Below are positions 1 to 64,000 of a stretch of DNA of 64,000 nucleotides, one piece after another (positions within the stretch are counted from its first letter, which is position 1; each line of letters opens with the position of its first letter). The notes beneath the pieces are model-generated. The model was not told the origin of the DNA and did not search any database. It saw nothing but the letters and a program-made list of their open reading frames with translations. Position numbers and translations under genes: made by a program. Origin of the DNA: a virus; IMG/VR virus record IMGVR_UViG_3300033153_009397, positions 1 to 64,000 of that record. One strand, written 5' to 3'.

Positions 1-459
1 ATAGGTCTTACTTCTACTAACTCAAGAGTATAATGATAAGCTAATTGTTCTTGACCTATTTGTCTCCATTCCATCTTATCCAAGATAACAATAGACATGT
101 CAAGGTCACAAGACATAAGCAAAGGTGCATCAGCTTGCCATATATATTCTAGCATAAATTTAATAACACGGGGGTCATACCACTGGTCATCGTTCATTCT
201 GGAGCCTTTAGTACCTAATATCCTAAGATAAGGAATAGATTTTCTAATGATGTTTTCAAAATTCATTTTCCCAGAAACCTTAAACATAGGACTTTTAGTA
301 CCAAATCTTTGCCACAATGAACCGTGTCTACCAAGTGGACTTAGCTAACCACAGTGGAAAGAGATAAAGCAAGAACTTCTTTCTTTTATCATATTCAAAA
401 GCCTTGCCAGTTAAGTAGTCAGTATCTGTTCTTACTTTTCTTATTACCTCTGTACTCAT
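1..459 (-). CDS. Baseplate/tail hub-like protein, 3' partial, split by a frameshift
   Basis: The ATG at 459 opens a 43-codon frame (MSTEVIRKVR...) that stops at 328-330. The +1 frame is open from 344 down to the window edge and continues the protein sense (PLGRHGSLWQRFGTKSPMF..., ending YHYTLELVEVRP at the edge). The end resembles the 'YtLeLvE' pattern of phage LysM/gp53-type baseplate proteins, and the gene follows the tape measure as such genes do; this is a weak family guess. The switch must fall at about 330-344. It could be a real mutation, a programmed +1 shift or an assembly error. The TGATAATAATG spacing to the tape-measure stop fits one tail operon. Confidence 0.5.
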
Positions 460-464
460 TATTA

Positions 465-2033
465 TCACATCGTTTTATTCATTTTATTAATCGCTTTGAC
501 TAATTCGTCTAAAGCTTCTTCGCTACTATTTTTCAATAATTGTAAAATTTCATAAAGACTACTAACAGTTGGAGATATCTTACCTATTTTATCGTGAAGT
601 TCATCTATTTTTCTGGTAACTATTTCTATTTTATCTTCTGTACTATATTCTTCACCTTTCTCTACTTCAGTAAACACGTCTCTGAGATTCTTAATTTTTT
701 CAATGAGTTCTTCTCTTTGACCTTCTCCAAATATTTCATAAACACCCTTCTTAGCTTCTTGAGATAAAGATTTAGTATAAACATCTCCTAAAAATCCCAT
801 AAGCATGTCATAGAAAACTACTTCAGCAGTCATCAGCTTCTGTTCTTTTTCTCCTACAGTAGCATAGATATCTTTTTCTACACCTTTTCCCTTTTTCACG
901 TGAATATCTATATCCTCTGTTATTTCTAACAACCTTTGATATTTATCACCAAATTCTTTTTCTCTGCTTATTATTTCTTCTATCATACCAACAATTGCTG
1001 ACGAAGAACCAATTTCCATAAATCTTTCAACGTATTTAGGAAGAGTTAATATTTCTCCTTCTCCTTCTTTTGCTCCTACTGATAAAAGAGTTAATATTTC
1101 TTTATCACTTTTCCACATATTTGATAAAGCTTCTGATACCACGTCTTCTAAGTTTTCTCTTTCAAGATTTTTTTGAATATAATCTACAGCAGCCATTATT
1201 TCATCTGAAGTTCTGGCACCAACTTTTTGCATCTGAGCAGCATACTCAATATTACTACCTACAATGTCGGGACCAACTTTTAACTCGGCTCCTCTAAACA
1301 TTGCTCCTTCACGCTGATACTCAAAGAAAATATCTTGTCTTCCTTTTTTACCCATCTGAGCAACACTTGCTTCTAAAGCAAAAGTACTCAATACATCTTC
1401 TGGCAAACTACCCTTAAGTATATCTCCAATTATTTTGCTCATATCAGCTTCTTTCATCATTCCATGAAACATATCTAAAAGACGACTCCAGATAGCTTTA
1501 GGTTCTGTTTTAATTCTTCCTTCTCGTTCATCGAGAACACGATTCTCTAGAACTGCTAATAAATTCTCAATACTATCTTTAATAGCTATTTCTTTAGAAT
1601 AACGAGACCTACCAGCACCAAGATTGGCAGCCATATCTTCAATGTTATTAATGATAGTCTGAACAAACTCCATAGGGTCTACTCCTTCTGGAATAACGTC
1701 TCCTAATCTGCTCTCAATAGTTTCCTCAGCTCCTTCCTCCCCAAGAAGTTGTTTAGCTCTGTTAAGCTGGGTCTGAAGAGCATGTTCTAATGACTGTCTA
1801 CCACTTATTGGGGTAAGAAGAGGAAGAACTTTATCCATGCTATATTTCATGGCTCTAATCTCTTCTGTTATCTCAGTAGTATGTACAGTAATAAGATTCT
1901 CAAAATATTTAATATCTGGTTGAATCTCCCCCATTTCCTCTCTTAAAGGAAACAACTTAGCAATTTCTGCCCTTAATTCATCTGGATTATTTATCTCAGC
2001 ATCAACAGTTAGGGTTAAGTTCATGTCTGCCAT
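465..2033 (-). CDS. Tail tape measure protein (probable)
   Basis: This 522-residue protein is almost entirely helical and charged, with heptad-like stretches and no recognisable enzyme motif. It directly follows the frameshifted tail assembly chaperone and precedes a baseplate-like gene, the standard place of the tape measure in contractile and long flexible tails. The protein would set tail length and be released on DNA ejection. It is short for a tape measure, which would suggest a short tail, and lacks obvious transmembrane segments. The start ATG overlaps the end of the -1 frame extension of the upstream gene, so the two are translationally linked. The identification rests on position and composition only. 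Confidence 0.6.
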   Translation of the reverse strand: MADMNLTLTVDAEINNPDELRAEIAKLFPLREEMGEIQPDIKYFENLITVHTTEITEEIRAMKYSMDKVLPLLTPISGRQSLEHALQTQLNRAKQLLGEEGAEETIESRLGDVIPEGVDPMEFVQTIINNIEDMAANLGAGRSRYSKEIAIKDSIENLLAVLENRVLDEREGRIKTEPKAIWSRLLDMFHGMMKEADMSKIIGDILKGSLPEDVLSTFALEASVAQMGKKGRQDIFFEYQREGAMFRGAELKVGPDIVGSNIEYAAQMQKVGARTSDEIMAAVDYIQKNLERENLEDVVSEALSNMWKSDKEILTLLSVGAKEGEGEILTLPKYVERFMEIGSSSAIVGMIEEIISREKEFGDKYQRLLEITEDIDIHVKKGKGVEKDIYATVGEKEQKLMTAEVVFYDMLMGFLGDVYTKSLSQEAKKGVYEIFGEGQREELIEKIKNLRDVFTEVEKGEEYSTEDKIEIVTRKIDELHDKIGKISPTVSSLYEILQLLKNSSEEALDELVKAINKMNKTM

Positions 2034-2583
2034 GACCAGTTATCCTCTTCTTCTTGTTCTGATTTTGATGACTTTGGTAATCTAATAAACTCAGATACAA
2101 ATACCATTTCATTTAAAGACATATTCAAGACTTCTTTGGGGGATTTTCCGATTGCCCGACAGATTTTCCAGACGTATTTTCCGAGAGGGCTTCGGGCAAA
2201 CTTGATAATTGCACTCTCGTCTGGTGAGAAAAAGCTAATGAATTAGCAAATACTGTAATACTGTCTACCATCCCTTTAGGCATCTTGGAAATAGTATCGA
2301 AATTTAATTTAGGTTCTACTACACACTGGTGAACAACAAATCTATTTCGTTCTCCCCGTGTTGGAAACTCAATAGTTTCTAATTTAATCTGAGTAGCCAA
2401 ATCCATAGGTTTGACTTTGAAAACAAATTTAGTATTTAACTCTTCATAAGTAATAGTTAAAGTGGAAATCAAATCTTTGCTTAAAGCCTCTATAGCTGCG
2501 TTAAGGTCATCATCTACGAGATTTGTACCTAACTCTCCAGCCAAATCATCCAATTTGTCTTTAAAGTTTTGTTCGTTCATCAC
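2021..2583 (-). CDS. Tail assembly chaperone, -1 frameshifted long form (gpGT-like)
   Basis: If the ribosome slips -1 on C CCA AAG (2140-2134), Pro and Lys tRNAs re-pair as CCC AAA and reading continues through a stop-free extension: KEVLNMSLNEMVFV... to ...EEEDNWSWQT, stop TGA at 2023-2021. The extension exactly fills the otherwise empty 2034-2124 gap and ends inside the first codons of the tape measure gene. Lambda G/GT uses GGGAAAG at the same relative place, and this layout is conserved in many tailed phages. Frameshifting itself is inferred, not shown; its efficiency is unknown. Confidence 0.75.
2125..2583 (-). CDS. Tail assembly chaperone, short form (gpG-like)
   Basis: A 152-residue soluble acidic protein between the tail tube-like genes and the tape measure. 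Position and size match the gpG-type chaperones that coat the tape measure before tube polymerisation. The last codons are AAT CCC CCA AAG AAG TCT TGA and contain a slippery heptamer C CCA AAG at 2140-2134. Slipping back one base gives a longer product (separate entry). The first Met codons (MMNEQ) follow the upstream stop closely. No family signature was recognised in the body, so the call depends on synteny plus the frameshift. Confidence 0.7.
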   Translation of the reverse strand: MMNEQNFKDKLDDLAGELGTNLVDDDLNAAIEALSKDLISTLTITYEELNTKFVFKVKPMDLATQIKLETIEFPTRGERNRFVVHQCVVEPKLNFDTISKMPKGMVDSITVFANSLAFSHQTRVQLSSLPEALSENTSGKSVGQSENPPKKS

Positions 2584-2603
2584 TTAATTTGTTACATCTC
2601 TAA

Positions 2604-3134
2604 TTATATAATGCTTTTGTCTGTCATACTTCTTGCCCAAAAATCTATTGTTTCAAAAGCATACTGTCCTTGCTGACTATCTAACACACTTGTTATACCA
2701 ACAATTCCACTATACACTAATCTTCTCCCAGCATAGGCAACATCAAATTTTATCTCAGCATCATTGGGAGGAAGAAAAGGTTCCCCAGAATTAGCCAGTT
2801 TGTTTTTATAGTCTGCTGGAGAAAGAAGCAATGACATTCCTATGGCTGCTATTTCTCCTTTTCTTGACATTACTGCCTTAGTAATTGAACCCTTAATAGA
2901 TGTCCTATGTCTGAAAAAATCAGTAGCCAAGATTGAACTTGAATATATTGTTCCTAACTGACTATTTATTGGTCCTCCTATTGGCCAATAAGGCTCTCCT
3001 TCAGTTACTATTTCTGTTCTAATCTTCTGAGCAGTACCAATTGGCAAATCAATAATAGCCAAACTGGGAATGTCCAAACGAATAACTACATCATGAGAAT
3101 GAACTGCTCTATATGATAAAACATAGTCTGACAT
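2604..3134 (-). CDS. Tail structural protein, unassigned
   Basis: A 176-residue beta-rich protein (MSDYVLSYRAVHSHDVVIRL...) with no catalytic motif, located between the tail tube-like protein and the tail chaperone. In contractile-tail operons this place often holds a second tube-like or baseplate-associated protein. The segment VYSGIVGITSVLDSQQGQYA would suit a tube or baseplate beta-sandwich, but this is an impression. Transcribed with its neighbours. Confidence 0.55.
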   Translation of the reverse strand: MSDYVLSYRAVHSHDVVIRLDIPSLAIIDLPIGTAQKIRTEIVTEGEPYWPIGGPINSQLGTIYSSSILATDFFRHRTSIKGSITKAVMSRKGEIAAIGMSLLLSPADYKNKLANSGEPFLPPNDAEIKFDVAYAGRRLVYSGIVGITSVLDSQQGQYAFETIDFWARSMTDKSII

Positions 3135-3188
3135 TGTACTCTAAAGAATATATAAAAAAAGGGGGTAAATAATGTTTTGGTTTGTTTT

Positions 3189-3764
3189 TTACGTTCCCAC
3201 GTTGAGGTCGTATCGAGCATAACGATAGTTTCCTTCGATTTCAGCATTTTGGAAATTCCCTTGGGCTCCATCAAAAGCTCGTCTAAAGAATGCAACATTG
3301 TAAAGCACATGTTTCTTATTCTTTCGCAAATTAATAACTTCAATTTGAAAAGTATACGGAACCATGTGTTTGCCTTCTGAAGTATTATCATTCCACAAAA
3401 ATGTGGCTGGGTCTACTCCTTCAATCGCATCATGAAACAATTCTGTCTCCCCATCAGCTTCATTAACTATTACTCCGAGAGCATACTTAAACAACTCATA
3501 ATTGATATGTTTTATTCTTACTCTAAAAGTTCCAAGAAAGTTTGCTTGTCTCTGTTCAATAGGCACATTAGTACCATATCCATGAAGAATTGACATATCA
3601 TTTCTATCCTCCCATCGAATATAGTCTATTCTACCAATGACTTGGGAATTCGTCTGTTGTCCAGAGCTATCAACAAATGCTGGTAGGCTTTGGTCACTTA
3701 TCTGAGTTTCCCCAGATACTTTTAACACGATATCAACGCTATGGTCAGATTTGTATTCTGGCAT
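3189..3764 (-). CDS. Tail tube protein (probable)
   Basis: A 191-residue protein directly after the tail sheath gene, the usual place of the tail tube. It is beta-rich, with a C-terminal FNAEIEGNYRYARYDL-like end (read NFQNAEIEGNYRYARYDL) typical of tube subunits that finish on a strand. I start it at ATG 3764, because GAGGTG sits seven bases upstream; the ATG at 3770 is almost on top of that site. Many tubes of this subunit would line the sheath encoded upstream. Confidence 0.65.
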   Translation of the reverse strand: MPEYKSDHSVDIVLKVSGETQISDQSLPAFVDSSGQQTNSQVIGRIDYIRWEDRNDMSILHGYGTNVPIEQRQANFLGTFRVRIKHINYELFKYALGVIVNEADGETELFHDAIEGVDPATFLWNDNTSEGKHMVPYTFQIEVINLRKNKKHVLYNVAFFRRAFDGAQGNFQNAEIEGNYRYARYDLNVGT

Positions 3765-3775
3765 TTTCATTCACC

Positions 3776-5047
3776 TCATATTGTTGCTGAAACAACTAAG
3801 TTCACATTTATCTCAGTCACTTCAAAGACTGGAACTATAGTTAAATCACATCTCATGATATGATTCACTTCATCGGTAGATGAAGCAAAAACATTCACGG
3901 CAAATTCTTTAATCATCCCTTGAGATACCATTTGCCTAAGAGTGCTTTCCACTCTTGACTTTGCTGTTGACCGACCTAATGAAGTATTATTTGAAAACAA
4001 GAATGGTAAGAGTGTATTTCTTGTTCTCTTGGCTGCTGTGTCTGCTATTTCACGAGTAGTCAAATAAGAGAAGTCTGAACCAGCAGCAGAAAATGTCCAT
4101 CCTTTATCAAACATATAAGAGACAGATGCACCAGTACTCCACCTTCGTGGAAATAGAACATGGTCATCGCTCATACTTTCCATATCAGCCTTTTTGAGTA
4201 CTGCTTTAGTAGTACTACCACTCCATACGGGGGTAAATCCTAAAGATTTCAAAGGAACATGTGGTTGCATAGCAGCACGTCTACCAGCTAACCAAGCAGC
4301 TAACCAGTTACCACCAATTTCCACACTCCCAGAAGCAAGAGAAAGAGCAGCCAGATGGGTATCAGAAACATCATAAACAACGTTTCCAAACTTATGAACA
4401 GTATTACCTACTAATGTGATTGTTCTTCCATAATCTGATTTTGCTCCAGCATAGCTACTTAAATCATAAGTAGTTCCACTGAACACTTCTTGATAACTAA
4501 CTCCAGTAATATAGATTCTTTCTTTTCCATTATTCACACTGGAAGCAGTTTCCATCTCCGTAGTTACAGCAGAAATAGGAGGTTTACCAGCTATTACAAC
4601 ATAATAAATATCATCAAACTCTCTAAGTTTTGCAAGAGCTTGAGTTGTTCCCGTATCAGCACTAGTACCATACGTACCAGTTCCAGAGAGTACACAAGCA
4701 TAAACTTTGGACGCTCCACCAAGAAAGGCCAATTCTACGGCTCTGATAAGATTAGTTTCATTATCATAGGCTCCAGTACCAAAAGTAGTTTGACTATAAG
4801 TTCCAGCATCCCAAGAACCAGAAAGAGCTAACCCGCATTTTTGTACAGCGTCAATAAGGTTATTCCAAACGAATACCTCACCTTCATTAGAAGCACTCCA
4901 TTTTTCGGCATCATTGATATTATAACCACTTGAGCCACTTTGCATATGTCCAATAACTGCTACTGCTCCAGTAGTTGTAGAAGGAGTAGGAGCTATACCT
5001 CTCGTGGTTTCTGTAATGAATATACCAGCGAGTTTATGTGTTGACAT
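3776..5047 (-). CDS. Contractile tail sheath protein
   Basis: The 423-residue protein begins MSTHKLAGIFITETTRGIAP, close to the N-terminal 'pGvy..e..~g..pi' strand of myovirus tail sheaths. It ends with a repetitive beta segment (NHIMRCDLTIVPVFEVTEINVNLVVSATI) like the sheath C-terminus that interlocks subunits. Ala/Gly/Ser/Thr-rich middle sections suit the surface domain. Its presence makes the virion a contractile-tail (myovirus-type) particle. The sheath-tube-chaperone-tape order downstream supports the call. The family average is longer; this is a compact sheath. Confidence 0.85.
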   Translation of the reverse strand: MSTHKLAGIFITETTRGIAPTPSTTTGAVAVIGHMQSGSSGYNINDAEKWSASNEGEVFVWNNLIDAVQKCGLALSGSWDAGTYSQTTFGTGAYDNETNLIRAVELAFLGGASKVYACVLSGTGTYGTSADTGTTQALAKLREFDDIYYVVIAGKPPISAVTTEMETASSVNNGKERIYITGVSYQEVFSGTTYDLSSYAGAKSDYGRTITLVGNTVHKFGNVVYDVSDTHLAALSLASGSVEIGGNWLAAWLAGRRAAMQPHVPLKSLGFTPVWSGSTTKAVLKKADMESMSDDHVLFPRRWSTGASVSYMFDKGWTFSAAGSDFSYLTTREIADTAAKRTRNTLLPFLFSNNTSLGRSTAKSRVESTLRQMVSQGMIKEFAVNVFASSTDEVNHIMRCDLTIVPVFEVTEINVNLVVSATI

Positions 5048-5080
5048 AATTACCTCTCGAATGAAGAGTATTTAAATCTT

Positions 5081-5788
5081 TTACTCACTTAAACTCCCAG
5101 AGGAATTAAGGATGTCATAAGATGCCGTTGTACCAGAAGAGATATATGACCTTTGAATAATCTCTTCAACCCATGTACTGTAATCTTTTTCTCCAGTAGG
5201 TGGCTTGAAATATACATCAGCAGTTACAGTCGTCCATATGGCTCTTCTGTACTCTTCACTAACCATAGCCTTATGGTCTACTTCCTTGATTATTCTGTCT
5301 GTCTGGTCGAAACCCATTATTTCAGAACGTATAACTTTAAGATTTCTTATTCCGACATTATACAAAGCGTTACTTTCTGGAGTATTCCCCCATTCTAGCC
5401 AATTTTCCACTTGTCCAGCTACAACATCTCTTTCCCATCCATGATGACCCCATACATCAAATCTTATAACATAATCACAAGTTTTTCCATAAACAACTGT
5501 TCCACTACTTCCACTGGCTGCGGGAATATTAAAAAGCATTGCTCCGTGATAATACCTACTTGATTCAGATACTATAGTTACTACACAAGTAGGTAGTTGA
5601 ATATTTTCTTTGGTAGGAAAGTCTCCAACAAATTTTATAGTAGCCCCAGTAGAACCAGACTGAAGATATACTGTCTCAGCAGTACCAGAAAGAAAATTAA
5701 TCAGATGTGCTTTTATACTATCCATAGGAGAAAATGCTCTCCCTTGATATTGAACCAATACTGAACCACTATAACTATCATAACTCAT
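5081..5788 (-). CDS. Tail terminator or neck protein (probable)
   Basis: A 235-residue protein immediately upstream of the sheath. It has an N-terminal pattern 'MDSIKAHLINFLS' followed by strands (LPTCVVTIVSESSRYYHG, DYVIRFDVWGHHGWERD), resembling tail-terminator proteins, where a helix is followed by a sheet and the domain caps the tail tube. The gene order connector, neck, terminator, sheath supports this. No catalytic residues are seen. The C-terminal 30 residues are Ser/Thr/Gly-rich and probably disordered. Confidence 0.5.
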   Translation of the reverse strand: MSYDSYSGSVLVQYQGRAFSPMDSIKAHLINFLSGTAETVYLQSGSTGATIKFVGDFPTKENIQLPTCVVTIVSESSRYYHGAMLFNIPAASGSSGTVVYGKTCDYVIRFDVWGHHGWERDVVAGQVENWLEWGNTPESNALYNVGIRNLKVIRSEIMGFDQTDRIIKEVDHKAMVSEEYRRAIWTTVTADVYFKPPTGEKDYSTWVEEIIQRSYISSGTTASYDILNSSGSLSE

Positions 5789-5790
5789 TT

Positions 5791-6291
5791 CTAATAACCT
5801 CTTGGTCTCTTCGCCTCAAACGCTCTACAAATAGATTCCTCTACCATTTCTCTTCCATTAGATATAATCTCATCAATGACGGCTACTCTTACTGGTCTAT
5901 AATAAGAAGGATGGTCATTCCAATAGTTAACCCATCTACCAGTAAACCTCAAATGACCTATTATTTCTCCTTTCAACTCATCACTTATATGTGAAGTAGA
6001 AAGGTTCTCTGACATATTAGACTGTTTGCCAGCAGCAGTATCTTTAAGAGACTGAATACTTTCTCCAGTTTTTTTCATAGCATCTGGGTCATAATCATAT
6101 CCTTGAGAAAGATATTTTCTTTCCGTGTCCAAAGCTCGCTGTTCAAAACCATATTTAGAATAAGCCTCTTCCAATACCCCTTTCATAGTATTAGCTAATC
6201 CCTTTCCTATGAAATGTGCAGTCACATCCATTTTTCGTTTTAGAAAATCTTTTGACTGCTTAGTAAAAGATAACTTAATCTTAATATCCAT
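5791..6291 (-). CDS. Neck/tail-completion-like protein
   Basis: A 166-residue basic protein that starts with a short strand (MDIKIKLSFTK) and a helix, and then ...HLRFTGRWVNYWNDHPSYYRPVRVAVIDEII. This layout resembles HK97 gp10-like or neck proteins placed just before the tail terminator. It ends two bases before the terminator-like gene starts (5788), as in a tight operon. The assignment is positional. Confidence 0.4.
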   Translation of the reverse strand: MDIKIKLSFTKQSKDFLKRKMDVTAHFIGKGLANTMKGVLEEAYSKYGFEQRALDTERKYLSQGYDYDPDAMKKTGESIQSLKDTAAGKQSNMSENLSTSHISDELKGEIIGHLRFTGRWVNYWNDHPSYYRPVRVAVIDEIISNGREMVEESICRAFEAKRPRGY

Positions 6292-6326
6292 TAAGAATAA
6301 TAAAAAAAGGGAATAGATAAAGGTTT

Positions 6327-6662
6327 TTACTCCTTCCGAGATTTATCTTTTAGACTTTGATATTTTTTATGTTCCCATTTCTCACTAGGATTAGTAATCT
6401 TAGATATTAATCTATTAACTCTATCAATATTTTCTTCTGTTTCTACTGTGGTCTTTCTAATAATTTTGTCTGAGCTGATTTTATATTGTCTCTGTATTAT
6501 ATCTCTACATATTTCCCACGTTGCAATACTACATCTACTAAGTAACTCTTTAACAAAACTCTCTTCATCTGGTATTTTTACACCATTCTGTTTAAAGTAA
6601 GTTATAAAGTAGTTAGGGCAAAGATGAATAATAGGATTATCCCACTTCTCATTGTGTTTCAT
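6327..6662 (-). CDS. Hypothetical protein
   Basis: A 111-residue, Lys/Glu-rich, helical protein (MKHNEKWDNPIIHLCPNYF...) with no recognised motif. It overlaps the upstream 71-residue gene by four bases (ATGA), so the two are coupled. It lies between the glycosyltransferase pair and the tail genes; its role is unknown. Confidence 0.55.
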   Translation of the reverse strand: MKHNEKWDNPIIHLCPNYFITYFKQNGVKIPDEESFVKELLSRCSIATWEICRDIIQRQYKISSDKIIRKTTVETEENIDRVNRLISKITNPSEKWEHKKYQSLKDKSRKE

Positions 6663-6874
6663 TTCTTAAACACTTCCTTACAAGTTACATTTCCTTTTTT
6701 AACTTCAAGTTCAATTTCAAGATTATCTACAATAGCCGTAACTATCATTCTAATATACCCATCAGAATCAGTCTTAAAATTCAAATCTCTTACCCAACCA
6801 ATTAATTGGTCGTCAAAAAAGACTTTTGTAAAATGTTTATGACCGTTATCTGACACAATTTTTAACTTCACCAT
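6659..6874 (-). CDS. Hypothetical small protein
   Basis: A 71-residue protein of alternating strands (VKLKIVSDNGHKHFTKVFFDDQLIGWV...) that shares its first base with the end of the glycosyltransferase gene (start 6874). The TATATATCACCTCC stretch beyond the start, read on the coding strand as GGAGGTGATATATA, is a strong ribosome site just before ATG. No family recognised. Confidence 0.55.
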   Translation of the reverse strand: MVKLKIVSDNGHKHFTKVFFDDQLIGWVRDLNFKTDSDGYIRMIVTAIVDNLEIELEVKKGNVTCKEVFKK

Positions 6875-8886
6875 TATATATCACCTCCTACAAGAACTTC
6901 GTAAAGCTTCTTAGCAGACCTTTTCCAAGTAAACCGTTTAACATCTTTCCTAGCTTGTGTTCCTAATCTGGAACATTCAGATGGATGTTCATAAGCATAC
7001 CTCATTGTTTTACGAAGATTATCTATAGAAGGAACTGCCCATTTCAAAGCATTAGTTGGAGCATACCATCCAGCTCCATTGCTAATTTCCATAGTTTCTG
7101 GTTTAACCAAGAACGAGTTTTTCTTGTTCATATAAGTCAAATGACCTCCATATTCTTGTGCAATACAAGGAATCCCACAATTATGAACTAAAATACCATT
7201 GGCAAAATATATTCCACTACTAGTGGCTATGTTATATACTTTTCCGCTAAAGTTGTATATTGACTTTGAGAGAATTTTACTCTTTGATTTAATTTTCTCA
7301 TCTCTATGAAGGCTTTCCAGTCTTCTTTTGTGTATTTGTTCATAAATGTTTCTTGTCTTTTTATTCGTCTGTTTATAAACGAAATCAATATTCCACATTG
7401 TTTCTTCTTCAAGATAAGATAAGGGTGCAATTTTTCTAGCAAAGGTAATATTTTCATTCCTTGCAAAATTGTTGTATAAAATTCCGATTTTTGTTGTCTC
7501 CTTTTTATATCCAAGTAACTTTCTGGAAAATTCTGTTTCAACCAATTGTGTATTTCTATACACTTGTTGCATATGCGTATTTGAGGAATTAAAGTGCCTA
7601 TCAATCTCTCTTCTGCTCGACCCTTTCGATGAAGTCGAAATGTTATTGTTCCATCTGCGTCTATAAACCCAGCCAGATATGAAATCATCTCCTCTGGAAT
7701 GTTTATATTCATCATCTTCATTCTTCCAATTTTTGTTTTCTTTAATTTCATTTCTCTTACTTTCATTCTTATTGAAGCTTCTGAACGTCTCTTTAACATC
7801 TTTGAAATTTGATAAGCTGTATGGGTCTCCCAATTTTCTTTCAAAACTTCCAATTCTTCTTTTGTCCATCTCATATAATTCATATAACTCATCACCTATT
7901 AATATGTCTTTTGCCATCTTCCATCCATTAACTGTGAAAATGGGGTGTTCTGGAGTACATTCAAGTATTGAACTCTCTGTTTCAATCCTAATCATTTTAC
8001 CATCATAATGTCTTACATGTACATCTTCTATGCCACTTGGTATATCAACCAAAGTATTATATGGAAAACATGCCATACTTTGCATATATGGGAGACACCA
8101 ACTTTCCCCTTTACTTGGTAAAATGAAACAGTCTGCACTGTTGTAAAGCTTTCTTAATCCTTCTTCATTGAACATTTGTCCAATAACTAAAATATGAGGA
8201 GGATTTTTTAATCCCATGTCATAACTTAGTCTTTTAACGCTGTTTTGAATATTAACCATAGTAGCAAAAGTATTATCTTTTCCATAGGTTTTAATGATTA
8301 AGTTTACTTTGTCATCACCAGTAAATTCACTAAGATAAGATTTCAACAGTTCATGAAATCCTTTCCGCATTATCCATTGACCTAAAGAAAGAAAGACAAA
8401 TCTATTTTGGTCATCCTTTTTAATCATAGGTTCATCTGGATAAAACGTCTTGGTATCTACTCCGTGATTAACTATGTGAATTGGTTTAGGAACATTCCCT
8501 ATAGAATCTTTAATCATATTTTTCACAAATTTATTAACAGTTACATATTCATCATAAACGCTTATTAACTCTCTCCATAGAGGCGGAAGCCTATCATTTT
8601 CCCACACAAACTTTATCAAGTTCCTTGTATGGTCTGGTGGTGTATTCCAAATTACTGGAGTACCGTATCTTAGAAGCGGAACTTGAAGAGTAGAAGTATT
8701 CTTCATCATTGAAGTAAAAATTTCTGCTTCTTTTTCTGGTAAATTTAAACGCATTTTATCTACGTGATTATCTACCAAATGAATGTCCAATCCAAGTTCA
8801 TTCATTCCTAATAGTAGTTTTCTAGCTACAAAAGAATATCCACTTGGAGCAAATACTGTCGTTTCTATTTTAACGTCTGCTGTCAT
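6874..8886 (-). CDS. GT-B glycosyltransferase (GT4-like) interrupted by an intein
   Basis: The 670-residue precursor holds a glycosyltransferase of about 373 residues split by a 297-residue intein after Ala272. Extein motifs: VNHGVDTKTFYP and LSLGQWIMRKGFHELL (GT4-type mid region), then the sugar-nucleotide segment GESWCLPYMQSMA|CGIPCIAQEYGGH, where the intein sits inside the conserved 'E..a.aCG.P' motif. Splicing should therefore be needed for activity. The start TAATG overlaps the stop of a second glycosyltransferase gene, so both are made together. They probably glycosylate a virion or host-surface target; the acceptor is unknown. Confidence 0.85.
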   Translation of the reverse strand: MTADVKIETTVFAPSGYSFVARKLLLGMNELGLDIHLVDNHVDKMRLNLPEKEAEIFTSMMKNTSTLQVPLLRYGTPVIWNTPPDHTRNLIKFVWENDRLPPLWRELISVYDEYVTVNKFVKNMIKDSIGNVPKPIHIVNHGVDTKTFYPDEPMIKKDDQNRFVFLSLGQWIMRKGFHELLKSYLSEFTGDDKVNLIIKTYGKDNTFATMVNIQNSVKRLSYDMGLKNPPHILVIGQMFNEEGLRKLYNSADCFILPSKGESWCLPYMQSMACFPYNTLVDIPSGIEDVHVRHYDGKMIRIETESSILECTPEHPIFTVNGWKMAKDILIGDELYELYEMDKRRIGSFERKLGDPYSLSNFKDVKETFRSFNKNESKRNEIKENKNWKNEDDEYKHSRGDDFISGWVYRRRWNNNISTSSKGSSRREIDRHFNSSNTHMQQVYRNTQLVETEFSRKLLGYKKETTKIGILYNNFARNENITFARKIAPLSYLEEETMWNIDFVYKQTNKKTRNIYEQIHKRRLESLHRDEKIKSKSKILSKSIYNFSGKVYNIATSSGIYFANGILVHNCGIPCIAQEYGGHLTYMNKKNSFLVKPETMEISNGAGWYAPTNALKWAVPSIDNLRKTMRYAYEHPSECSRLGTQARKDVKRFTWKRSAKKLYEVLVGGDI
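7180..8070 (-). mobile_element. Intein in glycosyltransferase, 297 residues
   Basis: The N-terminal splicing block starts at Cys1 (CFPYNTLVDIPSG, codon 8070-8068). Block B has the TxxH motif (ECTPEHPIFTVNGW). The C-terminal blocks read YNFSGKVYNIATSSGIYF and ANGILVHN, ending in Asn (7182-7180) followed by Cys+1 of the extein. All residues expected for class 1 splicing are present. Between blocks B and F the intein frame encodes a Lys/Arg/Asn/Ser-rich stretch with no LAGLIDADG motif; the endonuclease is found in the +1 frame of the same DNA (next entry). Confidence 0.9.
7227..7883 (-). CDS. LAGLIDADG homing endonuclease nested out of frame inside the intein
   Basis: An open frame in the +1 phase relative to the intein encodes MNYMRWTKEELEVLKENW..., a Myb/SANT-like helix-turn-helix (about residues 4-48: W..eEle.Lken...tayqIskmLkRrseasIrmkv), then the LAGLIDADG helix YLAGFIDADGTITFRL and a typical single-motif LAGLIDADG body. 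The open frame begins at GTG 7895; I chose ATG 7883 because AGGTG lies nine bases upstream. The gene begins at the end of intein block B and ends inside block F, exactly where in-frame endonucleases normally sit. With one LAGLIDADG motif it would act as a homodimer, cutting intein-less alleles. Confidence 0.85.
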   Translation of the reverse strand: MNYMRWTKEELEVLKENWETHTAYQISKMLKRRSEASIRMKVREMKLKKTKIGRMKMMNINIPEEMISYLAGFIDADGTITFRLHRKGRAEERLIGTLIPQIRICNKCIEIHNWLKQNFPESYLDIKRRQQKSEFYTTILQGMKILPLLEKLHPYLILKKKQCGILISFINRRIKRQETFMNKYTKEDWKAFIEMRKLNQRVKFSQSQYTTLAEKYIT

Positions 8887-10214
8887 TATATTAACCCCAC
8901 TCTGTTATTTACTTTTTCAAGTACTTCTATCCACATTTTATCTACCACTTTCCAGTCAAAGTTTTTGACTGCCCATTCTCTACAAGATTTACTTTGTTTA
9001 TCTATCAGCTCTTGATTTTTGTAATAAGCTTCCATACCCAAAGCAAAAGCGTCAACATCAACCCATGCCTTGTGTACTCCAGAATGTTCCAGATATAACC
9101 TTGATGGAAGAATTGGCATACCTCTCATCTGGTCGATTTCTAACATCTTCCCATCATTATCAGTAGCTATTAACTCTCTTGTTGTAGTATAATCTGTAAT
9201 AAGATTAGGTTTACCACAACTCATAGCCTCAATAATGGGTATTCCAAAACCTTCTCCTCCAGTACTCAAAACATGAACATTGAAAGAATTATACAAAAGA
9301 ACAAGGTCATGAGATGGAATACCTTCAATGAAATCATAAGCAGTACCTTCAATCTTCCTCGGAGGAGTAATTATAACATTGTCATTTAATTTTAATGCAT
9401 CAATCCATTCAAGAAATAGATAGTCATGATTATGGTCTGGCATAAACAAAGGGTCTTTAGGGTCAAGATGAAGATAAAGATAACAACGTTTTCTTTTTTC
9501 ATCAATCTCTTGCTGAGTTGGCCCAGTATCAAGAAATTTTCTAAATGCTGTTAACAACCTAATATGATGTTTTCTTAGATTTAATCTAGCCACTGAACCA
9601 AAAATGAATGCGTCTTCCAAATCGCACTGACGAGTTCTTAATCCGTACATTTCAAAGAACGCCTTTCTGCATTCTATCATGTTAGCGGGACTGAACTTTT
9701 TAGTATCTAAACCATGAGGAATATATTCAGAATGAAGCTTTAACTGTAACTGGACTAATTCTCTGCCATACTTAGACATGCATACTCTTACATCTGCTTT
9801 CGGTAATGTTCCCCCAATTATCTGATTGATTGGATGCCCATCAATCGGCAAATACCATATCCAAAATGGTCTTGGCATACTACCTAACTGGTCTACCATA
9901 TGGGCATCTCCTTGAGTAAAAACCACGTCTGGATTAGTCATCTGAAATAATGGGTCATAGCTGTCCTTTCCAAAAGGAGCTCTTCCCTTAATTCCGTGTA
10001 TCTTAAAAGGGAACCCTTTGATATCTGGATTTCCTCTGGTTTGCCAACCTAGATAATGTACATCCCACTTCATTTTTTCAGCTGCTAAAGCAGCAATGTG
10101 TCCACACTGGTTCGCAAAACCCGTAGGATAATAGGGACTATCAGAACCAAAAATAGCTACTGGTGTTTTGTCCCCTATTTGTATGTTAGTTTGAACATCG
10201 ACATTATTTGTCAT
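8886..10214 (-). CDS. GT-B glycosyltransferase (GT4-like)
   Basis: About 442 residues from ATG 10214 (MTNNVDVQTNIQIGDKTPVAIFGSDSPYYPTGFA...). The frame is open back to 10322, but that would overlap the upstream gene by 64 bases, so I prefer the internal start. Motifs: EYIPHGLDTKKFSP, FGSVARLNLRKHHIRLL, and the E-x7-E site GGEGFGIPIIEAMSCGKPNLI of retaining GT4 enzymes. It overlaps the intein-bearing glycosyltransferase by TAATG. The pair probably builds or extends a glycan, possibly on capsid or tail proteins, as both sit inside the virion operon. Confidence 0.85.
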   Translation of the reverse strand: MTNNVDVQTNIQIGDKTPVAIFGSDSPYYPTGFANQCGHIAALAAEKMKWDVHYLGWQTRGNPDIKGFPFKIHGIKGRAPFGKDSYDPLFQMTNPDVVFTQGDAHMVDQLGSMPRPFWIWYLPIDGHPINQIIGGTLPKADVRVCMSKYGRELVQLQLKLHSEYIPHGLDTKKFSPANMIECRKAFFEMYGLRTRQCDLEDAFIFGSVARLNLRKHHIRLLTAFRKFLDTGPTQQEIDEKRKRCYLYLHLDPKDPLFMPDHNHDYLFLEWIDALKLNDNVIITPPRKIEGTAYDFIEGIPSHDLVLLYNSFNVHVLSTGGEGFGIPIIEAMSCGKPNLITDYTTTRELIATDNDGKMLEIDQMRGMPILPSRLYLEHSGVHKAWVDVDAFALGMEAYYKNQELIDKQSKSCREWAVKNFDWKVVDKMWIEVLEKVNNRVGLI

Positions 10215-10258
10215 GTATAGACTATTATTCTTACAACATTTAAATGTTTCTAATAATT

Positions 10259-10786
10259 TTATAATTGCGGTGTCGACGGGTACGTTATGTTTTGAGAAAT
10301 ATCTTTCTTCCACAACATACAAGCAATATAAATAACTCTATTACTAGTACCAAAATAAGGTACAACATTTGCCACATCAAATTCTATTTGTTGTTGAGGA
10401 GCGTCAATAGGCCAGATAATAGTATCTCCTACAACTATCTTTCCCCACTCATAACCATAAGTGTACATAAGATAATCATACCTCTGAAGCCTACCAGCCT
10501 CAGAAACAAAATCTGCGTTACCACTTCTACCGTGAGGAGGAAAAGCCTCCATAATGCATTGAATAGGACGGTCATCGGCATTACCATAAATCCACCCATC
10601 ATTACAAATACTACAATAAGGGTCTCTATTCTCTGTAATTGCATCCCAACAAGAACAACGAACAGAATCCTTCTTAGCTAACAATCTAGCCCAAGAAGGG
10701 AATTGCGATAAAATAATAGTAAATTCTCTTTCATCTATTATAGGAGTATGTGGACTTCCTATTTTCAATTGTCTATGTTGAGACAT
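10259..10786 (-). CDS. Head-tail connector/head-closure-like protein with Cys motifs
   Basis: A 175-residue protein with a Cys cluster CSCWDAIT...DPYCSICNDGWIYG (about residues 44-70) that looks like a Zn site, then a beta-rich body (IVVGDTIIWPIDAPQQQIEFDV). Similar Cys-containing proteins sit between the capsid and neck genes in several phages, where the beta-barrel seals the head. Function by position only. Confidence 0.45.
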   Translation of the reverse strand: MSQHRQLKIGSPHTPIIDEREFTIILSQFPSWARLLAKKDSVRCSCWDAITENRDPYCSICNDGWIYGNADDRPIQCIMEAFPPHGRSGNADFVSEAGRLQRYDYLMYTYGYEWGKIVVGDTIIWPIDAPQQQIEFDVANVVPYFGTSNRVIYIACMLWKKDISQNITYPSTPQL

Positions 10787-10788
10787 TC

Positions 10789-11049
10789 CTACTCACCCTT
10801 ATTTTTGTTCTCACCATACGTTGTTTCTAAATATGATGTTTCTAAACAAGTACTCCCCGTTCCAGCTAGAAAATCATACTCTTGGTCAATAATTGTATAA
10901 TCATCTATTCTAACGTCACTGTTCATAACTGAAATACACCAATTACACTCTACACACTTTATTGTATAATAATAATCTGTAGACCCTAAATGAATGTGTT
11001 CCTTAGTTTTTACTCGTTCTGTTTCTCCACCACATACTGGACAATCCAT
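10789..11049 (-). CDS. Zinc-ribbon protein
   Basis: An 86-residue protein with two CxxC knuckles: MDCPVCGGE at the start and IKCVECNWCIS about 30 residues later, so a zinc ribbon. It lies two bases upstream of the connector-like gene and has GGTG a few bases before its ATG on the coding strand. Possible structural or regulatory role; not further assignable. Confidence 0.55.
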   Translation of the reverse strand: MDCPVCGGETERVKTKEHIHLGSTDYYYTIKCVECNWCISVMNSDVRIDDYTIIDQEYDFLAGTGSTCLETSYLETTYGENKNKGE

Positions 11050-11059
11050 TTTTTCACCT

Positions 11060-11881
11060 CTAACTATTGAATATAATTACTCTATCTCCATAAGCATAAA
11101 CCATTGCTTCTCCTAAGTCAATAATTCTCTCACTTTTATTAGCTGGAAATACTCTTTCTTGATACGGCAATGAATAGGCACTTCTATTAACTATTATGCA
11201 AGGAGCACCATCGTAAACCAGTTTTAGTGTATTAATCATTTGATTACAAACACGTTCATATTCCTTGAAGAGAGCTTCCATTGACATACCTTCTCCCCAT
11301 AACTTGGTTTGTACACTAAGTCCACCTACATTGTAACTGAACCCTCCTTGAACAGCATTACTATTATTCATTTGAACTATAGCATCTCTCACTGCAAAAA
11401 CATACACCGTAAAAATTGCTAGCTGTTCAGTAGTATTGTCAGAAGTTATATCATAATCCCAATACTCAGTAGATTTATCACCATGAAACTCAGCATTTAA
11501 CCAGACCTTTCTTTGGTCTATAATGATGTTAAGATTGTTATCCGTTAACCCGTTCCAGTGAGCATACGTTGCCCAAACCTTATCTCCGCTTGAAACACTT
11601 GCTCCAGACGCTAAATATACTTCTCCTTCCATAGCATTGTAATATGAACCACTGTTAGCATTATAAAGATTAGTACCAGAGTGCCACGGGTCATTTTCCA
11701 ACCATATCCCAGCAACAGCTTTCACCGGGGTATTTCTAGCAAATATGTAATGTTGAGAGGTTCCAGAATAAACATGTGCTCTTTCATTTTCTGTTGTTAA
11801 CGTCTGGATTATTCCAACCGACGTTAGCATGTTCCTAACATTTGTTACATGGCTATTTGAACCAGACGTTATGAAGCTCAT
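11060..11881 (-). CDS. Virion structural protein (connector/neck region), unassigned
   Basis: A 273-residue protein rich in Ser, Asn, Tyr and Gly (MSFITSGSNSHVTNVRNML...). It has beta strands in the first half and a long helix near residues 190-225 (MSMEALFKEYERVCNQMINTLKLV). Located after the capsid gene and before other connector-like genes. The composition resembles its structural neighbours more than any enzyme. It lies opposite the rightward sulfotransferase-like gene with only 90 bases between them. Confidence 0.45.
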   Translation of the reverse strand: MSFITSGSNSHVTNVRNMLTSVGIIQTLTTENERAHVYSGTSQHYIFARNTPVKAVAGIWLENDPWHSGTNLYNANSGSYYNAMEGEVYLASGASVSSGDKVWATYAHWNGLTDNNLNIIIDQRKVWLNAEFHGDKSTEYWDYDITSDNTTEQLAIFTVYVFAVRDAIVQMNNSNAVQGGFSYNVGGLSVQTKLWGEGMSMEALFKEYERVCNQMINTLKLVYDGAPCIIVNRSAYSLPYQERVFPANKSERIIDLGEAMVYAYGDRVIIFNS

Positions 11882-11939
11882 TACATTACTTGCCGTTTAG
11901 GAGTAAAAAAAGCTGTCGGTTCAAAAAATAATTGTCAAA

Positions 11940-11949
11940 ATATTTAAAA
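11940..11949 (+). promoter_or_regulatory. TATA box of the sulfotransferase-like gene
   Basis: ATATTTAAAA lies about 22 bases before ATG 11972, the spacing that puts the transcript start at or next to the start codon. A leaderless mRNA is expected. Confidence 0.6.
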
Positions 11950-11971
11950 ATGATAAAGATAACCGTGATAT

Positions 11972-12526
11972 ATGAAAAGAAGTATACTTGTTTTAGGTAT
12001 AGAACGAACTGGAACAAGAATAGTAACAAAAATGATTATTGATGGTGGAGTATGGGGAGATAGTAATCATGAACAAAGAGTAAATATGGCACTAATAGGG
12101 AAGTACCTTATACCAGATGAAATAGAGACAGTAGTAATAAGGAGAAGTTATCCTCATAATGGATTATATCCAAGCATAAATAGACTAATTTACAGCATGA
12201 ATACAATAGGATATCCTATATCAGACATTGTATTAACAATAAGAGATACTAACTTTGTTATAATATCACAACATAAAAGCGATAAAATATTACCTTTCCC
12301 AGCAGAAATAAAAGATAGAGACAGAGAAAAACTATTTCAAAAATCCCTAAAAATAATATTTGAACAATTATCAAAAATAAAAATACCAGTAACGGTAATA
12401 TCATACGAAGCATTAGTAAATTATCCACAATTTATATTTAATCATATAAAAGATAGATTAAACTTACCAAAACTGCCAAACACAGAAATATTTGACGGCA
12501 ACAAAAAATATACAAAAAAGAGATGA
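11972..12526 (+). CDS. Sulfotransferase-like P-loop protein
   Basis: A 184-residue protein. The N-terminus SILVLGIERTGTRIVTKMI matches the 5'-phosphosulfate binding loop of sulfotransferases (GxxRTGT, compare PRSGTT). VISYEALVNYPQFIFNHIKDRL near residues 147-168 matches the conserved 'YEdLv.dP' segment. It would transfer sulfate from PAPS to a sugar or protein. It is shorter than cellular enzymes (about 250-300). It is a one-gene rightward insert in the leftward virion block. Together with two glycosyltransferases it suggests surface glycan decoration. Confidence 0.6.
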   Translation: MKRSILVLGIERTGTRIVTKMIIDGGVWGDSNHEQRVNMALIGKYLIPDEIETVVIRRSYPHNGLYPSINRLIYSMNTIGYPISDIVLTIRDTNFVIISQHKSDKILPFPAEIKDRDREKLFQKSLKIIFEQLSKIKIPVTVISYEALVNYPQFIFNHIKDRLNLPKLPNTEIFDGNKKYTKKR

Positions 12527-12559
12527 AATGAAAATATTATTCCCAATAAACATTCTTCA

Positions 12560-12916
12560 TTAAATGTTTCTGGTATCCCAAAGTCCACATTTTGTACATT
12601 GCCAAGTAGAATAACCCGTATTAGTATGTTTTAAAACCCAGCTATGGTCACAATCTATCACAGAATGCCTTTTTACGTAGCCATCATAAAAATCAACCGT
12701 ATTATCACTGGCTGTAATTATTGAAATACCTTTCAGAATTTCTTCTATCTCTCTAACACGTTCACATATTCTTGAAATCTTCCTACTCATTTTCATGATT
12801 TCAGCAGCATATTTATCTTTCTTAGTCATCTGAGCAAAAAACTCTTCTACCTCTTTATCTGTTTTATATTTCTTTGATTTATACTTATTTTTTAATAAAT
12901 CACTCTCAAACCCCAT
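12560..12916 (-). CDS. Zn-binding coiled-coil protein
   Basis: A 118-residue protein. The N-terminal half is a highly charged helix (NKYKSKKYKTDKEVEEFFAQM..., ...RICERVREIEEILKG). The C-terminal end has DCDHSWVLKHTNTG and WQCTKCGLW, a C-H-C-C type zinc ribbon. It converges with the sulfotransferase-like gene and follows the capsid gene. Function unknown. Confidence 0.55.
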   Translation of the reverse strand: MGFESDLLKNKYKSKKYKTDKEVEEFFAQMTKKDKYAAEIMKMSRKISRICERVREIEEILKGISIITASDNTVDFYDGYVKRHSVIDCDHSWVLKHTNTGYSTWQCTKCGLWDTRNI

Positions 12917-13001
12917 AATTATTCCTCATTATCACAACAGTCTGTCTTAATTAAAAGGTTTTCTAATATAAAAAAAAGAAAAAAAAAGAAAAGTTTTACT
13001 T

Positions 13002-14024
13002 TTATCCAGTGTAATCGGCTGGGTTGACATATGATAAGTTATCCAATCTTGCCGCAGCATCTGGATTGACAATACCGACACCCATTCTGGATGTCATGTA
13101 GATAGCAATACTGTCATGTGAAATAAGACTCTCTCTGTCAACTGACAATGGTCGTCTCATAAATCTAACAGCATACTTACCCTTGTTTAAGAACAGAGCT
13201 TTGTCTGTATCCATCCAAGGAGTAACTACAATATCAATACCAGCAATTGGATATAGTCCACCACGCCTCATGGTTGCTTGTTGGTCTGGAGGAAGTATTT
13301 GCCATACGTTTGATGACTTGAATTCGTCCATCATCATCAGATAGGTAAATACATATGGATGTACTACCATCGTCTCGTAAGGAATATCTTCTGCTCTACC
13401 AATAGAAAGCATGACTTGTATCTTTTCCCAGTCTAATGTTCCACTAGCAGTCCAATCTGTATCAGTGGCGTCGAGTATATGATTAGAAACTTTTTGACCA
13501 GTTTTCCAGTCAGTAGTTCCATCAGAAGGTCCACTAATCAAAGTTTTCATGATTAGTTGGTCCTCATATCTACGACAAGCGTCTAAAGCTAAACGAATTT
13601 GACGAGATGTTACATCAAATGATTGAACATCTTCAATCGTCTCATTAGTTATAACTATACCAATACCAAATTTGGTGATTTCAGTTCTTACCTTTCCATA
13701 GCTAGATTTAGCGATTGGAATTTCTGCTCCCTCAGTTAGAGGTTCTGCATCAAATCCAATTTCGAAAGTATAAGAAACTACTGGAGCATTGACGTTTATG
13801 GTGTCAACAAGTCCCACAGCGATAAGGTCTGGAATATATTCTTCCCAAGCTTGACGATTAATAGCTTCACCAATGAAAAGTATCATATCTTCTCTGCTAA
13901 TGTATTGGTTAAGCAATGTATGTAACTGTTCCATACTTTTTGGTGCATTGACATAGTCATCACCAAATTTGATGTATTCTGCAGTTCTAAAGCTTGAATA
14001 GTTTTGATTAATTGTTGCTACCAT
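13002..14024 (-). CDS. Major capsid protein, HK97 fold
   Basis: About 340 residues. It has features of HK97-fold shells: an N-terminal helical arm, an E-loop-like segment FDAEPLTEGAEIPIAKSSYGK, the long spine helix (DVTSRQIRLALDACRRYEDQLI), and a C-terminal P-domain/A-domain with GLYPIAGIDIVVTPWMD and KGKYAVRFMRRPLS. It follows protease, scaffold-like and decoration-like genes, the normal order. I start at ATG 14024: GAGGATGG lies just upstream, and the ATG at 14033 overlaps it. The most abundant virion protein is expected. Confidence 0.85.
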   Translation of the reverse strand: MVATINQNYSSFRTAEYIKFGDDYVNAPKSMEQLHTLLNQYISREDMILFIGEAINRQAWEEYIPDLIAVGLVDTINVNAPVVSYTFEIGFDAEPLTEGAEIPIAKSSYGKVRTEITKFGIGIVITNETIEDVQSFDVTSRQIRLALDACRRYEDQLIMKTLISGPSDGTTDWKTGQKVSNHILDATDTDWTASGTLDWEKIQVMLSIGRAEDIPYETMVVHPYVFTYLMMMDEFKSSNVWQILPPDQQATMRRGGLYPIAGIDIVVTPWMDTDKALFLNKGKYAVRFMRRPLSVDRESLISHDSIAIYMTSRMGVGIVNPDAAARLDNLSYVNPADYTG

Positions 14025-14026
14025 TT

Positions 14027-14656
14027 TTACCATCCTCTTTTCTTAGATAAGTCGACTAAGACTACTGGAATATTCGTATCAGATGTTAGGTTTGGACCTA
14101 ATGAGCCGCTAGAAATACCAATAACTTGACCTATCACATATGCTCTGTCTGGGCCAGTTGCACTTCCTACTGCTCCACAAGCTTCTACGTATCCATCTGT
14201 TCCAGATGAAAGTGTAACGTATCCACCCATTGTAGGAGCTGTACCACTATAACAAACCCAAATAGGTTCGTCTGTTACATAAGTTCCAATATATTGATTT
14301 TCCAAAGTTGTAGTACCACTCTGTGAGTCGTAGATGTTTAATGAGCTACCCCATACGTTCCATTGAGGGATTGCCTTTCTGGTTGCTATTCCTAAAATCT
14401 TATAATCTGTAGCACCGCTACCTAAAAGTACTCCACTTGAAGCAACGTCGGCTGCTGAAAGAATATCGCCTTCTGGCATAAGTCTTTCGTCATATCCAGA
14501 TTGTCCACCATAGTATTGTGTCGAAGGCACTTCCCCAGTCTGAACAACTATTGTTCCAGCATCCCAATTGGTACTTCCACTGGCTACTGCTACCATCTTA
14601 ACATTCTTTGGTGCGAATCTTAATCCGCCTCTAAAAGGTTTTCTAAAGTTTGGCAT
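14027..14656 (-). CDS. Capsid decoration/cement-like protein
   Basis: A 209-residue Gly/Ser/Thr-rich beta protein, directly before the capsid gene. Segments such as GDILSAADVASSGVLLGSGATDYKILGIATRKA and AYVIGQVIGISSG match the style of head decoration proteins (lambda gpD/Psu-like barrels: 'a.G.i.......g...~G.a'). The C-terminus is basic (DLSKKRGW). Its start ATG overlaps the previous stop (TAATG). Confidence 0.6.
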   Translation of the reverse strand: MPNFRKPFRGGLRFAPKNVKMVAVASGSTNWDAGTIVVQTGEVPSTQYYGGQSGYDERLMPEGDILSAADVASSGVLLGSGATDYKILGIATRKAIPQWNVWGSSLNIYDSQSGTTTLENQYIGTYVTDEPIWVCYSGTAPTMGGYVTLSSGTDGYVEACGAVGSATGPDRAYVIGQVIGISSGSLGPNLTSDTNIPVVLVDLSKKRGW

Positions 14657-14907
14657 TAATCCTCAACTCCTTTAAAAGCTGACTGTGCTAGTACACGAGC
14701 CACTTCGTTTCTGTCTTTTTCGGTATGTTCATCCCTAACCTTCTGCGTCCAGCTTAAGTTAAATACTCGTCCAATCCCAGTGATTACCATTTCTCTTTCG
14801 GCATCAGCCTTAAGTTTCTTTGGGTCTCCAGCGATGAATTGGCCTTGATTAACAACAGCATCTGCTTGATTTGAAGGCGAGGGGGTTTTCTTCTCAAGTA
14901 CTTTCAC
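14656..14907 (-). CDS. Small capsid-operon protein
   Basis: An 83-residue protein beginning at GTG 14907, which overlaps the stop of the scaffold-like gene (GTGA). The N-terminus is Pro/Ser/Asn-rich, the rest helical (KKLKADAEREMVITGIGR...). It may assist assembly; no family recognised. Confidence 0.5.
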   Translation of the reverse strand: MKVLEKKTPSPSNQADAVVNQGQFIAGDPKKLKADAEREMVITGIGRVFNLSWTQKVRDEHTEKDRNEVARVLAQSAFKGVED

Positions 14908-15242
14908 CGTAGTGTAGACTTGCTCAAGAACTGTAAGGTCTCTGTCTGCATAGGTTTTTGGTTCCTCTCCTTATCAAACATCTTCTTGTATTTCTCATTC
15001 TCTATAGCCGCTTGTTTCATCTGTTCGAGGGTAGGAATAACAGACTCTTTGAACGCTCTCAGTTCTTCGATTTGTTTTTCGTACTCGATAACTGATTTGT
15101 TTTCTTCCGTACTCAAATTTATCCTCTCTTTATTCTTCTGTTGTTCTAAGATTCTTTCTTTTATAGAATCATTTATTGACTGAACCAGAACCATATAACT
15201 CTTAGAATTAAGGTCATTTAGTTCTGATGCACTCTGGGCCAC
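14904..15242 (-). CDS. Scaffold-like coiled-coil protein
   Basis: About 112 residues, mainly one long helix rich in Glu, Lys and Gln (KERILEQQKNKERINLSTEENKSV...), placed between the protease and capsid genes. That place and composition fit an internal head scaffold later removed by the protease. The start is uncertain: GTG 15242 overlaps the protease end by 25 bases; ATG 15194 would give 96 residues. Confidence 0.6.
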   Translation of the reverse strand: MAQSASELNDLNSKSYMVLVQSINDSIKERILEQQKNKERINLSTEENKSVIEYEKQIEELRAFKESVIPTLEQMKQAAIENEKYKKMFDKERNQKPMQTETLQFLSKSTLR

Positions 15243-15754
15243 ACCAATCTACCAAGATGCACAGCTTCAGCATCATAAACCAGTCCTTCACACTTAACGT
15301 CCTTGTATTCTTGATTAATCATATGCACACATTCACCGACTTGTTTTCCGCATATACTGCATCTAAAATCCTTGAGATAAGCTCTTACTGATGTATTTTT
15401 TACATATCCTTGTTCTATCTTGTGAGCAATCTTGCTCGGGTCTTCTCTATCTACATCTCCAATGTACTCAAGCATTCCTTGTTTGTTTACTGTATGCTTA
15501 ATTATTCCTACTACTTTGGTTACGTCATCAAAGTGATGGTTTAAAACAATTTCTCTGCTCTTAAGACTTTTAGCATAATTGGTTAAGGCTTGGTCTACCC
15601 AGCGAATACCGAAGTTATTAGTCTGATTAGATACTGCTACTCCTCTCACTGGAAGTCCTTTTATATCGTACTTGGTAACAATATCCTCATCATCGGTTAT
15701 AGATGATAAAGGAAGATATTGCTGCAACGTACGAGTGTCATTGTCGTACCCCAT
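15218..15754 (-). CDS. Prohead maturation protease (HK97/U35-like) with zinc knuckle
   Basis: A 178-residue protein. LNHHFDDVTKVVGII (about residues 70-84) carries the catalytic His of prohead proteases. VKNTSVRAYLKD (about 113-124) carries the Ser in the '.sgvSigf' position. A Cys-rich insert CSICGKQVGECVHM with a later Cys (VKCEG) precedes the final strand ...VHLGRLVWPR, where relatives have 'evSlV..Pa'. It should cleave scaffold and capsid arms during maturation. A TATA box and near-leaderless ATG indicate a promoter of its own. Confidence 0.75.
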   Translation of the reverse strand: MGYDNDTRTLQQYLPLSSITDDEDIVTKYDIKGLPVRGVAVSNQTNNFGIRWVDQALTNYAKSLKSREIVLNHHFDDVTKVVGIIKHTVNKQGMLEYIGDVDREDPSKIAHKIEQGYVKNTSVRAYLKDFRCSICGKQVGECVHMINQEYKDVKCEGLVYDAEAVHLGRLVWPRVHQN

Positions 15755-15777
15755 AAATAGATTTTACGACTTAGAAG

Positions 15778-15810
15778 TATATAAATATGTTTAACCCTAA
15801 GAGGGCTAAA
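15778..15810 (-). promoter_or_regulatory. Promoter of the capsid operon with an upstream hairpin
   Basis: On the coding strand CATATTTATATA (15789-15778) lies about 25 bases before ATG 15754. Directly upstream, 15790-15810 is a 9-bp inverted repeat (TTTAGCCCT/AGGGTTAAA, one G-T pair) with a 3-base loop. This may be an operator at the TFB site or an end signal for the portal transcript. Confidence 0.5.
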
Positions 15811-15880
15811 CTACAAAATACAACTATAACTCTTTTTCCATGTAAAAAATGAAGGGGGTCGATTTTTGTCGAAACCAACT

Positions 15881-17437
15881 TTATTTAGGCTTTGTTTTAT
15901 CAGATTTATGAGATTGTGTTTTAGTATTAGTAGCTCTAGTCTTAGCAGCAGCAGCACTAATTTGAGCAGTCTCTTTCTGTACTTCCAATCCTTTTTCTTG
16001 AATATCTAGCTCTCTGTCCATGTTCTCAGTAGCCTTATTAAGATTCTCAGCTTGAGCAAGAAATTGTCTGAGTTGAGGATGTAATTCATCTTCATCATAG
16101 TATTCTGACCTACCAAACTCTTTACGAGCTTCTGGCAAAGTAAGAGTACCAGCAATAAGTTCTTCTCTAACTCTTAATCTTCTATTAGGAATATTCTCAA
16201 TTTCATTATATCTAATAAAGGGTACTTCAGCATATTGTATTGGGGTAATTTCATGAACAGCCTTTCTTCCATTAGCTGTTTTTAGGTCATTAGGATGAAA
16301 CAAAAAGATATCTCGCAAAACCTCATTAGTAATCATTCCACCTATATAGTTTTGTAGAACCATTATTCTTCTTCTGAAATACTCTTCTGTAATTTCATCT
16401 GTCTGCCCAGAAGTAGAAGGAACTAATCCAAGTATAGTAGCTGGAACACCTAAAGTAGTAGAAATAGCTCGTATTTGATATTCCATAAACCAATCAGTAT
16501 CCATAACTTTATCTCCACCAGAAATAACTTCTGCCTTAACTCTGCCGTCTACTGCTATGTCAGAACCCATAGATAATCCTTGAGAAATACTAGTTGCTAT
16601 TCCTTCCATATGTTTTCGAGGCATGGGATTATCAGCATCACCCATATACCATACAGTGAGTGGTCTTGCCATAGTTCTGATAATATCAGCAGTATCACTT
16701 TCCGCACCAAGTAAAATATTAATAGAAGTACGAATAGGTCTCATCAATGACCTACCATATGCTCCTCCAGTATAATCTCTTCTTTTGAAGTGAACCACAT
16801 TCTCTGCTGGAACCTTAATAAGCCACTCATCTCTATCTCTTTTATTAGACTTCCCTTTAGTAACACCAGCTCTTGGAACAAAATATGAACCTTGTACATG
16901 TTCAATCTTCGAAACGTCTTGTACATATGTTTTAGGATTTCCCCATTTATCCCTCTCTATCTCAACAGTATGAGGATGTACGAGTTTCAATTTCTTTATT
17001 CCCCATCCTCCTTCATCATAACTTTTTTCATCATAAATTTTCTCTACAAAAGCATCTCCCAACCCTTCTACACACAAAGCTATCTTTTCTTTAAGACTTG
17101 TAAGATTTACAAATCTACTCCACAACCTTAAGAACTTTAACTTCTCTTTATGTCTGTCCTCCAACTCCTCGTCATTGTCAAATCCGAAAGTATATCCGTA
17201 TGCTACAGTTACACTTGCTTTGAGGTCTAAACATGCCATAACTATTCCAACGGTATCCATGGCTTCTTCATATTTTAATATATTATCTTTCCTAGCTTCA
17301 GTAAATCGTATATACTTTTTTGGAAGAATAACCAATTTTCCTTCGTTTCTTGGTCTCGCTTGGTCAACAAACCACTGCTGATTCATTCTTGTACCCAAGT
17401 GAGTAGCATATGGTTCTGGATACTCTTTTTCATTCAT
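15881..17437 (-). CDS. Portal protein
   Basis: The 518-residue protein has the size and pattern of HK97/SPP1-type portals. It has an N-terminal segment with 'MACLDLKASVTVAYGYTF', a central wing region (VVHFKRRDYTGGAYGRSLMRPIRTSI, compare 'iih.~~~~~~~~yG.s.l.p'), LGVPATILGLVPSTSGQ in the crown/stem region ('g.P..~lg'), and a C-terminal charged coiled coil with an Ala/Lys/Thr-rich tail. It forms the dodecameric DNA gate at one capsid vertex. It is the most upstream leftward virion gene here; terminase is not adjacent. Confidence 0.85.
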   Translation of the reverse strand: MNEKEYPEPYATHLGTRMNQQWFVDQARPRNEGKLVILPKKYIRFTEARKDNILKYEEAMDTVGIVMACLDLKASVTVAYGYTFGFDNDEELEDRHKEKLKFLRLWSRFVNLTSLKEKIALCVEGLGDAFVEKIYDEKSYDEGGWGIKKLKLVHPHTVEIERDKWGNPKTYVQDVSKIEHVQGSYFVPRAGVTKGKSNKRDRDEWLIKVPAENVVHFKRRDYTGGAYGRSLMRPIRTSINILLGAESDTADIIRTMARPLTVWYMGDADNPMPRKHMEGIATSISQGLSMGSDIAVDGRVKAEVISGGDKVMDTDWFMEYQIRAISTTLGVPATILGLVPSTSGQTDEITEEYFRRRIMVLQNYIGGMITNEVLRDIFLFHPNDLKTANGRKAVHEITPIQYAEVPFIRYNEIENIPNRRLRVREELIAGTLTLPEARKEFGRSEYYDEDELHPQLRQFLAQAENLNKATENMDRELDIQEKGLEVQKETAQISAAAAKTRATNTKTQSHKSDKTKPK

Positions 17438-17502
17438 ATCCTATTTTTCAACTTAAGATTACTTAAATCTGTCTGTTAAATTTAGCTAAATATAATCGTA
17501 AT

Positions 17503-17511
17503 GTTTAAATA
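17503..17511 (+). promoter_or_regulatory. TATA box for the 17.5 kb rightward operon
   Basis: TTTAAATAT lies 22-30 bases upstream of ATG 17533, so a leaderless start is likely. A TTTAAGTAA sequence at 17460-17468 on the other strand may serve the portal gene (ATG 17437), making this a divergent promoter region. Confidence 0.6.
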
Positions 17512-17532
17512 TATTTAATCCCACGTTACACC

Positions 17533-18075
17533 ATGAAACGAATAGAGGTAGAAAAAACCGACCTTAAAATATTACTTTCAACAGCAAAAGAAAAAGAAAA
17601 GGGAGTAGAATACTATCTATGGGATAGGGGGTATCTTATAGGGGGTAATCAACATCTAACAGAAGTAGATGAAGAAATAGTAAGAAAGATAATGACCCCC
17701 ACCGAAGAATTACCAATAAAATACAAAACATGGACACTGAAACCTACCAGTTTTATTCATTCAGAAGTAATGAAACGTGCTATACATATTATAAGGTTAG
17801 AAGACCTTCCGTCGTACGGGAAGGTACCAGAAGGATATTTTTTCATATCAAATCATCCAACAGTATTTGACGCCCATTATTACGACGCAGAAAGATGGTA
17901 TGAAATTAAAAAAACCCAGTGGAAAGTATGGATAGATAATGAAGTGTACGAACATTGGAAAGTATATCTTTATTTTCCAGCTAATCATCTTTATGACCAT
18001 TCCCCCCCATTCGTAGTAGATTATAGTGTTATCCCAATACCAGTAAAACCAATAGGAGGAAACAAAAATGAGTAA
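17533..18075 (+). CDS. Hypothetical protein
   Basis: A 180-residue protein (MKRIEVEKTDLKILLSTAKEKEKG...). The middle has GYFFISNHPTVFDAHYYDAERWY and the end many aromatics (HLYDHSPPFVVDYSVIP). No family recognised. It is the first gene of a rightward operon; its last bases overlap the next start by eight bases. The 'hsNHPT.fDAhYY' stretch is conserved-looking and could be an active-site loop, but this is a guess. Confidence 0.55.
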   Translation: MKRIEVEKTDLKILLSTAKEKEKGVEYYLWDRGYLIGGNQHLTEVDEEIVRKIMTPTEELPIKYKTWTLKPTSFIHSEVMKRAIHIIRLEDLPSYGKVPEGYFFISNHPTVFDAHYYDAERWYEIKKTQWKVWIDNEVYEHWKVYLYFPANHLYDHSPPFVVDYSVIPIPVKPIGGNKNE

Positions 18076-18271
18076 AACACCACAACACCCTCCCCAACCT
18101 ATTTATTGTTGTTATTGTGAATCACGTCAGATACTTGAATCTAACGTTCATTTTAATACCAGATTGAAGTGTCCAAGATGTAAGACAGAATTTCAATGCA
18201 TAGATAGTGGAGTGGGAGAACTTCATGTAGTTATTAGACAACCAAAAGAAGAAGAAGTACCAAGGATGTAG
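18068..18271 (+). CDS. Zinc-ribbon protein
   Basis: A 67-residue protein with YCCYCESRQ and LKCPRCKTEFQC, a two-knuckle zinc ribbon of the kind found in many small phage proteins. Overlaps the upstream gene end; GGAGGAAACAAAAATG gives a clear ribosome site. Confidence 0.6.
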   Translation: MSKTPQHPPQPIYCCYCESRQILESNVHFNTRLKCPRCKTEFQCIDSGVGELHVVIRQPKEEEVPRM

Positions 18272-18279
18272 GATGTAAT

Positions 18280-19125
18280 ATGACTATTATATATGGAAAT
18301 TTCTATGATGTAATGTATGATAAAATAAACTGTGAATCTATTGACCACCTTATAACCGACCCGCCATTTGGTATAGAATTAAAAAGTAATCAAAGCTCGT
18401 ACAATAGAAAAGATGACAATGTAATAGGAGGATATATTGAATGGAGCAAAGAAGATTATTTTTCAAATATGAATGCGTTGCTATCTAGTGCTGCACGAGT
18501 ATGCAAATCTACTGCTAACATAATAATATTCAGTAGCTGGAATAATCTACCTATCTTTTTCAAAGCTTTCAACAATAGATGGATAAAAGATATCTATAAC
18601 TATCAAGGAAATATAGTATGGAAATACCAATTTGGAGTAAGAAACAATTCAATAATAACGGGTCATTATCATATTCACTGGTTGACTTTTAGAACAAACA
18701 AGAAACCTATTTTTAATAGAGACTGTAGATATCCTCCAATAAGTGAGGAAAATAAAAGATTATCATATGCTGACAGATACAGTGTGTGGAACATAAAAAA
18801 GAAATATAGACGAAATGTAAGAAAATATACCACAGAACTCCCATCGGAACTATGTGATAAGCTTATTCAATATTTCACTAACGAAGGGGATATAGTACTA
18901 GACCCATTTGCTGGAGCTGGCAATATTGCTGTTGCAGCCAAAAAATATGAAAGATTGCCATTATCTATAGAACTTAACCATGAAGTTATACCTTACCTTA
19001 TGCACAAAGTATATGGTAAATCAATATTTGAGGGATGGCCCACTTCAAAAATAAAATCTTATTTAGAAAAAAATCCTATACAACATTCAAAACAATTGGA
19101 GGACAGACAATGTTTAATACTATAA
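18280..19125 (+). CDS. DNA adenine/cytosine-N4 methyltransferase
   Basis: A 281-residue amino-methyltransferase. Motif IV is LITDPPFGIEL (about residues 25-35). The SAM motif I comes late, VVLDPFAGAGNIAVAAKKYERLPLSIELN (about 207-235), giving the beta-class order. The final 90 bases overlap a longer upstream reading of the next gene. It has no restriction partner next to it, so it likely protects viral DNA or marks it. Substrate site not predictable from this read. Confidence 0.85.
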   Translation: MTIIYGNFYDVMYDKINCESIDHLITDPPFGIELKSNQSSYNRKDDNVIGGYIEWSKEDYFSNMNALLSSAARVCKSTANIIIFSSWNNLPIFFKAFNNRWIKDIYNYQGNIVWKYQFGVRNNSIITGHYHIHWLTFRTNKKPIFNRDCRYPPISEENKRLSYADRYSVWNIKKKYRRNVRKYTTELPSELCDKLIQYFTNEGDIVLDPFAGAGNIAVAAKKYERLPLSIELNHEVIPYLMHKVYGKSIFEGWPTSKIKSYLEKNPIQHSKQLEDRQCLIL

Positions 19126-20207
19126 GCGTTAATATTATTGTAAATAGAGAAAGGGGATGTCACAATTTACTTCGAGGGACAATTTCTTGGCTTACTGCTC
19201 TGAAGAACAATTATCTTCCAGAAGGAGCAATAGACGAAGTTCTCGTAGCTTGCTCAAAAAGCGAGTTCGTAAGAACAAAAAAAATGCTCATTCCAATAAA
19301 AGAACAAGGAATAAGAGTAGAAGTCATACCAAAAGAAAACGTAGATATAGATAAAGCCGAGACCAGAAATAATTTAATGAGGGTATCTAGAAATAACCTT
19401 ATTCTTTTTTTAGACCCTACAATATTGATAGGGAGTACTGCAAGATTATATATTCAACAAGTAGTAGAAGGTAAATTAATGAAAAAAAGCAATGAAGTCT
19501 TAGTTACTAAAAACTTGAAAATAGGACTAGTAGACTTATCCGGAAAGTTTTCTTCACTACATATGTTGTCTACTACTCGAGCCATTTCATTTATTGAACC
19601 TAAACCGTACCAAACAATCAATAATCATCCACTGTTATTCTACAATTTATACCCAGATAACTTATGGATAGATTACATACCACCAGTACTCAGAAATGCT
19701 AAATATCCAGAAAGACTTGATGCTCCGGAAAAAAGAGTGGGTCTTTCAACAACAAGACAGACATTTGTAAGAAACGTAGAAGATGAAGAATTAGAACAAA
19801 TTATCTGTTCTCTTTCTCTTGACTTTTCCAGAATATCTTCTACTTACCTATATCTTGAAGATTATATAGAAGAACATACAACCATAGAACCTTATCATAC
19901 TACATACAAAACTTCTGGTAAAGTATATGCTTGTAACATTACTCTTAGATATCCTAATCCTTATGAAATTCAACCTATCCTAAAAAGGCTATTCTATGGT
20001 TCTGATGCTTTCATGCATTATATGAACTACAGATTAAATCTCTATCTTTCAAATACTTATTCTGATATAATTGTAGATATTAATAGAAGACCAAGACTTT
20101 ACCAGTATGGTCATGATGAAGGTTTATTTGACTTTCCTCATGATGGGGACAACTCTCTTTTTGCCGAGATGCCTCGTGTATATGATTCAATTAATCCAAA
20201 GGAGTAA
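19110..20207 (+). CDS. Glycosyltransferase-like protein (GT-A, family 2 type)
   Basis: About 365 residues from ATG 19110, which follows TTGGAGGA by six bases; an upstream ATG at 19035 lies inside the methyltransferase. The N-terminus SVNIIVNRERGCHNLLRGTISWLTAL and the later EVLVACSKSEFVRTKKML, AETRNNLMRVSRNNLILFLDPTILIG resemble the nucleotide-sugar binding half of GT2 enzymes. There, 'a.aRN.g...a.~~~i~flD.D' holds the metal; here the motif reads FLDPT, lacking the second Asp. The C-terminal half is unrecognised. It may modify DNA bases or glycans, or be inactive. Confidence 0.5.
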   Translation: MFNTISVNIIVNRERGCHNLLRGTISWLTALKNNYLPEGAIDEVLVACSKSEFVRTKKMLIPIKEQGIRVEVIPKENVDIDKAETRNNLMRVSRNNLILFLDPTILIGSTARLYIQQVVEGKLMKKSNEVLVTKNLKIGLVDLSGKFSSLHMLSTTRAISFIEPKPYQTINNHPLLFYNLYPDNLWIDYIPPVLRNAKYPERLDAPEKRVGLSTTRQTFVRNVEDEELEQIICSLSLDFSRISSTYLYLEDYIEEHTTIEPYHTTYKTSGKVYACNITLRYPNPYEIQPILKRLFYGSDAFMHYMNYRLNLYLSNTYSDIIVDINRRPRLYQYGHDEGLFDFPHDGDNSLFAEMPRVYDSINPKE

Positions 20208-20211
20208 AATC

Positions 20212-20397
20212 ATGAAAACTTTACTTATTATATTTGCAATTATCTATACGGGCTTAATCTTTGGATGGTTTCTAATTTTGTGGATAAAATTAATAAAAAT
20301 AAAAAGAAGAATTATAGCAACAAATGAGTGTTATGGATTACTGGAAGATTTAGATGACAAAGCATTGGAAGCTTATGAAGAATGTATAAAGAGATGA
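20212..20397 (+). CDS. Small membrane protein
   Basis: A 61-residue protein from ATG 20212 (GGAGTAAAATC upstream). Residues 3-25 form one transmembrane helix (LLIIFAIIYTGLIFGWFLIL), followed by a basic stretch KLIKIKRR and an acidic helix. It resembles a small inner-membrane viral protein; lysis or superinfection functions are possible but not shown. Confidence 0.55.
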   Translation: MKTLLIIFAIIYTGLIFGWFLILWIKLIKIKRRIIATNECYGLLEDLDDKALEAYEECIKR

Positions 20398-20403
20398 ATA
20401 AAA

Positions 20404-20613
20404 ATGAAGTGCCCAGTTTGCGAAAAGAAAATGATTAAAAAAGCAGAAGAAGATTATAAAACCTTCTGGATTTGTAGTAATGAAGATTGTTATATAATTA
20501 CCATGATATTAACAACCACAAAAAAGGTAATTAAACTAGCAAATAGAAGTATTATAATTCAATCCAATGATGTTACAGACGACGTAGTTAGAGGTTTAGA
20601 TGAAAATGAATAA
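20404..20613 (+). CDS. Zinc-ribbon protein
   Basis: A 69-residue protein with MKCPVCEKK and FWICSNEDCYI, a CxxC...C-x4-C zinc ribbon. It is the last gene of this rightward operon. Confidence 0.55.
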   Translation: MKCPVCEKKMIKKAEEDYKTFWICSNEDCYIITMILTTTKKVIKLANRSIIIQSNDVTDDVVRGLDENE

Positions 20614-20683
20614 CTACGAAGATATATAGATTACGAAACTCACAAAAGGAAGACCACCAATGAAGGGTTGTTTATCTTTATTT

Positions 20684-20998
20684 TTACACTCTTTTATTTC
20701 CATGTTTATATCTTCTTTTCTTATTTACCTCTAATTTTTTCACTATTTCTTCTCCTATGTTTATGTTTAATCCAGTCGTTAGGTCTAATAATCTAATCAT
20801 TGTGTCTGCTATTTCTTCTTTGAAGTTTTCAAAATCATAATTTCTGTATGCTTCCAGAGCTTCTGATAGTTCTGATACACATAACATCAATTTTGTTGGA
20901 ATAAAGTTTTCTAACTTATTCCATGCATTTTCTGGAAAAATCCAACCATTTTCGTCATTTATTTTTCTTATTTCTTTTTCTATCTTTTCTAGTTCCAT
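20684..20998 (-). CDS. MazG-like nucleotide pyrophosphohydrolase
   Basis: A 104-residue all-alpha protein. KLMLCVSELSEALEAYRNYDFENFKEEIADTMIRLLDLTTGL carries the metal-binding ExxE(x)n ExxD pattern of MazG-type enzymes (E44-E48 and E65-D69 roughly). These hydrolyse NTPs or dNTPs to monophosphates, cleaning the nucleotide pool or changing host signalling. The C-terminus (KKLEVNKKRRYKHGNKRV) is also typical. The stop of the upstream gene overlaps its start. Confidence 0.8.
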   Translation of the reverse strand: MELEKIEKEIRKINDENGWIFPENAWNKLENFIPTKLMLCVSELSEALEAYRNYDFENFKEEIADTMIRLLDLTTGLNINIGEEIVKKLEVNKKRRYKHGNKRV

Positions 20999-21444
20999 TT
21001 TTTTTCTACCTCCAGCGAGTATAGACTTAACGCTTCATCCACTCCATATCCTTGCCATTCATCATCTTTAGAAAGGTTTGGGATGTTTTCAACGTATTTT
21101 GCCTTTGTTCTCCATTGGTGTCTACATTTTAAACATATCAAGGTACTCCACTTACTCGGGTGGGGTTTCCCTTTAGGATGCTCTGAATAGCTAACATTCT
21201 TTTGACGTAGCATTACTCTATAATGACTTTTAGAACAATTATGTTTCTTTCTTTTTAACACTAATTTTCCCCCAATATTTAACACTACCTTCCATAAAGG
21301 TCTATCAGAAGGAAATTTTACTCCTATTGCTCCACTATTAAACAATCTTTCTTTTAATTCCACATCATTTATCTTTGCTTTTATTCTTACAGTGTCATTT
21401 CCAACATACATTACATCATAGACATCAAATTCATACTTTGGCAT
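20989..21444 (-). CDS. Zn-binding protein, paralogue of the 25.9 kb gene
   Basis: About 151 residues. I start at ATG 21444 because the TATA box (21464-21476) lies about 25 bases upstream; an ATG at 21459 is also in frame. The C-terminal half has HNCSKSHYRVM, then STLICLKCRHQWRTKAKYVENIP, a Cys/His zinc motif. The same WRTKAKYV(E/D)N(I/L)P end occurs in the rightward gene at 25871, so the two are related. Operon with MazG-like gene. Confidence 0.6.
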   Translation of the reverse strand: MPKYEFDVYDVMYVGNDTVRIKAKINDVELKERLFNSGAIGVKFPSDRPLWKVVLNIGGKLVLKRKKHNCSKSHYRVMLRQKNVSYSEHPKGKPHPSKWSTLICLKCRHQWRTKAKYVENIPNLSKDDEWQGYGVDEALSLYSLEVEKKWN

Positions 21445-21463
21445 TATATTGACATACAACTGA

Positions 21464-21498
21464 ATATATTTAAATGTTACCGTTACGTTTAAATATGG
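21464..21498. promoter_or_regulatory. Divergent TATA pair
   Basis: ATATATTTAAATG at 21464-21476 serves the leftward Zn/MazG operon. GTTTAAATATGG at 21487-21498 serves the rightward 21.5-26.3 kb operon. The two boxes are about 15 bases apart around GTTACCGTTAC, so their pre-initiation complexes could compete. Confidence 0.6.
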
Positions 21499-21540
21499 TA
21501 AATGGTATCGTTAATAAAAGGTAATAATGGAGAACAAAAA

Positions 21541-21735
21541 ATGAAAATGAATAAAAAAGACCCTCTAACAAGAAGGATATACGAAGTTATAAGAGAACAA
21601 GAAGAAACTTCTATAGCTCAATTGTATCTCAAATTCGGAGAAGGAAGAAGAGAAGAGGTATATAACAGAGTGCTAGAGATGATTGACGATGGAGACATCT
21701 ATGAGTCAAGAGAAGGAATTTTTAGGGTGATATAA
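21541..21735 (+). CDS. Winged-helix-like small regulator
   Basis: A 64-residue protein from ATG 21541 (GGAG at 21529 region). The sequence LTRRIYEVIREQEETSIAQLYLKFGEGRREEVYNRVLEMIDDGDIYESREGIFRVI has the three-helix plus wing pattern of MarR/replication-initiator-like winged helices. As the first gene of the rightward operon it could regulate it. The next gene starts on its stop (ATAATG). Confidence 0.55.
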   Translation: MKMNKKDPLTRRIYEVIREQEETSIAQLYLKFGEGRREEVYNRVLEMIDDGDIYESREGIFRVI

Positions 21736-21956
21736 TGGTAGGAGTAGATAAAAGCCACGTAGAAATATTGTCTTTTGAAGATAATGGTATAGTAACAAGA
21801 ACTTCTCTCCCGTGTAGAATGTGTAATTGTGACGAAGAAAGTGCTGGAGAGTTTTATTTTACTACTGGAAAGATAGTAAAAACACGAACATACGGAAAGA
21901 TGTTTGAAGTTAGATGTAAAACTTGTGGAGATAGAATATTTACAAATATTAATTGA
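21735..21956 (+). CDS. Zn-binding small protein
   Basis: A 73-residue protein with PCRMCNCDEES and VRCKTCGDRIF, forming a zinc ribbon with a strand-rich centre. A strong site GAAGGTGAAAAC follows the stop and could start a 14-codon TTG frame (SNKSANDIVEGVE) ahead of the next gene; I do not annotate that peptide. Confidence 0.55.
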   Translation: MVGVDKSHVEILSFEDNGIVTRTSLPCRMCNCDEESAGEFYFTTGKIVKTRTYGKMFEVRCKTCGDRIFTNIN

Positions 21957-22013
21957 AGGTGAAAACTTGTCAAACAAATCAGCAAATGATATAGTAGAAG
22001 GAGTTGAGTGATA

Positions 22014-22235
22014 ATGGTCATGAAAACAATGCAGCCTAAAAACAAAAGAAAAAAATTTGAGAAAAAAGACCCACTATGCATATGTGGACATATAAGAAGT
22101 CATCACAAGTTTGATGTTGTAGTTATGGATGGTTTTCCCGTCTATAAAGAAGCCATGTGCAGACATATAAACTGTGATTGTAAAGAATTTAAAGAAATAG
22201 AAGAACCAAAAATGGAGGAAAAAGAAAATGAATAA
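22014..22235 (+). CDS. Zn-binding CxCGH small protein
   Basis: About 73 residues. CICGHIRSHHKFD and CRHINCDCKEF make a Cys/His-rich fold of the small 'CxCGH...H...CxCxxF' type found in many phage genomes. The start is chosen at ATG 22014, ten bases after AAGGAG; ATG 22020 is an alternative. Confidence 0.55.
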   Translation: MVMKTMQPKNKRKKFEKKDPLCICGHIRSHHKFDVVVMDGFPVYKEAMCRHINCDCKEFKEIEEPKMEEKENE

Positions 22236-22515
22236 AAATGAGGGGGACGAAGAATTTATACATTCTGCTTCTGGAACTACATGGACCTCAGATACTTTTT
22301 ATGATTTAACTATAACGCCCTCAAAACAAAAAGTAAGTGCGACCGTACCAGAGTGGATTAAATATATTATTTTCGAAGAAAAGGTAAATCAGCTATCTAT
22401 TACACAAACAATTATCTCAAAAGATATGATAATTGACATGCTTAAAAAATACCAGAGAAAGATACATCGAAAAGAGAAAATCAAAAAGATAATCAAAAAG
22501 ATAATTAAATGGTGA
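22228..22515 (+). CDS. RHH/HTH-like small protein, unassigned
   Basis: A 95-residue protein with a strand-forming TVPEWIKYIIFEEKVNQLSITQTIISKDMIIDMLKKYQ and a very basic tail (KIHRKEKIKKIIKKIIK). The 'vPewi...' start plus two helices resembles the ribbon-helix-helix pattern, but the fit is loose. Overlaps the upstream gene by eight bases. Confidence 0.45.
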   Translation: MNKNEGDEEFIHSASGTTWTSDTFYDLTITPSKQKVSATVPEWIKYIIFEEKVNQLSITQTIISKDMIIDMLKKYQRKIHRKEKIKKIIKKIIKW

Positions 22516-22520
22516 TAAAA

Positions 22521-23072
22521 ATGGTTAGCTTAAAAGAACTGGAAGAAAAAGACAAATTAAAAATATTAATTGAATATCTCAGAGCTCTCATCATAAAAAT
22601 GGGTGGTCATCCCGTTCTTCTAGAAGAGTATGAAAATCTCCAGATGGCTCGTACAAGATACCTCAGTGTACCTACAAGTTGTTTAATTGATGGAGAAATA
22701 CTCGATGAACTTGAAAAAGAAAAGAAAGAAGTCCTTTTTCCTATATCTCTCGATGAAGCAATAGAGAATCGGCTTTTTGGAACTACGCCTAAGTCTATCA
22801 AACGGATTAGACGTGAACTTAATCAATATACAAACAGAAACAAGGAACTGTTAGATGAAGAATTAGAAGCTTATGATAAGCTAAAAAATGATGATAATTT
22901 CTCAATTCCAGTTAAAATTGATATGCGACTAAAACTTATTCACAATCTATATACTAGTAGGTTGGAAACCAAACCAGAATTTGACCAAGTACTACTCCAA
23001 ATAAAAGAAGATTTAGATAGCGTCATTGCTAGAACTAGGGAAAAAATGAAGAGTGAAATAAATGAAGCTTAA
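22521..23072 (+). CDS. Helical protein, unassigned
   Basis: A 183-residue helical protein (MVSLKELEEKDKLKILIEYLRALI...) starting at ATG 22521, four bases after GGTGAT. The C-terminal part (KLIHNLYTSRLETKPEFDQVLLQIKEDLDSVIARTREKM) looks like a coiled coil. No family recognised. Confidence 0.5.
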   Translation: MVSLKELEEKDKLKILIEYLRALIIKMGGHPVLLEEYENLQMARTRYLSVPTSCLIDGEILDELEKEKKEVLFPISLDEAIENRLFGTTPKSIKRIRRELNQYTNRNKELLDEELEAYDKLKNDDNFSIPVKIDMRLKLIHNLYTSRLETKPEFDQVLLQIKEDLDSVIARTREKMKSEINEA

Positions 23073-23241
23073 CTTACGAGCTTATAGAGGCATAAAAGTC
23101 TATTTAATACCAACAGTAGCTTTTACATATATAGAAGACTATGGCGGAGAAACAAAATACGTTATCCGGATAGATTTCTATTTCCTAATGTTTAGGATAG
23201 TGTTTCGAGTAAGGTGGGGTAAATGGTCAATAACTTTGTGA
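23062..23241 (+). CDS. Small beta-rich protein
   Basis: A 59-residue frame beginning ATG 23062 (MKLNLRAYRGIKVYLIPTVA...) and ending TGA 23241. It overlaps both neighbours by a few bases, like the rest of this operon, and fills an otherwise empty 150-base gap. Alternating hydrophobic residues (VIRIDFYFLMFRIVFRVRW) suggest a beta hairpin or membrane-associated strand. Confidence 0.5.
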   Translation: MKLNLRAYRGIKVYLIPTVAFTYIEDYGGETKYVIRIDFYFLMFRIVFRVRWGKWSITL

Positions 23242-23525
23242 ACAGAAAAGTCTATCTGCTCTTAGCTCATGACTATGACGAGACCGTGGTTGTGGCAGTT
23301 TATAGTTCCTATAAACGAGCACATAAAAACATGATTAATTTACTCCCTAAGACTAACTATAGTCTAGCTATTCAAAGCATAAAGGTTAATGGCAAGATAG
23401 AAGAACAAATCTCGGACTATATTAAACCCATAGAAATGAGAGAGGTTTATTGTTGGGAAACAGAAACTGAATCCGAAATTGAATGTCCCAAATTCGAAGA
23501 TGAAAAAGTGAAACAAAATGAATGA
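23223..23525 (+). CDS. Small phage-type protein (KVYLLLAHDYD)
   Basis: A 100-residue protein starting RKVYLLLAHDYDETVVVAVYSSYKRAHKNM. The pattern 'kVYlll.h.yd.~~i~gVysS~e~A' is common in small phage proteins of unknown role, where the host counterpart is also uncharacterised. The end is acidic. Overlaps neighbours on both sides. Confidence 0.55.
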   Translation: MVNNFVNRKVYLLLAHDYDETVVVAVYSSYKRAHKNMINLLPKTNYSLAIQSIKVNGKIEEQISDYIKPIEMREVYCWETETESEIECPKFEDEKVKQNE

Positions 23526-23787
23526 TAGTAAAGATGTTAGAGACAATTTTATACGTTCTATCAACAGTCATACAGAAAAATGGGGTAAGCCCCCTAAATA
23601 TGTTGTTGTTGATATATATACCTATTATGAATTGTTAAAACAGTTTTCAGATGTACCAGTCTGGAAGGTACTTGATAGTAAAGCAAAATACAAGATAGCT
23701 GGAGTAACTCTTCTTGACCCAGATGAAGTTATGGTTTTCCAGACGGAAGACGTAAAGGAGAAAGATATCAATGAACCAATATGTTAG
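23518..23787 (+). CDS. Hypothetical protein
   Basis: An 89-residue protein with a helix followed by YVVVDIYTYYELLKQF and AGVTLLDPDEVMVFQTED. The layout is reminiscent of small phage proteins derived from capsid-like C-termini, but no family can be named. Overlaps both neighbours. Confidence 0.5.
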   Translation: MNDSKDVRDNFIRSINSHTEKWGKPPKYVVVDIYTYYELLKQFSDVPVWKVLDSKAKYKIAGVTLLDPDEVMVFQTEDVKEKDINEPIC

Positions 23788-24409
23788 TAGTATGCTTAAG
23801 AGTATGTGTTATAGTGAACTACACGATTTATTCGTACGTTCTAATAAACCCGCCAAGGAGATATCGGAAAGCTATGCTGCTTTTCATCATCTAAAAAGCG
23901 TCATGGGCGAAGAAATGCAGAAAGACCACTTATTTCTCCATATTGGTGATGGAAAATATTGTCGTACTGCTGCTCTTTTTACTCTCATGTTAGGTATAAA
24001 AAGCACCTCTAAAAATATGTCTATTGACCCTAATATAAACGCAGAGTTCATGAAAGAATGGGGGGAAGGTCCCAAATGGGGTGAAACAAAAAGAATTAAA
24101 AATTTTACTTATCTCCCTCACAAATGGCAAGATGTTGATTGGAATGAAAAAACTCCCCGTCAACCTTATTCTTATGTTCTTGTTCATGCTCATGTAAACC
24201 TTCGAGAAATGATTGACAAGATAGGTTTTAACGGTTGGTCATATATTTATAGTAACCCTTGCTGTAATATCTCCAATCAAATCTTAAGTCTTACCTACTG
24301 CGAAAGGCACCACATAGACATCTTGAAATGTGGTGCTGACCACAACATTATTTCTCCCAAGAACATGGTCTTTGTTTATCGTAATAATCTTATTCTGGAG
24401 CGTTGGTAA
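23771..24409 (+). CDS. Rossmann-like/SAM-binding-like viral protein
   Basis: A 212-residue protein. HLFLHIGDGKYCRTAALFTLMLG (about residues 57-79) and a following MSIDP read like the 'GDG..prta.lfa......SIDP' pattern I associate with viral methyltransferase-like Rossmann folds. LVHAHVNL and YSNPCCN could be later strand ends. The call is an impression from motif style. The gene lies in the early-type rightward operon. Confidence 0.4.
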   Translation: MNQYVSSMLKSMCYSELHDLFVRSNKPAKEISESYAAFHHLKSVMGEEMQKDHLFLHIGDGKYCRTAALFTLMLGIKSTSKNMSIDPNINAEFMKEWGEGPKWGETKRIKNFTYLPHKWQDVDWNEKTPRQPYSYVLVHAHVNLREMIDKIGFNGWSYIYSNPCCNISNQILSLTYCERHHIDILKCGADHNIISPKNMVFVYRNNLILERW

Positions 24410-24410
24410 C

Positions 24411-24764
24411 ATGCCTAAATATGGTTTCGGTAAAATTCGAACTTTTAAAGGTAAAACCTTTGTTTTATACAAAAAATATCGTATCGATATAATCATACGA
24501 GATTTAACCTCTGTTCACAATGATATTGACCAACTCAAAGATACTCACAACTATCGTCTTCTTAAGGGAAATTACGTTGTTTGGAGTTGCCCCCCTTATG
24601 AACATTACTACCTTTATATCCGCCCCAAAGAACCAAGACTTAAAATAAGGTGGGAAGAATACCATTTTTCAGTTCCCATGTCTGCTACATTCATAGATTA
24701 TTATAATAGAATTTTCTGGAGTAATTCTACTCCTTTATATAAAGAGGTTAATGAAAATGAATGA
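24411..24764 (+). CDS. Hypothetical protein
   Basis: A 117-residue protein from ATG 24411 (CTGGAG upstream; two bases after the previous stop). It is beta-rich and aromatic (MPKYGFGKIRTFKGKTFVLYKKYRIDIIIRDL...). No family recognised. Its codon choice (more C in third position, e.g. CCC, CTC) resembles the two genes at 25.2-26.1 kb. Confidence 0.5.
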   Translation: MPKYGFGKIRTFKGKTFVLYKKYRIDIIIRDLTSVHNDIDQLKDTHNYRLLKGNYVVWSCPPYEHYYLYIRPKEPRLKIRWEEYHFSVPMSATFIDYYNRIFWSNSTPLYKEVNENE

Positions 24765-25158
24765 CAAGATAATACTAGATGATGAAATTATCGACTTGAT
24801 TAAACCAGCTATATCATCTTATCTGGAAAATAAGCTTATTGGTCTACTTGAAGAAGACGACATTAAAAAACTGGCAGATGACGTAATATATCTAATTAAA
24901 AAAGTATCAGCAGAAGCATCAAAAGGATATTATAAAAACTATCAAGGAGATATCAAAATGAATGAAACAAAAAAAGAAAACAAAAGTTTGTATATGTTAA
25001 GTGACAGAACACTGGTTAGGTTTTTTAAAAAGAGAATTCTTATTTTAAGTGTTTCTGAAGAAAAAATTGAAAAGGTTTATCTATCTTATGACGAAGTGTG
25101 GAAACTGTTCGAGATAGTAGGAAGCCTAAACGAATCTGGATGGAGCGAACCTCGATGA
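24751..25158 (+). CDS. Hypothetical protein
   Basis: A 135-residue protein: an acidic helical N-terminus (IILDDEIIDLIKPAISSYLENKLIGLLEEDD...) and a C-terminal strand-rich part (SLYMLSDRTLVRFFKKRILILSVSEE). An internal ATG at 24958 with AAGGAG upstream might give a second product covering the C-terminal 67 residues. Confidence 0.5.
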   Translation: MKMNDKIILDDEIIDLIKPAISSYLENKLIGLLEEDDIKKLADDVIYLIKKVSAEASKGYYKNYQGDIKMNETKKENKSLYMLSDRTLVRFFKKRILILSVSEEKIEKVYLSYDEVWKLFEIVGSLNESGWSEPR

Positions 25159-25874
25159 AAGAACAAACAATTGAACTAGTAGATAAGGTGTGTAAGAACC
25201 TTTTTGACTACAATAAGAATCTCAATGAATATGCTAAGAAACATGGCATCATTTCTCCTTTGTTAGGTATTGAGATGGGAAAAGAAGAGAGAAGGAAAAT
25301 GAAGAAAGAGATAGAGGAAGTGATTGATAAAATTCATTCTTCTATAAGGGATGCTCAATTCTACTCTCTTGAGCTGGGAGAGATACCTCTCACTCACGAT
25401 GATGATAAAAGAGCTATCTACAACCTTTTTACTAATGAGAATATTAATCTCTTTGGTCAGTTCTTTCATCCTCATAAAGAAAAAGAGAAAATAATTAAAT
25501 ATCCTACAGACAGCCATTATTATGAAAATACTTGCTACAAACGACACAAGATTTCCCATGGTTATCGTACCATTAAAAAAGATGTTATCGAGTTAGCCGA
25601 AGAGACTAAATTTTTTGAAGGCTTTAATGGTATTTTTATCATGATTCCCCCCTTTGATAGGGACGCCTTTGCCCAGATAGGTTTCAACTTCTATCTTCAT
25701 CGTGAAGGCTATCCTCGTGACCGTTCTATCCTTTTACCTTTCTCCATTCTCCCTCTTGCCACCCGTTACCGTCTCCTCTTCTACAACGAGCCCAACCTTC
25801 TCCAATTGCTCAATGATGCCATCTTCTCTTCTGTTCAAGAAGTTGGCAACTATGTTTGGGAGGACTACTCATGA
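25155..25874 (+). CDS. Hypothetical protein
   Basis: A 239-residue protein that starts in an ATGA overlap at 25155. N-terminal helices (NKNLNEYAKKHGIISPLL, then KEERRKMKKEIEEVIDKIH), then an aromatic-rich body (FFEGFNGIFIMIPPFDRDAFAQIGFNFYL). From about 25640 the codon use shifts to C-rich third positions (CTTTTACCTTTCTCCATTCTC), unlike the AT-rich neighbours. Confidence 0.5.
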   Translation: MKEQTIELVDKVCKNLFDYNKNLNEYAKKHGIISPLLGIEMGKEERRKMKKEIEEVIDKIHSSIRDAQFYSLELGEIPLTHDDDKRAIYNLFTNENINLFGQFFHPHKEKEKIIKYPTDSHYYENTCYKRHKISHGYRTIKKDVIELAEETKFFEGFNGIFIMIPPFDRDAFAQIGFNFYLHREGYPRDRSILLPFSILPLATRYRLLFYNEPNLLQLLNDAIFSSVQEVGNYVWEDYS

Positions 25875-26089
25875 GCGGGGGTAAAGCTTGTATCTGTGAG
25901 GGTCCTTTCAAAGAGAAATCCCAGAACTGGGTTATTTGCCACTACCGACACAATCACTCCTATTTCAACGCTGGTCCCCGAGGTTCTTGGCACCCCTCTG
26001 ACTATTCTTCTGTCCACTGTAAGAAGTGCGGCCATTACTGGCGTACCAAAGCCAAGTATGTCGATAATTTGCCCCTCGAGGACTGGTGA
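25871..26089 (+). CDS. Zn-binding protein, paralogue of the 21.0 kb gene
   Basis: A 72-residue protein from the ATGA overlap at 25871. CICEGPF, CHYRHNHSYF and HCKKCGHYWRTKAKYVDNLP form a Cys/His zinc fold. The ending matches CLKCRHQWRTKAKYVENIP of the leftward gene at 20989-21444, and a W(H/S)-containing 'HPS..ST/SSvxC' segment is also shared. The two are duplicated, and this copy lacks the N-terminal 60 residues. Confidence 0.6.
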   Translation: MSGGKACICEGPFKEKSQNWVICHYRHNHSYFNAGPRGSWHPSDYSSVHCKKCGHYWRTKAKYVDNLPLEDW

Positions 26090-26093
26090 TTAC

Positions 26094-26306
26094 ATGAAAA
26101 TCAAAGACTCTGATAAAAATGAATTACTTGACAAAGTTGTCGAGCATTTCAAGGATGTACCCCCTTCTCCCCGTGTGGTCTACCGCCAAGCTTGGGTCTG
26201 TATCAACTGCTATACTGAACCCGACCCTAAACATTTGAACTCTGACCTTCTCTGTCCTATCTGCGGAAAGTCTTTAACTCTCCGCATAGTAACTTCCGCA
26301 CGGTAA
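26094..26306 (+). CDS. Zinc-ribbon protein
   Basis: A 70-residue protein from ATG 26094. CINCYTEPDPKHLNSDLLCPICGKSLTLRIV is a classical zinc ribbon. Final gene of the rightward operon, followed by a hairpin. Confidence 0.6.
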   Translation: MKIKDSDKNELLDKVVEHFKDVPPSPRVVYRQAWVCINCYTEPDPKHLNSDLLCPICGKSLTLRIVTSAR

Positions 26307-26344
26307 ATTTTTACAAAACGGTTGAGTGACCAAGTGACATATAA

Positions 26345-26368
26345 GGCTCCTCTCATTCGTCTGGAGCC
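26345..26368. terminator. Hairpin between convergent operons
   Basis: GGCTCC (26345-26350) pairs with GGAGCC (26363-26368) across a 12-base loop. It lies between the ends of convergent genes (26306 and 26428) and so could end or stabilise transcripts from either side. There is no strong T-run. Confidence 0.35.
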
Positions 26369-26427
26369 TCTCCGAAACAAAAATCCCGTCCCTCAAAAAC
26401 CTTAACAAAAAGAGATAAAGAGAGCGT

Positions 26428-27390
26428 TTAAACGTATTTACGCCACTCTGGTAATTGTTCATCCATCCATTGATACATTTCATTATCTGTATGATGGATG
26501 AAGTATGTTGAACTATTATTCAATAAATCACTAATTGCTATCTTCATCGCTCTTAACTGATTAGAACGTTCCTTCTCTGTTAGTTTATTTGACAGCTTAT
26601 TCTTGCAAGTGTTATATTTCTTTGCTAATTGGTTTTTCCTCATTCCCGTTTGAGCTAGACCCCCTAACAATAGGGACATGGTAGCAATGGGTTCGGTTAT
26701 ACCATCGAAGCGAATAGTTAAACCTAACTCTCTGCTCCTCTGAAACCACATAAGCAGAGCAGAAGCAGAAGCGTTATTTCTTGCCAATCTAGACAAGTCT
26801 AATTGACCCAATTCAAGAACTAATAGATTAACAGACCTATTAATCAACAGTTCTGTTACATCAAATAGAAAGTCTGTTAGTTCATCAATCTTAAACTGTT
26901 TTATTCTTGAGAATATCCCAAAGATGAAAGATTTGCCTATTTGACCCTTCTTAATTGACTTTTTAGCTACTTCAACGTCAGAGAATATAGCATATTGTAG
27001 TTTAGTCACTTTATCTTTAATATTCAACCCGTAAATCCCAAAACTGTTAAGGGTACGGGGTTTTGTAGCCTTATAGACCTTTGGCTTTGGTTTTCCCTTC
27101 ATAATCTTTACCTCTACCTCCTCAACTTCAGTTAGTGATAGGTAGATGTCATTTAGCTTCATATTTTTGTAATATTCTCCTTTTAAGGCTTGGTACGTTT
27201 CCCTCCAGAGCGTTTTAAACTCTGTTGCCTTTAACAATCTCTCTAATCTTCCCTTGCTTAAAGCTCTTTCTCCTTGAACGGTGAGGTCAAGGCTCTCAAA
27301 CCTTACCCCTAGCTTATAGTTAGGGGCTATGAAGACTATAACTTGTTTTTCTTCGTCTTCTCCTATAACTCTTAAATCCTTGTTCAGCAT
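26428..27390 (-). CDS. Hypothetical protein, product of an octamer-controlled promoter
   Basis: About 320 residues from ATG 27390 (MLNKDLRVIGEDEEKQVIVF...; GTG 27399 is also possible). The first third is beta-rich, the middle helical (FGIFSRIKQFKIDELTDFLFDV...). The C-terminal third is basic (MRKNQLAKKYNTCKNKLSNKLTEKERSNQ). No family recognised. It is a single-gene unit. The perfect palindrome at 27441-27498 sits directly upstream of its TATA box (about 27425-27433). It may be an autoregulator, but no HTH is evident. Confidence 0.55.
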   Translation of the reverse strand: MLNKDLRVIGEDEEKQVIVFIAPNYKLGVRFESLDLTVQGERALSKGRLERLLKATEFKTLWRETYQALKGEYYKNMKLNDIYLSLTEVEEVEVKIMKGKPKPKVYKATKPRTLNSFGIYGLNIKDKVTKLQYAIFSDVEVAKKSIKKGQIGKSFIFGIFSRIKQFKIDELTDFLFDVTELLINRSVNLLVLELGQLDLSRLARNNASASALLMWFQRSRELGLTIRFDGITEPIATMSLLLGGLAQTGMRKNQLAKKYNTCKNKLSNKLTEKERSNQLRAMKIAISDLLNNSSTYFIHHTDNEMYQWMDEQLPEWRKYV

Positions 27391-27440
27391 TTCAAACACA
27401 ACCTAATATATAAAAGTGTTAAAAGTATTTAAATGTGTCG

Positions 27441-27498
27441 TAAGGAAACAAGGAAACAAAATTCTATCATGATAGGGCTTTGTTTCCTTGTTTCCTTA
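27441..27498. promoter_or_regulatory. Octamer palindrome operator 1 (GTTTCCTT arrays)
   Basis: Perfect inverted repeat: TAAGGAAACAAGGAAACAAA (27441-27460) and its exact complement TTTGTTTCCTTGTTTCCTTA (27479-27498), with CTATCATGATAG (27464-27475), itself a palindrome, in the centre. On the leftward strand two GTTTCCTT octamers end about eight bases before the TATTTAAAT box of the 26.4 kb gene. ATAAGATG follows at 27583. Confidence 0.8.
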
Positions 27499-27647
27499 TG
27501 CATTACATATATATACATTACATATATATACTCTTTAGAATGTAATTCAAGAAAAAAGAGTTTTTGTTTTTTTTTATTTAGTATAAGATGTAAGATGTAA
27601 ATGGAGTTAGAAAATAAAGCCTTTGTTCAAAATCATCCTAAAAAAAA

Positions 27648-27968
27648 TTAAAACTCTCGCTCATAAACAGCGAGAGTTTTATTCGATAAATCATAGAAAT
27701 ATAGTTGCTCTTCATAGACATCATTTGTTTCGTCGTAGATTTTACGATAAATTAAGACTGAAGTCTCAAAATTCTTGAAACGAACAGTCTCTACTGTCGT
27801 AGGTATGCTTGAAGTAGATATAGTTTCTATTTCACAATTACCCGCTAACACAGTGTAGCGGTCTGTTCTGAAGTACAAACTTCCAACGCCATATTCGAGT
27901 GTGATATCGAACTCGAATATATTATCCTCCTCATAAAGAAGAGCCCAAATTTTTTGTTTTTTGTTCAT
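27648..27968 (-). CDS. Hypothetical beta-rich protein
   Basis: A 106-residue protein with alternating strands (IFEFDITLEYGVGSLYFRTDRYTVLAGNCEIETIS...), rich in Glu, Tyr and Thr. Last gene of a three-gene leftward unit that starts at operator 2. No family recognised. Confidence 0.5.
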   Translation of the reverse strand: MNKKQKIWALLYEEDNIFEFDITLEYGVGSLYFRTDRYTVLAGNCEIETISTSSIPTTVETVRFKNFETSVLIYRKIYDETNDVYEEQLYFYDLSNKTLAVYEREF

Positions 27969-27982
27969 TTTAATATCCTCTT

Positions 27983-28348
27983 TTATTTGTTCACGGGTTT
28001 TACTCTATAATCTGGTAATTTATTTACGAAATGCTTAAAAGCATAGCTCTGAATGTTGTAAATCTCATCTAAACACTTTTGTGCTGAATGAAATGCTGAA
28101 TGAAAGGGTATTCCATTCTTTTCAATGTACAGAATACCGTTTTCAATTCTAGCTCTGTACTCGTCGTAGTCTAAAAGACTAAAGAAAATATTAATTATAT
28201 TCTGGTCTGTTCTAGACCAACCCTTACATGACATGACTTCACGTTTTGTGTGATTTAAAGTTAAGATTTCAGTACTAAAGTGTTGAATAGACACGATTGT
28301 GTCGTCGCCACATTCATAGATTGTAACTACAGCGTCAGTTTGTGCCAT
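27983..28348 (-). CDS. Hypothetical protein
   Basis: A 121-residue protein (MAQTDAVVTIYECGDDTIVSIQHFS...), with strands first and helices later. It overlaps the upstream gene by 14 bases and has AGGTATAAAAATG (coding strand) as a possible start signal. Unassigned. Confidence 0.5.
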   Translation of the reverse strand: MAQTDAVVTIYECGDDTIVSIQHFSTEILTLNHTKREVMSCKGWSRTDQNIINIFFSLLDYDEYRARIENGILYIEKNGIPFHSAFHSAQKCLDEIYNIQSYAFKHFVNKLPDYRVKPVNK

Positions 28349-28613
28349 TTTTATACCTCTCCTTTATATAGTTCTTGTATTCTTCTTCTTGCTTCTCTTC
28401 ATATTCTTTCCATTCAACAGTTTTGTGTAGTAAGTCTATGAGTGATATAAATTCACTATGTCGTTCTCCTCTATCTGTTATTACTAAATAAACTCGTGAT
28501 TGGGGTCTTTTAGCGATATCAAGATTAACATAGACGTCCCATCCTCTACGTCTCAAATAAGAGATATTTTCTCTTATTGATTGTCTCAAAATTTCAGTTT
28601 TACTTTTTTTCAC
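28335..28613 (-). CDS. Basic DNA-binding-like small protein
   Basis: A 92-residue basic protein (MKKSKTEILRQSIRENISYLRRRGWDVYVNLDIAKRPQSRVYLVITDRGERH...). The first helix pair and following strand could bind nucleic acid. It is the first gene behind operator 2, whose TATA box (ATATTTAAATA, about 28665-28676) lies 52-63 bases upstream. Confidence 0.5.
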   Translation of the reverse strand: MKKSKTEILRQSIRENISYLRRRGWDVYVNLDIAKRPQSRVYLVITDRGERHSEFISLIDLLHKTVEWKEYEEKQEEEYKNYIKERYKNGTN

Positions 28614-28682
28614 TTATCTCACCTTTTATTACTTTTGTTATCTATTGACACTTTCTTGCAAAACTATTTAAATATAACGCAT

Positions 28683-28738
28683 AAGGAAACAAGGAAACAG
28701 TTTCCTTTCATAAAACCCCTTTGTTTCCTTGTTTCCTT
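28683..28738. promoter_or_regulatory. Octamer operator 2
   Basis: AAGGAAACAAGGAAAC (28683-28698) and GTTTCCTTGTTTCCTT (28723-28738) are exact inverted copies. AAGGAAAC-A-GTTTCCTT (28691-28707) forms a second short palindrome. The leftward TATA box is seven bases from the octamers. ATAAGATG lies at 28770. Confidence 0.8.
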
Positions 28739-28781
28739 GCACTAAATCGATAAAAAAAGATTAAAAACTATAAGATGTTTT

Positions 28782-29129
28782 TCAGATGTCTTTGTAGGGG
28801 TGTCCTACTGCACTTTTACAGCTAGAACAAATAAGCTGTACTGTCAAAATACCGTCGCTATCACAATCTAGTGTTATCAAGTAGCTGTTACTGTCGTCTC
28901 TCTCGTCTTCCTCAATCTTACAATATTCACATTCACAAAAATGTCTTACTTCACTCTCAAACTCAATGTTGTACATCCCATGAGTTTCAGCGTTGTATTT
29001 AGCTCTTATCTTTCTTACTTCATCAGCTTGCTCTCTTGTTATTCTTTGAATATTGTAACAATTAGGACAAAAGACTGCATTGTAGAAAAGACTTACTTCC
29101 ATTTTGCTACTGCACTTTTTACATCTCAT
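28782..29129 (-). CDS. Zn-binding protein with multiple CxxC
   Basis: A 115-residue protein with MRCKKCSSK, VFCPNCYNI, FCECEYCK and LICSSCKSAVGH. It has at least four Cys pairs and so two zinc sites. It overlaps the upstream gene by ATGA. Confidence 0.6.
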   Translation of the reverse strand: MRCKKCSSKMEVSLFYNAVFCPNCYNIQRITREQADEVRKIRAKYNAETHGMYNIEFESEVRHFCECEYCKIEEDERDDSNSYLITLDCDSDGILTVQLICSSCKSAVGHPYKDI

Positions 29130-29521
29130 TCTTGTATCACTCTCTTATAGCTATCAGAAACTAAAGCTCCGCATGTTTGGCATTCGTAAGCATCGAATGC
29201 AGTAGTGTAACAGTTATGTTTAACGGCAATAGCCATAATCCCATTTTTAGCGGGATACATTGGAACACCACAACGTAAGCACAATGGGGGACAATGTCTT
29301 GGTATATTTGAAACCTTAATAGTTCTCAAGCTGTTCCATACTACTTTGTACATTGGAAATGTCCCTTTACTCTTATCTGGATACTTCTCTTCATCCATGT
29401 ACTTATTAGTCTCTGTTATTATCTCTCTGAATATCTCATCGAATTTTCGGCTTCTCTCGTTACTATCTTCGATTTTTAACAATTTAATGTTTTCTTTACA
29501 GAATATTCTTATTTCGTTCAT
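29126..29521 (-). CDS. Zn-binding protein
   Basis: A 131-residue protein with a helical N-terminus (RIFCKENIKLLKIEDSNERSRKFDEIF) and CPPLCLRCGVPMYPAKNG...HNCYTT...YECQTCGALVSD, a zinc ribbon with an insertion. Coupled to the next gene by ATGA. Confidence 0.55.
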   Translation of the reverse strand: MNEIRIFCKENIKLLKIEDSNERSRKFDEIFREIITETNKYMDEEKYPDKSKGTFPMYKVVWNSLRTIKVSNIPRHCPPLCLRCGVPMYPAKNGIMAIAVKHNCYTTAFDAYECQTCGALVSDSYKRVIQE

Positions 29522-29564
29522 TCTTATTCCTCCTTTAGTGTAGATGAAAAAAAAGGTTAAAAAG

Positions 29565-29771
29565 TTACTTTGTAACCGTGTTGATTACTTCTAATGTAAC
29601 TTTTATCTCCGCTGGAACTTGTTTAAAAGCGTTCTTCCTAACGTATAGTCCTCCTACTACTGTAGGTTTCCCGCTTCTTATTTGTTCTTGATATCTGTAA
29701 CAGTTTGTACTTTCTTTTTCTATCTTAATGAAAGTCAAAACTTGTTTTTCGGTCTTTGGTGTTGTGCTCAT
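29565..29771 (-). CDS. Small beta protein
   Basis: A 68-residue protein (QVLTFIKIEKESTNCYRYQE...SGKPTVVGGLYVRKNAF...VPAEIKVTLEVI). The pattern 'K.t..~ryqe.......igtlYv.k..l....p..i.vti' resembles small single-sheet phage proteins of unknown function. AGGTGG lies six bases upstream of ATG 29771; the promoter is at operator 3. Confidence 0.55.
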   Translation of the reverse strand: MSTTPKTEKQVLTFIKIEKESTNCYRYQEQIRSGKPTVVGGLYVRKNAFKQVPAEIKVTLEVINTVTK

Positions 29772-29823
29772 TTCTTTCCACCTAATTAATTAGCCTATTA
29801 ATATATATATAAATATATCTCGT

Positions 29824-29879
29824 AAGGAAACAAGGAAACTGTTTCCTTTCATGATTTCTTTTTGCGTCCTTGTTCCCTT
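29824..29879. promoter_or_regulatory. Octamer operator 3
   Basis: AAGGAAACAAGGAAAC (29824-29839) followed by GTTTCCTT (29841-29848), then a degenerate distal arm GCGTCCTTGTTCCCTT (29864-29879). The leftward TATA box (ATATATTTATATATA, about 29801-29818) lies directly next to it. ATAAGATG at 29909. Confidence 0.75.
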
Positions 29880-30511
29880 AATTCCACCCCCTCTTCCTTA
29901 TCTTGACCATAAGATGTTAAATATTAGGTAGAGCCTTTCTACTGCCCGACAAATTCTTTTTTTCTTGCGTCCTAAAGTCGAAAAATACCTTACGTCAGCC
30001 TTGTTTCACTTCAACTTAATGACAAGTGTGTATCAGTCAGCCTATTTTCTTTCTTTTGTACTACTTCCTACTTTTTTTCTTTAGATGTGTAAATTTACTA
30101 AACACCGATTTTCACAGACATGAGTTTAAAGGCTTGAGAACACTGACCGGTATATTCACAAGCGACGTAGTACAACTCTCTTGTAATACCATCTTAACAT
30201 TTCTATCATCTTCAAACTTCATCCATAAGATGTAAGATAGTAAGACGATAAGCTTACAAGCGTTTCGCTATTCTTGTACTACTTCATCTTCAAAACCTTC
30301 GATAACCCCACTATACTATATATATAGTGGCACTATCGAAAGCTTTGGAAACGACAAAAGGGGTTTGAGCCGGAGAGGAGACAGAATAAGAAATTAAAAT
30401 CGACAAAAGTCAAGAGAGGACAGAAAAACAGCGTTAGAAAGAAAAAAGGAAAAAGAAGAAAAGAGAACTAAAGATAAAGACACTTGAGGGATATCAAGAA
30501 ACAGTTATCAT
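29880..30511. other. 630-base non-coding region with extended hairpin and purine tract
   Basis: No convincing gene. It holds two ATAAGATG copies (29909, 30225) and a two-part hairpin: TTCGATA (30298-30304)/TATCGAA (30334-30340) enclosing CCACTATA (30308-30315)/TATAGTGG (30323-30330) with an AT loop. A strongly purine-rich stretch follows on the + strand, about 30346-30490. On the leftward strand the tract is pyrimidine-rich, as in archaeal terminators. The hairpin plus strand bias could also mark a replication origin. Confidence 0.5.
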
Positions 30512-30811
30512 TTAACTGATACTGAAATAATCCTCTTCATCTTCGTCTTCATCAGAAAAGTCTATGTCAGCCCAATGCATACATGCTCTCAAGAGATGAT
30601 TGTAATCGCCCATTTTAGCGTATTTGTAGAATTCTTTTTCTTGGGTAATGTAACCTTCTCTATACTCGGGGTACTGGTGCCTTTGCCTTTTAATGGCATT
30701 AGCAACAATGCCCATAAGATTAAAGGCATTGCTATTGACACCAGTAAAACTAACAGAGGGTTTATCGTACCATTCGGGTAGTTCTGGAAATTCGATTTGC
30801 TGTTCAGTCAT
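30512..30811 (-). CDS. Hypothetical acidic protein
   Basis: A 99-residue protein with a central helix (NLMGIVANAIKRQRHQ...YITQEKEFYKYAKMGDYNHLLRACMHW) and an acidic tail DFSDEDEDEEDYF. Last gene of the 30.5-34.7 kb operon; start overlaps the previous stop. Confidence 0.5.
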   Translation of the reverse strand: MTEQQIEFPELPEWYDKPSVSFTGVNSNAFNLMGIVANAIKRQRHQYPEYREGYITQEKEFYKYAKMGDYNHLLRACMHWADIDFSDEDEDEEDYFSIS

Positions 30812-31002
30812 TTTAAATCCTCCTTAATCTTCTTTTTGTAACTTTCGCAGTACATCCCATCTCTCGGTATATTTCTGATAGTGACTTTCTTTTTGGAGCA
30901 ATAAAGCTCCATCTCGTCGAAATATTTGCAGTCTTCTTCATGGCAATACATTGTCCTTCTGAAAAAGTATATAGGTATTTTACGTTTCTCTCCTTTCTTC
31001 AT
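30808..31002 (-). CDS. Cys-rich small protein
   Basis: A 64-residue basic protein with YCHEEDCKYFDEMELYCSKKK and YCESYKKK, probably one Zn site. It starts at an ATGA overlap (31002), though ATG 30951 just before YCHEED is an alternative. Confidence 0.5.
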   Translation of the reverse strand: MKKGEKRKIPIYFFRRTMYCHEEDCKYFDEMELYCSKKKVTIRNIPRDGMYCESYKKKIKEDLK

Positions 31003-31589
31003 TCGTAACGTACCTCCTTGTTTTTCTCTCGTTCTATGGCATAAAGGGAAGCCATGAATTCAACACCGTTGAAAGTGTGTCGAGAATTGCCAAGCATAAC
31101 GAGTTTGTAGTTTTTAAGAGCATAAGAGAAGCCAATGAGTAGATTAGTAACAGCAAGACGCAATGAAACTTCATCATCATGTCTATAAAGCAGAACAAAC
31201 TCGGGAACTATGGTAAAAGCATGTCTGGTATGAGCATGAGAAGTACGGTAACTATAATGTTCAGTATAGCGTCGAACTACCCTCTCTTGTAAAATAATTG
31301 CTGGTTCAAGTTCAAACATCTTACGTAAGCGTCGAATAACAAAACAAAGAGAAGGGGGCAAAAACTGGTCAATGACATGCCAATAATAGTAATCATCTGC
31401 ATCTGTAATAGGCAAACTCTTCATGGCTTCAAGGTAAGGAATATCATACTCGGCATAAGAGCCATAGCCTTCTTTTTGGAGCTTATCAAAGGGTGTTCTA
31501 AACTTTGTAGGTTGCCAATTTACTAAAATTCCCGTATATCTATGAGGATAGAAGGAAGGGAGAATGTAAGTATCACTTTTAGTCATCAA
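30999..31589 (-). CDS. Hypothetical protein
   Basis: A 196-residue protein with many aromatics and His (YILPSFYPHRYTGILVNW, DDYYYWHVIDQFLPPSLCFVIRRLRKMF, RYTEHYSYRTSHAHTRHAF). The C-terminal half could form hydrophobic helices (LAVTNLLIGFSYALKNYKLVML). No family recognised. Confidence 0.5.
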   Translation of the reverse strand: MMTKSDTYILPSFYPHRYTGILVNWQPTKFRTPFDKLQKEGYGSYAEYDIPYLEAMKSLPITDADDYYYWHVIDQFLPPSLCFVIRRLRKMFELEPAIILQERVVRRYTEHYSYRTSHAHTRHAFTIVPEFVLLYRHDDEVSLRLAVTNLLIGFSYALKNYKLVMLGNSRHTFNGVEFMASLYAIEREKNKEVRYE

Positions 31590-31816
31590 TATCTACCTTC
31601 CTCCACCTTTATGCTAAAATCATATGTTGAATATTTTGAGTTTAGTAACAGAACAGCAAAGAAAAAGACGACAGCCGTTTCAAAGGAGCATTTGCCAAGT
31701 AAATATAGGACTGGAATAAGGATAATTGCTACTAGAGTCGTTATACCTATAACAAAAGTGATGCAATTAATACGATATTGGAGAAGCTTTATTCTATACC
31801 AGTGTTCTTCAGTCAT
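31586..31816 (-). CDS. Small two-helix membrane protein
   Basis: A 76-residue protein with two predicted membrane helices: CITFVIGITTLVAIILIPVLYLL and TAVVFFFAVLLL. Overlaps the next gene by ATGA. Possible holin-like size and layout, but with no charged tail. Confidence 0.55.
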   Translation of the reverse strand: MTEEHWYRIKLLQYRINCITFVIGITTLVAIILIPVLYLLGKCSFETAVVFFFAVLLLNSKYSTYDFSIKVEEGRY

Positions 31817-32115
31817 TAGAGCTCTACCTCTACATGCTTACGAACTTCTTTAATGGCTTCGTCGTACTGTTTTCGTAATTCAACAAGACGGGTCTTAATC
31901 TCGTTTTTCTTTTCAGTCAGTGTATCAAATCTAGATGGATTAGAATTAATCCAAACAGATTGACCCTTATGCAAAGTTGCTTCTTGGTCGATATAGACGA
32001 TTTCATCTATTTCTTTATCGACCCTTCCCAAGCTTGCTATAGCTTGGCTGATTTGCTCTTTAATATCTTGTAAGACCTTAAGAGCTTCTTCATATTCTTC
32101 ATTTACTTTATTCAT
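31816..32115 (-). CDS. Coiled-coil protein
   Basis: A 99-residue protein of two long helices (EEYEEALKVLQDIKEQISQAIASLGRV and LTEKKNEIKTRLVELRKQYDEAIKEV) joined by a short strand segment. It may be a tether or partner for the membrane protein encoded directly after it. Confidence 0.5.
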   Translation of the reverse strand: MNKVNEEYEEALKVLQDIKEQISQAIASLGRVDKEIDEIVYIDQEATLHKGQSVWINSNPSRFDTLTEKKNEIKTRLVELRKQYDEAIKEVRKHVEVEL

Positions 32116-33125
32116 TTTTCTTTTCCTCCATTGATGAAGAGTTTATTTAGAGCGTTAAGGAAATCCCTTTCATTCTCATTGAGGAGTGAGCTTTTGATGT
32201 CTCCATAAGGATAATCTTTAAGCACCCTTGCAATTTTCTCTATTAGAAGGATTGCTTTATCCTTATGTTCAATAGGTACATAGTGACTTGATAGAATGCT
32301 GAAGAGATTACTAGTACGCATAATAACAATGAAATAAGGTATGCCTTCGGATTTTAGCCCTTTGGCTAACAAATCAGCGAAGTTTTTATTGAACTCTGCT
32401 GTACTATCACCCCATAGATGACACATATATTGTATCTCTGCTACCAGCTTTGTATTTTCAACTTCATAGTTTCCTCTCAAGGCATCAGTTTTAATGTAGG
32501 ATACATGTTTGCAGATATCAAGTATCCAGTCTTGATATATTCCAATTGCTGGTTGCCAAAAAAGATTATCTTGAGGGTCTCTTTCTTCTCCTACAATCTC
32601 AACGTTTCGATAAGCAATATCCCATAGTATAGGGTCATCATAGATAACTTTTAATTTCAGATTGTTGTGATAACCTAAAATCTGAACTGGACACTCATTC
32701 AACCTTTCGTAACAACCATAGCACAATCTTCCTTCTTTGCCTTCTATATGTGAGAATTCACATCCATCAACGTATTGTGCTTCTTGTGCATAGTCGTCGA
32801 AATCTTGGGTTTCTCCGTTTTCATCATCATATTCTATTATAGCATTACAGCTAACACAACGATTAAGCCTTTCTTCTTCTATCAGAGTGATTTTAAAGAT
32901 AGTGTCTTGGTCATGTTCAATATCGTAAGAAAGGAGCTCTAATGTCATAATTCCCAAGTCATGGATGTTTGAAACTGGTACTGGTATAAGTTCATAGTAA
33001 TCTAAATGATATTGCTTTATTAGGGTATCTAATGAGATATGACCTTGAGTTTCAAAGAAACTCTTTTTTAGGTCATCATACATCTCATTTATACGCCAGT
33101 TTAAAGTTATCATCCTTATTCCCAT
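32112..33125 (-). CDS. Zn-finger protein, unassigned
   Basis: A 337-residue protein. Around residue 90 it has RCVSCNAIIEYDD, and 40 residues later CEFSHIEGKEGRLCYGCYERL, a zinc-binding treble-clef-like pair. The remaining parts are helical, with NFADLLAKGLKSEGIPYFIVIM. It starts at ATG 33125 inside the upstream gene end, or at ATG 33113 after GGGAA. No enzyme family recognised. Confidence 0.5.
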   Translation of the reverse strand: MGIRMITLNWRINEMYDDLKKSFFETQGHISLDTLIKQYHLDYYELIPVPVSNIHDLGIMTLELLSYDIEHDQDTIFKITLIEEERLNRCVSCNAIIEYDDENGETQDFDDYAQEAQYVDGCEFSHIEGKEGRLCYGCYERLNECPVQILGYHNNLKLKVIYDDPILWDIAYRNVEIVGEERDPQDNLFWQPAIGIYQDWILDICKHVSYIKTDALRGNYEVENTKLVAEIQYMCHLWGDSTAEFNKNFADLLAKGLKSEGIPYFIVIMRTSNLFSILSSHYVPIEHKDKAILLIEKIARVLKDYPYGDIKSSLLNENERDFLNALNKLFINGGKEK

Positions 33126-33562
33126 CCAAAACTTATGTCAAGAGCGTGTAGCCCTATCATTATCTTGCCTTCATGTGTATCATAGCCAAAGAACTCTCTA
33201 CACCAAAACTTTCTTGTTTTTCTATCTTTGAATAAATAGCGTATGAATTCTCTTTGTTCGAATTTATGTCCAATGATGGATATGAAAGTTTCTTCATCTA
33301 GAAGGTCAGAAATAGTAAGGTCAAGACGGTTAATTAAATCACTTGAATAAGTACGATAATAATTCTTTCTACTCTCACTTCCACAATTAAACCCGTAAGT
33401 AGCTAGGCAGAAGCTAGCCAATGGTATGTTTTTAACATGGAATTCTTTAGGGAGCTTCTGAATGAATTGCTTATATGCTTGGGTCTGTTTTAGTTTCTTT
33501 ATTTTGGTTCTATTGACTTTGTAAGTTTCAAGCTTCTGAATAATTTTTCTGATTTTACTCAT
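33116..33562 (-). CDS. Hypothetical protein
   Basis: A 148-residue basic protein (MSKIRKIIQKLETYKVNRTKIKKLKQTQ...) with a later KFEQREFIRYLFKDRKTRKFWCREFFGYD. Overlaps both neighbours. Unassigned. Confidence 0.5.
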   Translation of the reverse strand: MSKIRKIIQKLETYKVNRTKIKKLKQTQAYKQFIQKLPKEFHVKNIPLASFCLATYGFNCGSESRKNYYRTYSSDLINRLDLTISDLLDEETFISIIGHKFEQREFIRYLFKDRKTRKFWCREFFGYDTHEGKIMIGLHALDISFGWE

Positions 33563-34071
33563 TTGTTATTCCTCCTTTTGGGATTTCCCCATAATAATCT
33601 AGCAATAATTTCTGCTATTCCTCTTGTTGTCTCGATTTTTCCAGTATGCTTTATGACATGGTATCCATTACATTCTCTGCATTGTGTCTTGGGTATCCAT
33701 TCATTGGTTAAATAGACTGTATCAGCATCTACTATCTTGTCACAATCCCAACAGTAATGAGATTGAGGTAGTAATTTAAATCGGTGTTTAACTTCCATAA
33801 TCATTGCACTTTCTCTTTTTTCTCCTTTGTTCTTCTCCTCCTTTGTTCTTCTATCTCTTAATTTTTCCCATAGTGTGCGATGGTTGATATTGAAGAACTG
33901 TCCAAAGACTTGAACGTTTAGGAGCCATATTAGCTCTTGTACTTCGATTGTGTCTTTAATATCAGTGAGATTGTTAGTCTCATGTTTTTCTAGAACTTCA
34001 GTTAGCCTATTTAGAATTGCTCTACTATTGACTGGTAAAGCGTTTGAGTAGATAGTTTGTTCAATTTTCAT
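33559..34071 (-). CDS. Zn-ribbon protein
   Basis: About 170 residues from the ATGA overlap at 34071. The helical N-terminal half (VNSRAILNRLTEVLEKHE) includes a basic stretch DRRTKEEKNKGEKRE. YCWDCDKIVDADTVYLT... and TQCRECNGYHVI form a zinc ribbon. TRGIAEIIARLLW near the end is a helix. Confidence 0.5.
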   Translation of the reverse strand: MKIEQTIYSNALPVNSRAILNRLTEVLEKHETNNLTDIKDTIEVQELIWLLNVQVFGQFFNINHRTLWEKLRDRRTKEEKNKGEKRESAMIMEVKHRFKLLPQSHYCWDCDKIVDADTVYLTNEWIPKTQCRECNGYHVIKHTGKIETTRGIAEIIARLLWGNPKRRNNK

Positions 34072-34385
34072 CTTTCTATCACTTCCCATCCGAGAACCCA
34101 AGCAATGACATAAGCAGTCATTCTGTATTGTATTCCTCCTAGGAGGAGGTAAAATTGTAAGAAACGTCCTCCTCCTTCGACTCTGCTGATTTGTTCATTT
34201 GCACACTCTTGTAATTCTTGGTACTCATTGACCAATTGCTCTAGTTGTTCATGAGATTGAATTACAATAGGATTGCCTACATTGGTAAAAACGCTTTCTG
34301 AGCTGATAACGCTATAAGGTCGGTCTGGTACATCTTCTTCAAAGGTTCTTTGGCTTCTTTCTTTCCATTGTGCTATAAGTGTCAT
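34068..34385 (-). CDS. Hypothetical protein
   Basis: A 105-residue protein (MTLIAQWKERSQRTFEEDVPDRPYSVISS...) with a C-terminal hydrophobic stretch FLQFYLLLGGIQYRMTAYVIAWVLGW that may dip into membrane. ATGA overlaps on both sides. Confidence 0.45.
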   Translation of the reverse strand: MTLIAQWKERSQRTFEEDVPDRPYSVISSESVFTNVGNPIVIQSHEQLEQLVNEYQELQECANEQISRVEGGGRFLQFYLLLGGIQYRMTAYVIAWVLGWEVIER

Positions 34386-34696
34386 TTTAAAGTCTCCTCA
34401 AAGATATTTTTGCCATATTTGTATTCTAATGAGTTTTTGTGCAAAGGTAACGGGTCTAGCTTTTCGAGAATGGGTTTGACTTCCTCACGGCTGAATGGAA
34501 CTACAATTTCTTGTGCATGTAGTTCTTTTTCATGGTTATAATTAGGTTCAGAAGCCCAATCGGCATAGATGAGCCATCCTAAACAATTAGACCAGCATAA
34601 AACTGAATAATCTCCAGAAGGGAATTTCTCTGTTCTAACTCCGTAACGAGTACGGGTGGCTATTATGGAATTTATTGACTGAACTATGTCTGCCAA
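34382..34696 (-). CDS. Hypothetical protein, first gene behind operator 4
   Basis: A 104-residue protein that starts at TTG 34696 with AAGGAGGAATACTA upstream, one of the clearest ribosome sites here. It has a 70-base leader from a TATA box near 34766-34776. No family recognised (ADIVQSINSIIATRTRYGVRTEKFPSGDYSVLCW). Confidence 0.5.
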   Translation of the reverse strand: MADIVQSINSIIATRTRYGVRTEKFPSGDYSVLCWSNCLGWLIYADWASEPNYNHEKELHAQEIVVPFSREEVKPILEKLDPLPLHKNSLEYKYGKNIFEETLK

Positions 34697-34783
34697 TAGT
34701 ATTCCTCCTTTTTATTTGTGATTGTTTTTTTGGTCATTTTCAATCAGCCACAATTCTCAAAGGGTTTTTTAAAGATTTAGTGT

Positions 34784-34815
34784 AAGGAAACAAGGACACA
34801 AGGAAACAAGGACAC
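34784..34815. promoter_or_regulatory. Octamer operator 4, four tandem units
   Basis: On the + strand AAGGAAAC, AAGGACAC, AAGGAAAC, AAGGACAC follow one another without gap. Read leftward these are GTGTCCTT/GTTTCCTT units ending about ten bases before TCTTTAAAAAA, the TATA box of the 34.7 kb operon. The rightward TATTTAAA-like box (34820-34828) of the sRNA candidate is directly on the other side. Confidence 0.8.
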
Positions 34816-34848
34816 AAAATTTAAATACTTTTGTTGTCTCTAAATATT

Positions 34849-34913
34849 GGGAGCATCTCACGCTTTCATACACAACCTAAAATTCCATTTTAGAGGTGCT
34901 CTCTCTTCTTTTT
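34849..34913 (+). ncRNA. Candidate small structured RNA
   Basis: TTTAAATAC (34820-34828) is a rightward TATA box about 25 bases ahead. GGGAGCATCTC (34849-34859) pairs over 11 positions (two wobble) with GAGGTGCTCTC (34893-34903), so the ends of a 55-base RNA close on each other. The loop carries TAAAAT/ATTTTA. A T-run (34906-34913) follows. It is oriented against the surrounding leftward genes and has no frame. It could alternatively be part of the operator region. Confidence 0.5.
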
Positions 34914-34961
34914 ATATAAATAAGATGTTAGATATTTGATGGTAACGTAAAAAAGAAAAAT

Positions 34962-35033
34962 CCCCAGAGGCGAAAAGGCTTCGCTTTTGCGAAGATAGAT
35001 AGTTTTTGGGGCACGACAATGACGCCTCTGGGG
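34962..35033 (-). terminator. Long hairpin ending the 35.0-37.2 kb leftward operon
   Basis: CCCCAGAGGCG (34962-34972) and CGCCTCTGGGG (35023-35033) are perfect 11-bp complements. Inside, CTTCGC-TTTT-GCGAAG forms a second hairpin. Read leftward the stem is followed by ATTTTTCTTTTTT, so it looks like a hairpin plus U-tract just eight bases after the stop at 35042. A processed structured RNA is the alternative. The 34697-35041 gap holds this, the sRNA candidate and operator 4, and no gene. Confidence 0.6.
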
Positions 35034-35041
35034 GAACGTGA

Positions 35042-35263
35042 TTAATCTATGCCAAGTTTCTTCTTGATTTTATCTATCTTTGTTTGTAATATTCTACACT
35101 TCTCTTTGGCATTTTTATATTTGAGATATGCATATGGAGGAGTTGGCTGTCTATCGCACCAATCATAACTAGCTAGCTGGTATCGAAGCTTGCTCTCTTC
35201 ATACTCTATTTGTAATTTAGACAATTTTCGTCGCAGAAAATATTTAGTCCAAATCATTTTCAT
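35042..35263 (-). CDS. Small basic helical protein
   Basis: A 73-residue protein: MKMIWTKYFLRRKLSKLQIEYEESKLRYQLASYDW then YAYLKYKNAKEKCRILQTKIDKIKKKL. It has two long helices and probably forms a coiled-coil hairpin. ATG 35257 has better spacing to GGTGA than ATG 35263. Confidence 0.5.
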   Translation of the reverse strand: MKMIWTKYFLRRKLSKLQIEYEESKLRYQLASYDWCDRQPTPPYAYLKYKNAKEKCRILQTKIDKIKKKLGID

Positions 35264-35499
35264 TCACCATCATTCTTGTAACTTCTGTAGTCTTTTTTTA
35301 TTACTTCAAAATTTGAGATTTGACCTTGCAAGAATTTGCTTTCTTTAGGTTCTAATCCCGCTTTTAGAGTTTCATAAACTATCGTATCTACTTCTGCTGG
35401 TGTGAGATTTTTTGGGATTGTAACTTCTGCTACATGTTCATAATAGCCATTCTCTGTCCATAGAACAGTTACTTTCTCGGTCTTTTTTTCTTGGTTCAT
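35260..35499 (-). CDS. Small hypothetical protein
   Basis: A 79-residue alpha/beta protein (KVTVLWTENGYYEHVAEVTIPKNLTPAEVDTIVYETLKAG). Overlaps by ATGA on both sides; unassigned. Confidence 0.5.
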   Translation of the reverse strand: MNQEKKTEKVTVLWTENGYYEHVAEVTIPKNLTPAEVDTIVYETLKAGLEPKESKFLQGQISNFEVIKKDYRSYKNDGE

Positions 35500-35738
35500 G
35501 ATTTGTGCTCCTTCAACATTTTCTCATAGCATTCAATGTGGTAATATTCTACTTTTCCTACATAGTCCTCAAATCCTCCTTCGAGCTCATTAGAGAAAGC
35601 TACATCCATGACTACTATGCCATAGGTTGTTTTTCTCTCCTTATTTAGATTTTTACCACATATTTTACATGGATAGTTCCATGTTATGGCTTCTATATTT
35701 GTAGAAGCTACTTCATTTATCGGTTTTTTGTCGTTCAT
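35496..35738 (-). CDS. Zn-binding small protein
   Basis: An 80-residue protein with YPCKICGKNLNKE and, 37 residues later, YYHIECYEKM, a C-x2-C...H-x2-C treble-clef-like site. Related in style to the next upstream gene (35713). Confidence 0.55.
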   Translation of the reverse strand: MNDKKPINEVASTNIEAITWNYPCKICGKNLNKERKTTYGIVVMDVAFSNELEGGFEDYVGKVEYYHIECYEKMLKEHKS

Positions 35739-35940
35739 TTTTCTTCATCTCCTTTTCTATCTCTTTTGAAATATTTTTATAGAAACATTCTTCATCGTAG
35801 TAATATGGATAGTTTAGGTCGAGAGGTATCTCTGATATATCTGGTAGGTTCTCACTATCGTATTTTGCTATCCATTCATATACTATCATTGCTTCTTCTC
35901 CTTCTTTTATTGGCTTCCCGCATTTTCTACATTCTTTCAT
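35713..35940 (-). CDS. Zn-binding small protein
   Basis: A 75-residue protein: MKECRKCGKPIKEGEEAMIVYEW...YYDEECFYKN with a C-x2-C...C site, then a charged helix. The same outline (CxxCG.p...YY.eECf) is seen in the downstream neighbour, suggesting an old duplication. Confidence 0.55.
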   Translation of the reverse strand: MKECRKCGKPIKEGEEAMIVYEWIAKYDSENLPDISEIPLDLNYPYYYDEECFYKNISKEIEKEMKKNERQKTDK

Positions 35941-36437
35941 TTTTCTTCACCTTCTTCTCTATCTCTTTTGAAATATTGTTTGAAGATAACTCTCTCTTTA
36001 CCGTCACAAGGTAGTTGTCCTATCCCGTCGATAAATCCTCCAGATACTGTTTTATATATCATTACAGCTTTGCCTTTTAGCTCATGGAATTCTTCAACAT
36101 CGAACATTCGCATAATATCGGTAACTAGCTTCATTCCATAGGGAGATACTATTCTCTCTATAAATTTCCCTCTTTCATCTTTTATTGGTTCGCAGAGTAT
36201 CAAACTTATTCCTTGTGCTCCTATCTCCAAGTCAAACACTATATGCATCGTGAAAAATTTTTCTAGTGATAATGAGACTTCAGTTATTCGGGCGATTTCT
36301 TTCCAAAAACCTTTCGAACCGCCCAGTGTTCTCTCTTTATTTAAATCCATGATAGTCTGTATATCCACATTAAAAATCTCTTCATGTCGTTGATTTATGA
36401 CCTCTTTCTGGTCATTTTTTCTTTCATTATTAGTCAT
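35937..36437 (-). CDS. Hypothetical protein
   Basis: A 166-residue protein. A polar N-terminus, then FTMHIVFDLEIGAQGISLILCEPIKDERGKFIERIVSPYGMKLVTDIMRMF, an alternating sheet followed by a helix. ATGA overlap downstream. Unassigned. Confidence 0.5.
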   Translation of the reverse strand: MTNNERKNDQKEVINQRHEEIFNVDIQTIMDLNKERTLGGSKGFWKEIARITEVSLSLEKFFTMHIVFDLEIGAQGISLILCEPIKDERGKFIERIVSPYGMKLVTDIMRMFDVEEFHELKGKAVMIYKTVSGGFIDGIGQLPCDGKERVIFKQYFKRDREEGEEK

Positions 36438-36726
36438 CTTTTTTACCTTCTTTTTCTACTGGGACATAGCAACGAGCTGTTAAGGTCAAATCTGGTTCAA
36501 TATACATTTGATATATTTGTAGATTATCTAATTCCCATTCTGTTATTTGTCCTTCTTCAATTTCTGTTCTGATAAGTCCTTTTATCAAATTCAGTAAAGC
36601 AACAGATAGTTTGATATACTTTGTATTTGGTGTTTTGCAACGAAGACAATGATAATCATTTTCCATCTTGAAGAGTAGTGCTCCGCATAATAGGCAACTT
36701 TTTCTTTCTTCTATTAGATTATTCAT
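36430..36726 (-). CDS. Zn-ribbon small protein
   Basis: A 98-residue protein with SCLLCGALLFKMENDYHCLRCKTPN (zinc ribbon), a helix and a strand-rich end (LTLTARCYVPVEK). TAATAATG start context. Confidence 0.55.
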   Translation of the reverse strand: MNNLIEERKSCLLCGALLFKMENDYHCLRCKTPNTKYIKLSVALLNLIKGLIRTEIEEGQITEWELDNLQIYQMYIEPDLTLTARCYVPVEKEGKKDD

Positions 36727-36728
36727 TA

Positions 36729-36845
36729 TTATTCACATTCCATTCTGCGAGTGACTTTGTTAGTTGGGGGCTTCTCGTTTGGTTCTTCATCTTGGTACAG
36801 CTCAATTCTCTTATCGGTCATTATGGGTATTTTTATATACTTCAT
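36729..36845 (-). CDS. Very small protein
   Basis: A 38-residue frame: MKYIKIPIMTDKRIELYQDE then EPNEKPPTNKVTRRMECE. It starts in an ATGA overlap with the upstream gene (36842) and ends two bases before the next start, filling the gap between them. Those junctions are the main evidence that it is translated. Confidence 0.5.
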   Translation of the reverse strand: MKYIKIPIMTDKRIELYQDEEPNEKPPTNKVTRRMECE

Positions 36846-37231
36846 TGTTCTTTCCTCTTTTTGTCGAGTTTCCAATCAACAAAAGCCATATCTATAGCGG
36901 TGTCTATATCAGTATCCTTACCAGAAGTGTTAAATACTTTGGCTACATAGTTTTCGATATAATATAATATATCAACTTGTTCTTTTGTCCTTTTATTCTC
37001 TGGGGTTTCACAAGCATTTATATAATCATTGAAGTGTTTAATTTTCTCTTCTTCTCTTCTTATTGTTTCATCTGTTATTGCGAAGTCTCTTTCTTCACCT
37101 TCATTGCGTTTGATTGCTTGTTTAAGCCATTCCATACTGCCATCTCTAATTCGTATTATATCATAATACAAATCTCTCGTTGTATAACAATATGAATATA
37201 ATTCTTCATTTTTTTCTTCATTGTCGGTCAT
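36842..37231 (-). CDS. Hypothetical acidic helical protein
   Basis: A 129-residue helical protein (MTDNEEKNEELYSYCYTTRDLYYDIIRIRDG...), with Glu/Asp/Lys-rich helices. First gene of this unit; GTTTAAAAATA about 25 bases upstream is its TATA box. Confidence 0.5.
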   Translation of the reverse strand: MTDNEEKNEELYSYCYTTRDLYYDIIRIRDGSMEWLKQAIKRNEGEERDFAITDETIRREEEKIKHFNDYINACETPENKRTKEQVDILYYIENYVAKVFNTSGKDTDIDTAIDMAFVDWKLDKKRKEQ

Positions 37232-37324
37232 GTTGATTTAACATGTACTACTATATTTTTAAACATTTTGGTCATATTCAAAGGTTGAAAAAAAAAGAAG
37301 GTTAAGATATAGATGTGAGATATC

Positions 37325-37783
37325 TTAAGCATTGAATATATGAGAAACGAAGTATCCTTCTTCTGACCACTGTAGGACATAAATTCTTGTACCTTTTTTG
37401 ATTTCTGCATTAGCACAAGCCATATCATATTCATGTTCATCTTTATCGAAGTACCTTGTTATTTGTCCATTCCACTCTATTGTGCTGAACCATTTTCCAG
37501 CCCAACTATCGTTTGCTCCTATAAGTTTTCTATATTCTTTGTCTATTTCCCAAGCTAGTTCAACAGCTTTTCTATATATACTTCCTCCATACATATATCC
37601 ATAATCAGTAGTTTGTATTGAACTTGTGGCTACATCTCCATACTCGTTGGTTGGTTCTACTTCTATCCAGTCATACGTTTTATCATATCTCACTATATAT
37701 CTATAACCTTTTATTCTTGTTTCTGTCTCTTTTCCATCGTAGAGACATGCAAGTATTCTTCTTATTGTTCTTTTATCAGCCAT
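37325..37783 (-). CDS. Hypothetical protein
   Basis: A 152-residue protein of alternating strands (TETRIKGYRYIVRYDKTYDWIEVEPTNEYG...) and one long helix (IYRKAVELAWEIDKEYRKLIG). Single-gene unit with the repeat-bearing promoter at 37793-37822. Confidence 0.5.
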   Translation of the reverse strand: MADKRTIRRILACLYDGKETETRIKGYRYIVRYDKTYDWIEVEPTNEYGDVATSSIQTTDYGYMYGGSIYRKAVELAWEIDKEYRKLIGANDSWAGKWFSTIEWNGQITRYFDKDEHEYDMACANAEIKKGTRIYVLQWSEEGYFVSHIFNA

Positions 37784-37792
37784 TTTAAGTCA

Positions 37793-37822
37793 CTGTATTT
37801 ACATGTATTTACATGTATTTAA
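37793..37822 (-). promoter_or_regulatory. TATA box embedded in 10-bp tandem repeats
   Basis: TGTATTTACA, TGTATTTACA, TGTATTTAAA stand head to tail; the third copy forms the TATTTAAATG box. The first two copies lie between the box and ATG 37783, i.e. across the transcript start, where a repressor could bind on one face of the helix. Confidence 0.5.
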
Positions 37823-37854
37823 ATGTTTTGGAAAACATAAAAAAAAATAAAAAA

Positions 37855-38169
37855 TTAGATTGAAGTAGGTTCGATAAGGACAATAATGATACTCCAATAT
37901 CCTTCTGGGGCATCATCAAGAATATCAACGCTGATTAAGTCCATGGTATAGTCTTTTGCTATCTTATTAGCTGTTTCCATGAGATAGTAAGCTGATAGCT
38001 GGTTGAGTGAGTGTTTATCTGGGAATAACTTGGGAATGAGGCTCTTGATAACGATAGCTTGTTCTACGCTTTCATGTCTTATAACATAAGTTTGTTTAGC
38101 CTTCATTTTCCTAGTCATTATGTCGGCAATATCTCTTTTCATAGTTGAACTAATGCGTCTCATTTTCAC
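37855..38169 (-). CDS. Hypothetical protein
   Basis: A 104-residue protein (SSTMKRDIADIMTRKMKAKQTYVIRHESVEQAIVIKSLIPKLF...DAPEGYWSIIIVLIEP). A helix-rich start is followed by a strand pair. Overlaps the upstream gene by 20 bases. Unassigned. Confidence 0.5.
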   Translation of the reverse strand: MKMRRISSTMKRDIADIMTRKMKAKQTYVIRHESVEQAIVIKSLIPKLFPDKHSLNQLSAYYLMETANKIAKDYTMDLISVDILDDAPEGYWSIIIVLIEPTSI

Positions 38170-38572
38170 ATCCTCTTTTAATCATTTTAAGTGCTTCTTT
38201 GCATCGTTCTGCCTCGTTTTGAACTTTTTTCTCTATTTTAGAAAAAATATCTGAAAGTCTAGTGGCTAACCATAAGGCTTGTTCTTTGCTTATTCTCCTC
38301 CTCATTGGTGTAGCTACATTTATTTCATTTCCAAATGGTACTTTTACGTTGATATATCTTCCATCTAATAGCCAGTAAGTGTTACCATCTAGATGGTCTC
38401 TCACTAGCCTTATATCGTGGTCATCGTATTCTATGTCAAAATTGGGTTCAATAGCATCTGCTAACCAATCGAATAGGTCAATGATAGTTTGGTCTAATTT
38501 TTGGGATATTCTGGTTCGTCCCGTGGCAGCTTGGTTGAGCATGTAAATACGTTCTTTGGTTAATCGTTTCAT
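38150..38572 (-). CDS. Hypothetical protein
   Basis: A 140-residue protein with a basic start (MKRLTKERIYMLNQAATGRTRISQKLDQTIIDLFDWL), which could be an HTH-like helix set, and a late helix (EQALWLATRLSDIFSKIEKKVQNEAERCKEAL). Unassigned; coupled by ATGA to the upstream gene. Confidence 0.5.
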   Translation of the reverse strand: MKRLTKERIYMLNQAATGRTRISQKLDQTIIDLFDWLADAIEPNFDIEYDDHDIRLVRDHLDGNTYWLLDGRYINVKVPFGNEINVATPMRRRISKEQALWLATRLSDIFSKIEKKVQNEAERCKEALKMIKRGCENETH

Positions 38573-39006
38573 ATTTTGACCTCCTCCAATATTTTGCTAT
38601 TATAGCCATTTTTTGCATTTATTTCATCCATTGCATTATTGTATGATATATAGTTGAATTCTATACATATCCAAGCTAGTTTCTTTTGGTTTAGACCATT
38701 TTGTCTTTGTTCTTCGGGTTGTAATACTTGATTGCCCCATTCACCTAGTTTTCCAAGATTGTAAGAAATTTCTTCGAGAATAGCATATTCGTCGCTATGA
38801 GTGTCAAAGTAAGTGATGATTTCGTCTAATTCATACAATATGTTTTCCCAATCTTCTGGATGAATAAATGGTCTTCTCGTTGCTTTATCTCTAAACTCTT
38901 GAAGGTAGTCTCTGCATTTGGATGAAAATTCTCCATCTGTTAATTCATCTCTTGTCCATTGTTGGTAGAAAGGATGGATGTAGATTATATATTGCCAATC
39001 ACTCAT
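38569..39006 (-). CDS. Hypothetical protein
   Basis: A 145-residue acidic helical protein (QYIIYIHPFYQQWTRDELTDGEFSSKCRDYLQEFRDK...). Overlaps the previous gene by eight bases. Unassigned. Confidence 0.5.
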   Translation of the reverse strand: MSDWQYIIYIHPFYQQWTRDELTDGEFSSKCRDYLQEFRDKATRRPFIHPEDWENILYELDEIITYFDTHSDEYAILEEISYNLGKLGEWGNQVLQPEEQRQNGLNQKKLAWICIEFNYISYNNAMDEINAKNGYNSKILEEVKI

Positions 39007-39220
39007 CTTCTTCCTCCTCCCAGCATTGTTCTTCTAACCATCGAGTTACTACTATATCTCTTGGAATGGCTTCTCCTTTAAGTACCTTTATTATTTCTTC
39101 TGTGTTTATTATTGTTCCTTGAGTGCATTTGCATGTAGCACATATTAGTTCTACTGCTACCCCATTGGCAAAGCTTATAATTCGATTGATATGAGGTTTG
39201 TGTCTGTTTTCACTTGCCAT
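38999..39220 (-). CDS. Small protein with CxxCxC motif
   Basis: A 73-residue protein from ATG 39220 (GAGGAGATACCAA upstream decides this start over 39235). VAVELICATCKCTQGTIIN holds one Cys cluster; the tail is acidic (EEQCWEEEEDE). Confidence 0.5.
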   Translation of the reverse strand: MASENRHKPHINRIISFANGVAVELICATCKCTQGTIINTEEIIKVLKGEAIPRDIVVTRWLEEQCWEEEEDE

Positions 39221-39611
39221 TTGGTATCTCCTCATCTGGTGTTAATGTAAAGATATCTTGTTTTTCATAGAGTTTTCTTAACTCTTGGTATTCCTCTTTT
39301 GTTAAATACATATCTGCCAAGAAACTAAAACCTTCTACTCTTTGTATTCTTTCAAAGACTAGCTGTTCTAATTGTTCTATTCGACTTGGATACTGTTTCC
39401 TTATTCCTTCGTAAGCTTCTATCGCTAAAATTTTGTCGTATAATTCTCTCTTTGTTCTTCCGTGAAGGAAACAGTCATTGTTAGCATCATATTTAAGAAT
39501 ATCAAATCTGTATCCATCTGTTATGAGTATTAGTTTTACCCCAATCATTTCTTGTAGCTTTCTTGTTCGTTCTAATAACATCTTTCTTGTTATTCCATTC
39601 ATGTTAATCAT
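39210..39611 (-). CDS. Hypothetical protein
   Basis: A 133-residue helical protein (ITRKMLLERTRKLQEMIGVKLILITDGYRFDILKYD...). Overlaps the upstream gene; ATG 39602 is an alternative start. Unassigned. Confidence 0.5.
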   Translation of the reverse strand: MINMNGITRKMLLERTRKLQEMIGVKLILITDGYRFDILKYDANNDCFLHGRTKRELYDKILAIEAYEGIRKQYPSRIEQLEQLVFERIQRVEGFSFLADMYLTKEEYQELRKLYEKQDIFTLTPDEEIPNGK

Positions 39612-39906
39612 TCCCTTTCATTATTTCGATGTATAGAAACAGTTGAGGTATAGGCTTTTTTGAATATTCATCCCATCTATTATCTAAAAACCAACCAACC
39701 TCGCTCTCGTTGAACTGTAATAATGAACCTCTTATATCTTTCTTGAGTAGCTCGTAGAATTTTTCTTCAAAATTCTTTATTAAGTCAAATAGTTCTTCTT
39801 TGGTTGATTGCATTTGCCCAGTTTCTGCATAAGCCTCCGCATAGAAATAGTCTTCCATTTCTATTAGTTCCATCTTTTCAATGTTTGACTCCATTTCAGT
39901 CATCAC
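39604..39906 (-). CDS. Hypothetical acidic protein
   Basis: A 100-residue, Glu-rich helical protein (EDYFYAEAYAETGQMQSTKEELFDLIKNFEEKFYELLKKD). The frame opens at GTG 39906, with ATG at 39903. Unassigned. Confidence 0.5.
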   Translation of the reverse strand: MMTEMESNIEKMELIEMEDYFYAEAYAETGQMQSTKEELFDLIKNFEEKFYELLKKDIRGSLLQFNESEVGWFLDNRWDEYSKKPIPQLFLYIEIMKGND

Positions 39907-40039
39907 CTATTTCATATTTAACGGCTGAATTTGATAGTATTTCTATCAGAAGGTATGTAGCCTCTTCATAGTTTTCTACTTCCCATTCATTGATGGTTTT
40001 CCATTTGTCATTATCTCTTTCTAATGCTTTGATAATCAT
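39896..40039 (-). CDS. Very small protein
   Basis: A 47-residue frame starting MIIKALERDNDKWKTINEW and ending KYEIGDD, from ATG 40039 to TGA 39896. It overlaps the next gene start by 11 bases and accounts for most of the gap to the HNH gene, consistent with this tightly packed operon. Confidence 0.5.
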   Translation of the reverse strand: MIIKALERDNDKWKTINEWEVENYEEATYLLIEILSNSAVKYEIGDD

Positions 40040-40067
40040 TTGTTTTCACTTCTTTTCGATTTCTCGG

Positions 40068-40487
40068 TCATTCTGATTTCATCTCTTCTAATTTTTCGGT
40101 TATTTCTTTCTCTATTTTTGGTAACCTTGTTTTTATGGTATTATATTCTCTCATAAGTGATACTATGAGCGGGTCTGAAGTATCTATTTTCCCCCATCCG
40201 TTATCTCTACTTGCTTTAACTCTTCGTAAAAATCCATGTATTTTTTGATGACAAGCGTGGCATAGTATTTGGCATTGTTTCATTTCTTTCTCTATTTCTT
40301 CTATTTCTTTTCCTTTTACTATCATTGTAGCAATGTTATTTTCTTCATCATATCTTGGTATTGGGTGATGTAATAAAAGTTTCTTGGTATAGCTACCACA
40401 AAATAGACAATTTTTTCCTTTTTTGAACTCCTTAAGGAGTTCTAATGACACTTTTCTTTTTAAAACACTTTTGCTTATCTCGGTCAT
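40068..40487 (-). CDS. HNH endonuclease
   Basis: A 139-residue protein. CLFCGSYTKKLLLHHPIPRYD, then NNIATMI, CQILCHACHQKIHG matches the zinc-stabilised HNH fold (CxxC..HH..N..CxxCH..H). It could be a packaging-associated nicking enzyme or a free-standing homing nuclease; terminase is not near. TATA box ACATATTTAAATG lies 21-33 bases upstream, so a leaderless start is likely. Confidence 0.75.
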   Translation of the reverse strand: MTEISKSVLKRKVSLELLKEFKKGKNCLFCGSYTKKLLLHHPIPRYDEENNIATMIVKGKEIEEIEKEMKQCQILCHACHQKIHGFLRRVKASRDNGWGKIDTSDPLIVSLMREYNTIKTRLPKIEKEITEKLEEMKSE

Positions 40488-40508
40488 GTAATCTTACATT
40501 GTTTTTAA

Positions 40509-40616
40509 CATATTTAAATGTTACGAGACATCACAAAATTTTTATTTAAACTTGTTTGGTTTTTGTAATATAAAATTGGCGTCTTTTATAGTTTCAGCCG
40601 TCGAAATGTTTAAATG
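40509..40616. promoter_or_regulatory. Divergent promoter region
   Basis: Leftward TATA box at 40509-40520 for the HNH operon. Rightward TTTAAATG at 40609-40616 for the 40.6-45.7 kb operon, whose ATG (40639) is 23 bases past the box. Confidence 0.6.
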
Positions 40617-40638
40617 TGACAAAAGAGATTTTAGAATA

Positions 40639-40908
40639 ATGACTGAATTAGAATTTTGTAGTATAGAAAACCGACTTACAGATAATGGGATAGGGTGTCT
40701 GAAAGAGGCTCGATTTGCTCTGGCTATTGGATTGGACGGAGTAATAAAGTTTTTACCTATACAAGAGATGGGAGTTATTGCAAACAATTATATTCCCTTA
40801 TGTGAAAAACATAAAAAGGAAATACAACAAGTCATCAAAAATATAAAAGAAAAAGAGAGAGAAAATGAACGTCTCAAGAACATCAAAGCTAATCATAAAA
40901 GAACATAA
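40639..40908 (+). CDS. Hypothetical protein
   Basis: An 89-residue protein from the probably leaderless ATG 40639 (MTELEFCSIENRLTDNGIGCLKEARFALAIG...). A longer frame back to 40552 would run through the TATA box. The C-terminal part is a charged helix with CEKHKKEIQQVIKN. Overlaps the next gene by 44 bases. Confidence 0.5.
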   Translation: MTELEFCSIENRLTDNGIGCLKEARFALAIGLDGVIKFLPIQEMGVIANNYIPLCEKHKKEIQQVIKNIKEKERENERLKNIKANHKRT

Positions 40909-41281
40909 GATTGTAATGATAGTAGGAAATATGTATCCCACGTCCCAGAAGATACTTACTGGGTTACATCTTCTAGCTAGGAGGTTTGGGCAAGGTAATC
41001 ATCCCTCATATGTCATTGCCTATATGGTACCCAATAGAATTAAGACCGAGTTTGTTTGGGAGAAAATACCTAGCCATTTTTCTTCCAAGGATAAGATGTT
41101 AGATATACAGCGAGCTTGTGGGAGAAAACCCTCATTTAAAAGAATATGGTTTAACAAAAAGAAGAATAAGATGATATGTTACATTGAATTTAATACTTGT
41201 GAAAACGCTAAACTTTTAGATATCTATTTTGTTGAGCCCGAAGAATATTTCGACGGTTTGCGTAGTTATCAAACAAGATAA
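40865..41281 (+). CDS. Hypothetical protein
   Basis: A 138-residue basic alpha/beta protein (IVMIVGNMYPTSQKILTGLHLLARRFGQGNHPSYVIAYMV...). VMIVGN at the start followed by a helix could be a nucleotide-binding fold, but no P-loop lysine is present. Unassigned. Confidence 0.5.
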   Translation: MNVSRTSKLIIKEHKIVMIVGNMYPTSQKILTGLHLLARRFGQGNHPSYVIAYMVPNRIKTEFVWEKIPSHFSSKDKMLDIQRACGRKPSFKRIWFNKKKNKMICYIEFNTCENAKLLDIYFVEPEEYFDGLRSYQTR

Positions 41282-41328
41282 TTGTTTTATACCGAAATGT
41301 TTAAATGTATTTAAAGATAAAGTAGTAC

Positions 41329-41958
41329 ATGATGAAAATGACCGATAAAGATATTTTTTCGAGATATCTTCACCCAACAAGGTCTCAACACATTTTGTTG
41401 GGAAATAAGGAGAAATTAAGTGTGGGGGAAGTGGCTAGTCTCTTAGGGAAATCGGAAAATAGAATTAGACAGATGATTAATGATGGGGAGTTATTAGCAG
41501 ATAAAGTAGGTAGAAGATGGGAGGTTTATTCTTTTCCTCTTCTTGAAAAACTATCATCTTTTAAAAGACTGTTAAGAAAAGCCAAGATTGGAAGATTAAA
41601 CTCAGAGTATTATAGCAATATGTGGTATGCTAAAATGGATGAAACCTTCATTGAATATTTCATCTTTGATGATTTAGGAGATTCTGTTGAAAGAGTAATA
41701 AAGATTCATTATCTACGAATTAATGAGGCTAATGTTTCTGCTCAGTATATAGTTCCTTATTGTTCTATGACTATCACTTATAGTCAAGGAATTCCTATTG
41801 TTTATACTATGAGTCAGAGGTGGAATGTAGACAATAGATTTGATAATTATCCCAATAAGCTTATCAGTCCTAAATGGATGTTGTTAAGTTATTATTTGAT
41901 AAATGTGTACTTGATGTCTGAAGGTGAGAAACATGCCAATTGTGATAGTAAAAGGTGA
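41329..41958 (+). CDS. Excisionase/MerR-type HTH protein
   Basis: A 209-residue protein. LSVGEVASLLGKSENRIRQMINDGELLADKVGRRWEVYSF (about residues 29-68) is a helix-turn-helix of the excisionase/DNA-binding DUF family that reads short direct repeats. The remaining 140 residues are alpha/beta and unassigned. TATA box TTTAAATG lies 22-29 bases upstream of its ATG. A good candidate for a viral transcription factor. Confidence 0.6.
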   Translation: MMKMTDKDIFSRYLHPTRSQHILLGNKEKLSVGEVASLLGKSENRIRQMINDGELLADKVGRRWEVYSFPLLEKLSSFKRLLRKAKIGRLNSEYYSNMWYAKMDETFIEYFIFDDLGDSVERVIKIHYLRINEANVSAQYIVPYCSMTITYSQGIPIVYTMSQRWNVDNRFDNYPNKLISPKWMLLSYYLINVYLMSEGEKHANCDSKR

Positions 41959-41965
41959 AGGAGAT

Positions 41966-42277
41966 ATGAAAAAAGTGTCACGAGCTGTAAGAGTTCCAAG
42001 TGCTCTCAGAAAATGGATTGAGGATAGAGGGTTAGGATATACTCAAGCTATTAAGTTAGTAATGTCTTTGGAGTTGGAGCAAGGAGATATAGACTATATT
42101 GGCGATGGATATCTTATAACCTTTAAGGTTAGTGAAGCAGAAATAGAAGATTTAATGAGGGAATCAATAAGAATGAGGATACCTTATTCTACTATAATAA
42201 GAAGAAAGCTACTTAAATGGCATATAATGGAATGTGAAAAGAATGGAGAAACCGACATTATTACCAGAAATAATTGA
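41966..42277 (+). CDS. Small regulator-like protein
   Basis: About 103 residues from ATG 41966, preceded by AGGTGAAGGAG. The start MKKVSRAVRVPSALRKWIEDRGLGYTQAIKLVM reads like a ribbon-helix-helix N-terminus (short strand, two helices). The end is basic (STIIRRKLLKW). Transcription-factor role inferred. Confidence 0.45.
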   Translation: MKKVSRAVRVPSALRKWIEDRGLGYTQAIKLVMSLELEQGDIDYIGDGYLITFKVSEAEIEDLMRESIRMRIPYSTIIRRKLLKWHIMECEKNGETDIITRNN

Positions 42278-42428
42278 GTTACATGATGATTTATCTGATT
42301 ATCTCTCAGAAGAAACGATAGATAAGGTTTTTATGAAACATCTTAAATTGTTTAATGATAGATTGAGAGAATTGGAGAAAATGAAGGAATTATGGGACAA
42401 TGAAGAAAAAGATGGTGATGAAAATTAA
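42243..42428 (+). CDS. Small acidic helical protein
   Basis: A 61-residue protein (MEKPTLLPEIIELHDDLSDYLSEETIDKVFMKHL...). Two helices with charged faces, overlapping neighbours. GTG 42234 is an alternative start. Confidence 0.45.
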   Translation: MEKPTLLPEIIELHDDLSDYLSEETIDKVFMKHLKLFNDRLRELEKMKELWDNEEKDGDEN

Positions 42429-42669
42429 AGCTGGTTGGAGAGATTGTAAATGCATGTTAGAAAATTGTTGGATTGATGACAATAAGGATGAGCTTGAGAA
42501 AATGACCTCTACTTTTTTCAAGAGATTGTTAAATCGACTTATATTAAAAAGGAAGAGAAGAATATTCATATTGAAAATTAGTTTAAGCCCAGTAAAAGAT
42601 GAAGCGGATTTCTGTAAATATGATTGTGGGTATAATAGATGGGGAGAGATAAGAGAAGATAACGATTAG
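42412..42669 (+). CDS. Small basic Cys protein
   Basis: About 85 residues. The frame is open from 42400, with ATGs at 42400, 42412 and 42418. It contains DCKCMLENCW, a very basic middle (RLLNRLILKRKRRIFILK) and FCKYDCGYNRW; a zinc site is possible. Confidence 0.45.
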   Translation: MVMKIKAGWRDCKCMLENCWIDDNKDELEKMTSTFFKRLLNRLILKRKRRIFILKISLSPVKDEADFCKYDCGYNRWGEIREDND

Positions 42670-42672
42670 AGG

Positions 42673-44013
42673 ATGGAAAAAATGAAGAAAATCAAAGAGA
42701 TGGAAAACTATGCTTGGGCTAAGAAACAAGCAGATAAGTGGAATACTGGTTTGATAAAAGCCAAAAAAGAGCTGAAGCTAAGCAATGATAGAATACTAGC
42801 CATGTCTCCAGCTAATGACCCGTACTGGATGACCCCAGCCAAATTGATGAAAGCTAAGTGGGCAGAAGAAATAATGGAAGAAACAATCACACCTCATTTA
42901 GAAAGGATAGGTGTTAGAGATATTCATTTACGAGATATTCATTATACTCTTACTAGCAGCGAGCTACAAGAAACGTGGGATGGAGAAAGATATCTTAATA
43001 CTGTTGGTTGTTGGTCAGACCTTATCAAAGCTTTTGCTGTGGCAAGGTATACTGGTCTAATAGATTGGAGACTTATTAGGGATAATAAAAATATCTTGTA
43101 TCAGCGTACTAGATATGGAAACAATAAAACTTTTATGGGGAATTTGATTGAGGGGAAGGATAGTTTAACTGTAGATAATATTATCTACGAAACTTTACTT
43201 TTCAGATTTGGGGATATGCTTAATCCATGGAACTGGATGCCTATTCATATTGAAATTTGGACTGAGAAAGACCTAGCTTTGTTAGAGCTAATTTGTAGCA
43301 AACATAAAGTCAATATGGTAGTAGGAGAAGGTGAAACTTCTATTACTCAAGTGTTTCAGTTGGTTGAACGTATAAGGAAAGCTGGTAAACCTACCAGAAT
43401 AGCTTATATAGCCGACTGTGATGTAGTAGGTTCAAATATGAGCAAGGCTATGGCAAGGAAACTTGAATTTTTGCTTAATAAGTTACTTGGTGAAGAAAAG
43501 CGTGATGTCAAGGTTATACCTCTTATGCTTACTCCCACGCAAGTTGATGATTATGGATTGCCTACTATTCCGATGAAGCCATCTAAGTCTGGAGCTTATG
43601 AAACTCGTAAAGACCAGTGGTTAGCATCCAGAGGTATGGATGGAGCAGTGGAAGTTAATGCCTTTCATGCTCTTTATCCAGATGATTTTAAATTTATTGT
43701 GGAGAGTTTTATTTCTAGTTACAAAGATGAGAAGATGTGGAAAAGAGTTAAGGAATTTAATGGGACGGTAAGAGACTTTGTTAGAGAACAAATTGATTGT
43801 AGCAATGTAGATATTAGTAGTCTTATCAAGGCTATTGAGTCCGTTGACTGGGTTAAAGTAGAAAAAGAGTATCATGACAATGTGGATGAGATTGGAGAAA
43901 GTGAATTATCCTATGGTTACAAAGACCAAAAATATAGGTGGTTGCTGGATACTGAAAGAAACTATTTTGAACAGTTGTGGGCTTACAACAGATATGAAAA
44001 TGGTGAATTGTAA
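42673..44013 (+). CDS. TOPRIM protein related to Topo VI subunit A/Spo11
   Basis: A 446-residue protein. IHIEIWTEKDLALLELICSKHKVNMVVGEGETSI (about residues 195-230) supplies the TOPRIM Glu and Gly. RIAYIADCDVVGSNMSKAMARKLEFLL (about 250-276) supplies the DxD pair of the metal site. YGLPTIPMKPSK and GAVEVNAFHALYPDDFKFIVESFI match the end of Topo VI A/Spo11-type and phage TOPRIM proteins. No Topo VI B is seen. It may nick or relax replicating DNA. ATG 42682, nine bases after GAGG, is an alternative start. Confidence 0.7.
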   Translation: MEKMKKIKEMENYAWAKKQADKWNTGLIKAKKELKLSNDRILAMSPANDPYWMTPAKLMKAKWAEEIMEETITPHLERIGVRDIHLRDIHYTLTSSELQETWDGERYLNTVGCWSDLIKAFAVARYTGLIDWRLIRDNKNILYQRTRYGNNKTFMGNLIEGKDSLTVDNIIYETLLFRFGDMLNPWNWMPIHIEIWTEKDLALLELICSKHKVNMVVGEGETSITQVFQLVERIRKAGKPTRIAYIADCDVVGSNMSKAMARKLEFLLNKLLGEEKRDVKVIPLMLTPTQVDDYGLPTIPMKPSKSGAYETRKDQWLASRGMDGAVEVNAFHALYPDDFKFIVESFISSYKDEKMWKRVKEFNGTVRDFVREQIDCSNVDISSLIKAIESVDWVKVEKEYHDNVDEIGESELSYGYKDQKYRWLLDTERNYFEQLWAYNRYENGEL

Positions 44014-44105
44014 TGAATAAGAGAATACTAATAAAAAGGTTAAAGAGGTTTTTGAGCTCGAGAAAATGTAGGAAATGGAAAAAAGGAAGAAGTGATGAAA
44101 AATGA
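44013..44105 (+). CDS. Very small, very basic protein
   Basis: A 30-residue frame: MNKRILIKRLKRFLSSRKCR then KWKKGRSDEK. It begins two bases after the TOPRIM stop region and overlaps the next gene by ATGA at 44102. More than half of its residues are Lys or Arg, as in peptide-like nucleic-acid binders. Confidence 0.45.
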   Translation: MNKRILIKRLKRFLSSRKCRKWKKGRSDEK

Positions 44106-44299
44106 TATGGCAGACAACTATTTATTGCCCCGATAACACTTGTAAATACAATTCTAACTATAAGTGTCAAAAAGATTTTATACAATTAGAGTTTGAAGAC
44201 CAAGAGATACCTTCTTTTGTGTGCACTGATTACGAGTTTAAATCTTCGATAAAAAGCAAAAAATCGAATTTTGCTTTAGGAGAAGGTGATAATCTATGA
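44102..44299 (+). CDS. Cys-rich DUF1540-like protein
   Basis: A 65-residue protein: IYCPDNTCKYNSNYKCQKDFIQLEFEDQ...FVCTDYEFKS. The spacing C...CkyN....C....I.......C..YE matches the small Zn/disulfide DUF1540-type fold known from sporeformers and phages. Confidence 0.55.
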   Translation: MIWQTTIYCPDNTCKYNSNYKCQKDFIQLEFEDQEIPSFVCTDYEFKSSIKSKKSNFALGEGDNL

Positions 44300-44601
44300 C
44301 TGAAGTACATTGTAGGTGTGGAAAGGAAAGAGATGATAAAACAATTGATAAGAAACAGAGTTTTAAAAATATGCATAAAGAGATGATGAAACATATTAAT
44401 TCACGTGTAAAACTTGACCAAGAACGAATATTAAACAAAATAATTTCTGAAATGGTATTAAACGATGAAGAAATGATTGTTTCTAGTCTACTTTCAAGAT
44501 ATACTAAGTTGCCATTAGTACAGCAAGATGAGGATATTTTACAGATACTTTATAAGTATACAAATAGAAGAGGAATAAAAAATGACCAAGGTAAGAATTG
44601 A
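44296..44601 (+). CDS. Hypothetical helical protein
   Basis: A 101-residue protein. HCRCGKER at the start, then charged helices (MHKEMMKHINSRVKLDQERILNKIISEMV...). ATGA overlap with the preceding gene. Unassigned. Confidence 0.5.
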   Translation: MTEVHCRCGKERDDKTIDKKQSFKNMHKEMMKHINSRVKLDQERILNKIISEMVLNDEEMIVSSLLSRYTKLPLVQQDEDILQILYKYTNRRGIKNDQGKN

Positions 44602-44962
44602 AGAAGGAGAAACGCTAATAGAAGCGTTGTTGAAAAGGAAAGAATTAGCTAATGGGGATGTATTAGAGCTTTATAAAGACGAGGCTGTTTTACATCTCTT
44701 GAAAAAACAAGCTGACCTCAAAGCGGATTTGAAGAAAATTGATGAGGTCTTAAAGCTTGTTGATAAAGAGGCGATTAAACGTCTCAGACGTAGAAACGTT
44801 ACTACTGCAGAGGATGATGAGATAAAAGTAACTCTTGTGAGTTATTCTCAACGTTCTGTGGATAAAGATAAACTAGGTGAGTATCTTTCTACTCAAGGAA
44901 AGAGTTTGGAAGAGTTCGAGGAAATCAAGAAAGTAGAATATGTGAGGAGAAAGCTTAAATGA
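44582..44962 (+). CDS. Hypothetical helical protein
   Basis: A 126-residue protein (TLIEALLKRKELANGDVLELYKDEAVLHLLKKQADLKADLKKIDEVLKLV...). A C-terminal domain (EIKVTLVSYSQRSVDKDKLGEYLSTQGKSLEEFEEIKKVEYVRRKL) resembles the end of small phage proteins with 'y..rsvdk~~L'. Unassigned. Confidence 0.5.
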   Translation: MTKVRIEEGETLIEALLKRKELANGDVLELYKDEAVLHLLKKQADLKADLKKIDEVLKLVDKEAIKRLRRRNVTTAEDDEIKVTLVSYSQRSVDKDKLGEYLSTQGKSLEEFEEIKKVEYVRRKLK

Positions 44963-45138
44963 GTTTCCTCTCATTTATTCTCTTATTTATTATAGGCTCT
45001 CTTGCTACGGCTATTGCTACTCTATTGTTATCTGTCTTTAAAATTGTAAGACTGATTGGGGTAGATAGATATCTGTTGATTATGTCTTTGTTAGGAGTAA
45101 TGATTTCTGGTTGCTATTTGTGGTGGAGTAGATTATGA
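44959..45138 (+). CDS. Small two-helix membrane protein
   Basis: A 59-residue frame from ATG 44959 to TGA 45138. SFLSFILLFIIGSLATAIAT and YLLIMSLLGVMISGCYLWW are two membrane helices joined by a basic loop. It overlaps both neighbours by ATGA, good evidence for translation. Possibly holin-like; otherwise unassigned. Confidence 0.55.
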   Translation: MSFLSFILLFIIGSLATAIATLLLSVFKIVRLIGVDRYLLIMSLLGVMISGCYLWWSRL

Positions 45139-45665
45139 GGAGATATTGGAACTCTGAACGTGTAATAAGGTCTATAGAGACCTTTATTCATGAGACTGGA
45201 TACTTTCCTACCAAGAAGGATTTTAATGGGTTAGAATGTCTACCCTCTTATTCTACTTATCAGAGTATCAACATAGGAAGAAATATCGAACAGATTGAAC
45301 AGCTACGTGAACAGTTACGGGCTGAAAATCGAACTTTTTTTCCTCGTCTTAATTACCCTCGCTCTAAGATGATAAATATCGTTAAAGAATATAGAAATCG
45401 TACTGGCACCCCGTTCTTTTTAGAGATGGATAGGTTTTTCTATATAATTACTCTTCATGATGGATTGAGAATATCTTTTTTTGATACTCCCTTTGTTTTG
45501 GGGCATAAGCATCGCTATGAAGAGCTTAAGGACGAAGTTATGTTTGTCAATCCTTGTAAGGTTGAATGGGTATTGCAAAATATGGGTTTTCTTGCTGAAT
45601 GTAAACAAAAAAATAAAAAAGAGGAGGATGAAGTTTCTACTCTGATAAGCTCTCTTCTAGAATAG
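45135..45665 (+). CDS. HTH-containing protein
   Basis: A 176-residue protein. WNSERVIRSIETFIHETGYFPTKKDFNGLECLPSYSTYQS matches the small helix-turn-helix domain 'W.~e.ii~~i~~f....g~~Pt~~d~......Ps~~ti' found in viral and homing-associated proteins. Its 3' end overlaps the convergent gene by 29 bases. Confidence 0.5.
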   Translation: MRRYWNSERVIRSIETFIHETGYFPTKKDFNGLECLPSYSTYQSINIGRNIEQIEQLREQLRAENRTFFPRLNYPRSKMINIVKEYRNRTGTPFFLEMDRFFYIITLHDGLRISFFDTPFVLGHKHRYEELKDEVMFVNPCKVEWVLQNMGFLAECKQKNKKEEDEVSTLISSLLE

Positions 45666-45960
45666 TATCACGTTTTGACAGATAAGGAATTGTTGCTTTT
45701 AATGGAGTTCTAGTCATTTTAGACAATTCTTTGTTTTGTGTAAATTCTTTGCTTAGTTGGTTCATTAGACTTACTATATTTTTTATTGTTTTTTTCTTGA
45801 TAGCAAAAAGAAAAGTAACTACTTTTTTATGAGATAGATATTGACAATCTAGTAATTCATCTGGATGATTATTAAGTAGTATGTCTCTAACAATGTTAAA
45901 AATGTCATAGTTACAAGACATGATATTTATTCTTACAGCCTCACACATAACCTCACACAT
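45637..45960 (-). CDS. Hypothetical protein
   Basis: About 107 residues from ATG 45960, which overlaps the C2H2 gene stop; the frame is open to 46110. Helical (MCEVMCEAVRINIMSCNYDIFNIVRDILL...), with a basic stretch FAIKKKTIKNIVSLM. Unassigned. Confidence 0.4.
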   Translation of the reverse strand: MCEVMCEAVRINIMSCNYDIFNIVRDILLNNHPDELLDCQYLSHKKVVTFLFAIKKKTIKNIVSLMNQLSKEFTQNKELSKMTRTPLKATIPYLSKRDTILEESLSE

Positions 45961-46180
45961 CTTTATGCATCCTTGTAATGTGAACACTTTTTCCTCTTTT
46001 GGTAGAAAATACTCTTCCACAATGTTCACAGACATATCCAACTTCTGCTGCCTCATAGTTGTCAGTTGAGTCCGTATATGCTGTACTAGTGTGTACCCAA
46101 GTACGTCCACTATCAGTTGAATCTATCATAACAATGGGTTCTTTCTTTTCTTCCTTTTTCTTTCTTTTGAAAAATTTCAT
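45953..46180 (-). CDS. C2H2 zinc-finger protein
   Basis: A 75-residue protein. A basic N-terminus (MKFFKRKKKEEKKEP) is followed by one classical finger: YVCEHCGRVFSTKRGKSVHITRMH (C-x2-C-x12-H-x4-H). Single C2H2 fingers are frequent in archaeal viruses as transcription factors. Coupled to the next gene up by ATGA. Confidence 0.75.
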   Translation of the reverse strand: MKFFKRKKKEEKKEPIVMIDSTDSGRTWVHTSTAYTDSTDNYEAAEVGYVCEHCGRVFSTKRGKSVHITRMHKDV

Positions 46181-46542
46181 TCTTTTATCACTGTCCTTTT
46201 TATCTGCCTATTTTCTACTTCTCTGAGTTTGGCCCGTTTGTAGACCTTTTTTTCTCTGCCAAGTATTTCTTTTTTCAGTTTTCTAAATTCTTTCAGTCTA
46301 TCTGGCTTTATTCTGTATACTGGTGTTAGATGTGAGTCTTTTGGATGTCCTTTTTCTAGCAGTTCTGCATAGCTAAATGGATTGATATGGTAATGTACTG
46401 TTCCAGATTTCTTACCTACTTTTTCGCATATTTCACGAATACTCCACCACTGTAAGTTCCCTTCTTCATCAGTTTCTTCTAATAAATCAAGGATAACTTC
46501 TTTGGTGGACTTGGCCTTAACGTCGTCACTTTTTAATGGCAT
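46177..46542 (-). CDS. Winged-helix regulator
   Basis: A 121-residue protein: STKEVILDLLEETDEEGNLQWWSIREICEKVGKKSGTVHYHINPF has the winged-helix pattern, with the recognition helix KKSGTVHYHI. The C-terminus is extremely basic (GREKKVYKRAKLREVENRQIKRTV). Likely DNA-binding regulator. Confidence 0.6.
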   Translation of the reverse strand: MPLKSDDVKAKSTKEVILDLLEETDEEGNLQWWSIREICEKVGKKSGTVHYHINPFSYAELLEKGHPKDSHLTPVYRIKPDRLKEFRKLKKEILGREKKVYKRAKLREVENRQIKRTVIKE

Positions 46543-46602
46543 TTTAATCTATGTAAACATTTAGACATCTACTATAAAAATCTATTGTTCTCATTATTAA
46601 GG

Positions 46603-46878
46603 TCATTTTTCAATGATTTTGTTGAACCTTAGTTTATTGTCGAAGGTACGTAGAATAATTGTGTCTTGAAGAAGTTCAAAAATAAGGGAAGAGTATCGTT
46701 TACCTCTGAAATAAGTATGAGGGTTCATAGTGAGAAATGCTTTTTTCAATTCTTCATGAGTTAGAGAACCCTCTCTTCGAAGAATAAAAATAATACTATT
46801 AATAGCAGCACGTTTATGGATAAACTCCATATTTCTACTAATATAAACTTCATTATTTTTGTATGGCAAAAAAATCAT
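46603..46878 (-). CDS. Small HTH-like protein
   Basis: A 91-residue protein: RAAINSIIFILRREGSLTHEELKKAFLTMNPHTYFRGKRYSSLIFELLQDTIILRTFDNKLRF has a winged-helix-like outline. The start overlaps the PolB end; ATG 46830 is an alternative. Regulatory role inferred. Confidence 0.45.
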   Translation of the reverse strand: MIFLPYKNNEVYISRNMEFIHKRAAINSIIFILRREGSLTHEELKKAFLTMNPHTYFRGKRYSSLIFELLQDTIILRTFDNKLRFNKIIEK

Positions 46879-49800
46879 CAACTTGTGTATTAATTATTTT
46901 CTTTTTAGGCATTGTATCTTTTACTGGTTGTATTAATTGTTTAAAAACATTATTGAGTCTTTTGATATATTCTTGGTAGTCTAAATCCCTTTTTTTGGCT
47001 ATTTCTATGGGTTCCACGCCTAGTATTTTATTATCCATGGACGGTTTATCAATGACGTAAACAAAGTCGATAAATGAGCCTTTTCTCATGATGATATTTT
47101 CATCAATAGGATGTTTACTGGATGATTGAATAGCTTCAACTAATTTTTTGGCAGCACGAACATGAGGAGCTCTTTGTTGAGTATATTTAGAAAGAGGACG
47201 AGAAAGCTGTTTAGTAATCTTATAATCTTCAATACTGCCATGTTTTAATCGTATACCTCTAACAAATTTATCTCTAATGGCAATAAGATTGAAGTAAAGT
47301 TCTTTAATTTGCTCGGGACGGTTAAATTTTTCAATGGCTGCTATCCACTCATTGAAAGCTTGCTGTATGATGAGAGGGGTATCTCTCTTCTTGCCAACTA
47401 ATCCTTTAATTGTTTTATGAAGCTTACCGTCTTTTTGTTCAATAACTACATAGTTTTTCTTTTTATGCAGTACAAGTATTAAGCCCGTTTCTTCTATATC
47501 TATGTCTACATCATATTTTTCACTAATTTTTGGCTGCATTGTTTCTTTAAAGTGATTTACATCTAAACCTTTAATGAAAACACTGTCGGTATTATGTACA
47601 ATTAGTTCTCCCACCCCAGCATGAAAATGATGGTTGTAAGTTGTAAGGTCGTATACATTTTCTTCTTCTTCTCTTAATAGTTCTATTTTTTTTATTTTTG
47701 TTGAGGAGTATCTTTGGTTGTTATTTGATATATTAAGACGAAATATATCTAATTTATCTCTTCTGGTATTAATAGAAACTTTATATCCTATTGACTTGGC
47801 GAGAAAATAGAGTCCTTGAGCTCCTATTTTACCTTTAATATCACATCTTAAGGAACCACTTTTTTTATCTCCATCCCCTCGATAATATCCTTCAAAGAAG
47901 GCTTTTTTTATCTCCTTTTTGCTATTAAGTATAATTGAAGGTATTTTCTTGTAACCATCTTCTGTGTATAAACTTAGATAGATTTTTACCATATCTTTTA
48001 TGTTGCCTTTTGGTATAACTCTATATATTTTCGTACTCTTTCTGATATCTATGATTTTGAAGTCAGTAAAATGTCCGTAGACTTTGAGTAATTTCTTTTT
48101 TAATTCCTTCATTAGTGGTAAATTATTTTTTCCTATATACCAAGAGTATTTTGTTCCCCATTTGGTATTATAAATACCACAACTACCATCGGCAAGAAAT
48201 AAACCCATTATCCAAGCTTCGTCTTTGGAAATATAATTCATGTTACTTTTTATTTCTGGAAAAGAGTGTAAAAGTTTATCACCAATTAGTATCTCAGAAG
48301 GTCTAACTATATTATTATTGGGTTTTAATAATGAATGGTCTTCTGTAACATCTACACAACCAGTATGAGTTAGTATTCTATAAATTTTCTTTTTGGTTTT
48401 GTGTTTATGTATTTTTAGAATTCTTGTCCAACCTTTTTCTGTCCACACTCTTAGATTTTCTCTAAATTCATGGTTTTCTAATTCTTTTATTGGCATGATT
48501 TCTATGTAACCATCTAAGTTGGTTATTATTGGTGTATCTGCTGTTACACTATCTCCATAGAATACGGTTAAACCTTCTGCTTCAAATGTTTCTTTGATGC
48601 CAATAAGGGTATCTCGTCCAGTGGCTGTTACACACTCTGCAACTGGACCGCAGAAAAAGGGGAAAGATTCAAAACCAGCAACTCCATAACTGGCATTGAT
48701 GATTACTTTTAGCCATTGTTCAATAACTTTGGCTATAGCATTAGTATTTTTCATGGGCTTATAATAGTAAACTCTTGCATCCTTGATGAAACCAACAACT
48801 GAAGGAAAGAGACCAATGTATTTGGTACAAACTTGATGATAAGCACCTTCAGAAACTTTTATTTTATTATCTTTACATTCTTCATGACCACAATTCATTG
48901 TAGTATAACATAAGTTATGGTTTACAATCATGGTGGGATAAAGAGAGGCTACATCAGCAACAATAATATCGTAGTGTACTCCTTTTTCCGGCTCAATGAC
49001 TATTGCTCCTCCATATCTCTTACCAGTGGTTGAAGCGGAAAGTATTTTTCCTATTGCACTTAATTCAATACGAGAAATGGCTAACATGTTGTAGAAATGA
49101 AGGGCACGATAGAATATATTTGATATAATAGCCGAAACTTGTCGTCTAACAGCACTTTCTACTGTTAAATGACCCATCCTCATTGCCATACAAATAAGTT
49201 TCATTACTACTTCATTGTCAAAAGTAGCCAGTTTTAAGCAAAGAGATGTATCTTGAGCATTGTAATATAGTAATTCTTGCATACAGAGGTCTGTTACTCT
49301 TCCTTCATAGTCATATTTTGTCTCTCCTATGAGTTCTTTTGATACATCATCAAGAGAGTTTTGTTTGTATTTGTTTTTAAAAGCGTAATTTTTAATGCTT
49401 GGATTAGAAAAGAATGGATAAAGGTCAATGAGGAACTTGTCTTTCAATCCTTTTACTATGCGGTCTTTTTTCTTATATGTTCTATCTTCATCTTCTGGTC
49501 GCATAAATCCCCATATTCTACTATCATAAATTCCCAGATATTTCATTCTGGTGACAATATAGGGAATATCAAACATATCAAGGTTATATCCTACCACGAA
49601 TTTTTGTTTCATAGCAAATAAGAATATCATAAATTTCTTTAGGAGTTCCACTTCATTATCACATATTCTAATAAGATGATTAGGATGTTTGAGGTTAAAT
49701 TTTTTGACTTTTATTTTTCTGACCTCATCTGATATAACGAATGATAGGTGATGAATATCATCTCCTTTGTACCAACTCAAGGTAATGGAAGAAATAGGTG

Positions 49801-50482
49801 AAACCGCCTCAAACGAATTTAAGGCATCTCTAAAGTTAAAATCTATTTCGATATCTAACGCTACCAGATGCTCCTTAAATTGTGGGAACGGAGTAGTGAA
49901 GATACTCATCATCCAATCATACATTTTTTTTGGTAGTTCTTTTTTGTATCTTTCTATTTGTTTTAGATTATAAATAGGGTGATGTTTTACATGGTACCAA
50001 TCAATCTCTGGAGATATAGTTGATATATTATAAGGCATACCAATTGTAATATTATGTTCTATGTTAAAGAGGTCGGCATATTTTATATGGTTGTTATATA
50101 CGAAAGTAGGAAGCAAAAGTTGACTTAGTCCAGTTCCAGTATCTCTATCTGTAACATATCTAGGTTGAGTAACTATAACTTTGGTTACCTTCATTTTTTT
50201 TCGTGTTCTGGGATGAATTTTATCTACTTCTTCACATCCTATAACTTTTTTATTGTTCCAATATGGTTCTCCCCGTTCATTTAGTTTAACATATCCACAT
50301 TCTCTTACTTTTTCGATGTTTAAGAGCTGTGATTCTTTTAATCTGGTATAAAAATAGGGTCGGTGAGATTTTCCATGCGGTATCTCGGTTAATTTTCCAG
50401 TTTCATCATTCCAGAAGATTAATACTTGTCCCGTTCTGCTTCCTTCTTTATTATATTTAGTGCTTATCAGCCATTCGGTCAT
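46853..50482 (-). CDS. polB: Family B DNA polymerase with intein
   Basis: The 1209-residue precursor gives an 889-residue polymerase after removal of the 320-residue intein. Exonuclease motifs: VALDIEIDF (Exo I), GYNLDMFDIPYI (Exo II), YYNAQDTSLCL (Exo III), all with acidic residues kept. Polymerase motifs: DVASLYPTMIVNHN (motif A), KVIINASYGVAG (B), and YGD|TDSVF (C), split by the intein. It is therefore a proofreading replicative enzyme. It overlaps a 96-residue gene at its start. With primase-helicase, SSB-like and RecA-like genes it forms a nearly self-sufficient replication set. Confidence 0.95.
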   Translation of the reverse strand: MTEWLISTKYNKEGSRTGQVLIFWNDETGKLTEIPHGKSHRPYFYTRLKESQLLNIEKVRECGYVKLNERGEPYWNNKKVIGCEEVDKIHPRTRKKMKVTKVIVTQPRYVTDRDTGTGLSQLLLPTFVYNNHIKYADLFNIEHNITIGMPYNISTISPEIDWYHVKHHPIYNLKQIERYKKELPKKMYDWMMSIFTTPFPQFKEHLVALDIEIDFNFRDALNSFEAVSPISSITLSWYKGDDIHHLSFVISDEVRKIKVKKFNLKHPNHLIRICDNEVELLKKFMIFLFAMKQKFVVGYNLDMFDIPYIVTRMKYLGIYDSRIWGFMRPEDEDRTYKKKDRIVKGLKDKFLIDLYPFFSNPSIKNYAFKNKYKQNSLDDVSKELIGETKYDYEGRVTDLCMQELLYYNAQDTSLCLKLATFDNEVVMKLICMAMRMGHLTVESAVRRQVSAIISNIFYRALHFYNMLAISRIELSAIGKILSASTTGKRYGGAIVIEPEKGVHYDIIVADVASLYPTMIVNHNLCYTTMNCGHEECKDNKIKVSEGAYHQVCTKYIGLFPSVVGFIKDARVYYYKPMKNTNAIAKVIEQWLKVIINASYGVAGFESFPFFCGPVAECVTATGRDTLIGIKETFEAEGLTVFYGDSVTADTPIITNLDGYIEIMPIKELENHEFRENLRVWTEKGWTRILKIHKHKTKKKIYRILTHTGCVDVTEDHSLLKPNNNIVRPSEILIGDKLLHSFPEIKSNMNYISKDEAWIMGLFLADGSCGIYNTKWGTKYSWYIGKNNLPLMKELKKKLLKVYGHFTDFKIIDIRKSTKIYRVIPKGNIKDMVKIYLSLYTEDGYKKIPSIILNSKKEIKKAFFEGYYRGDGDKKSGSLRCDIKGKIGAQGLYFLAKSIGYKVSINTRRDKLDIFRLNISNNNQRYSSTKIKKIELLREEEENVYDLTTYNHHFHAGVGELIVHNTDSVFIKGLDVNHFKETMQPKISEKYDVDIDIEETGLILVLHKKKNYVVIEQKDGKLHKTIKGLVGKKRDTPLIIQQAFNEWIAAIEKFNRPEQIKELYFNLIAIRDKFVRGIRLKHGSIEDYKITKQLSRPLSKYTQQRAPHVRAAKKLVEAIQSSSKHPIDENIIMRKGSFIDFVYVIDKPSMDNKILGVEPIEIAKKRDLDYQEYIKRLNNVFKQLIQPVKDTMPKKKIINTQVDDFFAIQK
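47591..48550 (-). mobile_element. Intein at the YGD/TDS site of PolB, with in-frame LAGLIDADG domain
   Basis: It starts at Ser1 (SVTADTPIITN, codon 48550-48548), has block B VDVTEDHSLL, and the C-terminal VYDLTTYNHHFHAGVGELIVHN ends at Asn (47593-47591) before Thr+1. The two LAGLIDADG helices are EAWIMGLFLADGSCG and KAFFEGYYRGDGD, in frame. The insertion point is the same as the pol-c site of Thermococcus polymerase inteins, including the SVT start. It contrasts with the glycosyltransferase intein, whose nuclease is out of frame. Confidence 0.93.
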
Positions 50483-50747
50483 TTTTTATACTCTCCATTT
50501 TTAGTCCAGCTTTATCCATCTGGAATTTAACGAATCTTACATGATTTTTATGGCTTATTTCTTCTTTTGTACAGTGGTCTATTATCTGCAACCGTAGTTC
50601 TTCCAGAAAGTCCATTAGTGGTAGTTTATCCATTGGTAAAAACCCATTTTCGTCAAACTCATTTAGTTGTGTTGCTGCAGCAAGTAGAATACTGTAGAAC
50701 ATGTTCGCTTTTTCTTTACCAAATATTATTTTTATTTCTTCTTCCAT
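50457..50747 (-). CDS. Hypothetical helical protein
   Basis: A 96-residue protein (KEKANMFYSILLAAATQLNEFDENGFLPMDKLPLMDFLEEL...), acidic and helical. It overlaps the methyltransferase end by 32 bases and the PolB start by 26, so it is translationally linked to both. Unassigned. Confidence 0.5.
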   Translation of the reverse strand: MEEEIKIIFGKEKANMFYSILLAAATQLNEFDENGFLPMDKLPLMDFLEELRLQIIDHCTKEEISHKNHVRFVKFQMDKAGLKMESIKNDRMADKH

Positions 50748-51567
50748 ATTTATTTAACCTCTTTTTTGTTGCTTCTACATATGATTTGGCTATATCGCAG
50801 CCATAGAAGTTGCAGCCTAAATGATTAGCTACTAAGGCAGTTGTTCCTCCACCCATAAATGGGTCATATACTGTAAAATTTTCTTTTCTATCATAATCCC
50901 AGTGAACTTTTATGCATGTTTCTGGGAATTCTGGAGGAAATTCTGTTGGGTTGAATCTTTTGACGTTTTGATTGTATTTTAATATGTTTATATCCCATAC
51001 ATCTCCTCTATCTCTGAATACTTTACCATACATCTCCATTTGTCTTTGTCTGGAAGCTTCATATCTTTTATCCATCAAATAGGCCTTACTATATTCTGTT
51101 CCTATTCGGGATTTATCTAATTTGTGGTCACCTTTAGCAAACATGAATACATATTCTTTATATATCGAAAACTTTTTTACATATTTTGTCGGGGCGATAG
51201 GTTGCTTATTAGGCATAAACCATATAATATCTTGAATGAATTTCCATTCGGAGTGGTCTTCTATTTTTTGTACAATTGTTCCCATTGCCTTAAAATATGT
51301 AGAAATCTCTTTGGTATTGGGTTTGAGGTTTAAAAACATTAATGCCCCATCATTGCATATTTTGTCGGTGGGGTGAAGGCTATAAATTATAGTGTCCATC
51401 CACTCTTGTAAAGGTAAATTATCGCTGGTTGCAGCGTAGATTTTTCCTATGTTATACTGGGGTGAAGTACATATTACATCTACTTTTGGTTTATTGTAAG
51501 AATGTATCAGCCCGTAGATATAATTATGAAAATCTAAGGCATCATGACATAGAAGTATTTGTTCCAT
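50716..51567 (-). CDS. DNA amino-methyltransferase
   Basis: A 283-residue protein. Motif IV is VICTSPQYNIGK, where relatives have TSPPYN or DPPY, so the second Pro is replaced by Gln. The SAM site FTVYDPFMGGGTTALVANHLGCNFYGCDI is near the C-terminus (beta-class order). TSPPYN-type enzymes are mostly cytosine-N4. Whether Gln allows catalysis is open. A leader of about 85 bases from a TATA box near 51677-51687 precedes it. Confidence 0.8.
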   Translation of the reverse strand: MEQILLCHDALDFHNYIYGLIHSYNKPKVDVICTSPQYNIGKIYAATSDNLPLQEWMDTIIYSLHPTDKICNDGALMFLNLKPNTKEISTYFKAMGTIVQKIEDHSEWKFIQDIIWFMPNKQPIAPTKYVKKFSIYKEYVFMFAKGDHKLDKSRIGTEYSKAYLMDKRYEASRQRQMEMYGKVFRDRGDVWDINILKYNQNVKRFNPTEFPPEFPETCIKVHWDYDRKENFTVYDPFMGGGTTALVANHLGCNFYGCDIAKSYVEATKKRLNKYGRRNKNNIW

Positions 51568-51745
51568 TATATCAATCCTAAATATATTAATACTTGTTTT
51601 ACAGTAAATATAGTTATTACAATGTACAAAATTATCAAGAATTCACTCGTCATAATTAAAAGTAAGACCTAACATATTTAAATATTTCTAACATTACGGT
51701 TCGGGCACGGGAAAATTGTACCAAAAATTTTTTCAAAAATGGTGA

Positions 51746-51937
51746 TTAAGGGATTTGGTCTAAGAAGTGAGAAATTTCATCGGTTTTTTCTTGGATTTTT
51801 CGCTGGTAATAGGCTTTTTTACCACGACTGGTAGTAGTTCTGCGAAGCTCAAGATAGCCGTCTATTTTACCTACTAAGTTGCGTAAATGATGTACGTAAC
51901 CTCGTACTTCATCACGAGTGTAGGTCTCCCTCGTCAT
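51746..51937 (-). CDS. Small basic helical protein
   Basis: A 63-residue protein (ETYTRDEVRGYVHHLRNLVGKIDGYLELRRTTTSRGKKAYYQRKI...). Two helices joined by a basic loop. Starts in an ATGA overlap. Unassigned. Confidence 0.5.
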   Translation of the reverse strand: MTRETYTRDEVRGYVHHLRNLVGKIDGYLELRRTTTSRGKKAYYQRKIQEKTDEISHFLDQIP

Positions 51938-52113
51938 TTTTTACCCTTTCTTTGTTTTTTGTAGTGTTCATCAATTCGTTTGTTATATTCATCGATAAGT
52001 TGTTCTGCCGCTTTGGGAAAGGCTTCTCGTTTTTTTCTCAGCTCTTTTGCTAATTGCTCAGAGGACATCTTTTTAATTTTTTCTTGGTCATCGACATCTT
52101 TATTGTAACTCAT
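51934..52113 (-). CDS. Small helical protein behind a structured leader
   Basis: A 59-residue frame: MSYNKDVDDQEKIKKMSSEQ... ending YKKQRKGKK. From ATG 52113 with GGTGAT five bases upstream, to TGA 51934 overlapping the next ATG. Charged coiled-coil character. Its 5' leader holds the structured element at 52125-52193. Confidence 0.55.
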   Translation of the reverse strand: MSYNKDVDDQEKIKKMSSEQLAKELRKKREAFPKAAEQLIDEYNKRIDEHYKKQRKGKK

Positions 52114-52124
52114 CTAATCACCAT

Positions 52125-52193
52125 GCATAAGGAGGTTTCTGGGCAAGGAAATGACCGAGAACCTTGCCTCAGAAGAATTAGCTGCACTTACGC
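52125..52193 (-). ncRNA. Structured 5' leader, looser relative of the Ro60-flanking RNAs
   Basis: The leftward TATA box (52214-52222) is about 25 bases ahead of the element. Read leftward, GCGTAA pairs with TTATGC (ends), AAGTGCAG (52189-52182) lies in an internal loop, and TTCTGAGGCAAGG pairs with CCTTGCCCAGAA (one bulge). The stem ends in GG followed by TT. AAGTGCAG occurs at the same place in the RNA before Ro60. There is no T-run; it leads into the GGTGAT of the 59-residue gene, so it may act in cis. Confidence 0.45.
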
Positions 52194-52239
52194 AATATAC
52201 AAAGGGTACCGAACTATTTAAATTTATTGATGTAGAATT

Positions 52240-55200
52240 TTAGATGTAATAATTGGGGTCAGAAACAAGTCTCTTAAAAATAAGTTCTCCATCTGTATTT
52301 TTATGCCAAGTTATACCAAAATGAGAGAGAAGATTAGGGATGGCTCGAAGTTCGCCAAGAAAGTCTCTTCCAAGATAAAGTTCTTTCTTAGCTCTGTTCT
52401 CAGTAAGCTGTTCATGTTTCTCAAAGTATTTTACAAATCTAACAAAGCGGTCATCTAGCAGAGCACCAAAACGTAACCATGCTTTGCCTATTTTAATGAA
52501 CTCTTTATTCATGCCACGACTAGAGATACCTCTGTATTCTCGCATTTTTGCTATGTGGGGGATAGGGACATCTTCATCCATTTGAATAATTTCCATGACT
52601 TTATTATAAGAGATACCCCAACAATAAACCAAGCTCTGTTCCTTAGCTGATGGGTCCTTTACTCTTCCTATTGTTTGATAAAACGTTTGATGCATATTCA
52701 TTTTCTCTAACATATCTGATAGTTCAAAGGCATTCAAGTCTTGAAAAAGTTCTTCTTCATGATAATATCTTGCTAACCATAAATGGCTACCTTTGGGGGG
52801 AGCTGGAGGACATGCAGCAATCATTATTCTTTTCTTGCTTCCTACTCCTACAGTTTTATCTGACCTATACCATGTTACTTCTAAGTTATAAGGAAGATGT
52901 TTTTGTCTTTTCAGTGTCTGTATAAGACGATAAATAAACCTTTTATTGGGAAGTACTAACATGACATTCTCTGTTCCGTGAGCTTCGCAGACCATGTTGA
53001 CAAATTTTATTAAATCTTCTATGTGTTTTTGACTATTAGGGTGTTTGTTTAGCTGTTTAGCTGATACATTTCTAACACCACAAATAACTAACTGATTATC
53101 ACAAGTTTTTCTGGGGTCTCCTATGACAAATCTCTTAAAATCTACTCCAAATACATCGCTTATCTTGGCTAAAGGCATAGTAGCATCAGTAACAATAATT
53201 TGGTTCTTGAAATGTTCTACAGTCATTTTTACAAACTGTTTAGTCATGTCTATCTTGGGAGTGGTTGTGAAAACTACTGAAGCTGGTTTATCTGGTGTAG
53301 GAGTGCTTTGCATCCACCAAGATTCATTCTGTAATAATACTAACATTCTTTCCAGACTATTAAGGTGAATATTAAAGTCTTTAGCATACTTACTAATCAT
53401 TGCATAATAAGAGAAGAAGTTTTCTTTATAATTACTTAACTCGGAAGGGGATAAAAAATTGCCTATTTTGTAAGTAGTAGATTTCTCAAAGATACCATTC
53501 AAAGCCGCCCTTCTAATAAACGGGTCAAATTTATTTATAAATTCGTCTGCTAGTTCAACTATCTTATTTATAGTTTGATTGTTATATTTCTCTATGAGCC
53601 TAGCTACATCTTGTGAGAGTTCATAAGTGTAATCAAAGAATTTTTCTCCCACTTCATTCTGTTCATATACAGTTATTTCAAGGGGAGAAGCTTGAACAAG
53701 CTTGGAAATTTCATCCATGAAAACGATATCAAAAGAGTTGTATAAGACACTGACAAATTCTTGAGCTTCTTTTTCTACGTTACTAAGAAGTGAGGTAAGC
53801 TTGTCATATGTTATGAATACTATGTCATAATCCATAATCCTTTCCATGATTGTTCTGTAAGCACACTTACCTACCTTTTCTCCTATCTGATACAAAGCAT
53901 GGTCATGTTCAGAGACTATGATAGGTATTGGATATTCTCCTTCTCTATGAGGATACTCAAATACCTCTTCATAATATTCACAGTAACGATACTCGCTACT
54001 CCCCGACTGTGCCACAGCACAAGACGGTTTAGATTGGAACATCATATTTTTCCATTGCACTCCTTCTTCTCCCCAATTAGGATTTTCTTTTTTCTTCTTC
54101 TCTAAATCCATGAGAGTAAATCTAAGTTTTAAACAAGCCTTCATATTAGCTGATAATACTGCTCCTTCTATACTCTCTCCATATATATCATATATAAGCC
54201 TCATTGCATCTACAAATACTTCTCTTGCTATTCTGTTGGTAGGGGTTACTACTAACATTCTCTTGCCATGAAATGTTGCTGCTCTAATAAGACTGGTAGT
54301 AAAACCAGCTCGAGTAGTCTTTATGGCTTCAAAGTTGGTGGTAGGATTTCTAACTAACTCACTGACTAATGATGTAATAACTTCAAACTCATGTTCTGAG
54401 GAAGCAAACTTCTCTTTCTCTACAGTTACTACTGATTTGGGTTTGGGAAACATACAATAACTTCTTCTACATTTGGCTGCATCTTTTGGTGTACAGCAAT
54501 AGAATTCACTTTTTTTATCTTGCATTTTATCGCAGTGTGGTGGCATATCTGGTTGGTCTGGATTTCCATATGTCCATGCTACAAGTTGTATCTTATCTTT
54601 GTTTTGTGGAGTATTATCTTCCTCGTCATTTACTACAAATCTTATAAACAATGCACATTCATCTGGCGTATATCCCTTCCCTCCAAAATCGTCATACCTC
54701 ATTGCTCCTAAATACCTAACCAGTATCATTCTCATCCAGTGGTCTCTTCTGTTTATCCAAGCATTTCTTATGCATGGAGGTGTATCAAATGGGTCTGTTC
54801 TATTGACAAGATTAGTCATCTCTTGTAGTAATGCTTTTTGTTCATCTGTTAAAATGGTATTTGGTTCTGGTACCATCACTTCATATTCTGCATGGCCTTT
54901 TCCTTGATACGGTCTTCTTACTACTATCTTTGCTGTTTCATGCATTACCTCTTTGATTATATCTTCAAACTGGAATTCTTTATAGTATAGAGGCTTTATC
55001 TTTAGATATTTATATTTACTATATAGTATTGTTCTTGTAGCATTCATTTCTCCGTTGTCGTATTCTACTGGGACACAGTAGAATGTTTCATATGATAGCT
55101 TGGTATATACCGTGTATGGAAGTCTGTAGACGTGTCTTCCTCTCTTGTACAAAGAGGTATCAATGATAATGAGGTATTTGATATTATCTAATTCTATTAT

Positions 55201-55788
55201 TTTTCCTATTCCTTTTTTGTTTCGTTTATTCTTTGGTAAAGGAGAGTTCTTGGCATTAAGCATAAAGAAACCTTTACATCTGCTACTACATCTATGTATC
55301 TTCCCCATTCTGGCATATTTTTTCTGTTGAATACATTCTTCTAATATTCCTTTTTCTCCCCATAATATATCTATAAAGTCTGCCTTATCTACCTCTTTAT
55401 GATATCTTTGTACTCTATACATTCCTTGTCCAGTAATGTATGATGTCCACTTGTATTCTGGATGTTCTTTATCCCATTCATTCCAGAAGTGTATGGCTGC
55501 TCGTAGTTTTAATTCCCTTATTTGATTAACTGTATATTCTTCTTCGATGTATGGAGTTAATATTTCTACATCTGTATCTATTACAAAATCAGTATGACCA
55601 TGTCCTTCTAAGGTTCTAAACAATGGCTTGTTGGTATTTATGCCGTATCTATCGAAGATATCTTGCCATTGATATATCTCTTCTCCTCCTTCCTCTTTTC
55701 TTCTTCCCATCGATATAGCTTTAGCACCATCTAATAGCCTAAGCACAACATCATTGATTTGTTGTAGTTTATTTTCTACCTCGGTCAT
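52240..55788 (-). CDS. Primase-helicase: AEP primase, PriL-like Cys domain, SF2 helicase
   Basis: 1182 residues in three parts. (1) AEP primase: GHTDFVIDTDVE with D71-x-D73, and IIIDTSLYKRGRHVYRLPYTVYTK (about 207-230), the third metal Asp and the 'RlP.S...K' basic motif. (2) A Cys domain: PPCIRNAWINRRDH (C339) with C419, C431/432, C440 and C445, like PriL-type 4Fe-4S or Zn domains. (3) Helicase: KTTRAGFTTSLIRA (about 490-503), FMDEISKL as DExx, and later ASVVFTTTP, LVILPNK-like and QTIGRVKD motifs. The Walker A site lacks the usual Lys. It would unwind and prime at the fork. Confidence 0.8.
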   Translation of the reverse strand: MTEVENKLQQINDVVLRLLDGAKAISMGRRKEEGGEEIYQWQDIFDRYGINTNKPLFRTLEGHGHTDFVIDTDVEILTPYIEEEYTVNQIRELKLRAAIHFWNEWDKEHPEYKWTSYITGQGMYRVQRYHKEVDKADFIDILWGEKGILEECIQQKKYARMGKIHRCSSRCKGFFMLNAKNSPLPKNKRNKKGIGKIIELDNIKYLIIIDTSLYKRGRHVYRLPYTVYTKLSYETFYCVPVEYDNGEMNATRTILYSKYKYLKIKPLYYKEFQFEDIIKEVMHETAKIVVRRPYQGKGHAEYEVMVPEPNTILTDEQKALLQEMTNLVNRTDPFDTPPCIRNAWINRRDHWMRMILVRYLGAMRYDDFGGKGYTPDECALFIRFVVNDEEDNTPQNKDKIQLVAWTYGNPDQPDMPPHCDKMQDKKSEFYCCTPKDAAKCRRSYCMFPKPKSVVTVEKEKFASSEHEFEVITSLVSELVRNPTTNFEAIKTTRAGFTTSLIRAATFHGKRMLVVTPTNRIAREVFVDAMRLIYDIYGESIEGAVLSANMKACLKLRFTLMDLEKKKKENPNWGEEGVQWKNMMFQSKPSCAVAQSGSSEYRYCEYYEEVFEYPHREGEYPIPIIVSEHDHALYQIGEKVGKCAYRTIMERIMDYDIVFITYDKLTSLLSNVEKEAQEFVSVLYNSFDIVFMDEISKLVQASPLEITVYEQNEVGEKFFDYTYELSQDVARLIEKYNNQTINKIVELADEFINKFDPFIRRAALNGIFEKSTTYKIGNFLSPSELSNYKENFFSYYAMISKYAKDFNIHLNSLERMLVLLQNESWWMQSTPTPDKPASVVFTTTPKIDMTKQFVKMTVEHFKNQIIVTDATMPLAKISDVFGVDFKRFVIGDPRKTCDNQLVICGVRNVSAKQLNKHPNSQKHIEDLIKFVNMVCEAHGTENVMLVLPNKRFIYRLIQTLKRQKHLPYNLEVTWYRSDKTVGVGSKKRIMIAACPPAPPKGSHLWLARYYHEEELFQDLNAFELSDMLEKMNMHQTFYQTIGRVKDPSAKEQSLVYCWGISYNKVMEIIQMDEDVPIPHIAKMREYRGISSRGMNKEFIKIGKAWLRFGALLDDRFVRFVKYFEKHEQLTENRAKKELYLGRDFLGELRAIPNLLSHFGITWHKNTDGELIFKRLVSDPNYYI

Positions 55789-55810
55789 GCAGTTTCACAT
55801 TTGTTTTTTG

Positions 55811-55852
55811 ACATTTAAATATTTTCATTGAGAGTATCGGAATATTTAAATG
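55811..55852. promoter_or_regulatory. Divergent TATA pair
   Basis: Leftward ACATTTAAATATT (55811-55823) is about 25 bases from the primase-helicase ATG. Rightward AATATTTAAATG (near 55841-55852) is 23 bases from ATG 55875. Confidence 0.6.
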
Positions 55853-55874
55853 TGATAAAAGTATTAGTTTCTTA

Positions 55875-55952
55875 ATGAAAACCAGAAAACAATATCAAGA
55901 TGAACTTTTAGAGCATAAAGAAATGTGGATAATGAGGGGGGGTTTATATTGA
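55875..55952 (+). CDS. Possible 25-residue leaderless peptide
   Basis: ATG 55875 lies at leaderless distance from the TATA box and opens MKTRKQYQDELLEHKEMWIM then RGGLY. GAGGGGGGG precedes its stop. It may be translated itself or be a leader for the next gene. Weak evidence. Confidence 0.25.
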   Translation: MKTRKQYQDELLEHKEMWIMRGGLY

Positions 55953-55983
55953 TGCTTCTCGTGTACAAGAATGTTTTACACAT

Positions 55984-56358
55984 ATGATAATTACCCTCTC
56001 ATTTAAAATATCATATGATATTGCGGAACATTTATCGTTTGTAAATGATATGTTTGAATATAAAGGAGAAGAAAAAGGACACGAATATATTTCTTATCTA
56101 TATAGTAGATGTGATATAGGAAAAGTACTATGTGCTGAAGTTAGTAGACAGTTTGGTGAGGCTAAGGTTAATATAAAAATAAAATTGTCACCCAGATTTT
56201 ATGAGATTTATAAATTATTTTATTATTTTTGGTTAAAACCCGATGAGGAATATCAACGAGAATATAAGTATTCACTAAATCCAGTTTGTAAGAACTCCCT
56301 CCACAAGCATATGGAAAGAAAAGTAAAAAAACTTTTCAGTTCCGATAAAAACATTTAA
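55984..56358 (+). CDS. Hypothetical protein upstream of the Ro60 module
   Basis: A 124-residue protein: IITLSFKISYDIAEHLSFVNDMFEYKGEEKGHEY..., then strands and a C-terminal basic helix (SLHKHMERKVKKLFSSDKNI). The TATA box of the downstream RNA overlaps its last codons. Unassigned. Confidence 0.5.
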   Translation: MIITLSFKISYDIAEHLSFVNDMFEYKGEEKGHEYISYLYSRCDIGKVLCAEVSRQFGEAKVNIKIKLSPRFYEIYKLFYYFWLKPDEEYQREYKYSLNPVCKNSLHKHMERKVKKLFSSDKNI

Positions 56359-56380
56359 AAATGATAGGGATAATATTAAT

Positions 56381-56457
56381 TTGCAAAGTGCAGAGGATGG
56401 TTACTTCGTAACTGACATGTGAAATTGCCCATCCTCAATTATCTTGCAACTGTTTTT
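56381..56457 (+). ncRNA. Y-RNA-like small RNA candidate 1, upstream of Ro60
   Basis: The TATA box ACATTTAAAAATG (56351-56363) is 25 bases ahead. From the predicted start: TTGCAA (56381-56386) pairs with TTGCAA (56444-56449), closing the ends. After an internal loop (AGTGCA/AATTATC), GAGGATGG (56393-56400) pairs with CCATCCTC (56429-56436). Inside, GTTAC-TTC-GTAAC is a hairpin. TGTTTTTA (56451-56458) can end transcription. Ro60 then has its own GGAGG after this T-run. Y RNAs share the paired ends, Ro60 neighbour and U-rich end. Confidence 0.65.
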
Positions 56458-56483
56458 ATAACAATTTGCAAGGAGGAAAAAAA

Positions 56484-58079
56484 ATGAAATATAATGAAAA
56501 AACAGAAGGAAAGAGTAGAGAAATAAACTATATGGGAACAAATGCATATAGGTTAGATAATAGAACTCGATTATTGAACATTGTAGGAACTACATTTGTA
56601 GCAGAGCCTACATATTATGAGTTGGATGATGTAAAAGAAATCATAGAGATGTGCCAGAAAGATAAGAGTGAATTTATTCTACAGTTAGCGGCATATGCCA
56701 GAAATGAGCTTTATCTACGTAGTGCTCCTACATTGTTACTGGTTATTGCAGCAAATATAAATGAGACTAAGCCATTAGTTCGTAAGTATGCTACTAAGAT
56801 TATTAAAAGAGTAGACCAAATGACTGAGGCATTAGCAATGCAGTTAGCATTGTTTGGCAAACCCATTCCTAACTCATTAAAGAAAGCCATCGCTAGTGCC
56901 TTTATTACTTTTGATGAATATCAGTTAGGTAAGTATAGAGCTGAGGGAAAGAAGGTTACTCTCAAGGATGTAGTTAAACTATGTCATCCAGCGGCTTACA
57001 AGAAAGAGGGCTTAGACTTAGCCAAGAAAATTATTGATGAAACACTTGCTACTCCTTATACATGGGAAACAGAGATGTCTACTAAGCCTAATGAAGATAG
57101 AGGCAAACTTTGGGATGAATTAATATCATCTAATAGACTTGGATATATGGCAACCTTGAGAAATTTGCGTAATATGATTAAATATAGAGTTACCAAGATT
57201 TCAGAGGTAGCAAATTATATTAGTAATGAAAAGGCAGTCGCTCATTCTAAACAATTTCCTCATAGGTATTTGAGTGCTCACCAGATGTTAAAAGAGTATC
57301 TCGAAAAGAAAGAAGAAGGAATTGTATTTGAGAAGGATGAACTTCCTATTGAAAAAATAGAAACTTTATTAGCAGCCATCAATAAAGCCACCGTCATTGC
57401 AGCGAATAAAAATATTCCTAAACTTCAAGGAAAGACTGCTATATTAGTTGACAATTCTGGTTCAGCTAGAGGAGATAGCGGGGGACAATCCAAGATTAGT
57501 CATAAATCTATTAGAACCATGGCAGACGTTGGTAACCTCTTGGGATTATTGTTCTGGTATGTATCAGATGATACTTACTTTGCTGTATTTGGAGATAAAT
57601 TACTTCAAGTAGACCTCGATAGACATGCTCCTTTCTTGGACAACTTTGAAGCTGTCAATGAATTGGGTAATAAGGCTGGAAAATGTACTGAACAAGGAGT
57701 ATTTACTTTCTTGAAGAATATCATTCATGATAAGGTTCATGTTGATAGATTGATTGTTTGTTCAGACCTACAGATAGGGGATGGTCGTAATTATGCCTAT
57801 GGTCTTGATAGGTTTGAGACCAACATTGAAACAGTTCCTAAGCTCGTGCAGAAATACAGAGAAGAAGTTAATCCAGACTTTATGTATTATTCTGTCTGCT
57901 TCAAGGGATATGGTAATGATGTAGTCATGGGTGAGAAGAAGGTTCTTATCAGCGGTTTCAGTGAAGGTATACTCAAGTTTATTCCATTCTATGAAAAAGA
58001 TAAGACTACTCAAATCAAGTATATCAAAGAGAACTTTGGTTTAGATGTTGAAAAGGTTGAGGTCAATAAAAACGTTTAA
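56484..58079 (+). CDS. Ro60/Rsr homologue (TROVE-vWA RNA-binding protein)
   Basis: 531 residues from ATG 56484 (AAGGAGG upstream), the normal Ro60 length. The TROVE HEAT-repeat ring covers about residues 10-310: RNELYLRSAPTLLLVIAAN, KPLVRKYATKIIKRVDQM, and RLGYMATLRNLRNMIKYR match its hallmark segments. Then a von Willebrand A domain with the MIDAS AILVDNSGSARGD (D323-x-S-x-S) and DRLIVCSDLQIG. Ro60 binds misfolded RNA ends in its central hole and Y RNA on its outer rim, and in bacteria gates exonuclease PNPase. Flanked on both sides by RNA candidates. The upstream TATA box serves RNA 1 and may also serve this gene by read-through. Confidence 0.92.
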   Translation: MKYNEKTEGKSREINYMGTNAYRLDNRTRLLNIVGTTFVAEPTYYELDDVKEIIEMCQKDKSEFILQLAAYARNELYLRSAPTLLLVIAANINETKPLVRKYATKIIKRVDQMTEALAMQLALFGKPIPNSLKKAIASAFITFDEYQLGKYRAEGKKVTLKDVVKLCHPAAYKKEGLDLAKKIIDETLATPYTWETEMSTKPNEDRGKLWDELISSNRLGYMATLRNLRNMIKYRVTKISEVANYISNEKAVAHSKQFPHRYLSAHQMLKEYLEKKEEGIVFEKDELPIEKIETLLAAINKATVIAANKNIPKLQGKTAILVDNSGSARGDSGGQSKISHKSIRTMADVGNLLGLLFWYVSDDTYFAVFGDKLLQVDLDRHAPFLDNFEAVNELGNKAGKCTEQGVFTFLKNIIHDKVHVDRLIVCSDLQIGDGRNYAYGLDRFETNIETVPKLVQKYREEVNPDFMYYSVCFKGYGNDVVMGEKKVLISGFSEGILKFIPFYEKDKTTQIKYIKENFGLDVEKVEVNKNV

Positions 58080-58104
58080 ATATGATGTATTGTATATTAT
58101 TTTA

Positions 58105-58194
58105 GGCAGTGTAGAAAACGGTTACTTCGTTAAGACGACACTAACTAATGCCGAAAGGCAGTTCCCGTTTTCGACTTACCTCCAACTTACTTTT
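58105..58194 (+). ncRNA. Y-RNA-like small RNA candidate 2, downstream of Ro60
   Basis: The TATA box CGTTTAAATATG overlaps the Ro60 stop (58073-58083). From about 58105: GAAAACGG (58114-58121) pairs with CCGTTTTC (58165-58172); GTA/TAC extend it. GTTACTTCGT continues as in RNA 1; the arm GTTA...TAAC contains TCGT-TAAG-ACGA; a second hairpin is TGCC-GAAA-GGCA. TTTT at 58191-58194. The main stem differs from RNA 1 at five positions on each side but still pairs. It could also act as leader of the SSB-like gene (ATG 58240). Confidence 0.6.
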
Positions 58195-58239
58195 CTCATA
58201 GAGATAAAGTGAAAAGATAAAGTGAAAGATGTGATAAAT

Positions 58240-59760
58240 ATGAGTTTAATGAACAAGAAACTAGAAACTGTCGAATTTGACGATTTTTTAGAGGCTGTTA
58301 AAGCTCAAGTCAATGTTAGAACAGATAAGCAAAGGATAGTTGATTCCTTTGCTGAAGGAAAATACGAAGAGAACCTCATTAGTATATGCGAAGCAGTCTA
58401 TAATGAGAGTACATATAAGAAGGGTACTTTGCGAGGAGGAGTAAATGGGGTAATCCGTAGACTAACTCAGTCAGCCTACGACGCCAATAGTGCTGAAAGG
58501 CTGTCGGAGCGAATTAAAAAAGGGGAAGTTATCACGAAAAGAGGAGTAATTCTTGGATGTTTAGACCGAGAGATACAACGCAATGATGGTAGTGGTAGCT
58601 TTATGAAAGCTTTTTGCCCTCTTATTGAGGAGGACGGAAAAATAACAGAGGTTACTTATATCACCAAGATAGGCGGAGAAAGACGAGGAAAGGCTACTCC
58701 ATATTTATGTGTAGCAGATTACTATGTCGATGAAGACAGCTATTTTAATGCTCGATTAGGTATAGAGCTTCCAGATAATAAGATAGTTAACTATGATAAT
58801 GTAGCAGAGAAGGAAGTTGATATTATGAAAATAATTGATACTGCCAAGAAAGCGGGTCTTTGTCATGATGCGAAAAGTCTGGTAGAAGGGTTAAATAATG
58901 GGAGCATAAAGAACTATAGCTGGTTGTGGTTTGAAGGCATTGTTAATAATATAAGACCTACGCCAGTATTTTCAAATGGTGTAAAGACTGATGAACTAAG
59001 GTTCCTCATGATACCAACCAGAACTGAACAATACTGCTATACATTTCAAACCAAGTCTCGAGGAGTTAAACTTCCAACTCCACAATGGAACTATGATGAA
59101 AACGGGAATAAAACAGACCCAGTTGTCGACCCAGAAACTGGTGAACAGTTAATAGAAGATAATAAATATTATCCTACTGTCAGACTTAATCCAGTTCAAA
59201 TAGTTCAAACATATGTTGACTGGGGTAACATCAATGATTGGGTACTTGACCTTCTTGATGGGGAAGCGATTAGTCCAGAGATACAAATACAATCTCTTGC
59301 TGACCAAGTACTAGGTAGAAAATTCTATGCTCTTACAAAACTTGGTAAAGTTTCTAAATCAATTGTAGAAGTCAGAGGAGACGGTGTTCCAGAAGGAACA
59401 TTGGAAACTATTTACTTCATTAATCTTAATGCTGTAGCCTTTGTTCTTACTGATGAAACTGTAGGTTGGGAATCTTTAGATGAAGAAGATAAGAAGGTAG
59501 AAACCAAAGCTGAAAAAGTAGATGATAGTGATAGTAAAGAGCCAGAGATTAAACCCGAACCCAAGAAAGCCCCAGTTAAGAAAGCCCCAGTTAAGAAAGC
59601 TGATTGGAGAAAGAAGCTAGAAATGGATGTTGAGGCATACCTTGAAGTCCTTCCAGACGCCACCTTTGATGATATGAAAGGAGACAATCTCTTTATTGAT
59701 TATAGTCATATACCAGATGCAGCTCTTAAGAAGGCAGTCGAACAGATTAAAGGAGGATAA
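58240..59760 (+). CDS. Single-stranded DNA binding-like (RPA/OB-type) protein, probable
   Basis: About 506 residues from ATG 58240 (GATGTGATAA upstream; GTG 58222 also in frame). The middle parts (EVITKRGVILGCLDREIQRNDGSGSFMKAFCPL, WLWFEGIVNNIRPTPVFSNGVKTDELRFLMIP) read like OB-fold strands with conserved aromatics. Then follows a linker rich in Pro/Lys/Glu with APVKK repeats and a C-terminal helical end. Directly upstream of the RecA/Sak4-like ATPase, where phages place an SSB. The family is inferred. Confidence 0.5.
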   Translation: MSLMNKKLETVEFDDFLEAVKAQVNVRTDKQRIVDSFAEGKYEENLISICEAVYNESTYKKGTLRGGVNGVIRRLTQSAYDANSAERLSERIKKGEVITKRGVILGCLDREIQRNDGSGSFMKAFCPLIEEDGKITEVTYITKIGGERRGKATPYLCVADYYVDEDSYFNARLGIELPDNKIVNYDNVAEKEVDIMKIIDTAKKAGLCHDAKSLVEGLNNGSIKNYSWLWFEGIVNNIRPTPVFSNGVKTDELRFLMIPTRTEQYCYTFQTKSRGVKLPTPQWNYDENGNKTDPVVDPETGEQLIEDNKYYPTVRLNPVQIVQTYVDWGNINDWVLDLLDGEAISPEIQIQSLADQVLGRKFYALTKLGKVSKSIVEVRGDGVPEGTLETIYFINLNAVAFVLTDETVGWESLDEEDKKVETKAEKVDDSDSKEPEIKPEPKKAPVKKAPVKKADWRKKLEMDVEAYLEVLPDATFDDMKGDNLFIDYSHIPDAALKKAVEQIKGG

Positions 59761-59765
59761 CTTTG

Positions 59766-60581
59766 ATGTCAACTGAGAATGAAATAAAACTAAAAGGAAC
59801 AGCCACACAGCAGTTATCTACGCTGAATGCTTGTGCCTTTGGAGGAACTAACGTTGGAAAAACCTATTTCCTTCTTTCTTATGTTCGTTCTCAGAAAAAA
59901 AGAATGGTATTTATCAACGCCGATGTCGAAGAAAATTTCGTAAGAAATTATAATCCTCTTGAGTCAGAACAAAAAAGGAGAATTATTCAACCTCATAAAG
60001 CCAATGTTTCTGGGATACAGATGGGAGATGTTCCTTCTATCAGAAAGATAGTAAAAGAGATACGTGAAGGACCTATTCAAGCCCTCATTCAAAGTGGACA
60101 GATAGAACTTATTGCAGTAGATAGTATAGATACTATAATGAACGTCTATGAGGATTGGCATTTTACTGCTAAAGGGGTAGAAAATCCTACTCCTTTTGAT
60201 TATGGTAGAGCTAGAGATATTTTCGAAAGAGAATTTCTTCTTCCGTTACTTCGTCAACCATGCCACTTTTTGTGTACCAGCAATTTCAAAGTAGTTTATC
60301 CTACTCCACAAACACAGTTTTCTAAGCCTATAATGGTTCGAGTTGGTGGAAGAATGCTACCAGCTCATCAACCCAAAGTTCCAGCTAGGTTCTGGAAGCA
60401 CTTTACTACTATCTTCGAGCTTCGTCAAGCTAATCCTTTCGAAATAAGAGATGTAGAGGCATTCTTTATTAAGTCTAAAGAACAGTCTGGCTTATATCAT
60501 TATCGTATGCTTCCTAAAGCAGACAAGAAAGGTCTGGTTTTTGCAGATTACTTAGCTTATATAAAGAAGGTTTTTGAATGA
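59766..60581 (+). CDS. RecA/Sak4-like recombination ATPase
   Basis: About 271 residues from ATG 59766, nine bases after GGAGG. The Walker A motif FGGTNVGKTYFLLSYV (about residues 26-41) and Walker B ELIAVDSIDTIMNVYEDWHF (about 117-136) with RKKRMVFINADVEEN-like strand 2. Matches the AAA_24/Sak4 group of phage single-strand annealing ATPases that work with SSB. Length and order fit. Confidence 0.75.
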   Translation: MSTENEIKLKGTATQQLSTLNACAFGGTNVGKTYFLLSYVRSQKKRMVFINADVEENFVRNYNPLESEQKRRIIQPHKANVSGIQMGDVPSIRKIVKEIREGPIQALIQSGQIELIAVDSIDTIMNVYEDWHFTAKGVENPTPFDYGRARDIFEREFLLPLLRQPCHFLCTSNFKVVYPTPQTQFSKPIMVRVGGRMLPAHQPKVPARFWKHFTTIFELRQANPFEIRDVEAFFIKSKEQSGLYHYRMLPKADKKGLVFADYLAYIKKVFE

Positions 60582-60895
60582 CTGTTTTTTTATCAGAACT
60601 TCCCCCCCAAAAGCAGTTTGCTGTAATGAAATTGTTTATGGAGGGGGAAATTCCTCTTTTTAAGGGTGAAGAAGTTATTTTACCAGATATGATTTCAGCC
60701 CGTTATGTTTGTGCTGATTGTGGAAAGTTTGTTATTCCTACTTTTTATTTAGATGATATTGTTAGTATAGCAAAACGGGTTAAATGCCCTCATTGTTCTG
60801 GTAATATGAGCTTGTATCTTATGGGTACTGAACTTCAACAAGAAGTTAAAAGAATAAGAAAAGGTATTCAACGTAAGATTTATGATTTCTTTTGA
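60578..60895 (+). CDS. Zinc-ribbon protein
   Basis: A 105-residue protein with YVCADCGKFVIPTF...KCPHCSGNMSLYL, a zinc ribbon with a 25-residue loop. ATGA overlap with the ATPase. Converges with the receiver gene (15-base overlap). Confidence 0.6.
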   Translation: MTVFLSELPPQKQFAVMKLFMEGEIPLFKGEEVILPDMISARYVCADCGKFVIPTFYLDDIVSIAKRVKCPHCSGNMSLYLMGTELQQEVKRIRKGIQRKIYDFF

Positions 60896-61689
60896 AGTCT
60901 CATCTTTGCTTCTCTTCTTTCTTTTTCTGTGAGTGCAAAGATAACTTTTTTGGTTTTACTCTTTCTAATAAGTGGTTTCTTTAGAAATGGAAATATAATA
61001 AAGATGACCATTAATATTATTCCTATTCCAATCATAACAAAAAAGGTTTTGTTATTTTGAATGAAGGAAACAAAGTTTTCTGAGCCAAAAAATCTGTTAG
61101 CAATTAAAATTACTAACATGGTAATGTTATAAGCAGTCACGGCAGATTTAATAAAGTCATTAATAATTTTTTTGAAGATTTCACTATTTTTTTCTTGTCT
61201 AAATATCCAATCTCTTACTTCTGCTCTGAATTCTGTTGCCATTTTTATTTCTGCTAACTGGTCTCTTCTGTAGATTACTTGATTTTCTTCTACTCTGCTT
61301 ACTCTATTCTGTAAAATAGTTTCTGATTGTTTTTTAATATAGTTTTCTACTTGTTGTAAAAGGTTAGGTAATCTTAAAGGCTTAGGAAGAATAGACCTAG
61401 CTCCAGCAGCAATGGCTTCTTCTTTTCTTGAAGAAGCATGACCAGTAATAGTGACTATCTCAGCATCGGGGTTAATCTTTATTATCTCTCTTGTAGCTTC
61501 TACTCCATCCATAATAGGCATATGTATATCCATCAGCACGATGAAGGGGTCGTATTTTTTGTACATATCTATAGCTTCTGAACCGTTAGTAGCTCTGATA
61601 ATCTTATAGTCTTTTAGATAATCTTCTACAATGTCCAGTAGTTCAGTGTCGTCATCGACGACTAATATAATAGGATTTTCAGAAGCCAT
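60880..61689 (-). CDS. Response-regulator receiver domain fused to membrane helices
   Basis: 269 residues. Receiver domain about 1-125: ILVVDDDTELL (acid pair), VLMDIHMPIMDG (phospho-Asp about 54), VTITGHAS (Thr/Ser switch), and LPKPLR (Lys). Then a coiled-coil linker (QSETILQNRVSRVEENQVIYRRDQLAEIKM) and two membrane helices (TAYNITMLVILIANRFF, FFVMIGIGIILMVIFIIFPFL) with a basic C-terminus. The layout is unusual: the output is membrane parts, not DNA binding. No histidine kinase is seen, so a host kinase would have to phosphorylate it. Confidence 0.85.
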   Translation of the reverse strand: MASENPIILVVDDDTELLDIVEDYLKDYKIIRATNGSEAIDMYKKYDPFIVLMDIHMPIMDGVEATREIIKINPDAEIVTITGHASSRKEEAIAAGARSILPKPLRLPNLLQQVENYIKKQSETILQNRVSRVEENQVIYRRDQLAEIKMATEFRAEVRDWIFRQEKNSEIFKKIINDFIKSAVTAYNITMLVILIANRFFGSENFVSFIQNNKTFFVMIGIGIILMVIFIIFPFLKKPLIRKSKTKKVIFALTEKERREAKMRLQKKS

Positions 61690-61711
61690 CTATATCTGTC
61701 CGTTAGTGCTG

Positions 61712-62011
61712 TTATTTTGCAAGTTCTGGAGGTTCTTCTATAATTTCCTCTTCTGATTCTTCTTCTATAAGTTCTTCATCTGGCTTGACAATGATTGCCT
61801 TGATAAAGTTCATACATAACATGAGTAATCTTTCCGCTTCTTCTGGGTCAATCTTTCCGTCTGCCATATCTTTTCCGAGCTCTTTAATAAGGGCAAGAAA
61901 AATTCTGGCTAATGCTGGAAAGTTTTTTTTGTTCCAGAAATGGTACACAGCGTATAAAACAGCTATTGTAGCTACTGTTATTGTTACATAATCAAATGGT
62001 CTTAATATCAT
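61712..62011 (-). CDS. Small membrane protein
   Basis: A 99-residue protein with one N-terminal membrane helix (YVTITVATIAVLYAVYHFW), a helical middle, and a Glu-rich tail (EELIEEESEEEIIEEPPEL). A TTTATATT box about 24 bases upstream suggests a near-leaderless start and its own promoter. Next to the receiver-membrane protein; possible partner or holin-like protein. Confidence 0.5.
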   Translation of the reverse strand: MILRPFDYVTITVATIAVLYAVYHFWNKKNFPALARIFLALIKELGKDMADGKIDPEEAERLLMLCMNFIKAIIVKPDEELIEEESEEEIIEEPPELAK

Positions 62012-62041
62012 ATTTAAAAAAATGTTAGGGAATATAAAAGT

Positions 62042-62968
62042 TTATTCTATGGAAATTTTTGGTAGTTCCTCCAGCTCTACAGTGCCATAACTAAACTCTG
62101 GGCAATCTTGTACTCTATCACATACAATACATAATCCCTTTATTCCTACTTCTTTGTTTCCATGATTGTAAGCAAGATTTCTTGGGTTGTTGTGTATCTT
62201 CCAAGCTTTGAGCCACTTGTTTAAGTCAACGTTATATTTCTTAAGCTCATATTTATATCCTCCAAAGATGGCACAAAGTGTTACGGGCTTACCTTCATCA
62301 TGCCAATATGGTGCTTCATTAAATATTCCCATGTCAGCCATGTCTTTATATAATTGGTGGTTAGTAAACTCCCAATAGTAGCCACTTAGTTGAATAGAAT
62401 GACTGAGGAGACCTCGTTTGCTGGTTTTCCAGTCCAGAATAACTGTTCTCCACCCTTTTTGGGTTTTCCATTTAGCTATACAATCTATTGTTCCAACGAT
62501 ACTTTTATTTTCATCTATTGTTCCATCTGGATTTCTTTTTATAATTACCATCCTTTTTTCTAAGAATAGTGGTACGAAATTATTTTTATTATCACTATAG
62601 AACTGCATAAAGTTCTCAAAACAGTGGTCTATTGACTTAACGAAGTACTTGTATCTCGTAGGACTTTTTCGGAGCTTTGTGAATAGTTTCTGTTGATGTA
62701 AATCCAGTTTTAAAACGGGTTTAGGTATGTCCATTATGGCTGCCATATATCCTTCTATTCTATGGTGAGTAATAGTTCCTCTAAGTGCTGCTACGTTGAA
62801 CCTCAGAGGCGGACTTAGACCTTCAAGTGAGGGGTCTTTCATCTTTTTTCTGTGTTCCTTATCTAACCTAGCATACATCTCGCATTCATAAGAGTTAGAT
62901 ATCTCTGTAGTTCTGTTGAGAAGATATTCTCTACCTTTCTCTGTGTATCTATAAGGCAAAATGTTCAC
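62042..62968 (-). CDS. PD-(D/E)XK nuclease, RecB/Cas4-like
   Basis: 308 residues. RGTITHHRIEGYM (GxxxH motif I), VGTIDCIAKW (GxxD motif II), VILDWKTSKRG (hDxK-T motif III) and HSIQLSGYYWEF (QL..Y motif IV) are the RecB-nuclease set. Cys residues YECEMY near the N-terminus and GLCIVCDRVQDCPEF near the end could bind a 4Fe-4S cluster, as in Cas4 and AddB. Exonuclease for recombination with the SSB-like/RecA-like pair is plausible. Overlaps the next gene by ATGA. Confidence 0.8.
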   Translation of the reverse strand: MNILPYRYTEKGREYLLNRTTEISNSYECEMYARLDKEHRKKMKDPSLEGLSPPLRFNVAALRGTITHHRIEGYMAAIMDIPKPVLKLDLHQQKLFTKLRKSPTRYKYFVKSIDHCFENFMQFYSDNKNNFVPLFLEKRMVIIKRNPDGTIDENKSIVGTIDCIAKWKTQKGWRTVILDWKTSKRGLLSHSIQLSGYYWEFTNHQLYKDMADMGIFNEAPYWHDEGKPVTLCAIFGGYKYELKKYNVDLNKWLKAWKIHNNPRNLAYNHGNKEVGIKGLCIVCDRVQDCPEFSYGTVELEELPKISIE

Positions 62969-63828
62969 TCTGCTTTTGCGGCTCTGACTTTTGCCATTTT
63001 TTCTTTGTTAATAAGACTAATTTTTTCTCTGGCAGCAAGTACAATAGCTGGATAACCTTCAGCTTCTGCTTGTTTCATTATACTTTTCAAGGCTTTAATA
63101 CTTCTACTTCTTTGTATTGATTGATACATAAACTCTCTATTTTCTTCATCTTCATCCTCATCAATTATTGCTTCTTCCATATCTATTACTGATGGTGATG
63201 TTGGTAGTATTTGTTCTGGTGTTTGTATTTGTTTCAGTACATCTTTCACACTGGGATAAGGTCTATTTTCTATCACTGAAGGAGGCATAGTATGGCTTTT
63301 TTGGACTTGAGGAATTGCTACTGAAGGAGGTACTTCATCTCCTTCCTCATTCGTTGTTACTACTGGCATTTTTGGATATTGTATCTTTGAACGAACCAAT
63401 TTATCATCCTCTATTTTGCTAGGAAGAATATCTTTTTCTGTTAAGGGCCGGCCTATTTGCGTCATTTGATGTTGTCGAGCTTTATCTGCTGAAGTAATTG
63501 CCTTTGTCACATCAGCAACTGAAGCATATTCTCTAGGTATTTTAGTAGGTTGTTCCTCTATAGATATTGGTGGTCTTTTTTGTAAATCTAATTTTTGTTC
63601 TATTTTGATTGAAGCTCTTCGAGTTATTTCTTCTTCTCGCTTCATTCTTTCTGCCTCTTCCAATGTTAGTTGTGTTTGTGTTTTATAGAGGTCCAATTCA
63701 TATTTTCTCATAGGATTTCTTTTACAATTCATTTGAAAACAGATACCTTGAGATAACGGCTCATTTGTCACTGTATGTCTTGCTGGAATATAATTTATGC
63801 ATTTTCTGTAAAGTTCACATTGACTCAT
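62965..63828 (-). CDS. Hypothetical protein with N-terminal Cys cluster
   Basis: About 287 residues from ATG 63828. SQCELYRKCINYIPARHTVTNEPLSQGICFQMNCKRN carries four Cys, a likely metal site. Then come long disordered, Pro-rich parts with repeated short patterns (PPSVAIPQ, PPSVIENRPYPSVKDV, PTSPSVID) and a basic C-terminal helix. A TATA box ATGTTTAAAACC is about 35 bases upstream. Coupled to the nuclease, so perhaps its partner. Confidence 0.5.
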   Translation of the reverse strand: MSQCELYRKCINYIPARHTVTNEPLSQGICFQMNCKRNPMRKYELDLYKTQTQLTLEEAERMKREEEITRRASIKIEQKLDLQKRPPISIEEQPTKIPREYASVADVTKAITSADKARQHQMTQIGRPLTEKDILPSKIEDDKLVRSKIQYPKMPVVTTNEEGDEVPPSVAIPQVQKSHTMPPSVIENRPYPSVKDVLKQIQTPEQILPTSPSVIDMEEAIIDEDEDEENREFMYQSIQRSRSIKALKSIMKQAEAEGYPAIVLAAREKISLINKEKMAKVRAAKAE

Positions 63829-63907
63829 GTATATCAATACTATCAAACGTTTTGTTGGTTTTAAACATTTTGGTAGAGAAAAATAAAAAGAAAAAATAGA
63901 TTAAATC

Positions 63908-64000
63908 TTATGTTGGAGGTTGTTCTGGTTCGGGTTGAGGGTCCTCTTCGACAATCTTAAACAAAGGATTGCTCAGTAATTCTTTAATAGATGCTTCGAG
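63908..64000 (-). CDS. 3' end of a leftward gene cut by the window edge
   Basis: Stop TAA at 63910-63908. The visible part is LEASIKELLSNPLFK then IVEEDPQPEPEQPPT: an amphipathic helix and acidic Pro-rich tail. Nothing more can be said. Confidence 0.45.
   Translation of the reverse strand, partial: LEASIKELLSNPLFKIVEEDPQPEPEQPPT

Follow-up and report, generated by a model that had tools for sequence, protein, structure and literature searches.

The window analyzed here is a stretch of 64,000 nucleotides from a viral record (IMGVR_UViG_3300033153_009397, positions 1 to 64,000), and the locus under study lies on its minus strand. The host gene (6874..8886, minus strand) encodes a GT4-type glycosyltransferase with an intein insert and is open over all 670 codons. 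The ORF, read from 8886 to 6874, matches Glycos_transf_1 (PF00534) in Pfam at 6e-9 and phrog_2170 at 3e-28. Motifs and profiles place the intein, which comprises 297 residues in the host frame, at 7180..8070 (minus strand); it begins with Cys1 (codon 8070-8068) and ends with His-Asn (last Asn codon 7182-7180), followed by Cys+1 at 7179. The insertion point is in the GT4 motif QSMA|CGIPCI, at the conserved MA|CGIP. A relative from Microcystis phage Mel-JY01 that lacks the intein has EAMACGIP, and excision would restore MACGIP. A second GT4 glycosyltransferase gene is located directly upstream (8886-10322, minus strand); it is intein-free, and its equivalent motif is EAMSCGKP.

As an earlier note made from the sequence alone had stated, the splicing blocks are in one open glycosyltransferase frame. 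They include Cys1, block B (TPEHPIF), a block F of the form VYN...GIYFANG and then HN|C. In 20 aligned inteins the invariant residues are C1, T39 and H42 of block B, Y279 of block F and the terminal His-Asn pair, H296 and N297. The N-terminal splicing part (7884..8070, minus strand), with Cys1 and the TPEH of block B, is delimited by motifs, AlphaFold2 (AF2) modeling and coding potential; pLDDT is 73-91 over residues 21-60, and the coding potential is +0.28 bits per codon in the host frame. The C-terminal splicing part (7180..7229, minus strand), which holds the end of block F and block G (...SSGIYFANGILVHN), is assigned from TIGR01443 and the alignment, and the start of block F is overlapped by the 3' end of the nuclease gene described below. 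TIGR01443 (intein C terminus) scores over its cut-off; the N-terminal TIGRFAM, TIGR01445, is under its cut-off, and the Pfam match to Intein_splicing (PF14890, 6e-6) is under the gathering cut-off. The AF2 model of the whole intein frame is poor (pLDDT 47); only its ordered part around block B and its disordered middle are informative, so that the splicing fold is backed by motifs more than by the model. On these sequence features, the 8070-7180 insert is an intein with putative splicing activity. The nearest in sequence to its N-terminal half are inteins of phage head-protein and deaminase genes (L011, L012, L015, L016 and L017), which have no visible nuclease and have in common an in-frame linker with a (F)HGD...(D/E)(V/I)(D/E)V(V/I) motif.

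In +1, an uninterrupted run of 222 codons (7895-7230) extends between blocks B and F and ends with a TAG (7229-7227) inside block F. It contains a nested single-motif LAGLIDADG endonuclease gene (7227..7883, minus strand; 218 residues and the TAG stop), identified by profiles, AF2 and Foldseek, in which the motif has the form LAGFIDADG and is present in one copy. The match to LAGLIDADG_1 in Pfam (7e-4) is under the cut-off, and the match to phrog_5046 is at 4.5e-14. The AF2 model (pLDDT 81, pTM 0.71) aligns in Foldseek with I-CreI (2xe0) at an E value of 1.4e-9 and a TM score of 0.75 by target length, and a profile of 23 relatives of the nuclease found I-CreI and I-MsoI in the PDB by sequence. 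The product is predicted from these models and profiles to be an I-CreI-type LAGLIDADG homing endonuclease, in the position and frame that the earlier note had given for it. Its N terminus, previously described as a Myb-like domain, matches phrog_323 and phrog_1891 and is modeled as helices at pLDDT 59-77, which weakly indicates a helix-turn-helix-like domain; the Myb label itself is weak. The best predicted start is the ATG at 7883, 7 nt behind the Shine-Dalgarno (SD) sequence AGGTGAT (7891..7897, minus strand), which is spelled by the intein codons ATA-GGT-GAT (Ile-Gly-Asp). This SD is short, with a pairing energy of -3.7. The SD-like AGGTG proposed previously is retained, and the start is shifted from the ATG that abuts it to the ATG at 7883. 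Two stops in the nuclease frame, TAA TAG (7896..7901, minus strand), immediately precede the start region of the nuclease. Read in the intein frame, the overprinted stretch (7230..7883, minus strand) is stop-free and encodes a sequence rich in Lys, Ser, Asn, Glu and Arg that is predicted to be disordered (pLDDT about 28-43). No further copy of the nuclease was found in the rest of this phage.

The openness of both frames was compared with a null model in which the nuclease protein is kept, codons are drawn from the usage of the phage and stops are counted in the intein frame. Over the nuclease, 18.7 intein-frame stops are expected and none is observed (exact P = 4.7e-12). In the reverse test, the probability that the nuclease frame is open given the intein protein is 1.8e-5. 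Off-frame open runs in 79 other genes of this genome reach 93 codons at most. Codon scores over the overlap are -0.01 in each frame, compared with +0.21 for genes and -0.21 for off-frames; intermediate values in both frames are what dual coding would give. The intein frame is kept open by selection, as had been suspected from the approximately 220 codons that are open in both frames.

The region is present in a second IMG/VR record (G001, 37,556 bases) that is identical over 12.8 kb around the gene; the samples of the two records may be related. Elsewhere the two records are distinguished by a small number of substitutions and short insertions. Near window positions 345, 14970 and 15249 they are separated by insertions of about 51, 51 and 31 bases, with otherwise identical sequence. 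Contig G001:C1 bridges both ends of the 80,003-base record (G000:C1) through about 5.3 kb, so that the phage genome is probably circular or circularly permuted, with a size of about 85 kb. Searches with the whole host protein, the N-extein and the nuclease found one identical viral contig only and no diverged relative of the window locus, and a search of genome contigs with the nuclease alone found no relative. Matches to Gordonia methylases (Whitney, Getalong) were dropped as homologues because they were not useful in the aligned frame. The comparison of both frames between homologues that had been suggested earlier thus yielded an identical contig only for the window locus, and was achieved in the sister loci of a second nuclease family, which are stop-free and conserve the nuclease.

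A search of phage genomes for related inteins was the source of these sister loci; it identified a helicase intein of a Vibrio phage in which a 263-codon ORF in +1 encodes an EDxHD/Vsr-type endonuclease (Pfam DUF559). In the first 14 helicase-family loci, which are from Vibrio, Pseudomonas MR14, Corynebacterium phi673 and metagenomes and extend down to about 35-40% identity, an EDxHD/Vsr nuclease is nested in all 14 with the same +1 relation. Between 8 and 22 intein-frame stops are expected in each, and none is seen (P from 1e-4 to 3e-13). We have used the term nested where more than 90% of the match is covered by an off-frame ORF that exceeds 200 codons (150 for LAGLIDADG). A profile search of IMG/VR for EDxHD/Vsr nucleases gave 80 relatives that comprise 70 nested cases, five fused in frame and five not nested; the 70 represent 64 distinct proteins and are all in +1. 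In bacterial genome bins, five of seven EDxHD/Vsr loci are nested. The nested EDxHD/Vsr (DUF559) cases are designated L071-L145 (IMG/VR) and L018 and L020-L032 (phages). The inteins of this class were confirmed with Pfam for a sample, and a VxN|C-type end is visible in nearly all. According to Pfam, the host proteins tested are DEAD-type helicases, SNF2 helicases and DnaX-type clamp loaders, together with a DUF2201 metallopeptidase in the LAGLIDADG case. The isolate phage records examined (four to six kinds, including Vibrio CP-T1, Pseudomonas MR14 and Corynebacterium phi673) are annotated with a helicase or hypothetical protein only and no nuclease. In five distant EDxHD relatives (L146-L150), the nuclease is fused in frame within a long ORF that has intein-like motifs at its C-terminal end; these may be related to the ancestral arrangement.

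Apart from the identical contig, 35 LAGLIDADG relatives of the window nuclease were found, of which two (L043 and L052) are nested in +1 and 33 are not nested; the off-frames of these 33, used as controls, are not open. In L043 and L052 (about 3253-5433), the nuclease is in the +1 frame inside the intein of a DUF2201 VWA/HExxH metallopeptidase, and its N terminus is helix-turn-helix-like. The LAGLIDADG tree, in which branches are long, places the window nuclease apart from these two (two changes), and their nesting and that of the window nuclease may have a single origin. The distance from the block B His to the nuclease Met is 21 residues at the window locus, compared with a median of 20 in the EDxHD sister class, and that from the nuclease stop to the last Asn is 16 residues compared with a median of 15. 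The similarity of these distances supports one common plan.

Evidence for selection on the nuclease is from the EDxHD sister family. In close pairs of helicase loci, the differences over the nuclease by host codon position (1:2:3) are 32:5:0, 35:6:1 and 20:4:3, where host codon position 1 corresponds to nuclease codon position 3. In the flanks of these loci, the differences are at host codon position 3 (71 and 197 in the pair with 32:5:0). This change in host codon position, from 3 in flanking DNA to 1 within the nuclease region, indicates purifying selection on the nuclease in this family. Identity is higher in the nuclease frame than in the intein frame, for the same DNA, in 78 of 78 EDxHD pairs (means of 53 and 34%). 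In L043 and L052, the signal of purifying selection on the nested frame is weaker than in the EDxHD sister family. For the nested nucleases, the anti-SD pairing energy is -4.05 kcal/mol at the first ATG as compared with -2.23 kcal/mol at internal ATGs (p = 1.6e-4).

The genetic code offers an explanation for the frame relation. Every intein-frame stop begins at the third base of a nuclease codon, as NNT followed by AA, AG or GA, and because a change of NNT to NNC is always synonymous, each such stop can be removed with the nuclease protein unchanged. All proteins tested accordingly have a minimum of zero unavoidable stops in the intein frame. In the other off-frame, a TGA is forced wherever an A comes after Met, and the mean number of unavoidable stops is 3.6, with nine for the window nuclease. 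In nested nucleases, none of 1120 pyrimidine-ending codons before AA, AG or GA ends in T, as compared with 64% elsewhere; in non-nested nucleases the corresponding values are 66 and 65%. The zero follows from the definition of nested, and the sequences are related, so that it is the size of the effect that matters and not a p-value. The shared +1 frame within the EDxHD group may also reflect common descent.

The finding that the intein frame is stop-free beyond chance argues against both alternatives that the earlier note had raised, in which either errors or programmed shifts act on an ordinary fused protein. In either case the intein frame over the nuclease would be unconstrained and about 19 stops would be due, but none is present (P = 4.7e-12). 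Two compensating single-base errors of assembly or sequencing could have shifted an ordinary in-frame nuclease, and the in-frame nucleases of ordinary inteins, of which L146-L150 are five EDxHD examples, make this a natural suggestion. However, errors would not have produced a stop-free frame, another record that differs elsewhere has the region at 100% identity, TAA TAG stands in the nuclease frame right before the nuclease start, and the same arrangement occurs in dozens of other records, isolate genomes included. The stop-free frame weighs more heavily here than the agreement of the two records. Errors are therefore extremely improbable. Programmed ribosomal frameshifts, +1 into the nuclease and then back, would produce a fused intein-nuclease and would agree with the constancy of the +1 relation, but the unshifted frame need not then stay open, and it is open in every nested case. 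One message would need two shifts, the TAATAG is located just upstream of the nuclease start, and start sites with an SD exist; we regard this explanation as highly improbable.

It is very unlikely that the nuclease frame is a dead relic or a chance ORF and that the intein alone is expressed. The Pfam scores of the nuclease, which are under the cut-off, are in keeping with such a relic, but the frame encodes an intact 218-residue I-CreI-like fold with a LAGFIDADG motif, its openness has a probability of 1.8e-5 given the intein protein, and the EDxHD sister family conserves the nuclease frame in all 78 pairs. The remaining alternative is a group I intron that carries the nuclease and is removed as RNA, and some relatives of the nuclease do sit in interrupted capsid-like genes (L036 and L045). 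For the window insert this is hardly credible, since no Rfam covariance model matches near threshold and the insert is open in the host frame, with Cys1, TxxH and HN|C. The nuclease relatives in L036 (3661-5221) and L045 (2804-5585) are flanked by pieces of a capsid-like gene in the manner of mobile introns, and there are three such ORFs in L045; at these two loci, the Rfam group I models gave no match over threshold.

The usual description of an intein is of a single polypeptide that has both a splicing and a nuclease domain, and the arrangement in the window departs from it. The window locus shares with canonical homing inteins a LAGLIDADG nuclease enclosed by blocks A, B, F and G and an insertion site in a conserved active-site motif. 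In the canonical form, however, the intein polypeptide includes the nuclease, which usually contains two motifs, whereas at the window locus the nuclease lies outside the frame of the splicing blocks, in a separate gene with one motif (I-CreI type). Phage lambda Rz/Rz1 is an example of nested phage genes in which one lies in the +1 frame of the other and has a start of its own, similar to the window in these respects but without mobility or protein splicing. Of the published cases found, the ShiLan domain (Pacc40 insertion), with out-of-frame HNH endonucleases in mycobacteriophage DNA methylases (PMC11855218, 2025), comes closest; it is not located in an intein. As in the window, the phage host gene has an insertion without stops in the host frame, and a different frame of the insertion encodes a homing-type endonuclease. 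In contrast, the ShiLan insertion has no splicing domain and is thought to be retained in the protein, whereas that of the window is an intein with splicing blocks; the ShiLan nuclease is of the HNH type and no SD was found for it, whereas the window nuclease is a LAGLIDADG enzyme with an SD. The HNH frame, as derived from the start and stop positions printed in PMC11855218, appears to be +2 as compared with +1 in the window. The +1 rule is therefore a bias and not a law.

In fractured genes, as Dassa et al. (2009) are cited in PMC12139763, split inteins have a free EDxHD/Vsr nuclease between their halves. On that account the nuclease gene is likewise separate from the splicing protein, and the EDxHD family is the one that is nested in the sister class, but the host gene is split in two and the intein acts in trans, whereas the window host gene is one open frame. 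In the literature covered, no description of an out-of-frame nuclease inside an intein was found. The ShiLan paper (PMC11855218) refers to a preprint (Gosselin et al. 2025) that deals with 'non-canonical architecture' in the inteins of actinobacteriophages and, on overlapping frames, to Gorbalenya (1998); part of the arrangement may already have been described in these works.

The evidence thus supports the proposal in the earlier note of a nested, separately made nuclease, through the openness of the intein frame. We consider it probable, at about 88%, that the locus is a homing intein in which the endonuclease is a separate overprinted gene, with the nuclease made separately; the splicing, start, cleavage and homing that this entails are inferred. 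In the mechanism that we propose, a single mRNA of the glycosyltransferase gene would be read twice, from two start sites. Ribosomes from the host ATG (8886) would read through the intein frame to give a precursor in which the splicing halves flank a long disordered linker, and self-excision would join ...QSMA to CGIPC.... Other ribosomes would start at the internal ATG at 7883 behind AGGTGAT and read in +1 to give a free, homodimeric I-CreI-like nuclease. The free nuclease would cut intein-less copies of the gene at MA|CGIP, and repair would copy the intein in. Selection on the host gene would purge intein-frame stops, and selection for homing would keep the nuclease protein.

The locus probably belongs to a widespread and largely unannotated class of homing inteins in which the splicing domain and the nuclease are overlapping, separately translated genes, with multiple origins and at least two unrelated nuclease families. 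The frame in this class would always be +1 because only there can all stops be purged by changes that are synonymous in the nuclease, and because intein codons close to where block B ends can also serve as the SD and start of the nuclease. The splicing and nuclease functions would then be separate at translation but physically linked in the DNA, and the nuclease and the host protein could accordingly be made at different levels. Because gene callers annotate the host ORF only, many homing endonucleases are overlooked. The nested cases also provide a natural test set for overlapping genes, with a rule on which frame can be overprinted.
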